Shown: one piece after another, positions 1 through 36,053 of the stretch | Layout: every line of letters begins with the position of its first letter | How positions within the stretch are numbered: the stretch's first letter is position 1 | Source: a virus | Length of the DNA stretch: 36,053 bases | Virus record (IMG/VR): IMGVR_UViG_3300017757_000048 | Location: 1-36,053 of that record | Direction: 5' to 3' (one strand) | Notes under the pieces: generated by a model | Seen by the model: only the letters and a program-made list of their open reading frames with translations | Database searches by the model: none | What the model was told of the DNA's origin: nothing | Translations under genes and position numbers: made by a program

Positions 1-123
1 ATCGAATAGACTAGCGTCAATCGTTCAAGCTTATCATAGGCATCGCCAAGGCTTGGCCAAAATTACACACACATATCCAAATCCAAGTTGTGCCTTACTT
101 GAAGCGGTTGATGTGCTACACTC
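1..123. repeat. Terminal direct repeat, left copy
   Basis: The first 123 bases are identical to bases 35931 to 36053. A reading frame enters at base 2 and is the uninterrupted continuation of the frame leaving the right end, so the repeat joins the two ends into a circle. The simplest reading is assembly overlap of a circular or circularly permuted phage genome. A true packaged terminal repeat cannot be excluded from sequence alone. Confidence 0.95.
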
Positions 124-187
124 AAACACAGAAGAAGCACAATACAGGGCTCAAGAACGTGCAATGAAAGAGGCTCACAATGGCTAA
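1..187 (+). CDS. C-terminal end of tail assembly chaperone GT (frameshift extension), partial
   Basis: Bases 2 to 187 form an open frame with no start codon of its own, ending in TAA at 185 to 187. It continues, across the circular join, the frame that runs from the -1 frameshift site at 35686 to 35692. The residues seen here include AYHRHRQGLAKI and a hydrophilic charged end (RAQERAMKEAHNG). The stop overlaps the tape measure start by 8 bases, as is common between a T-type extension and the tape measure gene. It should be annotated together with the chaperone at 35183 rather than as a separate gene. Confidence 0.8.
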   Translation, partial: SNRLASIVQAYHRHRQGLAKITHTYPNPSCALLEAVDVLHSNTEEAQYRAQERAMKEAHNG

Positions 188-2231
188 TAATCAAGTTGAA
201 ATTGATGTTGTCTTAAATGCTGATCAAGCCGAGAAAGGCTTTGATAAATTAGAGGAAGGCTCTAAAGCGGTCGGTGAATCCTTTGGCAGTGTTGGAAAAG
301 CAGTAAGCACTCTTGGAGGCGAAGCAAATCAAGCCCTTGGTGGTGTCGGAGAATCATTGAGCGGTGTTGTAGATGGCTTTGGTGATCTTGCTAGTGCTGC
401 CAAGAATGGAGGCGCTAGTTTTACAGCTTTAGCCGGTCCAATTGGAATCGCTCTTGTTGCAATTATGGAGTTAATCCAAGCTTTCAAGGAATACTCAAGC
501 GAAGTTAGTGGAGCTAGTTTAAAGATTGAAGCTTATAGAGCCTCAGCAAGTGAATTGACTTCGATCATTGAAGAACTTAGTGACGCTCAAGTAAAGCTTA
601 ACAAAGCAGACATTGAAGCTTTTAGAATCCAAAGCCAAAGAGCGCAAGCACTCACAGAAGAGGGTCAACTTCTGAATGAAAAAGGCGCTGAAATAAGAGC
701 TGAAATTGCACTACAAAAAGAAGCTATAGTCCAGATTGAAAAGAAAACTAAATCTGAAAAAGTTAACTATGTTCAAAGACTATTCTTTGAAACAACAATA
801 GCAACCAAGAGACGAGAGATAGCAAGACTTGAAGCCAAACTCTCTCCGATCACTCAGAAGTCAGACACTCTTTCCATAAAAGGAGCTAAGGAAAGAGCCA
901 AGCTCACCGAGATGAGAGAAGATAAGCTCAAAGAGTCTCCTGAGTTCTTAAAAAAGATTAGAGAACTTGAAGCTAAGATCTCCAGTGAAGCAGATAGAAA
1001 TTTATTACAAGCTACAAAAGACACAGTTAATTCTCAGCGTAAGATTGCAGAGATCGCAAGCAAACAAAAGATAAGAGATCTCAAAGGCATTGAAGATATT
1101 GGAGAAGATGTAAGATCAAAGGCCATTCTTGCCGAAAGAAAACGACTTGAGGCAGAGATCGCAACCATTGAGAAAAATGCTAGTAATAAAAGACAAGCTG
1201 AGTTCCAAAAACGAAGACAGAAAGCACAAGCCGAAAGGGCAAGAGCTAAAGCGATGGAACTTGCTGAGGCTAGACAACTTCAAGCCGAACTAAAAAGTAT
1301 CAGAGTCCTTGAACTGGAGTCGATGAGGATTCAAGGTGTAAGTACGATTGATTTAGCTAAAGAGCGATACAATGACGAGCTAGCTTTGGCAGGTGAAAAC
1401 GCTAATCTGATAATCATTGCAAAAAAACGATTAGAGAATGAACTTGCAAAGATTGAGCAAACAGAACAAGAAAAAAGATTCAATCATGAAAAACAACTAG
1501 CTCAACAAAGATCTAATTTCATTTTCTCTACTCTTGAGTTTGACGCTAAACAAATCGAAGACCAAACAACTAGAGAACTAGCTCTTTTAGATCTGAGATA
1601 TGAAAAAGAAATCAGATTAAATGAGCGTACTCAAGAAGAAATCACAGAGCTTCAAAGAAGACAGAGCATTGAAAGAGAGAAAATCCAAAACAGAACTATG
1701 GATGCTCAGATTGTTAAACTTGGTGAGTTTACAAAACAGTTTGGAACTGGCTTTGCTCAAGCGACTTATAACAGTTTGTTATTTGGAGAGAGCTTTCAAA
1801 AGTCCATTGGGAGTGTCTTAGTTGGTCTTGGTCAGCAAGCTTCAGTTGAAGCCTTAATGGAACTAGCCAAAGGTTTTTCAATGCTCGCTAATCCCTTAAC
1901 TGCTGCTTTAGCTCCTGCTCACTTTAAATCAGCAGCGATCTTTACAGGAGCGGCGGCGGCGGCAGGTGTGGCAGGAAAGGCTTTGGGCGGTGGTGGTTCA
2001 TCAAGCGGAGCTTCAGCTTCAGCCGGTGCAACTTCCCCAACAGGGACTCCACAAATAGCAAGTACACCGGAGAGAGAAGAGGCCGACTCATCTAGCATGG
2101 TCTTTAATATAAACTTTGGCGGTGCTGTAATATACGATACTAAACAGTCAGCTGAGCAAGCTTTGGCTGATCGGATAACCAACATACAAAATAGACAACG
2201 TCGTGGAGCACCACGAAGAGGAGCGATGTAA
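180..2231 (+). CDS. Tail tape measure protein
   Basis: This 683-residue protein would span the tail lumen and set tail length. At the usual 0.15 nm per residue it predicts a tail of roughly 100 nm. Residues 1 to 80 are glycine/serine-rich. A hydrophobic stretch follows near residues 84 to 103 (GPIGIALVAIMELIQAF). A long run of charged Lys/Glu/Arg helix from about 110 to 520 looks like coiled coil. The C-terminal part is alanine/glycine-rich and hydrophobic (about 545 to 620). The ATG at 180 overlaps the end of the chaperone extension by 8 bases. Position after tail tube and chaperone genes supports the call; I see no lytic-enzyme domain in it. Confidence 0.85.
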   Translation: MANNQVEIDVVLNADQAEKGFDKLEEGSKAVGESFGSVGKAVSTLGGEANQALGGVGESLSGVVDGFGDLASAAKNGGASFTALAGPIGIALVAIMELIQAFKEYSSEVSGASLKIEAYRASASELTSIIEELSDAQVKLNKADIEAFRIQSQRAQALTEEGQLLNEKGAEIRAEIALQKEAIVQIEKKTKSEKVNYVQRLFFETTIATKRREIARLEAKLSPITQKSDTLSIKGAKERAKLTEMREDKLKESPEFLKKIRELEAKISSEADRNLLQATKDTVNSQRKIAEIASKQKIRDLKGIEDIGEDVRSKAILAERKRLEAEIATIEKNASNKRQAEFQKRRQKAQAERARAKAMELAEARQLQAELKSIRVLELESMRIQGVSTIDLAKERYNDELALAGENANLIIIAKKRLENELAKIEQTEQEKRFNHEKQLAQQRSNFIFSTLEFDAKQIEDQTTRELALLDLRYEKEIRLNERTQEEITELQRRQSIEREKIQNRTMDAQIVKLGEFTKQFGTGFAQATYNSLLFGESFQKSIGSVLVGLGQQASVEALMELAKGFSMLANPLTAALAPAHFKSAAIFTGAAAAAGVAGKALGGGGSSSGASASAGATSPTGTPQIASTPEREEADSSSMVFNINFGGAVIYDTKQSAEQALADRITNIQNRQRRGAPRRGAM

Positions 2232-2232
2232 C

Positions 2233-3432
2233 ATGCCTTTGAATAATCCTGCTCCAAACTTTGGACTTCTCACTTCGTTTGATATGACTGGTCAAAGTGG
2301 GACAACTGTATTTACTCGATCCGGAGGAAGTGCGGTGGCTCTTCCAACATATGCAAGCGGTCAAGGTGTTTATGAAGATGCTCTGTTCTTCTTGAATGGA
2401 CGAGGTAGTGACGCAAGCTTCAAAGCTGATCATCAATTAAGCTTGGCTACTTTTGGCGCTTCTTGGTCTATGACAATCAACTCAGATGATAAAGTCACTA
2501 TTCAAGCAAGTGTTCAATTCAAAGTTACATCAACCGGAAGTAATGACCCTTTTGGCTTTGGTAGTTCAACGCTTGTTTCTAGCTTAGTCGGTTCGGTTTA
2601 TATTCTCAGTGCTCCCAATGATTGGACAAGAGGACTGATTGACCTTGATGATGTGAGCTATAGAATAGACGAGTCAGGAGGCTCTGACACTTTCAACTTT
2701 CCGAGTATCAAGAGCGATGTTCAAGATGTTACTTGTTTTATTCGTGGTTATAATGAAAGTGATTCTGACAGCTTTGGACTAAGCTCACTTCAAGCACTGG
2801 ATAATACTGCTCAAAGCTCAACGACAATCACTTGGACAATAACAGATCAAGGTTTCACTCAATGTCACTACACAACATCATTAGGAGACATAACCTGGAA
2901 CAATACGACCATAAGGGATCTCTTAGGATTCACAGGGGGAGAGTCAACTGTGGTCGATGGAAGTCACTCTCGTCTAACATCTACCTACAAAAACCAAGCT
3001 GTTTTAATTCCATCAAGACCTTATCAAGGCCATCACTTATCAGTAGAAAACATGAGCCAAAGTCGTCGAAAGATTGGCGGTGGTTATGTATCAAACTTCA
3101 TAGGCTCTTATATAAAGTCAATACTAAGATTTGATCTTGATGCTTTACTCGATGAATCTGATGATTATAGACACTTTACAAATAACTTTTTGCCGTTGGT
3201 TTCGAGTGGTGAACGAATCAACTTCTATCAGTCCTGGGGAGACTCAAGACGAGCACTGATCACAAGCCAAGTCAACGCAAGTCAGCCAAGCTTTGACCTT
3301 ATGTTTACTTCTGAAGATAACGGAGCTTATGGCAGAGTAAGAGGGAGCTTGATTGATAGTTCGTTTGATTTAGCTTATCCAACAAGGTTAAAAAGAAGAG
3401 TACCTGTATCGATGGAGATTGAACAATTATGA
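2233..3432 (+). CDS. Putative distal tail / minor tail protein
   Basis: A 399-residue protein immediately after the tape measure, where siphophages keep the distal tail and tail-tip proteins. I chose the ATG at 2233 because a GAGGAG ribosome binding site lies about ten bases upstream, inside the end of the tape measure gene. A GTG at 2203 is open too but would overlap more. The protein is beta-rich and Ser/Gly/Asp-rich, with no transmembrane segment or enzymatic motif I recognise. The gene ends in an ATGA overlap with the next one, so translation is probably coupled. The family is not identified with certainty; the role is inferred from position. Confidence 0.6.
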   Translation: MPLNNPAPNFGLLTSFDMTGQSGTTVFTRSGGSAVALPTYASGQGVYEDALFFLNGRGSDASFKADHQLSLATFGASWSMTINSDDKVTIQASVQFKVTSTGSNDPFGFGSSTLVSSLVGSVYILSAPNDWTRGLIDLDDVSYRIDESGGSDTFNFPSIKSDVQDVTCFIRGYNESDSDSFGLSSLQALDNTAQSSTTITWTITDQGFTQCHYTTSLGDITWNNTTIRDLLGFTGGESTVVDGSHSRLTSTYKNQAVLIPSRPYQGHHLSVENMSQSRRKIGGGYVSNFIGSYIKSILRFDLDALLDESDDYRHFTNNFLPLVSSGERINFYQSWGDSRRALITSQVNASQPSFDLMFTSEDNGAYGRVRGSLIDSSFDLAYPTRLKRRVPVSMEIEQL

Positions 3433-4496
3433 GCAATTCTTATACATCGCCTCCAGTGTTAGTTGACCCTAGCAGAGTCACAGCAGGCTTGACTCTAAGA
3501 ACAACAGAGATCTCAAAACTTGGAGAACTTGAAAACTATTCTTTTGCTCTTGGTGGTTGTGTTGATGTTGTGGCGCAAAGTTGGGGGAATACTGTTTTTA
3601 GATCAGCAGCAACTTCAAAGACTGATCTTTGTCAGTGGTATATCCCAAGACCGAGCAACATACATAATACATTTAAGTTCTTCGTTTCGTGCCATAGGTC
3701 AGCAAGTGGAAATAAAGTTGGTGGACGTTTAACGTTTCCACTTTCCGGGAACACTTATGAGTCTGAGATTGTGATCACTGATACAAACAGATATGGAAGT
3801 GTTTTTGAAGAACTAACTATCTCAGTCACTGGCACAGAAACGGAAACATTTTGTAGGCTGACATTGTTTATAGAATGTTCAAGTGGCTTTGTAGAAATAG
3901 CAAATGTAAATGGTAGGTGGTCGCCTCTAAGCTCACCACTGACAACAGGAGTTCTTCAACAAGGTACAGATACATTCACACCACAAGGAATTAATAGACT
4001 TGGAGCTGACAGGCCTTTAAGTGCTCGATTTGGTGTAGAGACTATTAACAATATAACGACCATAAGAAAACGAGGCCGAACCTTATTCAATTGGTCGGGA
4101 GCTTTCAACACTATAAGCGGCAGCACCGAACCGGCTAAAGGTATAGGGACTTTCGACCTTGATTTGATGTATTCAATCGTGTCTTTGTTTGGTGGCATGA
4201 ATCAAATAGATGATCTGAACGTGGATGTATTTATCAATGTTGAGAATTATTCAAGTGGTACTTTTGAAGTAGATATATTTGGCTATAGATTAGCCATCGT
4301 TCAAAATGGTTGGAATAGCTATGGGTTGAGTTTAAGACTTAGTGAACTTGCAAACTATAGTCGAGATTTCAGACTATCTATGTACGAAGTTGGCTTGATG
4401 CCAACATCAAGAAATCAAGCGATCTTACTTGGTGATAATAATAAGATCACAAGCTCTCCAGTCTATATCAAAGGCTTGTCGATCATAGGAGTTTAA
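3429..4496 (+). CDS. Putative minor tail protein
   Basis: A 355-residue protein starting within the stop codon of its neighbour (ATGA). The sequence is beta-rich with many Ser/Thr/Asn and few charged clusters, as in tail-tip structural proteins. It contains Cys in CGGCV-like and CHRSA contexts but no clear metal site. No catalytic motif is visible. It is the second of four co-directional genes between the tape measure and the lysin, and probably belongs to the same tail-tip complex. I do not recognise a specific family. Confidence 0.5.
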   Translation: MSNSYTSPPVLVDPSRVTAGLTLRTTEISKLGELENYSFALGGCVDVVAQSWGNTVFRSAATSKTDLCQWYIPRPSNIHNTFKFFVSCHRSASGNKVGGRLTFPLSGNTYESEIVITDTNRYGSVFEELTISVTGTETETFCRLTLFIECSSGFVEIANVNGRWSPLSSPLTTGVLQQGTDTFTPQGINRLGADRPLSARFGVETINNITTIRKRGRTLFNWSGAFNTISGSTEPAKGIGTFDLDLMYSIVSLFGGMNQIDDLNVDVFINVENYSSGTFEVDIFGYRLAIVQNGWNSYGLSLRLSELANYSRDFRLSMYEVGLMPTSRNQAILLGDNNKITSSPVYIKGLSIIGV

Positions 4497-4497
4497 A

Positions 4498-5106
4498 GTG
4501 TTAATACCAACCGGATATAAAAAACTTCCAAATCAACAAGGTTGCTTCAATAACCAATTACTCTTTGGATCAACAGTGAGTCAAATGGCGAGCGCTCTTG
4601 CTCAGATGACACACTGCAAGTTCTTAGGTCAAGCTCATTATTATGTGGGTCAAACTGTTGATGCTACAGTTGGAGGGCGACAAGGTTCAAGCACACTTTA
4701 CAAGAACATAAATCAATATAATCTATTATTTCAAAGCACTCCTATCAGTTCACATTTAGCTTTGATCGTTCAATGTAGAACGGCAGGCGATGTTAATTTG
4801 AATAGTTTTTTTGACGTTCAATTAAGGAATACAACTGGCAACAGTTACTCAGGAACAATCCTTGATCATGGTGTAAGATTTGAGCAAGGTCTTGATTTGA
4901 CAGGTGGCGACTTTGAAACCATGACAGCTTTTACAGGTACACAATTAATTGAAGCGCCAACAAACACGAGCGCAGACTTTCCAAGGCCTTTATTTATTCC
5001 AACTTCAAATCGTGGCCAATTGTTGAATCTACGCTTTGACTTTAATTATGTAGAAGTTTTTACTGTTCATATATATGATTTACTCGTGCCTGAGGTAACA
5101 TCATGA
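4498..5106 (+). CDS. Putative minor tail protein, GTG start
   Basis: A 202-residue protein starting at GTG, one base after the preceding stop (TAAAGTG). No better ATG exists near the N-terminus. The sequence is beta-rich and lacks membrane segments or enzymatic motifs. The end overlaps the next gene's ATG by four bases (ATGA). Size and place between two tail-tip genes suggest a small component of the tail tip, but the family is unknown to me. Confidence 0.5.
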   Translation: MLIPTGYKKLPNQQGCFNNQLLFGSTVSQMASALAQMTHCKFLGQAHYYVGQTVDATVGGRQGSSTLYKNINQYNLLFQSTPISSHLALIVQCRTAGDVNLNSFFDVQLRNTTGNSYSGTILDHGVRFEQGLDLTGGDFETMTAFTGTQLIEAPTNTSADFPRPLFIPTSNRGQLLNLRFDFNYVEVFTVHIYDLLVPEVTS

Positions 5107-8100
5107 CAATAAAAAGAGAACATGGTCGAAGAATCTTCGCTTTACAAGTGAGCGGTTTAGAGTATCGCTATCACAGCACGACACCACCGACCACAACTAG
5201 TCTTGATTCAAACATAGCGACAAGTATTGCTTATATTGATCAAGAGGGTATCTCATCAGTCGGAGCTTTTAGTGCTTCAATTGATCCAAGCGGTGGAGTA
5301 GGACAATACTCAGCCATTTCGATCACCTTGCAAATAGATCGCAAAGGTGGACTTGGTGACCCTGGTGTAATTTTCGGGAGATGTGGCGCAAGAAGCGCAA
5401 GCAAAAGAGCACAATTAACGGGAGATATAAACAGAGTAGAAACGACAATCAAAGTCAATACAGACTTAAGCGGTTTGACTTATCCTCGTTTGTTCCATAT
5501 TGGCTCTGAAACAATCCGAGCAAGTAGCGCCACAAGTTCAATCATCACAGCAACAAGAGCGCAAGGAAACACCACAGCACAAAATCATAACTTAGGATTA
5601 GAAGGTAGTTTTCTTCCTGAAGTCGCAACAGAGATCACAACTTTTAGAGGTAGACGAGCAAAGCTTTTCATGGCTCATCGTTATCCGGATGGAACGGTCA
5701 GCACTTACATTGAAGTGATTAATGGATTTATCGAGCAAAGTCCAATTGTAGAGGCAGGTGATTCTATCTCTCTTTCAATCGTACCATTGACAGCTTTGAT
5801 TGATACTGAGTTAAGCGATAAGATTAATCAAAGTAGACTCGTCCAAGGATATCATTATTTCGATGGCAATTATGGAAGTGCTTTAGAGTATGCTCTTGGT
5901 TTAGGAAATGACAAAGAGAACGCTCCACCGTCTTTAATTCCTGACACGACAGCTTCAATCACTGCTAATACATTTCTTGGCTTGATGGTGAATAATAGCA
6001 GTAGTGAAAATTACTTAGATGACTTTGATACTTCTTTACCAAGTGGACCAGATCGTGACCAATATATTGGGGCTCATCCAAGATACCCAAAACTAAAAAA
6101 GTTCAATGAAGAAAACTTTAATAATGCAGGAGTCTTCCCAACTGGCTTTACTTTCAACACTTCATCTTCATTAGGCCATGATGGATTCATAGTAAATGCA
6201 GATAGCTCTCCAAGCGAGGCACTGACAGCAACTGAAATCACAAATAGTATTTTATTATTATCAGTCAACAGATATGAATTAAAACAACATCAACTTGGAA
6301 CTAGTGAGGTCAAAGAATGGCCGGACGTAATCAATGGTGTTCTTGCCTCAAGTGGTCCAAGTACAACTCAAGGCTTAAGCGGTGGTGTAGCTCGATGGAG
6401 ACTTAATTCAGACAATGTAATTAGAGTTAATAAACTCAGTAATTCTCCTTTTGCTGCTAAGGTTGTTTTGTGGAATGGGTTCAATGGTTTCAGGAACTTC
6501 AAACAACACATAGAATCAGAGTTTGGTTCATCATCTCCAAGGCTCTACACTAACAATGGAACGAGCTTAAACTTTCCTCCAGGTATTGGTCTTTATTATC
6601 CTTTAGATATAGGTGCTGAAGATGACCCAATCCCGACAGATCAAGGCGATACATTTACAGAGATAACAGCGTCAACCGAACCAAGAACAGGATTCTTTAA
6701 CTTAAGAAATATAGCTCTTGGTTATTATCAAAACTTTGAATCTAAAATCTTGATTGAAAGTCCTCTTGGATTGCCGACAACTGAAACGGCCGGAGAGACT
6801 TATGATGTAATCGTTAAGTACTTTGACAGATCAACTCAAACAACAAGAAAACAAACTTTCATTGTAACTCATGAGACAGGTGCGACATTTGGCGGTCAAT
6901 CTGTAGGAAGACTTTTACACATAGCAGACTTCAACAACTTCCAAGGAAATGTCAGCTTTGCAGATTGGCAAGGTTCGGAAAGAGTACTGATCTTTAGAGG
7001 AAGTCAAGTAGTTGAAGACAATGCAGGTGAGATCATGCTTAAGCTTCTTGAAAGTGGCGGAGGTGATCAAGTCAATGGAACTTATGACGTTCTTGGAATC
7101 GGTCTTAACATTTCTAGCAGTGACATAGATGAAGAAAGCTTTTTGGCCATCGGTGCTTCTTGTCCTTATACATTTACAAATCAGTTTGCAGGTGATGGAA
7201 CTAATTTAAGACCAACGTTCGACAGTCTTCTGAAACTCATGGGAGCTTGTCTTGTCATGAAGCGAGATGAGACAACCGGCCGAAGTCGTTTAAGTCTTCA
7301 ATCACTTGGTGCTGAAAGGTCAACAGATACATCATTGTCTATTGAGTCGGGCGATTGGCTTGCTGAACCTCCTCCGTATTGGGATATATACGAAGACATA
7401 GTCACACAAATAAAATATGAGTTTGATTATGATATAGATGAAGACAGCTTTTTAAATGAAGTCATCTTCAACAATCAAGAAGCGATCAATCGCTATGGTG
7501 GAGAAAGAAGCAAGATCACTCTGAGTCTTCCCGGAGTGAGTTCAAGAGACTTCGGAAGAAATGCAGGAGATAACTTTAATTTTTTTCTTCCAAGTTCTTC
7601 AAGAATCTTCAACATTCTCTCGAATCCTCTGAGAGTTTGGCGAGGCTTGATCGGTACTGGTCCAAGTGCTTTCTTAGATGTCGGTTCATATGTCACAGTA
7701 AGCTCACCACATCTCAGAGGATATAGTGATTCTTATGGAGTGACCAACGGTGTTGGCATGATTAGATCAATCAATCAAGAGCTAATGAGCGAGGGTTGTG
7801 AGATTGAACTATTAACGACAGGTTTAAGTCCAGTAGCTTGGAACGCAACAGCTAAGGTTAGCCTTGCTCCGACAAGTACAACTGTTTTACTCGCTACCGA
7901 TGATTTCAGCTTAAGCGATGTTGATGATGTGAGCTTCTTTGCAGTCGGTGACGTTGTTGATTATCTACCTCCTGGCGATCATGACAACGCTATCATAGGC
8001 CTTGAAATTCAAAGCATATCTTCAAATACTATCACGTTTACAAGTGCTCATGGTATCTCTACAATTGGAGGAACTTTAGAGCCAACCACTTTCGCAAATG

Positions 8101-8186
8101 CTAGCGCCAATCATCAAGCCGATGCTTATTTGGCAAATGCAAGCAGTATTATAAACACATCAACCGACGCTCAGGAGTTTAGCTGA
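5103..8186 (+). CDS. Large tail tip / baseplate hub protein
   Basis: At 1027 residues this is the largest protein in the window. It lies where siphophages encode the central tail-tip or hub protein that closes the tail tube and initiates tail assembly. A segment near residues 180 to 225 (RGRRAKLFMAHRYPDGT followed by GFIEQSPIVEAGDSISL) resembles, from memory, hub-type tail proteins in which a beta-barrel repeat is followed by an epsilon-like loop. The rest is Ser/Asn/Gly-rich beta structure. It overlaps the upstream gene by ATGA and the lysin gene by TGATG, which suggests a coupled operon. The exact family is unverified. Confidence 0.6.
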   Translation: MTIKREHGRRIFALQVSGLEYRYHSTTPPTTTSLDSNIATSIAYIDQEGISSVGAFSASIDPSGGVGQYSAISITLQIDRKGGLGDPGVIFGRCGARSASKRAQLTGDINRVETTIKVNTDLSGLTYPRLFHIGSETIRASSATSSIITATRAQGNTTAQNHNLGLEGSFLPEVATEITTFRGRRAKLFMAHRYPDGTVSTYIEVINGFIEQSPIVEAGDSISLSIVPLTALIDTELSDKINQSRLVQGYHYFDGNYGSALEYALGLGNDKENAPPSLIPDTTASITANTFLGLMVNNSSSENYLDDFDTSLPSGPDRDQYIGAHPRYPKLKKFNEENFNNAGVFPTGFTFNTSSSLGHDGFIVNADSSPSEALTATEITNSILLLSVNRYELKQHQLGTSEVKEWPDVINGVLASSGPSTTQGLSGGVARWRLNSDNVIRVNKLSNSPFAAKVVLWNGFNGFRNFKQHIESEFGSSSPRLYTNNGTSLNFPPGIGLYYPLDIGAEDDPIPTDQGDTFTEITASTEPRTGFFNLRNIALGYYQNFESKILIESPLGLPTTETAGETYDVIVKYFDRSTQTTRKQTFIVTHETGATFGGQSVGRLLHIADFNNFQGNVSFADWQGSERVLIFRGSQVVEDNAGEIMLKLLESGGGDQVNGTYDVLGIGLNISSSDIDEESFLAIGASCPYTFTNQFAGDGTNLRPTFDSLLKLMGACLVMKRDETTGRSRLSLQSLGAERSTDTSLSIESGDWLAEPPPYWDIYEDIVTQIKYEFDYDIDEDSFLNEVIFNNQEAINRYGGERSKITLSLPGVSSRDFGRNAGDNFNFFLPSSSRIFNILSNPLRVWRGLIGTGPSAFLDVGSYVTVSSPHLRGYSDSYGVTNGVGMIRSINQELMSEGCEIELLTTGLSPVAWNATAKVSLAPTSTTVLLATDDFSLSDVDDVSFFAVGDVVDYLPPGDHDNAIIGLEIQSISSNTITFTSAHGISTIGGTLEPTTFANASANHQADAYLANASSIINTSTDAQEFS

Positions 8187-8851
8187 TGCCAACTAAAGCA
8201 GAACTTGAAAACCAAATCTCAGATCTTAAACATGAGATCAGAAGACAAGAACGTTCAATCAATCAATTAAAGCTTGATATAGATGAGCTTCCATCAAATG
8301 CTTTTCAGCCAAGCTTTTCGACTCCACACTTGTCAGAGCAAACACGACAGGCACTTGATCGAGCAAGCCAAGAATGGGAAAGAGTTGTTTATGATCCTTG
8401 TCAAAGAATCAACACATACATCAAAACCAAAGAGGGCATAGGCTGGTCTTGGGAATCTGATTATATAAAGAATGGTCAATTTGCTTGGTGTGGTGCGTTT
8501 GCTGCCTTTGCTCATAAAGCTGTCAAGTTCCCAATAAGAAACAAGATCTTCCCTAGCTGTTATCGTATGTATAAAGCATGGTCGAAAACTTCACGCTCGA
8601 TTGATCATGCCAAGGTTTCGCCAGGTGATATTGTTGTGGTGTATACTTCCAAGCGATCAATCCAAGGCGATCACATAACTCTTTGTATTGATAATTCCAC
8701 AATCAATGAGGGATATATCACAACCATTGAGGGGAATGCTCATGGCACTCTTGGCGATGGAGAGTATGGTGAGGGAGTCATCAAGCGTGAACGTAAGCTA
8801 ACAGAGTTTGCTCACGTTTATCGACTATTAGGAGATGACTTTGATGAGTGA
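8186..8851 (+). CDS. CHAP-like cysteine peptidase/amidase (lysin or tail-associated lysin)
   Basis: A 221-residue protein with an N-terminal coiled coil (about residues 4 to 35) and a CHAP/NlpC-type catalytic domain. The probable nucleophile is Cys102 in FAWCGAF, the general base His163 in QGDHITL, and the third polar residue lies in TIEGNAHG (about 181 to 187). This arrangement cleaves peptide bonds in peptidoglycan. Its start is fused to the hub gene's stop (TGATG). A holin-like gene follows at once, so it may be the endolysin. Its place among tail-tip genes also fits a virion-associated lysin. No signal peptide is seen. Confidence 0.75.
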   Translation: MPTKAELENQISDLKHEIRRQERSINQLKLDIDELPSNAFQPSFSTPHLSEQTRQALDRASQEWERVVYDPCQRINTYIKTKEGIGWSWESDYIKNGQFAWCGAFAAFAHKAVKFPIRNKIFPSCYRMYKAWSKTSRSIDHAKVSPGDIVVVYTSKRSIQGDHITLCIDNSTINEGYITTIEGNAHGTLGDGEYGEGVIKRERKLTEFAHVYRLLGDDFDE

Positions 8852-9056
8852 TCCTAAACTTTTAGATAAAGCAGGAGGACGGAAAGTCTTAGCTTTTTAT
8901 TCTGCTTTGGGATGTTGCTTTATTCTAGCTTTATTAGACAAAGCACATACTGAAGTTTTAGGATTGATTGATACATTATTCTTCATTTATGCCGGTGCGA
9001 ATGTCATGGCAAAGCGCCAACCCCAACCACAACCAAAGGACAAATCAAATGAGTAA
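8844..9056 (+). CDS. Holin-like small membrane protein
   Basis: A 70-residue protein with two hydrophobic stretches (about residues 14 to 33 and 38 to 57) and a hydrophilic, proline/glutamine/lysine-rich tail (PQPQPKDK). That is the shape of a two-segment holin. I chose the ATG at 8844, about nine bases after a GGAG box, rather than the in-frame ATG at 8835. The gene overlaps the stop of the CHAP-like lysin (ATGAGTGA), the typical pairing of holin and lysin. Function rests on topology and context only. Confidence 0.55.
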   Translation: MSDPKLLDKAGGRKVLAFYSALGCCFILALLDKAHTEVLGLIDTLFFIYAGANVMAKRQPQPQPKDKSNE

Positions 9057-9435
9057 ACTTGGAGTACAAAACCCAATCACAGCAGGTCAAGTTGTAGCAA
9101 GTTACAACGCTTCTTCAGTGTCAGACACCGATTGGCATACATTAACGAGTAATGAGTTTTATGACACAATTACAGGCACTCAACTAACTGATGGTTTACA
9201 GTTTGCCTTCATTGCTTTGATTAGCTCATCTACATCAACACTAAGCTTTTTGAAATTAAGAGCTGCTTCAGGTGGTAGTGATGGCAAGACAAACACCGAT
9301 GGAGTGATTCCAGTATTTGGTCGATTTGAGATTGATAGCCAAGCACTTCAAGCCGGAACTTCAGTGACATCTATTGCATATGCAAAAGGCGCAAGCGGTG
9401 ACTCTGTTGTCATTGTTGCCGGCTTCAATAAATAA
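9049..9435 (+). CDS. Small structural protein of the tail/fibre region
   Basis: A 128-residue protein. The ATG at 9049 is chosen because AAAGGA lies eight bases upstream and it overlaps the preceding stop (ATGAGTAA). The sequence is beta-rich (Ser/Thr/Ala/Gly) without charge clusters, membrane segments or Cys. It looks like a virion protein, for instance a fibre adaptor or decoration protein, but I recognise no family. It sits immediately upstream of the repeat-containing fibre gene with a ten-base gap. Confidence 0.5.
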   Translation: MSKLGVQNPITAGQVVASYNASSVSDTDWHTLTSNEFYDTITGTQLTDGLQFAFIALISSSTSTLSFLKLRAASGGSDGKTNTDGVIPVFGRFEIDSQALQAGTSVTSIAYAKGASGDSVVIVAGFNK

Positions 9436-9445
9436 GGAGTAGATT

Positions 9446-11968
9446 ATGTCGATTAAAACACAAACTTTTACAGGTGGTGGCGGTGGAGCTGTAACAGGAG
9501 GCCTTGAATACAAAGGCACATTTAACGCAACTACAGGTGCACCAAGTTTAGCAAATGCCGAACAAGGTGATTATTATAAGATTGCAACAGCAGGCACAAT
9601 TTACGGCCAAACTTGGGACATTAACGACAGTCTACTGATCAATGCTGATATGGGCGGTTCAATCATAAATAGCAAGATCGATAAGATCGATAATACCGAG
9701 CCAACTAATGTACTGATCACTACTAATAACTTAAGCGATTTGAACAACGCTACCACAGCAAGGACTAACTTAGGTCTTGGCAACGTTGCAACACTGACAA
9801 CAGGTGTAGCAAATGGAAACGTGATTGTAGCAGACTCGACCGGACTACCTGCGATCGATGGTTCACAGTTGACAGGAGTGACAGCGAATGATTCGACTCG
9901 ATTAGCTAAAACTCAAAACCTTGGTGATTTGACTAATGTAGCCACAGCACGAACCAATCTTGGTCTTGGCAATGTAGCAACACTGTCGACAGGTGTTTCA
10001 AATGGAAACGTGATAGTAGCGGATGGAACTGGACTACCTGCGATTGATGGTAGTCAGTTGACAGGAGTGACAGGCACAGATTCAACCAAGCTTGCTATTG
10101 CAAACAACTTAAGCGATTTGAACAACGCTACCACAGCAAGGACTAACTTAGGTCTTGGCAACGTAGCAACGCTGACCACAGGTGTTTCAAATGGAAACGT
10201 GATAGTAGCGGATGGAACTGGACTTCCTGCGATTGATGGTAGTCAGTTGACAGGAGTGACAGCGAATGATTCGACTAGACTTGCTAAAACTCAAAACCTT
10301 GGTGATTTGACTAATGTAGCCACAGCACGAACCAATCTTGGTCTTGGCAACGTTGCAACGCTGACAACAGGTGTAGCGAATGGAAACGTAATTGTAGCAG
10401 ACTCCACAGGTCTTCCGGCCATCGATGGTAGTCAGTTGACAGGAGTGACAGGCACAGATTCAACAAAGCTTGCTATTGCTAATAATCTAAGCGATCTAAA
10501 CAACGCAGGGACAGCACGAACCAATCTTGGCCTTGGCAATGTAGCAACGCTAACCACAGGTGTTTCAAATGGAAACGTGATAGTGGCGGATGGAACTGGA
10601 CTACCTGCGATCGATGGTTCACAGTTAACAGGGATCACAGCGACCGATTCGACCAAGCTTGCTATTGCTAATAATTTAAGCGATTTGAACAACGCTACCA
10701 CAGCAAGGACTAACTTAGGCCTTGGCAACGTTGCAACACTGACAACAGGTGTAGCGAATGGAAACGTGATTGTAGCAGACTCGACCGGACTACCTGCGAT
10801 CGATGGTTCACAGTTAACAGGGATCACAGCGACCGATTCAACCAAGCTTGCTATAGCTAACAATCTAAGCGATTTGAACAACGCTACCACAGCACGAACC
10901 AATCTTGGCCTTGGTACTGCTGCTATCTTAAATGCAGGTACTGGAGGAAGTAATCTTGTACAGTTAAATGGAAGCTCTCAACTTCCTGCTGTTGATGGTT
11001 CTAATCTGACCAACGTTGGAAAGTTCATCGACTACACAACGCTTTCAAGTAACTCAAATATATTTAAAAATAGGGGTTACAATATAACAGCAAATAGTCT
11101 TACGTTAACACTTCCTGCAAGAAGCACTCTAATCGATGGAGATTCAATCGCTTTCACTTCAGCTGCTTCTTACTCTGTGACTATTCAGCTTAATTCAGCA
11201 GACACATCAACAAGTAATATTTTCTATAATGTAGGCTCAGCGACAAACGCAAGCTCTCACACAATAACTCTGAATAAACAAGAGATCTTTATTAGATACA
11301 ACGGCTCAAGCTTCTTGATCACTTCCGAAACTAAAGGTGGGATCGCTGATGTAGTATCAGATACAAGTCCACAGCTCGGAGGTAGTCTTGATGTCAATGG
11401 TCAAGACATTGTTTCTGTGTCCAACGGTGATATTGAAGTCGCTCCTGATGGAAATGGATCATTCATAATCAAGGGCAATGCAACAAGTGGAAGCGGTCGA
11501 ATCGTTCTAAACTGTGAGCAAAACTCACATGGAATAACGCTTAAAGGGCCTCCACATTCAGCCGCTGCTAGTTATACATTAACACTTCCAAATGATGATG
11601 GTGATGCAGGTGAAGTTTTAAAAACTGATGGAAGTGGAAATCTCGATTGGGTTGCTCAAAGTGGTGGTAGTAGTGCTCCGACTGTAACAAGTGCAAGTCC
11701 AGGATCAAACTATACAATCTCAACACATGCAGATAATGAAGAGATTTATCTATTAACTCCATCAACTAATGTGTCTGTTTTACTTCCATCGACTTCAAGT
11801 TGTGGAAGTGGATACAAGTATCAGATTAAGAATCTTGGAGCTTATACAATTACTATTGATCCAGATGGCTCTGAGTACATTGATCATAGTAGCCAAACCA
11901 CGTTCGATATTGTTCAATATGAAAGTGTAACACTGGTTACAAATGGCTCAAACTGGTTTATTATCTAA
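9446..11968 (+). CDS. Tail fibre protein with 63-residue tandem repeats
   Basis: An 840-residue fibre probably trimerises and contacts the host surface. After a glycine-rich N-terminus (GGGGGAV), residues about 105 to 480 form six 63-residue repeats, each containing ARTNLGLGNVATL and LPAIDGSQLTG. The TARTNLGLG motif is common in phage tail fibre repeats. A seventh, diverged unit begins ARTNLGLGTAAIL. The C-terminal third (about 510 to 840) is non-repetitive and carries the likely receptor-facing part, including LTLPNDDGDAGEVLKTDGSG, which is typical of fibre and chaperone-adjacent regions. AAGGAG precedes ATG. Confidence 0.85.
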   Translation: MSIKTQTFTGGGGGAVTGGLEYKGTFNATTGAPSLANAEQGDYYKIATAGTIYGQTWDINDSLLINADMGGSIINSKIDKIDNTEPTNVLITTNNLSDLNNATTARTNLGLGNVATLTTGVANGNVIVADSTGLPAIDGSQLTGVTANDSTRLAKTQNLGDLTNVATARTNLGLGNVATLSTGVSNGNVIVADGTGLPAIDGSQLTGVTGTDSTKLAIANNLSDLNNATTARTNLGLGNVATLTTGVSNGNVIVADGTGLPAIDGSQLTGVTANDSTRLAKTQNLGDLTNVATARTNLGLGNVATLTTGVANGNVIVADSTGLPAIDGSQLTGVTGTDSTKLAIANNLSDLNNAGTARTNLGLGNVATLTTGVSNGNVIVADGTGLPAIDGSQLTGITATDSTKLAIANNLSDLNNATTARTNLGLGNVATLTTGVANGNVIVADSTGLPAIDGSQLTGITATDSTKLAIANNLSDLNNATTARTNLGLGTAAILNAGTGGSNLVQLNGSSQLPAVDGSNLTNVGKFIDYTTLSSNSNIFKNRGYNITANSLTLTLPARSTLIDGDSIAFTSAASYSVTIQLNSADTSTSNIFYNVGSATNASSHTITLNKQEIFIRYNGSSFLITSETKGGIADVVSDTSPQLGGSLDVNGQDIVSVSNGDIEVAPDGNGSFIIKGNATSGSGRIVLNCEQNSHGITLKGPPHSAAASYTLTLPNDDGDAGEVLKTDGSGNLDWVAQSGGSSAPTVTSASPGSNYTISTHADNEEIYLLTPSTNVSVLLPSTSSCGSGYKYQIKNLGAYTITIDPDGSEYIDHSSQTTFDIVQYESVTLVTNGSNWFII
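9758..10891 (+). repeat. 189-bp tandem repeats in the tail fibre gene (six units)
   Basis: Six in-frame units of 189 bp begin at 9758, 9947, 10136, 10325, 10514 and 10703. A partial seventh begins at 10892. Two linker types occur: NNLSDLNNAT/G and QNLGDLTNVAT. The units are nearly identical at DNA level, including synonymous positions. This suggests recent duplication or ongoing gene conversion and possible copy-number variation. Confidence 0.95.
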
Positions 11969-11978
11969 GGAGCTTAAT

Positions 11979-12407
11979 ATGACTTTTGTTCATAAACTTG
12001 GATCATTACAAATAGCAATAGCTGACTTAAGTAACAGTTATGCAAGTAGCACAAGTTCACCTTATGGCTTGAGTAATGCAGTTGGTAATTTGTCGTTATC
12101 GATTAGCGCATCTGACAGTGATGAGATAACTTTAAGTAGAGGGCGCTATGTGCTTTATGCTGTGCCTTATGTAACTACTACTGCCAATGTGCAGTTTACA
12201 TGGCAATCTAACGCTAGTGGTTCATTTGCTAATGTTGGTAAAGTTGGTAAAGTCCCGATCACTGGAGATGGAACTGGGCAAAACTCATCGGCTGTTTATG
12301 CATTTGATGTCACTTCAAGCGTTAAAGTTAGATTAAGACTAACAGCATTAGGAGGCTCTGCTACTGACTCAGGTGGCTATATAAGAATTTGCAAGGGGGA
12401 TTTATGA
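11979..12407 (+). CDS. Small tail protein, C1q/jelly-roll-like candidate
   Basis: A 142-residue protein downstream of the fibre. AAGGAG six bases before the ATG at 11979 fixes the start. The sequence around DEITLSRGRYVLYAVP matches the pattern ITLPAGKYYLE of the gene at 12842, and both have a Trp/Tyr-containing strand after it. The pattern resembles the jelly-roll heads (C1q/TNF-like) of receptor-binding phage proteins. Its end overlaps the next start (ATGA). The receptor-binding role is inferred. Confidence 0.5.
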   Translation: MTFVHKLGSLQIAIADLSNSYASSTSSPYGLSNAVGNLSLSISASDSDEITLSRGRYVLYAVPYVTTTANVQFTWQSNASGSFANVGKVGKVPITGDGTGQNSSAVYAFDVTSSVKVRLRLTALGGSATDSGGYIRICKGDL

Positions 12408-12832
12408 CATTTTTAAAAAGACCAGGCTTAGGTTTATGCTTTGCAACAGGTGGCACTAATGCGTCAACAGTGGCAGAAATCGGCTTTGATCAGACTGAGG
12501 ATAGTGGAAGCATTTATGATAGTTCAGATAGATCTAATACATTTAGCACTCCAATATTGGGAATAACTCGTATTTGTGCAGACGAAACACAAGCAACTAG
12601 TTTAAGACTATCGCAGTATTGCGCTAGTGATAATGAGACAGACACAACAGATAGAAAATATGTTTTTAGCGGTCGAACATGTGATGAGAATGACACTCAG
12701 TACATGAAAGGCGACTCTGAAAGCTATTGCAGAAATAATGTAGTGAAAATTTATGAAAATTATACAGCAGTGAGTTCAAGAAAATGGGCCTGGTTAGACT
12801 GGACTCACCTTGAATATTATCGTGTAACATAG
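12404..12832 (+). CDS. Small Cys-containing tail-region protein
   Basis: A 142-residue protein beginning MTFLKRPGLGLCF. The ATG at 12404 overlaps the previous stop and follows AAGGGGGA. It contains five Cys residues (LGLCF, RICAD, QYCAS, RTCDE, SYCRN), unlike its neighbours. These could form disulfides in the virion. No membrane segment and no family I recognise. It shares an MTF start with both flanking genes, so the three look like interchangeable fibre-tip cassettes. Confidence 0.45.
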   Translation: MTFLKRPGLGLCFATGGTNASTVAEIGFDQTEDSGSIYDSSDRSNTFSTPILGITRICADETQATSLRLSQYCASDNETDTTDRKYVFSGRTCDENDTQYMKGDSESYCRNNVVKIYENYTAVSSRKWAWLDWTHLEYYRVT

Positions 12833-12841
12833 GAGCTTATC

Positions 12842-13345
12842 ATGACATTTTTAGGAGCGCATAAACTTAAGCTCAGTCAGCATATTTTCACATGTACTGA
12901 CAATCAAAGCAGGAGCACAGCAAGTGCTATTGTACAGCTAAACTCTACTATCTACACACAGCAAAACTATTTCAATTACACTCCAACTGTTAGCACGACA
13001 GACGATAGAATCACTCTTCCCGCAGGCAAGTATTATTTAGAGTCTGCTTTAAGTGTAAAAAAAGCAGCCGGAGGTACTTGGAATATAGAATACTACTGGC
13101 GATCTTATGATTCAAGCTCAGCAACATATACGACTTTAGGCCATGAGGGCAGAGAAAATGGAATGATTAACTCAGGCAATCCCTACAAGAATCAAATTGC
13201 TACTGCTTACATTGAAAGTGGGAGTAATATTGAATTATCAATTTGGGCTGAAGGTTCATCGAGTTATGTTATAAATCCAACTGATGCATATACAGTACCG
13301 AATTATGGAGGCAAGTCGAGACTTGCAGTATGGAGAATAGAATGA
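12842..13345 (+). CDS. Small tail protein, C1q/jelly-roll-like candidate
   Basis: A 167-residue protein whose centre (DRITLPAGKYYLES, then WNIEYYWRSYD) resembles the corresponding region of the product at 11979. The pattern is typical of a beta jelly-roll head in receptor-binding proteins. AGGAG lies upstream of the ATG. N-terminal residues MTFLGAHKLKLSQ match the MTFVHKLGSLQ start of the 11979 product, so the two are probably diverged paralogues. Its stop overlaps the next start by ATGA. Confidence 0.5.
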   Translation: MTFLGAHKLKLSQHIFTCTDNQSRSTASAIVQLNSTIYTQQNYFNYTPTVSTTDDRITLPAGKYYLESALSVKKAAGGTWNIEYYWRSYDSSSATYTTLGHEGRENGMINSGNPYKNQIATAYIESGSNIELSIWAEGSSSYVINPTDAYTVPNYGGKSRLAVWRIE

Positions 13346-13638
13346 TTGAGCAACTACTAGCAAACAGAGACACTATACCCTATGCAATCGCTTGTTTTTG
13401 CATTGTACTCGCCATGGTCGTTGGCTACATGTTCGGCTATCAAGAGCCAGGATATATTTGTGCTGACTATATCATTCAAGAGCGTCAATCTACGAGCAAG
13501 GCCATTGAGCTTAATGAACAGTTGACAGAGTGCAAGGCTAAAGCTATCGGTGGCGCTGTGATTGATTGTAAGCGTCAATGTGATGAGCAAGTAAGCTCAG
13601 CACTCGACAACTATAAGAAGATTGTCTGTGAGGACTAA
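13342..13638 (+). CDS. Single-span membrane protein, possible spanin or lysis accessory
   Basis: A 98-residue protein with a short N-terminus, one transmembrane helix at about residues 11 to 31 (IPYAIACFCIVLAMVVGYMFGY) and a periplasm-type helical domain with Cys residues. The topology resembles an Rz-type inner-membrane spanin. I start at ATG 13342, which overlaps the previous stop and has GGAG six bases upstream; ATG 13330 is an alternative. The next gene encodes a protein with a signal-like N-terminus. The lysis role is inference from topology and context. Confidence 0.45.
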   Translation: MIEQLLANRDTIPYAIACFCIVLAMVVGYMFGYQEPGYICADYIIQERQSTSKAIELNEQLTECKAKAIGGAVIDCKRQCDEQVSSALDNYKKIVCED

Positions 13639-14082
13639 ATGAGTTTTTTTTTAAGCGTTGTAATCTTCCTGACTCCCCTTGTTGATATACCTCCGACAGC
13701 GATTTGGCTAGGTAAAGGAATCAGCGTAGTTCAGGGTGAAAAGATCAAAGTTGGTGAAACTGCTAAGTCAACAAATATGATGTTGTCAGTCCATGATTTC
13801 ATTCGTTTGAAATCAGCCATGGAGAACTCGACTGATCTTTGTTCTTGGGCGATCACTGAAACTTATAATGAATGTATGCAAGGCTCGAAGCGTCAACTTG
13901 ACATCGCTTTAAATCGTGAGTCGAGTCAAACTGATTTGATAGCAGCATATGAGCATCGACTCAAAGAAACTGAAACATCATTGAGCAAATCAGAGAACTA
14001 TTCTAAAATACTTTTATATGTTGTCGGTGGTCTTGCTATTGTGTCCGCTTCAACAACAACAATGTATTTAATAGGAAAGTAA
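13639..14082 (+). CDS. Membrane protein with signal-like N-terminus and C-terminal anchor
   Basis: A 147-residue protein starting at ATG 13639 directly after the preceding stop, with GAGGA upstream. Residues 1 to 15 form a hydrophobic signal-like segment. The middle is helical and charged. Residues about 126 to 145 form a C-terminal transmembrane helix (ILLYVVGGLAIVSASTTTMYLIG). A protein held at both ends suits an envelope or lysis role next to the 13342 product. No family is recognised and no lipobox is evident. Confidence 0.45.
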   Translation: MSFFLSVVIFLTPLVDIPPTAIWLGKGISVVQGEKIKVGETAKSTNMMLSVHDFIRLKSAMENSTDLCSWAITETYNECMQGSKRQLDIALNRESSQTDLIAAYEHRLKETETSLSKSENYSKILLYVVGGLAIVSASTTTMYLIGK

Positions 14083-14084
14083 TC

Positions 14085-14330
14085 ATGGATTTGAATCCGA
14101 TTGATGTCGGCCAATTATTGGCGCTCTTGGTTTTTTGGTACACGACAAACAAGGACAAAGGCGAGAAAGCTGAAGATCTTGGGAAGATGAAGCAACAAAT
14201 CAAGTCTCTCGAAACAAGAGCAGGCAAAGTTGACAATCAACTCAACGAGATCAATGGAAAGCTAAATCAGCTGATGGAATCAAACGCACGACTTGAGACC
14301 CAGTTGACAGTTCTTATCAATCAAAATTGA
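14085..14330 (+). CDS. Small protein with one hydrophobic segment and coiled coil
   Basis: An 81-residue protein. A short hydrophobic stretch (residues about 9 to 19, GQLLALLVFWY) is followed by a long coiled coil with Lys/Glu/Gln/Asn heptads to the C-terminus. The layout resembles small phage membrane-associated or haemolysin XhlA-like proteins, although the hydrophobic part is N-terminal here. It follows two membrane protein genes and its stop overlaps the TTG start of the deaminase. Confidence 0.4.
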   Translation: MDLNPIDVGQLLALLVFWYTTNKDKGEKAEDLGKMKQQIKSLETRAGKVDNQLNEINGKLNQLMESNARLETQLTVLINQN

Positions 14331-14773
14331 AAGACAAGCATCTAAAAGTCAGGATCAAGCAATGTGATCTAATCGCTTCAAGCTCTCCTTGTCCACGTCG
14401 CAAAGTTGGAGCTGTCATTGTAGATCCTGGAACTAATGTGATTATTAGTGAGGGATACAACGGAACACCAAGAGGAAGTCATGATCACTTATGTGGTGGT
14501 CAAACTTGCAAGCGTACCGACCAAGAAATAAAGAGCGGAACTCAAAACGATATCGGCTGTCATCATGCAGAAATGAACGCCATCTTGAACGCAACAAGAA
14601 CAGGTAATTCAACTCTTGGTAAGTGGCTTATAGTCAACTGTGATCCTTGCCTTATGTGTGCCAAGGCGATTCATCACAGTGGAATAGTTAGAGTGTATTG
14701 TCCAAAGAGGTCGAGTAGTGGTCTTGCTTATCTTAGAGAGAATCAAGTGAAGCTTGTATCAATTGAAACATAA
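14327..14773 (+). CDS. dCMP deaminase
   Basis: A 148-residue zinc-dependent deoxycytidylate deaminase that converts dCMP to dUMP, the substrate of ThyX encoded at 19904. The catalytic signature is His80-Ala-Glu82 (CHHAEMNAI), with Cys108 and Cys111 in CDPCLMCAK as zinc ligands. Upstream, GAVIVDP and EGYNGTPRG form the usual substrate-binding region of phage dCMP deaminases. The start is TTG, overlapping the previous stop (TTGA). The 3' end overlaps the convergent RecT-like gene by 15 bases, leaving no room for a terminator between them. Confidence 0.9.
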   Translation: MKDKHLKVRIKQCDLIASSSPCPRRKVGAVIVDPGTNVIISEGYNGTPRGSHDHLCGGQTCKRTDQEIKSGTQNDIGCHHAEMNAILNATRTGNSTLGKWLIVNCDPCLMCAKAIHHSGIVRVYCPKRSSSGLAYLRENQVKLVSIET

Positions 14774-15844
14774 GTCAAAGAACTCATTTACTTTTGTCCA
14801 GTCGTTTCTCTTCATGTAGGTCAATAACTTCTTAGCTTCGTTCATGTATTCATCAGGTACTCGATTAAGAACACTGACAAGTTCAGCATAAGCGGGCTCG
14901 ATAATTCTTGGACCATAGATGTGAGGTGGACAATCTGCAAGTTGTGGGTACTGTGCAACAAACCCACTATGTACAGCGTCAATGGCTTCTTGATTATCAT
15001 GCTTCCACCACTCATGAAGATTTACCCAAGACTTCCTTAAGACATCGTGTCTTAAAAAGCTATAGAAAGCATCTTCAAGCTCTTCGGGGTTCATATCAGC
15101 CGGATCAAGCTTTTGTCTGTTGAGTCTGCCTTGCGCTTCTTCTCTTGAGATTCCATGCTCTTCGACTACATCCCAAAACTCTTCTTCAGTATTAAACGAC
15201 CAAACTTTCTTCAGTTGACTTTTTTTTTGAACTTTCTTTGGTTCTTCTTTGGGAGCTTGAGCAGGTTGAGTTTGTACTGGTCTTTGTTGTGGAGCTTGTC
15301 GGATATTGATTTCTTCACCGAGTGAGTCAGCGCTTATTTGTGCTCGTTCGTCATCGCTCATGTTTGTGTTGTCTGCTATCTCATCGGCTGAATAAATACC
15401 ACTGACCGCATCCGGAAACGTTGCACGAAGTCCCATTGTCAGGACTCTTGATCTAAGCATTTGCAAAGGCATTGTTTTCCAGTTTCGATTGTTTGTTAGA
15501 CCTTGGGCTTGAGCCATCTCAATCGTATATACAAAAGTATGGACGATCTCGCTTGGTTCATCTTTACGACTAAACTCCATTGTGCATTGTTGAGCAGTCC
15601 AAGAGCTTATTCTCATGAATCGAACAAGTCCTGAGTTCCTGCAAATGCCTGCCATCGCATCTGCGCCAAGGCTAGGTTTACCGCGAAGACAAAAGCTTTG
15701 AGTTTGAACCAAGCCAATATCTCCATTGAAGTGGTGACCAAAAGCAGCATGACATTTTACCAAGTCTTGAGCGTTTCTATTGTCGAGTAATTGAGCGATG
15801 TTGATTGCTTCATTAATGTCTTTTGGAATATAGATTGATTTCAT
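14759..15844 (-). CDS. RecT-like single-strand annealing protein
   Basis: A 361-residue protein. Residues about 1 to 170 fit the RecT-type phage recombinase pattern: early FCLRGKPSLGADAMAG, a CTMEFSRKDEP strand, then FVYTIEMAQAQGL and NWKTMPLQMLRSRVLTMGLRATFPDAVSGIYSADEI. Such proteins anneal complementary single strands during recombination and replication. A Pro/Gln/Lys linker (about 188 to 215) leads to a C-terminal helical region rich in Glu, Asp and Trp. It is the last gene of the leftward operon; GGGAG precedes the ATG. No exonuclease partner gene is seen nearby. Confidence 0.75.
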   Translation of the reverse strand: MKSIYIPKDINEAINIAQLLDNRNAQDLVKCHAAFGHHFNGDIGLVQTQSFCLRGKPSLGADAMAGICRNSGLVRFMRISSWTAQQCTMEFSRKDEPSEIVHTFVYTIEMAQAQGLTNNRNWKTMPLQMLRSRVLTMGLRATFPDAVSGIYSADEIADNTNMSDDERAQISADSLGEEINIRQAPQQRPVQTQPAQAPKEEPKKVQKKSQLKKVWSFNTEEEFWDVVEEHGISREEAQGRLNRQKLDPADMNPEELEDAFYSFLRHDVLRKSWVNLHEWWKHDNQEAIDAVHSGFVAQYPQLADCPPHIYGPRIIEPAYAELVSVLNRVPDEYMNEAKKLLTYMKRNDWTKVNEFFDLCFN

Positions 15845-15867
15845 AATGTTCTCCCTAAGTTGTTTGA

Positions 15868-16152
15868 TTAGAATTGATAGTCAGCTGTTTGATAGTCACG
15901 AGCCTGGTCTAATTGATCTTCCCAAGTCTCTATATTGTTAACGCACCAAGCTCGAATGTTTCCATAGTTTGGCTCAGTATTAATCAGCGCCTTTTGTCGA
16001 GTGTAACCAGTGCCATTCTTGATAGCGTTTGCACATTCATCAGCCGGAGGATAACCACCAAAAGTGATCATGATGTAGAAGATCGGAGCGATAATGATTG
16101 TTAGTAAGCAACCTAGTTTTAGGTCTTGGATAAATTGATTGTCGGGATTCAT
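15868..16152 (-). CDS. Small membrane protein of the early operon
   Basis: A 94-residue protein starting MNPDNQ with one hydrophobic segment at about residues 10 to 33 (LKLGCLLTIIIAPIFYIMITFGGY), followed by a soluble domain with two Cys and an acidic end. The ribosome binding site and first codons lie in a 34-bp repeat shared with the next gene upstream. Function is unknown; as an early membrane protein it could act in host takeover or exclusion, but nothing in the sequence shows that. Confidence 0.6.
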   Translation of the reverse strand: MNPDNQFIQDLKLGCLLTIIIAPIFYIMITFGGYPPADECANAIKNGTGYTRQKALINTEPNYGNIRAWCVNNIETWEDQLDQARDYQTADYQF

Positions 16153-16167
16153 GTCAGTGTTCCTTTT
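16134..16167. repeat. 34-bp direct repeat, copy at the 15868 gene start
   Basis: Thirty-four bases identical to 16322 to 16355. On the minus strand they contain the AAAAGGAA box, the spacer ending ACTGAC, the ATG and the codons for MNPDNQ. The repeat thus duplicates a complete translation start block. Confidence 0.95.
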
Positions 16168-16169
16168 GA

Positions 16170-16340
16170 TTAGTTTCTTTTTGAGATTTCGTTCTTAATA
16201 GCTGTCAACAATTGCCACTCATCAGAAGAAAAGTTTTGTGGAGCTTCCCAAAGCTTAGTCCAAAGCTTCTTCTGAATTGCGTTGAGTTTTTCATCATTGA
16301 GTAAAGCGAAAGTAAGAAAGTATTGATTGTCGGGATTCAT
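16170..16340 (-). CDS. Small early protein (56 residues)
   Basis: A 56-residue frame starting MNPDNQYFLTFALLNDEK and ending EISKRN. An AAGGAA box sits upstream and the start region is identical to that of the 15868 gene. The rest is a soluble, Trp-containing helical sequence (KKLWTKLWEAP). It is too short for common gene-finding cut-offs, but spacing, start signal and operon position support it. Function unknown. Confidence 0.6.
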   Translation of the reverse strand: MNPDNQYFLTFALLNDEKLNAIQKKLWTKLWEAPQNFSSDEWQLLTAIKNEISKRN

Positions 16341-16355
16341 GTCAGTGTTCCTTTT
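16322..16355. repeat. 34-bp direct repeat, copy at the 16170 gene start
   Basis: Second exact copy, offset by 188 bp from the first. Together they bracket the 56-residue gene, as if that gene had been added to the operon by recombination at the start block. Confidence 0.95.
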
Positions 16356-16356
16356 A

Positions 16357-16530
16357 TTATTGGTTTAGTTCTAGTGCTGCTTCTCTGTCGAGTTCAGTAT
16401 TCAGTTCGTCTTCGTATTGAGCGATGTCATCTTGCTCAATGTCTTGATCATCGTTCTCAGCTTCGAGTAGTCTTCTCTTTGCTTGAAGTAGTTCGATTCT
16501 CATTGTGATTGATAGTGTCTTTATATCCAT
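16357..16530 (-). CDS. Small acidic early protein (57 residues)
   Basis: A 57-residue frame starting MDIKTLSITMRIELLQAK. The second half is very acidic (DDQDIEQDDIAQYEDELN) and probably one helical coil. AAAGGA with the same ACTGAC spacer precedes its ATG, as for the two genes downstream. Small acidic phage proteins often bind host enzymes or mimic DNA, but no target can be read from this sequence. Confidence 0.55.
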   Translation of the reverse strand: MDIKTLSITMRIELLQAKRRLLEAENDDQDIEQDDIAQYEDELNTELDREAALELNQ

Positions 16531-16542
16531 GTCAGTGGTCCT

Positions 16543-16791
16543 TTATTTGTTTTCTAAAAAGTCTTGAGCTGTAAACTGATCTTGAAGAACTAGCTTACTG
16601 GCAATCTCTGCTAGCTTGTGTGCAAGGATGATCTGATTTGCTGTCTTTGCTAGTTGATCAGCCAGTTCAGCGCTTGGCTTTGATTGATTGTTGATGATTC
16701 GTGATAGATAAGTCAGTTTAGTTCCGGACTGTTCAGCGAGCGTATTCATTCTGATCATCTGTTTTAGTTGCTTACGTTTCTCTTCAGTCAT
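16543..16791 (-). CDS. Cro-like helix-turn-helix DNA-binding protein
   Basis: An 82-residue protein. The region at residues about 14 to 50 (RMNTLAEQSGTKLTYLSRIINN, then KPSAELADQLAKT) has the pattern of an XRE/Cro-type helix-turn-helix. The ATG at 16791 follows a GAGG box and overlaps the upstream gene's stop by eight bases. A longer open frame exists but would run over the whole preceding gene. It lies in the leftward early operon beside the divergent control region, so it probably regulates that region, where TGAACA-type half-sites are found. Confidence 0.65.
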   Translation of the reverse strand: MTEEKRKQLKQMIRMNTLAEQSGTKLTYLSRIINNQSKPSAELADQLAKTANQIILAHKLAEIASKLVLQDQFTAQDFLENK

Positions 16792-17038
16792 TGTTTGTGC
16801 CTCTTTCAAGAGTTCTCCAAGCTGAATCAATACAGTCAACAATAGTCTCTTTGTTGTAATCGTTAATGCTGCAAAGTTGCTGATAGCTTGAATCACTCTT
16901 TGAAAACTCATAAATAGTTCCATATGATAAATCGACTCTGAAAGGTGAAACATCAAACTTATTCATGAGTCTATCCAAGTTTTTCGCAAGTTTTACGCTG
17001 TCATATGATTGAATTGTTTTTGTACTTAGTCTTTTCAT
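16784..17038 (-). CDS. First gene of the leftward early operon, unknown function
   Basis: An 84-residue protein beginning MKRLSTKTIQSYDSVKLAKNLD, with AAGGAGAAGAGGC upstream of the ATG. It is soluble, mixed charged and Tyr/Ser-rich, with no membrane segment or motif I recognise. Translational coupling to the helix-turn-helix gene (eight-base overlap) suggests a joint regulatory role, which is an inference. Confidence 0.6.
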   Translation of the reverse strand: MKRLSTKTIQSYDSVKLAKNLDRLMNKFDVSPFRVDLSYGTIYEFSKSDSSYQQLCSINDYNKETIVDCIDSAWRTLERGTNND

Positions 17039-17060
17039 TGCCTCTTCTCCTTGGGCGATC

Positions 17061-17076
17061 TGTTGAACATGTTGAA
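17061..17076. promoter_or_regulatory. Putative operator downstream of the leftward promoter
   Basis: The block TGTTGAACATGTTGAA contains TGTTGAA twice, nine bases apart, around the palindrome AACATGTT. It overlaps the expected transcription start of the leftward promoter. Similar TGAACA half-sites recur in other intergenic regions, so a phage repressor may bind here. Confidence 0.4.
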
Positions 17077-17105
17077 TAATTATCAGACTAAAAAAGCATA
17101 GTCAA
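17077..17105 (-). promoter_or_regulatory. Leftward early promoter
   Basis: Read on the minus strand, TTGACT (17100 to 17105) and TAATTA (17077 to 17082) are separated by 17 bp. This resembles a sigma-70 promoter for the operon starting at 17038. Spacing is right; the -10 box is only a partial match. Confidence 0.5.
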
Positions 17106-17188
17106 GTTTTTTTGCAGAAAAAAAAAGTTATAGACAAAGTAAGCTAACATTGTTAATAGTTGTTCACTCTATATATAAGGAGACTGAC

Positions 17189-17893
17189 ATGGAGACAAAG
17201 AAGAATGGACTTGCTCTAAAAGATGAGCTTAGTATTCAGGTAATGAAAAGACGTGACATAACAGCGACAACCAAGCTGATCTTGATTGCAATTCTTAGTC
17301 GAGTTGATTGGAGTAATTGGGAAAGCTCAAGAAACTATAAGATCGTTTCACAAAGAGACTTAGCAGATTTGGCCGGTACTAATTACAAGACAGTATCAAA
17401 GTGTATGACACAATTAGAGAAGCTTAATCTTATTAAGCGAGATGTCTTTAAGAGCACGAAAACAACAGCACCACCAATCAAGGTTAACATTGACCTTATT
17501 CAAGCTTATGAAGCAAAGAAGATTAAACGATATAAGAAGAAAGAATCAAAGAAACAAACACCAACTTTTAAGGCTGAAGAAGTTCAAAGCTTATCAGGGG
17601 GTGATAACCAAAGACTATCAGGGGGTGATAACCAAAGGCTATCAGCAGGTGATAACCAAAAACTATCAGAGGGTGATAACCAAAGACTATCACTATCAAT
17701 AGATAACAATAATACTTCAATATATTCTCAATATATAAACCCATCACTTGGCCAAGAGTGTATTAAGGATTCTGCTTATAATGGAGAGGCTGAAGATTGG
17801 GGAACTCCAAACGCTGAACTCTGGGGAGATCATTTACAGAATGATCTTTTAAATGTTATCCCTCAAAACACTGACATGAAAGACAAGGACTAA
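17189..17893 (+). CDS. Replication initiator (winged-helix) with internal origin
   Basis: A 234-residue protein. Residues about 1 to 100 look like a winged-helix domain of phage replication initiators: TTKLILIAILSRVDW, QRDLADLAGTNYKTVSKCMTQLEKLNLIKRD. Residues about 135 to 166 consist of an eight-residue repeat (LSGGDNQR type, four copies) encoded by DNA iterons. The C-terminal acidic part could contact the helicase loader encoded directly downstream, as lambda O contacts P. GGAG precedes the ATG at 17189; an earlier in-frame ATG at 17150 lacks a good site. It diverges from the leftward operon. Confidence 0.75.
   Translation: METKKNGLALKDELSIQVMKRRDITATTKLILIAILSRVDWSNWESSRNYKIVSQRDLADLAGTNYKTVSKCMTQLEKLNLIKRDVFKSTKTTAPPIKVNIDLIQAYEAKKIKRYKKKESKKQTPTFKAEEVQSLSGGDNQRLSGGDNQRLSAGDNQKLSEGDNQRLSLSIDNNNTSIYSQYINPSLGQECIKDSAYNGEAEDWGTPNAELWGDHLQNDLLNVIPQNTDMKDKD
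17592..17687 (+). repeat. Origin iterons: four 24-bp repeats inside the initiator gene
   Basis: Four 24-bp units begin at 17592, 17616, 17640 and 17664. Each holds an inverted repeat TATCA-N5-TGATA followed by ACCAAA. Partial TATCA boxes continue at 17688 and 17694. Lambdoid phages likewise keep origin iterons within gene O. The initiator encoded here is the expected binding protein. Confidence 0.85.
17688..17745. other. AT-rich candidate DNA unwinding element
   Basis: Immediately after the iterons the sequence becomes very AT-rich, with runs such as AATAATACTTCAATATATTC and AATATATAAA. This is the expected place for duplex opening next to an iteron origin. It is still coding sequence of the initiator. 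Confidence 0.5.
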
Positions 17894-17896
17894 ACT

Positions 17897-18820
17897 ATGA
17901 AAAGCTTAGCGAGCGAAGTGGAAAAGATCACTCGACACTTAGAAGAGTTCAAACGATTAAGAGCAAACAGGCCAAAGTCTGAAAAACCAAAAGTAACTTA
18001 TCAAGACTTTCGCCATCTAAATCATGACAATCTTGAAGACCACGAGATGATTCATCAATCAGCAGCTTACTTCAAAACTAAACAGATTCCGTACTGTGGA
18101 AGATGTGGCGAGGGCTTCATCTACTCAGTTTGTGAACTTGGCAACAGGACCGCAACAATCTGTAAATACTGCGAGCGACCAAGAAGAAGACTTAAAAAGC
18201 TTAATAATCTTCAACTTCCTTACGATGCGATTGGGATGCATCTCGGACGATACGAGTTTGATTCTCAAGAGCAGTTTGACAAAGTTAAAACCTTGGTGAC
18301 TTGGCTCAATACTCCAAAAGATCAGCGTGATGATGTATCTCCAAGTCTTTATCTTTGGGGAGCGCCAGGGAACGGCAAGACATCATTACTTTATGCTTTG
18401 GCGAAACAAGCAGTCTTCTCTGATCATCGAGTTATGTTTACAACTCACACTCAATTGATCGACCTAATCAAAAGAACATTCAAAGGCAAAGACGACAATC
18501 CTTTGGACCAATGGCTTGCTAAAACTGATCTACTACTCTTTGATGAGTTTGGCGGAATCGGTGGAGGTGCTAATATGACAGACTGGTTTAAGAGCACAAC
18601 CATCGACATCATTCAAAGAATCTATGAACGATGGGCAGCAGGTAAGCTCAGCATTGTCATGACCACGAACTTGACTCCTGACGAGTTATTCAACCGAGCA
18701 TTGAATCGAAACAAAGCCGGAGCATCAAGACTTCAAGCAATCTTTAAGAAACCAATTTACATGCAAGGAAGAGACAGGCGAGGCGACAATGGAGACTTGT
18801 CAGCGTGGGGAGTGAAATAA
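17897..18820 (+). CDS. DnaC/IstB-like helicase loader ATPase
   Basis: A 307-residue AAA+ ATPase. Residues about 64 to 95 hold a zinc-binding module (CGRC at 67 to 70, CKYC at 89 to 92, extra Cys79). Walker A is GAPGNGKTS (155 to 163), and Walker B is in TDLLLFDEFGG (about 210 to 220). A sensor-type segment VMTTNLTPDEL follows. The family loads the replicative DnaB helicase at the origin; no phage helicase gene is present, so the host enzyme is presumably recruited. It starts three bases after the initiator gene, and the pair forms a replication module. Confidence 0.85.
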   Translation: MKSLASEVEKITRHLEEFKRLRANRPKSEKPKVTYQDFRHLNHDNLEDHEMIHQSAAYFKTKQIPYCGRCGEGFIYSVCELGNRTATICKYCERPRRRLKKLNNLQLPYDAIGMHLGRYEFDSQEQFDKVKTLVTWLNTPKDQRDDVSPSLYLWGAPGNGKTSLLYALAKQAVFSDHRVMFTTHTQLIDLIKRTFKGKDDNPLDQWLAKTDLLLFDEFGGIGGGANMTDWFKSTTIDIIQRIYERWAAGKLSIVMTTNLTPDELFNRALNRNKAGASRLQAIFKKPIYMQGRDRRGDNGDLSAWGVK

Positions 18821-18859
18821 CTCTTGAAAGCATCCTGAGTTTGTTTTAAGTTCTGCCTC

Positions 18860-18971
18860 GCTTATCTATTCTCAATTTATAAATTTATTAAAAACAAAGT
18901 GTGTTAAACACGGTTTGACTTTGGTTGTTTGTAAGTCTCTTTTTGGTACAAGATCTCATGAATAGATAAGC
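18860..18971 (+). other. Nested inverted repeats in the longest intergenic region
   Basis: The 217-bp gap 18821 to 19037 has no gene. A perfect 12-bp inverted repeat (GCTTATCTATTC at 18860 to 18871, GAATAGATAAGC at 18960 to 18971) is followed by a T-run, like a long-looped terminator. Inside lie a second pair, ACAAAGT (18894 to 18900) with ACTTTG (18918 to 18923), and the palindrome GTGTTAAACAC (18901 to 18911). It may be a terminator, a structured small RNA or an operator. Confidence 0.5.
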
Positions 18972-18998
18972 TTTTTTTATTTTCCTGTTTCGTTTTAT

Positions 18999-19016
18999 GT
19001 TTACAAGGTGTTTACT
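18999..19016 (+). promoter_or_regulatory. Candidate regulatory direct repeat before the RHH-SSB-ThyX genes
   Basis: TGTTTAC occurs twice, 11 bp apart (18999 to 19005 and 19010 to 19016), one helical turn, just upstream of AAGGAGG and the ATG at 19038. The second copy overlaps a TACTAT that could serve as a -10 box, though no convincing -35 is visible. It may be an autoregulatory site for the ribbon-helix-helix protein encoded next. Confidence 0.35.
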
Positions 19017-19037
19017 ATGTAGACAAAGGAGGAAGTT

Positions 19038-19232
19038 ATGGAAAATAAACCAATGTCATTTCGAATAGGTGTAGAACTAAGAGAAGAAATAGAACGCATC
19101 GCACTCAGCGAGAAGCGTGCATCTTCCAACGTTGCTCGAATACTTATGGAGATTGGTCTTGAAGAATATAGAAAAGCTTCGTCTAGAGCTTCAGCAAGCT
19201 CAAACTTACTTCAACTTTTGGACAGAAAATAG
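19038..19232 (+). CDS. Ribbon-helix-helix (Arc/CopG-type) DNA-binding protein
   Basis: A 64-residue protein. Residues 6 to 48 fit the ribbon-helix-helix fold: a short strand MSFRIGVEL, a first helix REEIERIALSEK, a turn RASSNVA and a second helix ARILMEIGLEEYR. Such dimers repress their own promoters. A strong AAAGGAGGAAG box precedes the ATG. It heads the transcription unit that carries SSB and ThyX and has repeated TGTTTAC boxes directly upstream, so autoregulation is likely but unproven. Confidence 0.7.
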   Translation: MENKPMSFRIGVELREEIERIALSEKRASSNVARILMEIGLEEYRKASSRASASSNLLQLLDRK

Positions 19233-19377
19233 ACATCTACCAACGGCTGCTCAAAGCGCTGATTACTTTGCCGGTAGACTAGTCAAACTCAGGAAAGAGA
19301 TAGACGATGGCGAGAAGCATAAACACAATAATGATTCAGGGCGATGTAGTCGAAGCTCCAAAGATCGAACAAAATAA
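19159..19377 (+). CDS. Possible small overlapping gene, TTG start
   Basis: A 72-residue frame starting at TTG 19159 with GGAG seven bases upstream, inside the preceding gene. Its central part (ELQQAQTYFNFWTEN, then AAQSADYFAGRLVKLRKEID) looks like a plausible helical protein rather than random translation. It fills the 75-bp space before the SSB gene but overlaps both neighbours. No family recognised; it may be spurious, especially its C-terminal part. Confidence 0.4.
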   Translation: MKNIEKLRLELQQAQTYFNFWTENRHLPTAAQSADYFAGRLVKLRKEIDDGEKHKHNNDSGRCSRSSKDRTK

Positions 19378-19666
19378 ATACACTCAATACTTACTCCTCA
19401 AAGTGAGAACTATTGATGCTTATGTTGATAAGAATCAGCAAGCGAAACAAGACATCGAAATACATGAAGTAAGAGTATTCGGTCAACTAGGCCGGATGCT
19501 TTCAGAGACTACTCAACAAGGCGACACAATACTTGTTGAGGGAGCGCTCAAGAGCTTTGATAAACAATTCTATATCAACGTGAAATCAATCAAGCCTCAA
19601 ATGAAAGCTGATGGCTCAATGCCTGGAAATGATGTTGATAGACGGATGCCACTAAGGAAGATTTAG
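19307..19666 (+). CDS. Single-stranded DNA-binding protein
   Basis: A 119-residue OB-fold SSB. Typical features are the N-terminal strand SINTIMIQGDVVEAP, the central HEVRVFGQLGRML segment and GDTILVEGALKSF followed by YINVKSI, the strand pattern of bacterial and phage SSBs. The C-terminal tail is short and basic (RRMPLRKI) and lacks the acidic DDDIPF-type tip by which host SSBs recruit partners. This protein therefore probably protects DNA without the usual host contacts. It works with the RecT-like protein and origin genes. Confidence 0.8.
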   Translation: MARSINTIMIQGDVVEAPKIEQNKYTQYLLLKVRTIDAYVDKNQQAKQDIEIHEVRVFGQLGRMLSETTQQGDTILVEGALKSFDKQFYINVKSIKPQMKADGSMPGNDVDRRMPLRKI

Positions 19667-19674
19667 AGAGTACA

Positions 19675-19911
19675 TTGCGTAAAGAAGACAAATTAAGCGC
19701 CATCGTCCTTGATCAAAAAAGACATAAGGAACTCACAGTGAGAATTGACTATCAAATCAGAATGTTAGCAATACAATATCAACGTTTGGGCTTTACTTAT
19801 GCAGAGATCGCAAAAACATTCAACAACGCTGGGTTAAAGACAAAAAACGAAAACAGGAAATATACAGCTTCTTCAGTGTCAAAGCTAATCAAAGGGAATA
19901 AACATGGGTAA
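19675..19911 (+). CDS. Small helix-turn-helix protein, TTG start
   Basis: A 78-residue basic protein. The segment YAEIAKTFNNAGLKTKNENRK followed by YTASSVSKLIKGN resembles the DNA-binding helical repeat found in the C-terminal part of serine recombinases and in sporulation-type regulators. No recombinase catalytic domain is attached. The start is TTG at 19675; no ATG lies nearby in frame. The stop overlaps the ThyX start by eight bases. A regulatory role is inferred. Confidence 0.55.
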   Translation: MRKEDKLSAIVLDQKRHKELTVRIDYQIRMLAIQYQRLGFTYAEIAKTFNNAGLKTKNENRKYTASSVSKLIKGNKHG

Positions 19912-20569
19912 GATTTACAGAGAGAACAGTGAAGCTAATCTAATTGACTTCATGGGTAGCGATAAAAGAGTTGTTGACAGCGCAAGAGTCAGCTTTCTAA
20001 AAGATGATATCACAGAGACCAAGCTAACTGTAAAAGACAAGAAGCTCATTAAGTTCTTAGCAGCACATGGACACTCTTCACCTTTTGAACATTGCACAGC
20101 TACATTCATCTTGATCGTTCCTATGTTTGTGCGTTCTCAAATCATGAGACATAGGACATTCTCATATAATGAAGTAAGTAGAAGATACACTTCCGAGCTG
20201 ATCAAGTTTTGGAAGCCAGATGAGTTAAGAGGCCAAGCTAAAGATAATCTTCAATGTTCGGATGGAGTTATTGATTCAAGTGAAGCAGACAGTATATTCA
20301 AACTAGCAACTGAGTTCAGCTTTGCGAGCTATCAACAATTGATCGACCTTGGTTTATCTCGTGAACTTGCTCGTGGTGTTCTTCCTCAAAGCACATACAC
20401 AACTTTTTATATGACAGGCAATCTTCACAACTGGATTAAGTTTATCAAGCTTCGTGATCATGATCATGCTCAACCGGAAACTAGAGAGATTGCGCAACAG
20501 ATCAAACAAGCTCTTGAAGTCTGCTTTCCAAACTCAATGTCAGCTTTCTTTAATCAAGATGATGTTTAA
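19904..20569 (+). CDS. thyX: Flavin-dependent thymidylate synthase ThyX
   Basis: A 221-residue enzyme that makes dTMP from dUMP with FAD and methylene-tetrahydrofolate. The family signature RHR-x7-S is present: Arg82-His83-Arg84 through Ser92 in RHRTFSYNEVSRRY. An upstream HGHSSPFEHCTATF block (about 55 to 69) is also typical. Length matches the family. With the dCMP deaminase at 14327 it completes a phage route from dCMP to dTMP. No dUTPase, ribonucleotide reductase or base-modifying enzyme was seen. The start overlaps the preceding gene by eight bases. Confidence 0.92.
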   Translation: MGKIYRENSEANLIDFMGSDKRVVDSARVSFLKDDITETKLTVKDKKLIKFLAAHGHSSPFEHCTATFILIVPMFVRSQIMRHRTFSYNEVSRRYTSELIKFWKPDELRGQAKDNLQCSDGVIDSSEADSIFKLATEFSFASYQQLIDLGLSRELARGVLPQSTYTTFYMTGNLHNWIKFIKLRDHDHAQPETREIAQQIKQALEVCFPNSMSAFFNQDDV

Positions 20570-20606
20570 CATAGTATTAGTTGAACACTAAACTTAAGGA
20601 AAATAT

Positions 20607-20975
20607 ATGAGCTATGAAAAGTTAAGAGAGTTTATTCTCCATCTTCATGATCAAGGCTTCTCTATTAATGAGATTCAAAAGGCCATCATTACGAATCACA
20701 ATATGGTCTTATGTTTAGAAGATGTTCAAGGCTTGCTTGATGAAGCTTTAACTGCTCAAAGCGTACAGAAACACGCACGCACGAGGGAAGAACAAGTTTT
20801 AAAAGCACTTTGTGAGATTAAGAAACGTCTTGTCTATACTGACTGTTCACCACTTCACCGAGAGAGTGAAGCTCTTTATAGAACACTATGGACAACAATC
20901 GGAGAGCATTATGGCTGGGACAAAGAAGAAGACATCGAAGACATCGAAGACACCGAAGACCAAGCGCAAGACTAG
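20607..20975 (+). CDS. Hypothetical protein preceding the terminase genes
   Basis: A 122-residue, mainly helical protein with TAAGGAAAA upstream of its ATG. Residues about 5 to 50 (GFSINEIQKAI) could form a helix-turn-helix. The end is strongly acidic (EEDIEDIEDTEDQAQD), encoded by a nine-base repeat which in the next frame encodes the basic start of TerS. The 65-base overlap with TerS is unusually long. Possibly a packaging accessory protein; no family recognised. Confidence 0.55.
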   Translation: MSYEKLREFILHLHDQGFSINEIQKAIITNHNMVLCLEDVQGLLDEALTAQSVQKHARTREEQVLKALCEIKKRLVYTDCSPLHRESEALYRTLWTTIGEHYGWDKEEDIEDIEDTEDQAQD

Positions 20976-21393
20976 AGCAGAGATAGAGCGAGCAAAGAAG
21001 AAAGAGCTTGTTCTTGAAAACATCCGAGTGGGGATGTCAATTGAGGCTTCATGTTCTCAGGCAGGAGTTGGCCGGCGTACTCATTACGATTGGCTTGAGA
21101 AAGATGACGCTTATGAAGAAGAAGTTAATGCTGCTATAGGATTTAGTGAAGCGGTTATGTTGTCACGACTTGATAGATGTATTGATGACAAGATGGATTG
21201 GCGAGGTTGGGCTTGGAGACTATCCAAAAGATTCCCTGACAAGTATGGAGATCTCAAGACTCTTGATCTTAATGTTTCCAAACAGTCGGATGGCTCTCAA
21301 GAAGTGCTTAGCATGATGAAGCAACTTGAAGACCAGTTCCAAAATAAGGAAAGCCTAACTTCTTCAACAAGGGAGAACTTGGAAGAAAGCTAG
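20911..21393 (+). CDS. Terminase small subunit
   Basis: A 160-residue protein that would bind the packaging site and deliver DNA to TerL. I start at ATG 20911, six bases after GGAG; the frame is open further upstream but lacks such a site. A basic N-terminus (GTKKKTSKTSKTPKTKRKT) leads to a helix-turn-helix of the TerS type: IRVGMSIEASCSQAGVGRRTHYDWLEKD. The C-terminal part is helical and probably oligomerises or contacts TerL. The adjacent TerL gene supports the assignment. Confidence 0.75.
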   Translation: MAGTKKKTSKTSKTPKTKRKTRAEIERAKKKELVLENIRVGMSIEASCSQAGVGRRTHYDWLEKDDAYEEEVNAAIGFSEAVMLSRLDRCIDDKMDWRGWAWRLSKRFPDKYGDLKTLDLNVSKQSDGSQEVLSMMKQLEDQFQNKESLTSSTRENLEES

Positions 21394-21451
21394 GCTTTAC
21401 TGACATGAATAGAATGACAAATTCTAATCAAGAGGAAGACTAAAACATATC

Positions 21452-22825
21452 ATGAGTGAAATCAAACTAAATCCTTTACAGCTTGAAATCATGAGAAGCA
21501 TAACACGCAAGGACAAGGTTATTGCTGCTCGGTGTGGTTGGGGTTCGGGCAAGACTTCAGCTCTTGTATTCTCCATCCTTTACCTCTCCAAGACTCGCCC
21601 TGGTACTTCATCGCTATTGGTCACAGATACGACTCCAAGATATAACTCAGTCTTGATGCCAGAGATGGAGAAGTGGCTTGGTCCACTTGGTTGGACTTAT
21701 AACCACACCATGAAACAATGGACTGATAAACACACAGGGAGTCAAGTATGGTGTCGCAGTTACTTTCGACCGGGAACAAGAGAAGCGACTCACAATCCTC
21801 TTGAGGGCTTGAACGTAACAAGCGGAGTCTGCTTGATTGATGAATGTCAGACCTTGACTCAAGAGGTAGCTCATAAAGCTCTAGGTCGTTTAAGAGCAGG
21901 ACCAAGCCCAATCTTGATCTTAGTTGGCTTGCCTGTCGTTGATGCTTGGTGGGTCAACATGGCAGAGAATCAAGGACTCACACCTTTGTTTTTTAGTTCA
22001 TATGTCAACCAAGACAATCTTGCTGATGAATGGTTCGAGGCTACAAAGATGCTTCCTCCCGACGAGCGAGAAGCGATGATCATGAATAAGCCAAAGCCTC
22101 CAACCGGCTTGATATATTCTGAGTTCACCGAGGCTAGCCATGTCGTCAAAGATTGGCAGTATAAAGAAACCATGACAGGTCGTATCGCCATCGATTGGGG
22201 CTTCAGGAAACCAAGTGTGTTAATCATTGCGTATGATGATGAGCTTCAAGCTTCGGTCATCTGTCATGAGATCAATCCAAAGGAAGTTACAACTCAACAG
22301 CTCACCACTTTAATACTTGCCATCGCTTGGCCAAGGTCATTGAAAGATCAAGCTCCTGGTCCACGAATATGGTTAGATACTGGAGTGGCTGACAAGGCAG
22401 GGAAAGCAAGGAATGATCAAACAGGTCAAAGCGCTTTCCGAGTAATGAGACAATTACCACCGAGAGGACTTGGAGTTCCACTGAGACACACTACCGATCC
22501 AATCAAGGTCGATATACTCAATGGAGTCCAAAGACTTAAACGAGCATTAAACTCTAAACGTTATCTAGTCACCAAAGAAGTTTGGGACAAGGGAGAGCGA
22601 GCAAGTGGAAACAGTATAAGGAAAGCTATTCTTTCTTATGCTTGGGATAACAAAGAGCAGCCCAAAAAGGATGGTCGAGAGGATCCGCTTGACGCTCTCC
22701 GATATGACTGCATAACATTCAATTGGAATGAAAGCGCACTCGATAAACAATACAAGCCAAGAAGATCAGCAAGTGGTAAAGGTAGAAAAGTAAATGTCGG
22801 AGGCTCAAAGACAAGGAGTTTTTAA
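21452..22825 (+). CDS. Terminase large subunit
   Basis: A 457-residue packaging motor. Walker A is GWGSGKTS (residues 29 to 36) and Walker B is GVCLIDECQT (about 128 to 137, with the catalytic acidic pair). The C-terminal nuclease domain begins IAIDWGFRKPSVLIIAYD (about 245), where the Asp would bind metal, and includes the later EDPLDALRYD element usual near the end of TerL. The stop TAA overlaps the ATG of the second-frame open reading frame (TAATG) and lies one base before the GTG of the cytosine methyltransferase. Confidence 0.92.
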   Translation: MSEIKLNPLQLEIMRSITRKDKVIAARCGWGSGKTSALVFSILYLSKTRPGTSSLLVTDTTPRYNSVLMPEMEKWLGPLGWTYNHTMKQWTDKHTGSQVWCRSYFRPGTREATHNPLEGLNVTSGVCLIDECQTLTQEVAHKALGRLRAGPSPILILVGLPVVDAWWVNMAENQGLTPLFFSSYVNQDNLADEWFEATKMLPPDEREAMIMNKPKPPTGLIYSEFTEASHVVKDWQYKETMTGRIAIDWGFRKPSVLIIAYDDELQASVICHEINPKEVTTQQLTTLILAIAWPRSLKDQAPGPRIWLDTGVADKAGKARNDQTGQSAFRVMRQLPPRGLGVPLRHTTDPIKVDILNGVQRLKRALNSKRYLVTKEVWDKGERASGNSIRKAILSYAWDNKEQPKKDGREDPLDALRYDCITFNWNESALDKQYKPRRSASGKGRKVNVGGSKTRSF

Positions 22826-22827
22826 TG
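22805..22827. repeat. 23-bp direct repeat at the methyltransferase start
   Basis: Twenty-three bases including the AAGGAG box, T5AATG and start codon, identical to 23979 to 24001. The offset is 1174 bp, so the two copies flank the cytosine methyltransferase gene. Confidence 0.95.
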
Positions 22828-23922
22828 TGGATAATCCCAAAGAACTTACCCATATTTCATTATGCGCAGGATATGGAGGCATTGATTTTGGACTCTCAAG
22901 AACTCTCGGATCAATTAGAACAGTCTGTTTTGTGGAGATCGAAAGTTTCGCAATCAAAAACCTGGTCTCGAAGATTGAAAAGGGATTGCTCTCTTCAGCT
23001 CCTATATTCACAGACCTTAAAAAGTTCCCTTGGCCACTCTTTAATGGAAAAGTGGACATCCTCAGTGGAGGCTTCCCTTGTCAGCCTTTTAGCGTTGCCG
23101 GAAGAAAGCAAGGAGATCAAGACCCACGACACTTGTGGCCATACATCACAAAAGGAATTGAACAGTTGGGAAGACCTCCCATTGTTTTCTTCGAGAACGT
23201 TTCAGGAATCATCTCAAGTAAACTCAAAGGAAACGATTGGACAGACAGAGAGGGGACTTCAGTTTTGTTGCATGTCCTTAGAGAGCTGGAGAGATTGGGT
23301 TACAAAACAACGGCTGGCATATTCTCAGCGGCTGAAGTCGGTGCACCACACCAAAGAAAGAGAGTGTTTATTCTTGGTGTCAGAAATGAACTCAAACAGA
23401 GCGGAGTTGATTTTATCAATGAACTCATTAAGTCTAATCAATCAGACAGAGATACAACCTGGCCAGCATCAAGAGGGCAAAGACAGCACTGGCACGAACC
23501 ACCAAGAGTTACGATGGGCGACACCTTGCACGATGGATCACTTACCTCCAAAGAGTCAAGAAACACTAATGAGACAAGCGACAACAATACGCAAGGGCAG
23601 GAAAGCACCATCGAATCTAAGAGAGCAAGTAGACCCTGTGGCAATGGAAGTTTACAAAAAAGTGAAGTGGCCCACTCCAACAGCTGGAATGGAAATGAGA
23701 GAACTTGGTGCAAAAATAGATCATTTCAAGAGAAGACAAAGTTTGAAGAAACAAATAGGATTGCAAGGGACAATCACGCTAGACAGTCAGAAGTTTGTAG
23801 GAAATCTCAATCCTCGGTGGGTAGAGACACTCATGGGACTCCCAATTGGTTGGACTATGCCAAGCTTTTTAAATCCTGTGAAAGTAGAACAGATGAGCTT
23901 CGATTGCTCGGGAATGGAGTAG
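22825..23922 (+). CDS. Second-frame ORF inside the methyltransferase gene, possibly an overprinted gene
   Basis: A 365-codon frame starting at ATG 22825 (the ATGTG start overlaps the methyltransferase GTG), six bases after the shared AAGGAG and coupled to the TerL stop. It is +1 relative to the methyltransferase. Its translation is not random-looking: WATPCTMDHLPPKSQ (231 to 245), WPTPTA (282 to 287) and LNPRWVETLMGLPIGWT (328 to 344). From memory these recall motifs of phage proteins found with cytosine methyltransferases. Either the locus is dual-coding or the frame is conserved by constraint on the main gene. Expression is unproven. Confidence 0.45.
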   Translation: MWIIPKNLPIFHYAQDMEALILDSQELSDQLEQSVLWRSKVSQSKTWSRRLKRDCSLQLLYSQTLKSSLGHSLMEKWTSSVEASLVSLLALPEESKEIKTHDTCGHTSQKELNSWEDLPLFSSRTFQESSQVNSKETIGQTERGLQFCCMSLESWRDWVTKQRLAYSQRLKSVHHTKERECLFLVSEMNSNRAELILSMNSLSLINQTEIQPGQHQEGKDSTGTNHQELRWATPCTMDHLPPKSQETLMRQATTIRKGRKAPSNLREQVDPVAMEVYKKVKWPTPTAGMEMRELGAKIDHFKRRQSLKKQIGLQGTITLDSQKFVGNLNPRWVETLMGLPIGWTMPSFLNPVKVEQMSFDCSGME

Positions 23923-23978
23923 TTCCACAAACAGCTGGTAAAGCTTTCACTTTGTTATGGTATGAATTAATAAACTAA
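22827..23978 (+). CDS. C5-cytosine DNA methyltransferase
   Basis: A 383-residue enzyme that methylates cytosine C5 using S-adenosylmethionine. Motif I is ISLCAGYGGIDFG (10 to 22). Motif IV is GGFPCQPFS with catalytic Cys85. Motif VI is FFENVSG with Glu-Asn-Val at 123 to 125. Motif VIII is QRKRVF at about 176. Motifs IX/X follow as RLLGNGVVPQTAGKAF near the end. The region about 190 to 345 is hydrophilic and should hold target recognition. The start is GTG 22827, eight bases after AAGGAG. The same DNA is open in a second frame. It probably protects phage DNA from host restriction. Confidence 0.9.
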   Translation: MDNPKELTHISLCAGYGGIDFGLSRTLGSIRTVCFVEIESFAIKNLVSKIEKGLLSSAPIFTDLKKFPWPLFNGKVDILSGGFPCQPFSVAGRKQGDQDPRHLWPYITKGIEQLGRPPIVFFENVSGIISSKLKGNDWTDREGTSVLLHVLRELERLGYKTTAGIFSAAEVGAPHQRKRVFILGVRNELKQSGVDFINELIKSNQSDRDTTWPASRGQRQHWHEPPRVTMGDTLHDGSLTSKESRNTNETSDNNTQGQESTIESKRASRPCGNGSLQKSEVAHSNSWNGNERTWCKNRSFQEKTKFEETNRIARDNHARQSEVCRKSQSSVGRDTHGTPNWLDYAKLFKSCESRTDELRLLGNGVVPQTAGKAFTLLWYELIN

Positions 23979-24001
23979 TCAAAGACAAGGAGTTTTTAAT
24001 G
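23979..24001. repeat. 23-bp direct repeat at the cyclase start
   Basis: Second exact copy, supplying the ribosome binding site and ATG of the cyclase gene. The cassette between copies could have been inserted or could be lost by recombination across the repeat. Confidence 0.95.
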
Positions 24002-24823
24002 GAGTTTATAGAAACTAAATTAGCAATCGTTCTTCTTGATCTTATAGGCTCAACTCAGTTTGTCCAATCGGTTGGCGCTATGAAGTCAGCTCAATGGCTC
24101 CAATATCATGATAGACTTGCAAGGTCTTTAATCTACCGTTTCAATGGTCGAGAGATAGACCGCTCTGATGGATTCCTCCTGAGCTTTGAGCGACCAATTG
24201 ACGCTGTAAACTTTGCTCTTACTTATCAAGAGACAATCCCACCAAAAACAAAGCTAGGTTGTCGGATTGGGATTCATTGGGGGAAGATAGTTGAAGTTAA
24301 GCAAGCTGAGATCTACACCATGACTGGAGCTAAGTCTGTCGAGCTTGAGGGAGTGGCCAAGAACATCTCAGCTCGGACAATGTCAATCTGTCAAGCCGGT
24401 CAAGTGCTGCTTACTCTTGAAGCCATGAAAGCTATCCAAGGACGAACTAATAGTTTCACACCAAGAGGAACTAGATATGCTTGTGTTGGTGAATACAGAT
24501 TCAAAGGAGTCAAGGAGACTCAAATCATTTATGCCGTTGGTTCAACTATTGAATCTTTGCAACCTCCACCAAGTGGAAGCAAGGTCAAGCGAATCGGTGG
24601 ACCAGGTAAGATCAAGAGCAGAATAAGAGATCGAAAATTGAAAGAATGGATTGTTTGGTTCTTGGTTCGTTATTGCTTGATAATGATCTTTTATATGATC
24701 TCAACTCTTATCCCAATCGTGATCAATCCTTACACTCGGAAGATGAATGAGCTTGATGACTTGTTTCATTGGGTTGATTATATAGTTGACTTCATAGCTA
24801 TGTTTTTAGGAGGTGTATTTTAG
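23999..24823 (+). CDS. Class III nucleotidyl cyclase with C-terminal membrane segments
   Basis: A 274-residue protein. Residues about 8 to 185 form a class III cyclase domain: metal-binding Asp14 (LLDLIGST) and Asp57 (RSDGFLLSF), the RIGIHWGKI strand (89 to 97), and the transition-state Asn122/Arg126 pair (NISAR) followed by GQVLLT. The domain end is YRFKGVKETQIIYAVG. The usual substrate-selecting Lys appears as Ile53 and the Asp as Glu115 by my manual alignment, so the nucleotide specificity is open. Residues about 215 to 245 and 260 to 274 look membrane-embedded. Such an enzyme is unusual in a small phage. Confidence 0.8.
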   Translation: MEFIETKLAIVLLDLIGSTQFVQSVGAMKSAQWLQYHDRLARSLIYRFNGREIDRSDGFLLSFERPIDAVNFALTYQETIPPKTKLGCRIGIHWGKIVEVKQAEIYTMTGAKSVELEGVAKNISARTMSICQAGQVLLTLEAMKAIQGRTNSFTPRGTRYACVGEYRFKGVKETQIIYAVGSTIESLQPPPSGSKVKRIGGPGKIKSRIRDRKLKEWIVWFLVRYCLIMIFYMISTLIPIVINPYTRKMNELDDLFHWVDYIVDFIAMFLGGVF

Positions 24824-25537
24824 ATGCAATATATGGGAGGAAAATCAAGAATAGCTTATAAATTAGTCAATTTTATGAGCTTAGAACGTCTTGAAAATAT
24901 GACTTGGGTAGAGCCTTTTATGGGTTCTGGTAAGGTATTGGAAAAAGTCAAAGACCCTAGAATAGGTTCAGACATAAACAGTGAGTTGATCTCTTTGTTT
25001 AAGATGATACAAGAGGGATACGAACCACCTAAAATTGTAACTGAAAGTTTTTATAATTTAGTCAAAAAAAATCCTCATATTTACCCGGAACATTTAAGAG
25101 GCTTCTTGAGTTTTGCTTGTTCTTTTGGTGGACATCGATGGGATGCATTTGCAAAGAACAAAAGAAATCACAATTTTGCTTTAAGTGGTTTTAGATCATT
25201 AATGAAACAAAAGCCACTTTTAAAAGGTGTCAAGTTATTATCAACAGATTACAAGTCTTTAAAATTAACGGAACGATCTTTGATTTATTGTGATCCACCT
25301 TATAAGAATACTAAAGGTTATGGATTTAAGTTTGATCATGATGACTTCTATCAATGGTGTATAAACAAGAAAAATGATGGTCACTTAGTTTTTATTAGTG
25401 AATATAACGCACCTTTTGATTTAGCATGGTCACAAGAAGTAAGTATTTCTTTTGATGCAAAATCGAACAAGCAAAAAAAGACAGAGAACCTTTATAGAGT
25501 CCATGAAAAATCAAAATTTAAATTAATTACCTATTGA
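24824..25537 (+). CDS. D12-class N6-adenine DNA methyltransferase (Dam-like)
   Basis: A 237-residue enzyme that transfers a methyl group to adenine N6. The S-adenosylmethionine motif is WVEPFMGSGKV (about 28 to 38), preceded by MQYMGGKSRIAYKL at the N-terminus. The catalytic motif is CDPPYKNT with Asp-Pro-Pro-Tyr at 157 to 160. Order and spacing suit the D12/alpha class. Its DNA looks more AT-rich than the flanking genes, which hints at recent acquisition. It begins directly after the cyclase stop. Likely role: protection against restriction or marking of phage DNA. Confidence 0.88.
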   Translation: MQYMGGKSRIAYKLVNFMSLERLENMTWVEPFMGSGKVLEKVKDPRIGSDINSELISLFKMIQEGYEPPKIVTESFYNLVKKNPHIYPEHLRGFLSFACSFGGHRWDAFAKNKRNHNFALSGFRSLMKQKPLLKGVKLLSTDYKSLKLTERSLIYCDPPYKNTKGYGFKFDHDDFYQWCINKKNDGHLVFISEYNAPFDLAWSQEVSISFDAKSNKQKKTENLYRVHEKSKFKLITY

Positions 25538-25550
25538 TTAGAGGTGTCTT

Positions 25551-26018
25551 TTGAACGCTGTTGAAGATAGAGAAGAGGCCAAAGAGTTTTCCAAGGATGT
25601 CAAAGCCCGTCGGGGGTGGTGGTTCTCTGTCATGTTCTTGGTCTTAATAGTTGTCCTGATCTTATTCCTGACTTATGTGAAGATCGTTGACGAAAACCGA
25701 GATGTCTTAGTTGGGATACTTGGCGTGATCACTGGATCAATCTCTTCAATGGTTGCTATTGCGAGCGGTCGTGATCCATCCGAAGTGGAAGAACTGAAAG
25801 ACAAGTTGGCCTCAGCAAATGCAGACAGAGAAGCTTTGATCGCTAGACTTAGAGACGCACAAATACAAATGCAATTGAAGACCGACCAACTCATGGAGCT
25901 TCAAGGAGCTGTCATTGACAAGCTTTCCTTATTCAGTGGACAGAAACCAATCAAGACAAGATCAGTTGATCAAGTGATCCTTGATCCGAATGTTGAGCAG
26001 TGGATTCCTAAAAAGTAG
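25551..26018 (+). CDS. Membrane protein with coiled coil, holin-like candidate
   Basis: A 155-residue protein starting at TTG 25551 after GAGGTG. Two hydrophobic stretches (about residues 23 to 44, and 52 to 71, DVLVGILGVITGSISSMVAI) are followed by a coiled coil (about 75 to 120). The second segment resembles, from memory, hydrophobic parts of some phage holins. It is the last gene before a strong terminator. Whether it is a lysis protein or a partner of the membrane-tailed cyclase cannot be decided from sequence. Confidence 0.5.
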   Translation: MNAVEDREEAKEFSKDVKARRGWWFSVMFLVLIVVLILFLTYVKIVDENRDVLVGILGVITGSISSMVAIASGRDPSEVEELKDKLASANADREALIARLRDAQIQMQLKTDQLMELQGAVIDKLSLFSGQKPIKTRSVDQVILDPNVEQWIPKK

Positions 26019-26092
26019 TTGAAGTTTTAAACTCATCAATTTATAAGAACTTGGCAGGTTGAACAAACTGCAATCTTGGCAAAGATAGGAAT

Positions 26093-26125
26093 AAAGGTCA
26101 CGTACTAAGGCGGTGACCTTTTTTT
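26093..26125 (+). terminator. Rho-independent terminator ending the accessory island
   Basis: AAAGGTCAC (26093 to 26101) and GTGACC (26113 to 26118) with following Ts form a nine-bp stem around an 11-base loop. The stem runs directly into seven Ts. It separates the island genes from the head module. Confidence 0.88.
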
Positions 26126-26152
26126 CTATGTAGAGAAAACACTTGATTTTAT

Positions 26153-26188
26153 ACTGAACAAGCTTTTATTGATAAATAGATGTTCAGT
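26153..26188. promoter_or_regulatory. Inverted-repeat operator upstream of the portal gene
   Basis: ACTGAACA (26153 to 26160) and TGTTCAGT (26181 to 26188) form a perfect inverted repeat with centres 28 bp apart. TATACT at 26150 to 26155, a possible -10 box, overlaps the first arm. This would place a regulated promoter ahead of the head genes. No matching -35 is clear. Confidence 0.45.
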
Positions 26189-26229
26189 GTTTATATTGTT
26201 TGTAAGCACCAAAAAACCAAGGGGCGCTG

Positions 26230-27648
26230 ATGAGCAAAGAAAAAACAAATGAACGCTCTATAAAGCATATGAGAGCTCTTACACCACGCTTTGTGACTAA
26301 AGGCATAACAGGCACACAGTTAAGCGGTGGAGTTATAACGGGAAAAGAGCAAAACTCTCAACTCACTGGACTTAATTGGGTACAAGAAGCAGAAGAGATG
26401 GTAAGGACGGATCCAATCGTGAGACGCTCTTGGCATATGCTCCGACAAACTCTATTGAGTGCGACTTGGCGCTTTGAGCCAGGAATCGAGAATGATCCTG
26501 TAGCTGATGAGCTAGCTCGATTCGCCAATGAGTGTTATGGCTTCGATGGTTTCGCTGGTCAGATGACAGTCTCTTGGGAAGATCAACTTGCTTATTTATT
26601 CGAGTTCGTCCCATTGGGGTATCGGTACGCTGAAGAGATCTATCGAGTTGGACCGGATAGTCAAGGTCGAGTCAGAGTATGGCTTGATCATTATGCTGAC
26701 AGAGAACCAAGCGCTCACAATCGTTGGCTATCAAGAGACAGTCAAAATCTTGATGGAGTGCTTCAAAATACAGTTGGAACTACTTATGTTCCTGAACCTA
26801 TACCTGCCAACAAGCTTTTATTGTTGACGCTGAATAAAACAGGTTCAAACTTTGAGGGCGTTGGGATGTTGCGCCCTGTTTGGTGGTGGTGGCGAACTAA
26901 ACAACGAGTATCAAACTTAATGTGTGTGGGTCTTGATCGTTGGGCTGTGCCGACTCCAAAAGTTAAGGTTGATCGGTCACAAGCCGAAGCTCTTGGCCTC
27001 AGTGATGGCGACATTGACGCAATGATTGAAGACGCTGAAGCGCAAGCCCAAAGTTTTATCAGTGCTGAACAATCTTATCTTGTAGAGAATGGTGCTGTCA
27101 GTTTTGAAACCTATGCTGCTACACCTAATCTTTATGCAAGTGGACCAATCGAAATCATTGCAAAGTGTGATTCTCAAATCTCTTCAGCGTTCTTAACTCA
27201 GTTCGCAGACTTGGGCAATACTGAAACTGGAGCAAGATCAGTCGGTGAGATTCATCTATCTGTCTTCAGAAGATCAGCAATCAATCTTTGTGATCTTGTA
27301 GCTAGTCAAGTCAGTGGAGTTGATAGGCGAGGCGGTGGAACTATCGGACGTTTAATCCGTTGGAACTATGGTCTTGTTGATCCTTCCAAACTTCCAAAGC
27401 TTACTCATACAGGTCTTGATACTGATGACTTAGCGGAATCGCTCGGCATGTTACCTGGTCTTGTTCAGTCGGGTCTACTCACTCCGGACGATGAACTTGA
27501 AAGAGCAATCAGAGAACGTCTTGGAGCAGGTGACTTGCCTGAAGATGCTCAACGCTCGGCACTTGAGAGAACAAGCTCAGTTAAAGGCGGTGGTGCCATG
27601 GCAGCACTCACAGAGCAATTGATCAAGCGGAGGCGAAAGAATGGCTAA
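26230..27648 (+). CDS. Portal protein
   Basis: A 472-residue protein forming the head vertex through which DNA passes. The pattern VRTDPIVRRSWHMLRQTLLSATWRF near residues 57 to 80, the helical LRPVWWWWRTKQRVSNLMCVGLDRWAVPTPKV segment and the later SQISSAFLTQFADLGNTETGARSVGEI fit the portal families related to Mu gp29 (DUF935 type). AAGGGG precedes the ATG. It opens the head module and overlaps the protease gene by eight bases. Confidence 0.85.
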   Translation: MSKEKTNERSIKHMRALTPRFVTKGITGTQLSGGVITGKEQNSQLTGLNWVQEAEEMVRTDPIVRRSWHMLRQTLLSATWRFEPGIENDPVADELARFANECYGFDGFAGQMTVSWEDQLAYLFEFVPLGYRYAEEIYRVGPDSQGRVRVWLDHYADREPSAHNRWLSRDSQNLDGVLQNTVGTTYVPEPIPANKLLLLTLNKTGSNFEGVGMLRPVWWWWRTKQRVSNLMCVGLDRWAVPTPKVKVDRSQAEALGLSDGDIDAMIEDAEAQAQSFISAEQSYLVENGAVSFETYAATPNLYASGPIEIIAKCDSQISSAFLTQFADLGNTETGARSVGEIHLSVFRRSAINLCDLVASQVSGVDRRGGGTIGRLIRWNYGLVDPSKLPKLTHTGLDTDDLAESLGMLPGLVQSGLLTPDDELERAIRERLGAGDLPEDAQRSALERTSSVKGGGAMAALTEQLIKRRRKNG

Positions 27649-29629
27649 GAAGAGAACACAAGCTCAGACTCCTGCGCCAAAAAAAGATCAAAAAACAGGT
27701 AGCTCCAAGAATCCCAAAGGTAGCGCAAGCGGTGCAAGAGGTGGAATCAAGATAAGTGACCAAGCAGTCAAGAGTCTTGAGAACATGAGAGACAAGCACA
27801 ATGATCGCTATAATGCCAAATCTAAAAAAGTAGATATGGGTACACTTAAAGCGGTCTTCCGAAGAGGTGCCGGAGCTTTTTCTGTGAGCCATCGACCAGG
27901 CATGAACAGAACTCAGTGGGGTCTTGCTCGTGTCAAAGCTTTCCTTAAGTTGGTCGGAACAGGTGAAAGAAAGAAAGCATACAACACTGATCTTGATCTA
28001 CTTCCCAAAGGCCATCCACAGAGAACCGAGAAAGAAAAGAAAGCTGAAACCTTAGCTCCTAAGAAGTATTCACATATTGACTTCACTCCACCAAAAGGAG
28101 CGCAAGAGTCAGCCAAGCGAGCTTTAGAAGTTCGTGCTGATAAGCCACCAAGTCAGCGGGGTATGACACCAGTAGGAATCGCAAGAGCAAGAGACTTAGC
28201 CAATGGCCAAACTCTTTCTCCCGATACAGTGAGAAGAATGTTGGCATACTTCACAAGACATGAAGTGGACAAGCAAGGTTCCACGTGGAACGAACAAGGT
28301 AAGGGTTGGCAAGCTTGGCATGGTTGGGGCGGTGATCCTGGCTTTGCCTTTGCTCGGAAAGTAGTCAAACAAATGAATACAGCAGACGAAAAAAGTACAG
28401 CACTCCGAGCTTATGGAGAAGCTGTTCAAATCAGTTTTAATGAACCATCATATGACATCCCCGATGGTCTAACCATTGGCCGACCATTCAAGACTTTAGC
28501 TCTTGGCCAAGTCTCATCTCGTATGAGTGGCGATGCCGTTGGCAAAGAGATCAATCAAGATCTACTTCAAGAGATGGTCAGAGTCTTTAATGATCGCAAG
28601 TCTAACGACCCTGTAATCATAGACTGGCAACATGCCACTTCACCATTTCAGGGCGGAACTCCTGCTCCTCCCGAAAGTGGAAACGCTCTTGGCTTGATAG
28701 TAGAACTCGACCTTAGAGAAGATGGACTCTATGCAACTCCTGCTTATAATGAACGAGGATTAGAAGTAGTCAAGAACGCCGGTGGTGTTCTTTGGTCTAG
28801 TCCTGAGTTCTTGAATGGAGAAGTTTACTCAAGAGATGGCGGTGCCAAAATTGGAAACGCTCAACTCTTAGCAATCACACTTACACCACGACCTGCTCAA
28901 TCACACGACAAGATTGAAAGGGTGACACTAAACGAAAGGACAGCTTTTATGGATAACATCGAAAGCATGTCTGTTGAAGAACTCCGCCAAATGCTTGTCG
29001 CAAAAGACGAGATGGTGAAAGAGCTTGAGCAGAAAATGAAAGATCTCATGGCTGAGTCTGAAGCTTCAATGAATAAAGAAGAAGAAGACAAAGACAAAGA
29101 GGAAATGGCTGAAAAGAAAGAGGATGAGGACAAAGACAACAAGCTTGCTCATACTCCAGACCATGACGAGAAAGAAGAGAAGAAAGACTATAAGATGAGC
29201 GAGCAAATCGAACTCGGTGAGTCTACTCTTCTTAATGAAGTTCAAGCACTTCGTGAGAACAACGCTAAATTAAATGATCGTATTGAAGCCATTGAAGCTG
29301 AGAAACGTGAAGTTGAGAAGCGTGAAGCAATCAACACTCTTTTAAATGAGGGTAAGATCACACCATCTGAAGCAGTTGTCGCCGGCAAAGCTTTTGAGCT
29401 TCGTGAGCTTCAAGGCGAGTTTTGGCAAATGTTCTCTGAGCGACCATCAAACAGTGCAATCCCACTCGTTGAGGTTGGTCATGGCGCAAGCGGTGAAGAG
29501 ATCTCACGAGCAACTCTTGACGCTAAGATTCGTGAAACTGCTAATGAGAAAAGCATGAGCTATTCCGAAGCATTAAATTACATTCAACAAAATCAAACTG
29601 ATTTCTACACTAAAGCTATGGAGGCTTAA
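27641..29629 (+). CDS. Head maturation protease fused to scaffold
   Basis: A 662-residue protein in three parts. Residues about 1 to 250 are basic with a segment GMTPVGIARARDLANG / LSPDTVRRMLAYFTRHEVDK / AWHGWGGDPGFAFARKV seen, from memory, in other phage head proteins. Residues about 270 to 430 resemble the Mu I-type prohead protease (VIIDWQHATSPF, GNALGLIVELDLREDGLYATPAYNERG, LLAITLTPRPAQ). Residues 437 to 662 are a charged coiled-coil scaffold (Lys/Glu/Asp-rich). Protease plus scaffold in one frame, followed by decoration and capsid genes, matches the Mu I/Z and lambda C/Nu3 plan. Confidence 0.75.
   Translation: MAKKRTQAQTPAPKKDQKTGSSKNPKGSASGARGGIKISDQAVKSLENMRDKHNDRYNAKSKKVDMGTLKAVFRRGAGAFSVSHRPGMNRTQWGLARVKAFLKLVGTGERKKAYNTDLDLLPKGHPQRTEKEKKAETLAPKKYSHIDFTPPKGAQESAKRALEVRADKPPSQRGMTPVGIARARDLANGQTLSPDTVRRMLAYFTRHEVDKQGSTWNEQGKGWQAWHGWGGDPGFAFARKVVKQMNTADEKSTALRAYGEAVQISFNEPSYDIPDGLTIGRPFKTLALGQVSSRMSGDAVGKEINQDLLQEMVRVFNDRKSNDPVIIDWQHATSPFQGGTPAPPESGNALGLIVELDLREDGLYATPAYNERGLEVVKNAGGVLWSSPEFLNGEVYSRDGGAKIGNAQLLAITLTPRPAQSHDKIERVTLNERTAFMDNIESMSVEELRQMLVAKDEMVKELEQKMKDLMAESEASMNKEEEDKDKEEMAEKKEDEDKDNKLAHTPDHDEKEEKKDYKMSEQIELGESTLLNEVQALRENNAKLNDRIEAIEAEKREVEKREAINTLLNEGKITPSEAVVAGKAFELRELQGEFWQMFSERPSNSAIPLVEVGHGASGEEISRATLDAKIRETANEKSMSYSEALNYIQQNQTDFYTKAMEA
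28949..29629 (+). CDS. Possible nested scaffold protein from an internal start
   Basis: An in-frame ATG at 28949 (MDNIESMSVEELRQM) follows AAAGGA by eight bases, exactly where the protease domain ends and the coiled-coil domain begins. The product would be 226 residues. Nested scaffolds of this kind are known for lambda Nu3 and Mu Z. Inference only; expression is not shown by sequence. Confidence 0.5.
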   Translation: MDNIESMSVEELRQMLVAKDEMVKELEQKMKDLMAESEASMNKEEEDKDKEEMAEKKEDEDKDNKLAHTPDHDEKEEKKDYKMSEQIELGESTLLNEVQALRENNAKLNDRIEAIEAEKREVEKREAINTLLNEGKITPSEAVVAGKAFELRELQGEFWQMFSERPSNSAIPLVEVGHGASGEEISRATLDAKIRETANEKSMSYSEALNYIQQNQTDFYTKAMEA

Positions 29630-29631
29630 TC

Positions 29632-30027
29632 ATGGCTAACACAGATAATATTATTACCCTTGTGGCTGCCGAAGCCATCACCGAGTTCGCTCTTGTGTCT
29701 GTTGACGGTGCAGGTAAAGCAACTATCACTGACGCTGCTACTGAAGACAATTGCATTGGTGTTGCTCAACGTGCTTGCTCAACTGGAGACGTTGTTGAAG
29801 TTGTTGCTTTTGGCATGACTAGAGCAATTGCAGGCGGAACTATCGCACCGGCTACAATGAATCTTTTGATGGCTACAACAGCGGGCAAGCTCATTGCCTT
29901 TGATGGAGCAACTAGCAAATACGCAGTCGCTCGCATGATTCCAAACATCAATCAAGTTGGCGCTTCAAGTGGCGATCAAATCAAGGTCGTTTTCACTGGC
30001 CCTAGCAACCTAACTCAAATTAGCTAA
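29632..30027 (+). CDS. Head decoration protein (DUF2190-like)
   Basis: A 131-residue small, Ala/Thr/Gly-rich protein starting two bases after the protease stop. The pattern AAEAITEFALVSVDGAGKATITDA, IGVAQRACSTGDVVEVVAFGMTRAIAGG resembles the DUF2190 family of phage capsid-stabilising proteins, which bind the outer shell like lambda gpD. Position directly before the major capsid gene is the usual one. Confidence 0.75.
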   Translation: MANTDNIITLVAAEAITEFALVSVDGAGKATITDAATEDNCIGVAQRACSTGDVVEVVAFGMTRAIAGGTIAPATMNLLMATTAGKLIAFDGATSKYAVARMIPNINQVGASSGDQIKVVFTGPSNLTQIS

Positions 30028-30038
30028 GGAGATAACTC

Positions 30039-31040
30039 ATGGCTTCAAGTTATAGTAATATACATCCAGTAGATCAAATCTTAACAAGTCTTGTTAATGA
30101 AGCGATTCCATCAGATAACCAATTGATCGCTGACAAGGTTCTTGAGACTGTCAAGATTCCTGAGCGTTCAGGTACTCTTCTTTTAGAGGAGACTAGAAAC
30201 TTCATGGGTGCAGGTGCAGGTCTTGACCTTGAGCGAGCTCCAGGTTCTAGTCGTGCAACCATTGGTGGTTTCGATCGTTCAAGCCAAACTTATAAAGCTT
30301 TGATCTATGGCGCTTCTGACTCTATCGCTATGGAAGACATTTTCGACAGCCAATACCCTGGCAGTGAAGAAGCTCGACTCGCTAAAAAAGTAAGCCGAGT
30401 AATTAAGCTTGCTCGTGAGAAACGTTGCGCTGATCTTCTTTTTGGCACTGGCAACTTCAACAATGGTGATTGTGGAGTGACTTTTGGTGAGAAGTTTAAC
30501 GCTGCAGGAGCAACTCCACTGACTCACTTGCACACTCTAAAAGATACAGTGTTTGCAAATGCTCACGGTATCAATCCGGATAGTCTTGTGTTTGGTCGTG
30601 GATTATTCCGACAGCTTGCAAAGAATCCTGAAGTTCGTGGATATGTTGGAAGCTCAACAGCAGGTATTGCAAGCGGAAATCTTATCTTGAATGATGAAGC
30701 TGTAATCTCTGTTCTTCGTGACGTTCTTGGTATCCCTAACATTTATGTTGGTCAAGCACTCCAAGATACTGCAGTTCCAGGAGCGACTTCAAGCGAGTCA
30801 GCAATTTGGACTGATGATGTTCTCTTCATGGGTATCTTACGAGGCTCGGACGCTATTGTACAAAAGAGCGGAAACGTCAAGGGGATGCCAGTTGGCGCTC
30901 TAAACTTGAGCTTCAATAGTGTTGTAGCCGGTCAATATGACTCATTAGACAAGACTCGACGCTATGTTTACGCTGAAGAAGTTGGCAAGTTCCATGCTGT
31001 TGACTCAACTCTTGGCTTCATCTTGACTGACTGTCTATAA
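30039..31040 (+). CDS. Major capsid protein
   Basis: A 333-residue protein. Size, position after decoration protein and sequence style (VLETVKIPERSGTLLLEETRNF, an acidic REKRCADLLFGTGNFNNGD helix, PDSLVFGRGLFRQLAKNPEVRGY, then VLGIPNIYVGQA) suit an HK97-fold major capsid of the Mu/lambda gpE-like kind. AAGGAG precedes the ATG. No obvious protease cleavage site could be assigned. Confidence 0.85.
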   Translation: MASSYSNIHPVDQILTSLVNEAIPSDNQLIADKVLETVKIPERSGTLLLEETRNFMGAGAGLDLERAPGSSRATIGGFDRSSQTYKALIYGASDSIAMEDIFDSQYPGSEEARLAKKVSRVIKLAREKRCADLLFGTGNFNNGDCGVTFGEKFNAAGATPLTHLHTLKDTVFANAHGINPDSLVFGRGLFRQLAKNPEVRGYVGSSTAGIASGNLILNDEAVISVLRDVLGIPNIYVGQALQDTAVPGATSSESAIWTDDVLFMGILRGSDAIVQKSGNVKGMPVGALNLSFNSVVAGQYDSLDKTRRYVYAEEVGKFHAVDSTLGFILTDCL

Positions 31041-31043
31041 GCC

Positions 31044-31958
31044 ATGACTTGCACTTGTGGCCATGAACACACTCTCTTAGCTGAGAGAGAAGACGCTGAC
31101 AAATTAGCTGTTGAAGATATGACGAAACAAGCTAAAAGTCAGAGTGGTGCGATGGCCACATTAACAAGAGCAAGAGTCAAACAGCTCAAAGCTGAGATTT
31201 CAGCTGAGCAAACTTTCGCCTCCACTCTTCGGAAAGCGAGAGCACAACTATTAGAGACAGTGGAGACAGCTATCACAGCTAGTAATCCATTGACTCTTTT
31301 AAATCTAAATGATGAACAGCTTCTTGAGTTCATCCTACAAGGTGGCCTTGGACTCGCACTTGATGAGTTTATTGAACAACAAGAAGCAATTAAAGAAGCT
31401 GCTGAACAAGCTATCAAAGCAATTCAACCCAACTTTGGGTTTGACTCGATAGCTCCACAGCTTGACACTATACAATCAACAACAGCTCAAGCTGTATTTG
31501 ATGAAGTGATTCTACCTACTTTTAAAACTAGCATTAATCAATCGTTAAGAGATCTCTTAGTTGATATCCCTCCCAACATTGTAATGAGTAACTTAGAAGC
31601 AAGTCTTAAGCGTTCTGAGGGTACACAGTTAACAAAAGTAAAAACAATGATCTCTCAATATGGTCGAAGTGTGACAGCGGTGGCCGCAGAGGCCGCAGGA
31701 CTTGACCACTATTTATATACAGGTCCAAAGGATGGAATCACTCGATCATTCTGTAGAGTATTGATAAATCTTGTTGTTAATGACAAACAAATGAGAAAGC
31801 TTAATAATGGACAAGGATTAAGCGTGATCACTTCCGGTGGTGGCTATAACTGTCGACATAGTTGGAGTCCAGTTACTGAGGGATTTGTCGAAGCTGCTAA
31901 TCTGACCAAGGCTAAACAAGCCGATATAAACAAAGCAAACAGGAGCGCCAAAAGATGA
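31044..31958 (+). CDS. Mu F-like minor head / head morphogenesis protein
   Basis: A 304-residue protein. The N-terminus has a CTCGHEH cluster that could bind a metal. The middle is helical. The C-terminal segment YTGPKDGITRSFCRVL ... GGGYNCRHSWSPV (about 228 to 282) matches the pattern of the Mu gpF-type head morphogenesis domain, where paired Cys/His residues end a compact domain. Position after the capsid gene rather than next to the portal is slightly unusual. It overlaps the next gene by ATGA. Confidence 0.65.
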   Translation: MTCTCGHEHTLLAEREDADKLAVEDMTKQAKSQSGAMATLTRARVKQLKAEISAEQTFASTLRKARAQLLETVETAITASNPLTLLNLNDEQLLEFILQGGLGLALDEFIEQQEAIKEAAEQAIKAIQPNFGFDSIAPQLDTIQSTTAQAVFDEVILPTFKTSINQSLRDLLVDIPPNIVMSNLEASLKRSEGTQLTKVKTMISQYGRSVTAVAAEAAGLDHYLYTGPKDGITRSFCRVLINLVVNDKQMRKLNNGQGLSVITSGGGYNCRHSWSPVTEGFVEAANLTKAKQADINKANRSAKR

Positions 31959-32914
31959 GAAAAGCAATAACAGGCCAAAACTATCTATTTGAATATAATG
32001 CTCCAACACCATTAAGCACAGCTCCAACTTTGGTGGTTAAAGGTGGTTCTTCTGCTTTTAGTGAGACAATGACCCAAAGCCGAACTGACTTGACAGTCAA
32101 TTCAATCGCAACAGATAGAAGAACATTAACATTGAGCGCAAGTGCAGTCTCTCTTCATCGTGATCAAGCTAAAGGTTTCTTGGTTACGGATGGAGATACT
32201 TGGTTTTCAGTGACCATTTCAAGAGTAGTTGGAACGACTGCCATTCTTGCCGAACCACTCCCAAGAGAGATCGACCTGAGCACAAATGCCACTTTAGTAT
32301 TTTCAATGTACTATGTGACGGTGACAAGTTCAGCGGTCACAGCGTTAAGCGGTTACTATCCTTATGAGCTTAGTTACTCGGCAGACCTTGGAAGTCAGAA
32401 TCATGTTAAGCTTGAAAAAGGAATCATCAAAGCAACTCCAAGACCTTTTGACACTGGCCTTGATCATGATGATTTTGTGGCGACCTTTGCAAACTTAGCG
32501 GATATGATTCCAAGAAGACAGAGCGACTTTCAACCACAGATCAAAGCTAGTCTTGATGAGATTGCTTTAATGATTAGAAATGTCATTTCTTCAAATGATG
32601 ACATCACAGAAGATGAAGTTTTCAATGCAGAATCTTTTAAGCTTGCTCATGCTTATTGCACAGCTTCAAGAGTCTATGAACTCAGTCTCCAACTTGATGT
32701 TGCTGAAGCTATGAGAACAAGATGCCAAGAGCTTCTTGATTCTGCTTTGGGTTCGGTGGCTTTGGATCTTGATGGTGATGGCATTGTTGACAGTGGTGAA
32801 GAAAGTATCAGCCGAAAAGGTGGAAGTGCTTCCGACTTTCGAGCCAGTTGGCGCTCATATAGTAAAAACTCTTATGATGCGTTCTTCACTCCTAAACGTG
32901 GAATGAGACACTGA
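31955..32914 (+). CDS. Putative head-tail connector with EF-hand-like loop
   Basis: A 319-residue protein with a beta-rich N-terminal half (about 1 to 160) and a helical C-terminal half (about 170 to 270) similar in style to gp6-type head-tail connectors (FANLADMIPRRQSDFQPQI, AESFKLAHAYCTASRVYEL). Residues 271 to 283, DLDGDGIVDSGEE, form a DxDxDGxxDxxE calcium-binding loop, unusual in this setting. Start and stop overlap neighbours by ATGA and one base. The family is not firmly recognised. Confidence 0.5.
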   Translation: MRKAITGQNYLFEYNAPTPLSTAPTLVVKGGSSAFSETMTQSRTDLTVNSIATDRRTLTLSASAVSLHRDQAKGFLVTDGDTWFSVTISRVVGTTAILAEPLPREIDLSTNATLVFSMYYVTVTSSAVTALSGYYPYELSYSADLGSQNHVKLEKGIIKATPRPFDTGLDHDDFVATFANLADMIPRRQSDFQPQIKASLDEIALMIRNVISSNDDITEDEVFNAESFKLAHAYCTASRVYELSLQLDVAEAMRTRCQELLDSALGSVALDLDGDGIVDSGEESISRKGGSASDFRASWRSYSKNSYDAFFTPKRGMRH

Positions 32915-33417
32915 TGGCAGCTAAAGTTACATTGAATCTTCCAAGAAGTCTTTGGACTGCTAAAGACTCATTAGGACTTGCATCAAATACGCTAGCTCAA
33001 ATTAAGATTAGAACTGGAAAGGGAGTTGATGCCAATGGACAACCTTTTAAAGACTACTCTCAAAATCCTATTTATGTTTCAAAGAAAGGTGCTCGATTAG
33101 CTCCCAAAGGTGGCCGACCATCAAGGACAGGTAAGAGTATCTATTATAATAAAGGCTATGCACAATATAAAGAAGATAGTCGGAGGCGAGGGCAAGGGGG
33201 CGAAAGTGCTAGCGTTGACTTGGTTCTCAGTGGGAATATGCTGAATAACTTTGTAGTGACCGAAGCGACCAAAGATGGATTCAAAATAGGACTGACTAAA
33301 AACGCTCAATATGGTTACGCTGTAAATGAAAAGCGAGAGTTCATTGGACTCACTCCTGGTGAGATTGAAGTCATTGTCAAAGCTGTCGAGATTGATCTAA
33401 GGAATAAATTAAAATGA
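32914..33417 (+). CDS. Tail completion / virion morphogenesis protein (Mu gpG-like)
   Basis: A 167-residue basic protein. The elements IRTGKGVDANGQPFKDYS, an LVLSGNMLNNFVV strand, a YAVNEKREFIGLTPGE loop and a C-terminal helix are the pattern of phage virion morphogenesis (Mu gpG) and HK97 gp10-type neck proteins, which join head to tail. It starts at the last base of the preceding stop and ends in an ATGA overlap with the next gene. Confidence 0.65.
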   Translation: MAAKVTLNLPRSLWTAKDSLGLASNTLAQIKIRTGKGVDANGQPFKDYSQNPIYVSKKGARLAPKGGRPSRTGKSIYYNKGYAQYKEDSRRRGQGGESASVDLVLSGNMLNNFVVTEATKDGFKIGLTKNAQYGYAVNEKREFIGLTPGEIEVIVKAVEIDLRNKLK

Positions 33418-33878
33418 GTCAAGGCATCTTTCAATCATTAGAATACTTAGAGAACTTAGTTGAGGGAATCACACCAAAGACAGATTCTCATCATGGCTTT
33501 GTCGCTGTTAATCGTGGAAATGGTCACACTATACCACTTGAAGAGAGAGCAAACTCAACTCGCTATTTTGAGTTAAGAATTGATGGACTTGCTCAAGACG
33601 ATGGACAAGCCGGTCTTAGTGGTCGGAAACGTTCAAGAGTGCTTTGTCGTGTTAGATATGACATCCCTCAAGATGATGGTTTCTTACTTCGCTTGATGAA
33701 TGAGGATTGTGCTAATCTCATCGACACTTTAAAAGGTCCACAATATAATCTTGCTACGACAGGGATAGTTAGTTTGATTCCTTTGTCTGCTAACATCGAA
33801 ACCATATTTGACTCTCAAGGCGAGCGATTAGCGTTTTTGTTGTCGCTCCCTTTTGATTTACTTTTTTTGGAGGCTTGA
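33414..33878 (+). CDS. Putative tail terminator protein
   Basis: A 154-residue protein between the neck protein and the tail tube protein, the normal position of the tail terminator that caps the tube. It has a mixed alpha/beta pattern (RVLCRVRYDIPQDDGFLLRLMNEDCANLIDTLKG) compatible with that fold, but the family is not distinct by eye. ATGA overlap with the upstream gene. Confidence 0.5.
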   Translation: MSQGIFQSLEYLENLVEGITPKTDSHHGFVAVNRGNGHTIPLEERANSTRYFELRIDGLAQDDGQAGLSGRKRSRVLCRVRYDIPQDDGFLLRLMNEDCANLIDTLKGPQYNLATTGIVSLIPLSANIETIFDSQGERLAFLLSLPFDLLFLEA

Positions 33879-33881
33879 AAA

Positions 33882-35180
33882 ATGGCTGTTACACACCGTT
33901 CTCTATCAATCGCTGTTGAGAGTTCTTTTGGCTCTTTGTCTGCAACCACTGGACTTCCAAGTGCAAGCGGTTTGACTTATACTTCAATTCCTTGTGAACG
34001 TGACCCAATTGTGATCGCAGGTGAGCCAGTAGTCTCTGAGCGCAACGACGCAAGAGATGGTTCTTATTTTGTACCAAGTGAACCAGACACAGTTTATTCT
34101 TCGGGTTCAAGAGTAAGGAGAAGAACAGGTCAAATTGTTTGCCGAGTTGATCTTACAACTATTGGAAGTGCTGCTGATAATTACACCACCAACTATCTTG
34201 GTTTGCTTCTTGGAGCAGGTCTTAAAACCAAACTTCCAAGCGTGATCATTGACACTGTAACAGGTGTAAGTGGAAACGATTATACGCCAAACAGAGCTCC
34301 TGCTGTTGCTGACATTGGAACTCTAATCAGCACAACTATCGCAGGTCGTGCAGAATATAGCGCTATCACTGACAATGATGGTGGGACAGGGAATACAATC
34401 TGTTCTCCTGCTTTTTCAGGCAACAGCTACACAGCATTAAGAGGACTTCAGACTTGGTACACACCAAGCCGAACACAAACAGGAAACTTTGAGAGTTCAG
34501 TCGCCTTTATCATTGAGGGTGTGAACTTCAAGACTTTGGCCTTTGGTTGTGTTTTAGAGTCTTTAAGCATCTCACTTGATAATGGTCGCCTCATGGCTGA
34601 CTTTACTTATCAATCAGCTTATATCACTGATGATCATGCAAATGCATCCGGACCAACCGAGCCAAGTTACAACACTGGAGCAGCTCCACTTTTCAGAGGT
34701 TCATATGTTGTATTGAGTAGTGCATCACCATCAAGTTTATCAAATGCTTCTTCACCGGATGCACTTGGTCGAATCGCTCTTGATTGTGAGGATTTCAGCT
34801 TAACCTATACAAACACTCTTACACCACTTGGACATTCAAATAGCATCTTAGCCATGAGTGGTATGGAGATCAGTGATGTTGCTGTTGAACTGTCGTTAAC
34901 TATCTCAACAGTCAACACAGCAATCAAAGACGATTTCTTCAATCGTACAGTTCGCCAGGTATTAGTTGGAACAGGTCCACAAGGCGATGGACAGGGATGT
35001 GCAATTATGCTTCCTGCTGCTATGCTCACAAATGATCCGAATGTATATGACATTAGTGGGAATGATATAGTAAGACAGAACTTGACATATCAACAGAGTC
35101 GCTATGCCGGAGACTTCGGAACTTCATCTTATGAAGACAATGCAGGCAACTCACCATTTAGAATCGCTTTAGGAGTTTAA
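33882..35180 (+). CDS. Major tail (tube) protein
   Basis: A 432-residue Ser/Thr/Gly-rich protein, larger than many tube proteins, so extra domains are likely. It starts GGAGGCTTGAAAA after the terminator gene and is followed by the chaperone G/GT pair and the tape measure, which fixes its role as the tube subunit. The N-terminal HRSLSIAVESSFGSLS and central FKTLAFGCVLESLSISLDNGRL segments are beta-rich. No sheath gene accompanies it, in line with a non-contractile tail. Confidence 0.75.
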   Translation: MAVTHRSLSIAVESSFGSLSATTGLPSASGLTYTSIPCERDPIVIAGEPVVSERNDARDGSYFVPSEPDTVYSSGSRVRRRTGQIVCRVDLTTIGSAADNYTTNYLGLLLGAGLKTKLPSVIIDTVTGVSGNDYTPNRAPAVADIGTLISTTIAGRAEYSAITDNDGGTGNTICSPAFSGNSYTALRGLQTWYTPSRTQTGNFESSVAFIIEGVNFKTLAFGCVLESLSISLDNGRLMADFTYQSAYITDDHANASGPTEPSYNTGAAPLFRGSYVVLSSASPSSLSNASSPDALGRIALDCEDFSLTYTNTLTPLGHSNSILAMSGMEISDVAVELSLTISTVNTAIKDDFFNRTVRQVLVGTGPQGDGQGCAIMLPAAMLTNDPNVYDISGNDIVRQNLTYQQSRYAGDFGTSSYEDNAGNSPFRIALGV

Positions 35181-35182
35181 TC

Positions 35183-35701
35183 ATGGCCTTGCATTTTCTT
35201 ACTAGCTCTAACGAATCAATTGACGTTGTGGTGACTTGTGATTCATCAGTTGAAGCGACCGAAGAACAACGGAACGATTATTTAAATAGTGGTTCTCTTG
35301 ATGATCTCGGAAATGTTGGAGAAGATGCAACCAAGTTTAAACTCAAAGCTTTGTCTCCATCGGAACGAGAAGAAGCTGAAGTCCGAGCAGGTGCTTACAC
35401 TCGAAGCGAGCTTGGCCGATTGCTATGGGTTGAAGCTCCCACCGAACCCAAAGAACGTGCTGTTTGGCATCATGGCTTAACTGATGATGAGCGTGAAGCG
35501 ATGTCTGATTATAACGCTTATTTACAACGTGTTTATATTGAGATGATTATTGGCAGCCTAACACATATTAATGGTGAAGAAGCTACGATGAGCATGGTCA
35601 ATAATATAAGACCTGACTCAAATAGAATCCAAACAATAAGCGAGCTAGTCATGCACATTCAAAGGATAAGTCTACTTGGTATTGAGGGAAAATCGCTTTA
35701 G
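35183..35701 (+). CDS. Tail assembly chaperone G
   Basis: A 172-residue protein between tail tube and tape measure genes, the position of lambda gpG. The sequence is acidic and helical. A slippery site near its 3' end (codons GGA AAA at 35687 to 35692) allows a -1 shift into an open frame that runs to base 187 across the circular join. Most ribosomes would stop at TAG 35699 and make G; a fraction would make GT. The two forms chaperone the tape measure during tail assembly. Confidence 0.85.
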   Translation: MALHFLTSSNESIDVVVTCDSSVEATEEQRNDYLNSGSLDDLGNVGEDATKFKLKALSPSEREEAEVRAGAYTRSELGRLLWVEAPTEPKERAVWHHGLTDDEREAMSDYNAYLQRVYIEMIIGSLTHINGEEATMSMVNNIRPDSNRIQTISELVMHIQRISLLGIEGKSL

Positions 35702-36053
35702 CCTCTAGTGTATGGTTGAACCACAGTAGAGGCAGAGCTTGGACATGTGAACAATGCCAAGCCCAAAAGGGACTAAGAAGACTCAGGGGGAATTGTGGAG
35801 GCTCTTTTAAACAAGGACTTCCTCAAGCCCAAAGTGATGAGCTTGGTCTTTACTTGCCAGGTTATCGAATAGCTCCCGACTGTGGAGAAAACTATAGTGA
35901 CCTTAAGATCAGATCTTGTCCGGTGGCTTCATCGAATAGACTAGCGTCAATCGTTCAAGCTTATCATAGGCATCGCCAAGGCTTGGCCAAAATTACACAC
36001 ACATATCCAAATCCAAGTTGTGCCTTACTTGAAGCGGTTGATGTGCTACACTC
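35183..36053 (+). CDS. Tail assembly chaperone GT, -1 frameshift product (continues at bases 1 to 187)
   Basis: G is translated through AAA at 35690 to 35692 (170 residues), then slips -1 and continues from ATC 35692. On the circle the extension adds 141 residues and ends at base 187, giving about 311 residues. The extension has no ATG and begins after a TGA at 35683 to 35685, so it can hardly be made except by frameshifting. It has six Cys (WTCEQC, GNCGG, PDCGEN, RSCPV, PSCAL) that could bind zinc. A TTG at 35716 is a weaker alternative start. Confidence 0.8.
35686..35733 (+). promoter_or_regulatory. Programmed -1 ribosomal frameshift signal
   Basis: The heptamer G_GGA_AAA (35686 to 35692) is in the reading frame of gene G and allows re-pairing to GGG AAA. 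Eight bases later a hairpin begins: GCCTCTA (35701 to 35707) with TAGAGGC (35727 to 35733), and an inner TGGT/ACCA stem (35713 to 35716, 35720 to 35723). The lambda G/T site is GGGAAAG. Confidence 0.88.
35931..36053. repeat. Terminal direct repeat, right copy
   Basis: Exact copy of bases 1 to 123. It lies inside the frameshift extension of the tail assembly chaperone, which is an unlikely place for a physical genome end in a siphovirus. This favours an assembly overlap over a biological terminus. Confidence 0.95.

Follow-up and report, generated by a model that had tools for sequence, protein, structure and literature searches.

The C5-cytosine DNA methyltransferase locus of a virus recorded in IMG/VR very probably encodes a single enzyme as two polypeptides, which are translated from overlapping reading frames and associate into the active enzyme. 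The sequence examined is an IMG/VR virus record, and the window denotes the whole stretch of 36,053 nucleotides that was analysed. Selection acts on both frames, each frame dominates in a different region and motif IX of the methyltransferase lies in the second frame. The main-frame product (alpha) and the second-frame product (beta) most likely represent the catalytic and recognition subunits, respectively, of a heterodimeric C5 methyltransferase resembling M.EcoHK31I, except that here the frames overlap almost completely and share a start. Ribosomes at one AAGGAG would start either at an ATG, giving beta, or at a GTG two bases later, giving alpha. Alpha would provide the SAM-binding and catalytic core (motifs I–VIII) and motif X, joined via an unstructured linker, and beta would contribute motif IX together with the region of target recognition, which contains the W[PA]TP repeats. 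Paired, alpha and beta would form an active enzyme that methylates the phage DNA, as the chains of M.EcoHK31I do. We infer the use of both start codons, the pairing of the chains, their methylating activity and the target sequence.

Overlapping frames and their start

The gene for beta (plus strand, 22825–23922) extends for 365 codons from an ATG at 22825 to the stop at 23922, in the +1 frame of a C5 methyltransferase ORF at 22794–23978. The original prediction described this frame as open across about 1.1 kb, and the 365 codons are indeed present without a stop, compared with 6.8 stops expected from 20,000 synonymous shuffles preserving the main protein (p ~1e-4); about 1 in 10,000 shuffles lacked any second-frame stop. 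Read in its third frame, this stretch contains 32 stops. The peptides quoted in the prediction are found in the beta translation, and the association with phage methyltransferases given for them is correct. All 53 aligned beta homologues match PHROG 1008, 'DNA methyltransferase', a name that is silent on a recognition half in an overlapping frame. PHROG 1008 was evidently built at least partly from the second frame.

Alpha (plus strand, 22827–23978) comprises 383 codons from its GTG and matches PF00145 with an E value of 1.9e-40. The upstream in-frame ATG at 22794 lies within the terminase gene, and the start conserved among homologues is the GTG at 22827. As predicted, the ATG and GTG overlap behind one Shine–Dalgarno-like AAGGAG (plus strand, 22813–22818), which precedes the ATGTG double start (plus strand, 22825–22829); the alpha GTG begins two bases after the beta ATG, and the start codons overlap by one base. 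ATGTG is found at the second-frame start in 76 of 83 loci, and the beta ATG and alpha GTG therefore use one leader; a Shine–Dalgarno-like site, loosely defined, lies upstream in 72 of the 83. This near-common start is not universal, since two loci from a sample chosen by the main frame (L116 and L170) contain stops in the N-terminal part of beta, with the recognition part open. Beta must therefore start internally in these loci, as in the coliphage and e15-type phages, where the beta start is located some codons within alpha.

A 23-base exact direct repeat, TCAAAGACAAGGAGTTTTTAATG, occurs at 22805–22827 and 23979–24001, its copies forming the leader and start of the methyltransferase gene and of the next gene. 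The second copy is missing from a close relative (L002), which has about 400 other bases in its place, and the repeat may be a trace of a past insertion or deletion.

The catalytic chain

The catalytic part of alpha (motifs I–VIII; plus strand, 22827–23378) is modelled by AlphaFold with a pLDDT mostly above 90 and gives Foldseek and HMM matches to the catalytic domains of HhaI, HaeIII and DNMT1. C5 motifs I–VIII, including PCQ, ENV and QxRxR, are present, and the PCQ, ENV and R.R columns are invariant in 53 homologues. Over the recognition region, alpha is a linker (plus strand, 23502–23903) that is predicted to be disordered (pLDDT <50, residues 226–359) and is open throughout the family. Its signature [MVL][AG][DNH][STPA] is forced through the genetic code by the W[PA]TP of the +1 frame. 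Motif X (GNxVxP) follows as LLGNGVVPQTAGKAF (plus strand, 23904–23975), containing LLGNGVVPQ, with the GN invariant in the 53 homologues, a pLDDT of 82–97 and a normal main-frame codon pattern.

C5 methyltransferases have the standard order of motifs I–VIII, variable region, motif IX and motif X. Motif IX is missing from alpha; the prediction erred in assigning every C5 motif to the main frame, which has motifs I–VIII and X but leaves motif IX to the second frame. Aligned with the single-chain enzymes of actinophages, alpha matches only their first 192 profile columns.

The probable recognition chain

Together, alpha and beta possess the motif IX of the C5 family, in beta and not in alpha. The sequence LNPRWVETLMGLPIGWT in beta (plus strand, 23806–23856) is identified as motif IX of a C5 methyltransferase by its hhalign alignment to the in-frame motif IX of actinophage methyltransferases, with E values of 1.1e-5 for the whole beta profile and 3.8e-7 for the motif alone. 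The short motif IX profile gave no match when compared with solved C5 methyltransferases. The recognition region of beta (plus strand, 23506–23787) contains the repeats WATPCTMD (23515–23538) and WPTPTA (23668–23685), follows a second-frame codon pattern and is in part modelled at pLDDT 80–92. The N-terminal part (plus strand, 22825–23376) lies over the alpha catalytic domain and resembled no known family in HMM searches; searches with beta against Pfam, NCBIfam and the PDB returned chance matches only.

The AlphaFold model of beta has a pTM of 0.27 and is confident only near residues 150–175, 230–280 and 330–345, and Foldseek found no fold match for this low-confidence model. Confidence restricted to the conserved blocks would fit a chain that folds with its partner, and a shallow alignment could also explain it.

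The actinophage enzymes provide the single-chain counterpart. In Mycobacterium phage Martik gp71 and Propionibacterium phage PFR1 Orf45, motifs I–VIII, LPTP repeats, 'RLSAxFxEWMMGxPxG' (motif IX) and motif X follow one another in one frame. These enzymes resemble alpha and beta together in motifs I–VIII, the TP repeats, the type of motif IX and motif X, but differ in having all of them in a single frame, and stops occur in their +1 frames at the chance rate.

Selection in the two frames

Substitutions were counted in non-redundant loci (69 or 70), and the codon-position figures are derived from close pairs. Main-frame codon positions 1, 2 and 3 differ at.066,.042 and.113 in the catalytic part, at.301,.199 and.234 in the recognition part and at.136,.067 and.302 in the motif X part that follows. 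The freest site of the recognition part is therefore the third position of beta. There, beta-frame fourfold sites diverge at 0.63, compared with 0.68 for free sites, and beta has 0 stops against 219 expected among 69 loci. The amino acids of alpha drift almost freely across this part, yet never to a stop (0 against 494 expected across the family). Over the N-terminal part of beta, the same 69 loci show 2 stops where 342 would be expected. The main-frame fourfold sites of the catalytic part change at 0.47 of the free rate (bootstrap 0.42–0.52, stop-prone contexts excluded), about half of the divergence outside the overlap, a comparison whose weak point is that the free-rate reference is the short stretch past the beta stop. 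From the codon-position, fourfold-site and stop patterns it thus follows that alpha rules the catalytic part and beta the recognition part, and that the N-terminal part of beta is also constrained.

Both frames are under purifying selection beyond chance openness and form a dual-coding pair; the second frame is a real coding frame. The openness in homologues and the constraint on both frames that the prediction called for were both observed, the former in both halves of beta in the 69 viral loci, the latter as slowed main-frame fourfold sites in the catalytic part and a second-frame codon pattern in the recognition part. Methyltransferase homologues with second-frame stops, which the prediction would have counted against a second gene, do exist among actinophage and canonical C5 methyltransferases, but they carry motif IX in the main frame and therefore support the division of the enzyme between two frames.

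There is hardly any chance that only the main frame is translated and that the second is open and similar through main-frame conservation. Second-frame products do enter databases as proteins in the manner of such shadows (K1ind2 ORF28, Ssp-JY39 and Cr-LKS3), but this reading is contradicted by the codon-shuffle tests, the second-frame codon pattern of the recognition region, the lowered main-frame synonymous change and the conserved ATG, and the single-frame relatives have +1 stops at the chance rate. A shadow and an unrelated overprint were both rejected on the shuffles, the codon pattern, the fourfold constraint, the actinophage stops and the motif IX alignment. Between the true overprinted gene and the conserved shadow originally proposed, the evidence supports the former. 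Nor has an unrelated protein simply been overprinted on an already complete methyltransferase, because the recognition half of the methyltransferase itself sits in the second frame.

Distribution of the arrangement

When viral contigs were scanned with three second-frame sequences, at least 557 relatives emerged, the best 80 of which were kept. Both frames are open from end to end in all 80 of these best relatives, with the second always at +1, and main-frame identities among them are mostly 35–60%. As these loci had been picked by the second frame, two further samples were drawn; the locus samples partly overlap. Among 80 loci picked by main-frame peptides only, 77 contain LNPxWVExLMG (motif IX) in the +1 frame. 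The third sample comprised 80 loci picked only by a DNA pattern for motif IX, 71 of them with enough upstream DNA; all 71 possess the catalytic domain, 67 in the expected frame, and the remaining four have an indel between the catalytic and recognition parts. Bacterial-genome loci with both parts agree with the two-frame arrangement in 14 of 14 cases.

In the four indel loci (L195, L211, L199 and L201) the catalytic domain is in another frame, and in L195 and L211 the indel is near a G-rich run directly after motif VIII. These indels represent either assembly errors or phase variation.

The indels near the junction in these four loci bear on programmed frameshifting, by which ribosomes would leave the alpha frame for that of beta once past motif VIII and return before motif X, yielding a normal monomer. 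The resulting order, motifs I–VIII in frame 0, target-recognition domain and motif IX in +1 and motif X in frame 0, matches a monomeric enzyme, and actinophages have versions in a single frame. We nevertheless consider frameshifting unlikely: it requires two shifts, no slippery site was identified, although the search for one was not systematic, and it leaves unexplained the openness of beta over the catalytic part (2 stops against 342), that of alpha over the recognition part (0 against 494) and the conserved beta ATG. The third sample also bears on whether beta is a separate overprinted protein of independent function, such as an inhibitor or a DNA-binding protein. Its separate start and the lack of a known family for its N-terminal part would suit this proposal, which we regard as quite improbable, as the methyltransferase chain of actinophages itself includes the motif IX and TP repeats seen in beta, and a catalytic domain accompanies motif IX in 71 of 71 motif-picked loci with enough upstream DNA.

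The two-frame arrangement is shared by phages that infect proteobacteria, Bacteroides, lactobacilli and cyanobacteria. Isolated phages with it include coliphages Bas70, K1ind2 and ESSI2, Salmonella phage epsilon15, Aeromonas AeroV_348, Rhodobacter RcKeef, Komagataeibacter phiKX1, Bacteroides BS-TP4 and BKO1-TP3, Lactobacillus Lc-Nu (with a variant motif), Cylindrospermopsis Cr-LKS3 and Synechococcus Ssp-JY39, as well as ctgrD200 and C75C1. Their GenBank annotations mostly give alpha alone, and beta alone in Ssp-JY39, Cr-LKS3 and phiKX1. Both frames are annotated in K1ind2, beta as a 'putative Mte8-like protein'; a functional description of 'Mte8-like' was looked for and not found. The impression that phiKX1 has beta without alpha proved wrong, the catalytic domain being present, unannotated, in the expected frame. 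No paper describing this two-frame phage family was found in the literature searched, which covered the field in part, most subscription journals lying outside it.

Two relatives have longer beta frames. At 4254–4707 in L002 the frame is about 150 codons longer than the beta of the window and has another W.TP unit (WHTPTTLD), and in L068 it extends more than 1,800 bases beyond the alpha stop.

Comparison with known systems

The smaller chain of M.EcoHK31I is reportedly encoded in another frame within the gene of the larger chain; beta likewise lies in a different frame inside the alpha gene, at +1, in the window and in related loci. M.EcoHK31I (YGGCCR; Lee, Kam and Shaw 1995) is a two-polypeptide C5 methyltransferase that, compared by its published description, shares the motif division of alpha and beta: its larger subunit contains motifs I–VIII and X and its smaller subunit motif IX (PMC3404938). 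The same division is found here, the larger chain having motifs I–VIII and X without IX and the smaller having IX. The phage proteins differ from M.EcoHK31I in that beta spans nearly all of the alpha gene and begins two bases earlier, and in that the family is phage-borne and widespread. The predicted target-recognition domain of M.EcoHK31I is in the larger subunit (PMC3404938), whereas in the phage it is apparently in beta, the recognition region being constrained in the beta frame and alpha being predicted to be disordered there.

M.AquI (CYCGRG) is also a C5 methyltransferase split over two polypeptides, its small subunit comprising the distal variable region and motifs IX and X (PMC3404938). 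In contrast, the catalytic chain of the phage enzyme retains motif X, and its two genes overlap in different frames. The methylase gene of phage ShiLan likewise encodes a further protein out of frame, an HNH endonuclease (PMC11855218); that insert is a homing endonuclease, whereas here both frames would supply parts of one enzyme.

Implications

A suspected annotation shadow would thereby become the second subunit of a methyltransferase, of which databases usually list only one of the two proteins. On balance, we favour a wider proposal in which a phage-wide class of C5 methyltransferases is obligately made as two subunits from a single stretch of DNA in two frames, and the ATGTG starts set the subunit stoichiometry. 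The N-terminal half of beta would then have arisen de novo by overprinting as a domain for pairing with alpha, and for many phage methyltransferases annotated as 'complete' the record would be missing the recognition subunit. A phage C5 methyltransferase cloned as an annotated single ORF is predicted to be inactive unless both frames are kept, and as codon optimisation would destroy beta, synthetic versions would fail. The locus combines a long same-strand overlap, homologues numbering in the hundreds, controls in the form of single-frame relatives and an assayable activity. Settings that allow overlapping-gene evolution to be measured together with the evolution of target-recognition domains are rare.

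Neighbouring genes

The next ORF (23999–24823) weakly matches a class III nucleotide cyclase domain, below the cut-off (PF00211, E 0.001), and has hydrophobic C-terminal segments; a cyclase-like gene is unusual for a phage. PADLOC gave no match for this ORF. It is followed by a D12-class adenine methyltransferase (24824–25537; PF02086), so that the phage has C5 and N6-adenine methyltransferases close together. Two genes past the cyclase-like ORF, a small ORF (25551–26018) has a weak, below-cut-off match to a SLATT-type effector domain with two transmembrane segments.

Follow-up and report, generated by a model that had tools for sequence, protein, structure and literature searches.

The stretch analysed here (the window, 36,053 bases) is the record of an uncultured virus with genes for a portal, a major head protein, a tape measure, a tail fibre and terminase. 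It holds a gene for a putative class III nucleotidyl cyclase, followed, beyond an inserted methyltransferase gene, by a gene for a small membrane protein, herein called the partner (Table 1). The cyclase frame is open from ATG to TAG and encodes 274 amino acids. In phmmer searches of PDB sequences it matched the mycobacterial class III cyclases Rv1900c (E 4.6e-12) and Ma1120 (E about 1e-6 to 1e-5), and a family profile added trypanosome receptor cyclases to the matches. An AlphaFold2 model was built from 22 family sequences (alignment A1; mean pLDDT 82); in a structure search its closest folds among the matches listed were again Rv1900c (Z 22.6, rmsd 2.1 A over 171 residues) and Ma1120 (Z 22.2), both with Z about 22. 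The Pfam Guanylate_cyc score of the window protein (19.0 bits) falls just below the gathering cut-off of 21.9, a near miss that is outweighed because the fold and the catalytic residues fit class III. The assignment to class III, made in a first-pass annotation of the sequence, is thus confirmed by sequence and model comparison, the latter being a check that the annotation itself had proposed, and the enzyme probably makes a cyclic-nucleotide signal. The membrane tail described in the same annotation is likewise borne out: hydropathy finds a hydrophobic, membrane-type stretch in 21 of the 22 A1 sequences, and the model has a helix at 202-242.

Table 1. Features of the cyclase locus in the window.
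Feature	Position	Strand	Evidence or remark
Left copy of exact 22-bp direct repeat (ribosome-binding site and ATG)	22806..22827	+	flanks C5 methyltransferase gene
Right copy of 22-bp direct repeat, ending at cyclase start codon	23980..24001	+	flanks C5 methyltransferase gene
Putative class III nucleotidyl cyclase, 274 aa	23999..24823	+	PDB sequence matches, fold match, invariant catalytic residues, dN/dS
Cyclase catalytic domain, about residues 1-185	23999-24553	+	PDB sequence matches, fold match
Cyclase C-terminal membrane segment, about residues 214-246	24638..24736	+	hydropathy in 21/22 relatives; model helix 202-242
N6-adenine DNA methyltransferase gene	24824..25537	+	Pfam MethyltransfD12, E 1.2e-13
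Partner protein of 155 aa with TTG start; two membrane helices followed by a coiled coil	25551..26018	+	present in 116/123 loci; alignment A2, hydropathy, dN/dS

The metal-binding residues D14 and D57 and the transition-state residues N122 and R126, all four named in the first-pass annotation, are each invariant in 110 distinct phage members of the family. Parts of the metal-Asp motif were present in some search seeds, and the invariance of D14 and D57 is to that extent built in; that of N122 and R126 is not a selection effect, because neither residue occurred in any seed. The residues that would select the substrate are atypical, as the annotation had held, and one of its two positions requires correction. 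The hairpin before D57, GREID-RS-DGF in the phages, lacks one residue of the usual GxxxKxxGDGF. When Rv1900c and trypanosome GRESAG 4.1/4.3 are aligned by HMMER, their specificity Lys or Asn falls opposite D54 rather than I53; one alignment to Ma1120 is ambiguous. The substrate Lys position is therefore most likely the invariant D54, as judged from these alignments; Ile53, which had been named instead, was rejected because of the one-residue deletion. The other position, E115, stands: it occupies the place of the substrate Asp, seven residues before N122. A125 corresponds to A167 of Ma1120 (numbering from PMC4215837).

Both members of the resulting pair, D54 and E115, are acidic and invariant in the phage family (n=110). 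Published base-selecting sets comprise K/D for ATP and E with C, G or T for GTP (PMC4215837), Y50/D94/R97 or F60/K104/F109 for UTP, and F100/R142/Q144 for CTP (PMC4215837, PMC11224242). The phage pair is neither the Lys/Asp pair of ATP nor the Glu/Cys-Gly-Thr pair of GTP, and fits none of the sets checked. D54/E115 thus predicts no particular base, and the family may define a new base-recognition set (Asp/Glu) within class III.

The partner has hydrophobic segments at about residues 19-48 and 50-73, followed by a long, charged, coiled-coil-type helix (hydropathy, alignment and model). Its structure model is of poor quality (pLDDT 62), insufficient for a fold search. Profile searches gave no known effector or holin family above cut-off, the weak matches being to small families of phage proteins without assigned function (phrog_9990, E 2.8e-5). 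Pfam returned no cyclic-nucleotide-binding domain in the partner, and the protein has no room for one. No homologue of the partner was found in 299 Pseudomonadota genomes, a set searched without a positive control.

The partner was present at 116 of 123 distinct cyclase loci, and the other seven run off their contig within about 75 bases. It lies downstream of the cyclase in 115 loci and upstream in one (L027/L175), and in many relatives its start overlaps the cyclase stop by four bases. In L163 the gap between the two comes from a frameshift in the cyclase frame. A search seeded with the partner found none lacking a cyclase except in L164, a contig that starts 91 bases before the partner. These are counts of related loci and hence not independent; they were drawn from the best 80 matches per scan, and several contigs are short. 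The catalytic domain of the cyclase has a dN/dS of about 0.02-0.09 and residues 1-110 of the partner one of 0.02-0.06, both similar to those of terminase and portal, with higher values in the membrane tail of the cyclase and in the last 45 residues of the partner; many pairs are saturated at synonymous sites, and the values rest on the closer pairs. Gene order and substitution patterns together show the cyclase and the partner to be mutually obligate neighbours, both under strong purifying selection. The gene was first described as standing alone, a picture that has to give way to that of a fixed two-gene unit. The partner is easy to miss in the window because a methyltransferase gene has been inserted between it and the cyclase.

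In the main group of phages the pair is immediately flanked by terminase and portal, and in L028 and L178 it lies among nucleotide-metabolism genes. Across relatives the flanks vary (terL/terminase, ThyX, dCMP deaminase, DNA methyltransferases, portal) and the pair stays together. The partner accompanies the cyclase in all nine long phage records, whereas relatives of the terminase and portal of the window were found in two of the nine, with the proviso that long records may be fragments, which leaves the absence of a related terminase unproven record by record. These comparisons of gene order show that the two genes move together among phages whose packaging genes differ. One of its carriers, a 96-kb phage (L027), also has genes for an adenylosuccinate synthetase (Pfam E 2.3e-66) and for a PurB-like protein of the Lyase_1 family (3789-4856 and 4849-5949), and is possibly, on these gene assignments, a phage with 2-aminoadenine DNA.

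In the window, the operon has taken up two methyltransferase genes. The N6-adenine methyltransferase gene lies between cyclase and partner in the phage of the window only, and is not judged part of the cyclase-partner module. A C5-cytosine methyltransferase gene entered between terminase and cyclase, and is flanked by an exact 22-bp repeat. In the near-identical L002 both insertion sites are empty. Each of the two orphan methyltransferase genes sits exactly between genes of the terL-cyclase-partner operon, with start and stop signals restored. The C5-cytosine methyltransferase gene (22827-23978) is overlapped, in another frame, by a second long frame (22825-23922, + strand). In the sequence ATGTG this second frame begins with the ATG and the methyltransferase with the GTG two bases later. 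Homologues of the second frame occur in L030, L179, L156, L223, L203, L180, L222, L226, L094 and L241. In most of 11 homologues it is open over nearly the whole gene, with 0-3 stops where the third frame has 3-51; a single stop interrupts it in L094. Between phages its product shows 39-75% identity, and it matches phrog_1008, annotated as DNA methyltransferase (E 4.7e-9). By its reading pattern the second frame looks like a conserved overprinted gene.

About 280 stretches in IMG/VR encode members of the cyclase family. The phage-isolate collection yielded none, and the matches on plasmids are cyclases with no more than 22-30% identity. Among 84,980 bacterial and archaeal species, a scan that was seeded with motifs, and could miss bacterial copies lacking them, confirmed only eight relatives, all 29-35% identical and all parts of proteins of about 1000 amino acids in Rubrivivax and Rhizobacter. 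In a tree of 39 sequences, a phylogeny the first-pass annotation had proposed as a means of telling phage from bacterial kin, the phage group was separated from the bacterial group with 100/100 support; long branches leave the exact root uncertain. One Rubrivivax record (G001, with L099, L101 and L103-L105) shows an expansion of the TIGR04510-like cyclase domain, which is present in nine or more of its large proteins; in those read, Pro replaces the transition-state Asn. Literature searches, in which coverage of subscription papers was incomplete, found no description of phage-encoded adenylate or guanylate cyclases of this kind.

Receptors for a cyclic nucleotide were sought in the same phages. 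No PF00027 protein was found in the nine phage records, and the same search was positive in 11 of 14 control genomes. The statement in the first-pass annotation that no cyclic-nucleotide-binding effector is visible holds for effectors with PF00027, but it passed over the partner gene. At 17150-17893 the window has a gene that weakly matches a Crp-like helix-turn-helix (E 5e-6, slightly below cut-off) and adjoins a gene for a DnaC/IstB-like ATPase. It was rejected as an effector on the weakness of that match, the lack of PF00027 and this neighbour; it is probably replication-related rather than a cyclic-nucleotide receptor.

Pairs of a cyclase and an effector serve bacteria in defence against phages, and destruction of such signals by phages is known. 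We consider it probable, with room for doubt, that the cyclase and its partner form one mobile, phage-borne membrane signalling module that is like Pycsar in logic and is not a member of it. A membrane-bound cyclase dimer would make a 3',5'-cyclic nucleotide from some nucleoside triphosphate, and the partner would belong to the same complex in the membrane, as a transducer dedicated to this cyclase; such a complex is suggested by genetic linkage and selection, which fall short of proof. From there the route may divide, and we give about equal weight to the two branches. The partner could execute the output itself, as a membrane effector that the cyclase gates, or its coiled coil could feed the state of the membrane to the cyclase as input, with the output going to receptors of the host. 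The module might serve to control the infected cell during infection, for example by blocking competing phages or by setting the end of the cycle, which is the least certain step. Superinfection exclusion, reprogramming of the host and interference with immunity, the roles suggested in the first-pass annotation, are all conceivable uses of it. A more specific form of this proposal is possible and can be advanced only tentatively: the pair may be a self-contained phage system, in which a cyclase of new base specificity is joined to a membrane effector that the phage also supplies, gated either by the cyclase or by the product of the cyclase without a known cyclic-nucleotide-binding domain, and directed against competing phages or timing the end of infection.

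Other readings assign the same two genes different tasks. The pair could act in host signalling, with cAMP or cGMP acting on CRP-type regulators of the host and the partner only anchoring or regulating the cyclase. The class III assignment with adenylyl cyclases as closest folds, the lack of a phage-encoded receptor and a coiled coil suited to a regulatory role all agree with this. However, D54/E115 is the pair of neither adenylyl nor guanylyl cyclases, the membrane helices of the partner are conserved beyond the needs of a simple anchor, and we regard this reading as somewhat unlikely. Alternatively, a holin-like partner, timed or licensed by the cyclase, could make the pair a lysis or membrane-collapse device. 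Late expression is likely from the main-group position between terminase and portal, and a small, two-helix membrane protein with weak phage-family matches would suit such a device; but the partner matches no holin family, L028 and L178 carry the pair in a setting of nucleotide metabolism, and the window has a separate Rz-like spanin candidate (14085-14330; phrog_739, E 1.3e-4). To our knowledge, no cyclase-controlled holin has been described, and a role in lysis appears unlikely.

It is highly doubtful that the cyclase fold is dead, or repurposed as a nucleotide-binding sensor or decoy, since all four metal and transition-state residues, N122 included, are invariant in the 110 phage members; the points that speak for it are the loss of the transition-state Asn in the nearest bacterial relatives (AKP/AKA) and the acidic character of both phage base-selecting positions. 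A phage-borne Pycsar system, in which a pyrimidine cyclase and a membrane effector would kill on infection by other phages, has the same two-gene logic of a class III cyclase and a membrane protein. Moreover, BcPycC selects its base by an Asp and an Arg (D94 and R97; PMC11224242), with which the invariant D54-R55 of the phage hairpin may be compared. This reading is nevertheless very unlikely, given that PADLOC, run without a positive control, returned no match to cyclase or partner at E up to 1, that the cyclase model lacks the N-terminal helix of PycC, and that the partner has no cyclic-nucleotide-binding domain.

If the signalling module proposed here is correct, an active cyclase locked to its own membrane protein in widespread phages would reverse the familiar picture, in that the maker of the signal would be viral. 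The pair may also define a membrane transducer that works without a cyclic-nucleotide-binding domain. Such a small and strongly conserved pair, with no more than two genes, lends itself to direct tests of substrate, interaction and phenotype.

Among known systems, Rv1900c and Ma1120 resemble the phage cyclase in catalytic fold, metal-binding Asps and transition-state Arg. They are only 25-27% identical to it, have a hairpin one residue longer before the second Asp, and carry Lys or Asn with Asp where the phage enzyme has D54/E115; unlike them, the phage cyclase has a membrane tail and a fixed membrane partner. The best family match of the phage cyclase is TIGR04510, 'putative peptide modification system cyclase' (E 6e-42), with 144 bits over positions 7-204 of 814, short of the curated cut-off of 400 bits. 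The Rubrivivax and Rhizobacter proteins resemble this family, and both share with the phages the motifs GREIDRSDG and GAK-x-x-E-x-x-G-x-AK. The Rubrivivax and Rhizobacter proteins, however, are multidomain, have Pro or Ala (AKP/AKA) where the phages have N122 (AKN), and have no partner gene beside them. The SLATT two-helix effector domains resemble the partner in having two membrane helices and then a helical part. SLATT matches weakly in 13 of 14 partners (best E 1.6e-4) and falls below its cut-offs (20.5 against 26.5 bits in Pfam, 15.2 against 35 in NCBIfam); hydropathy alone may explain the match, because AbrB, an unrelated membrane family, matches almost as well. Membership in SLATT was rejected on these scores; the 299 Pseudomonadota genomes hold only two SLATT proteins, too few for a profile comparison. 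A further comparison is with Pycsar (PycC with PycTM or PycTIR). An N-terminal helix is described as a hallmark of PycC (PMC11224242), whereas the phage cyclase model begins with strand 2-14 and has no helix before it, and PycC is absent from the 50 structural matches listed for the model. Membership in Pycsar was rejected on this missing helix and on a partner devoid of a cyclic-nucleotide-binding domain. The phage pair differs further in its base-selecting residues and in being phage-borne, and shares with Pycsar the logic of a class III cyclase set beside an effector-type gene.
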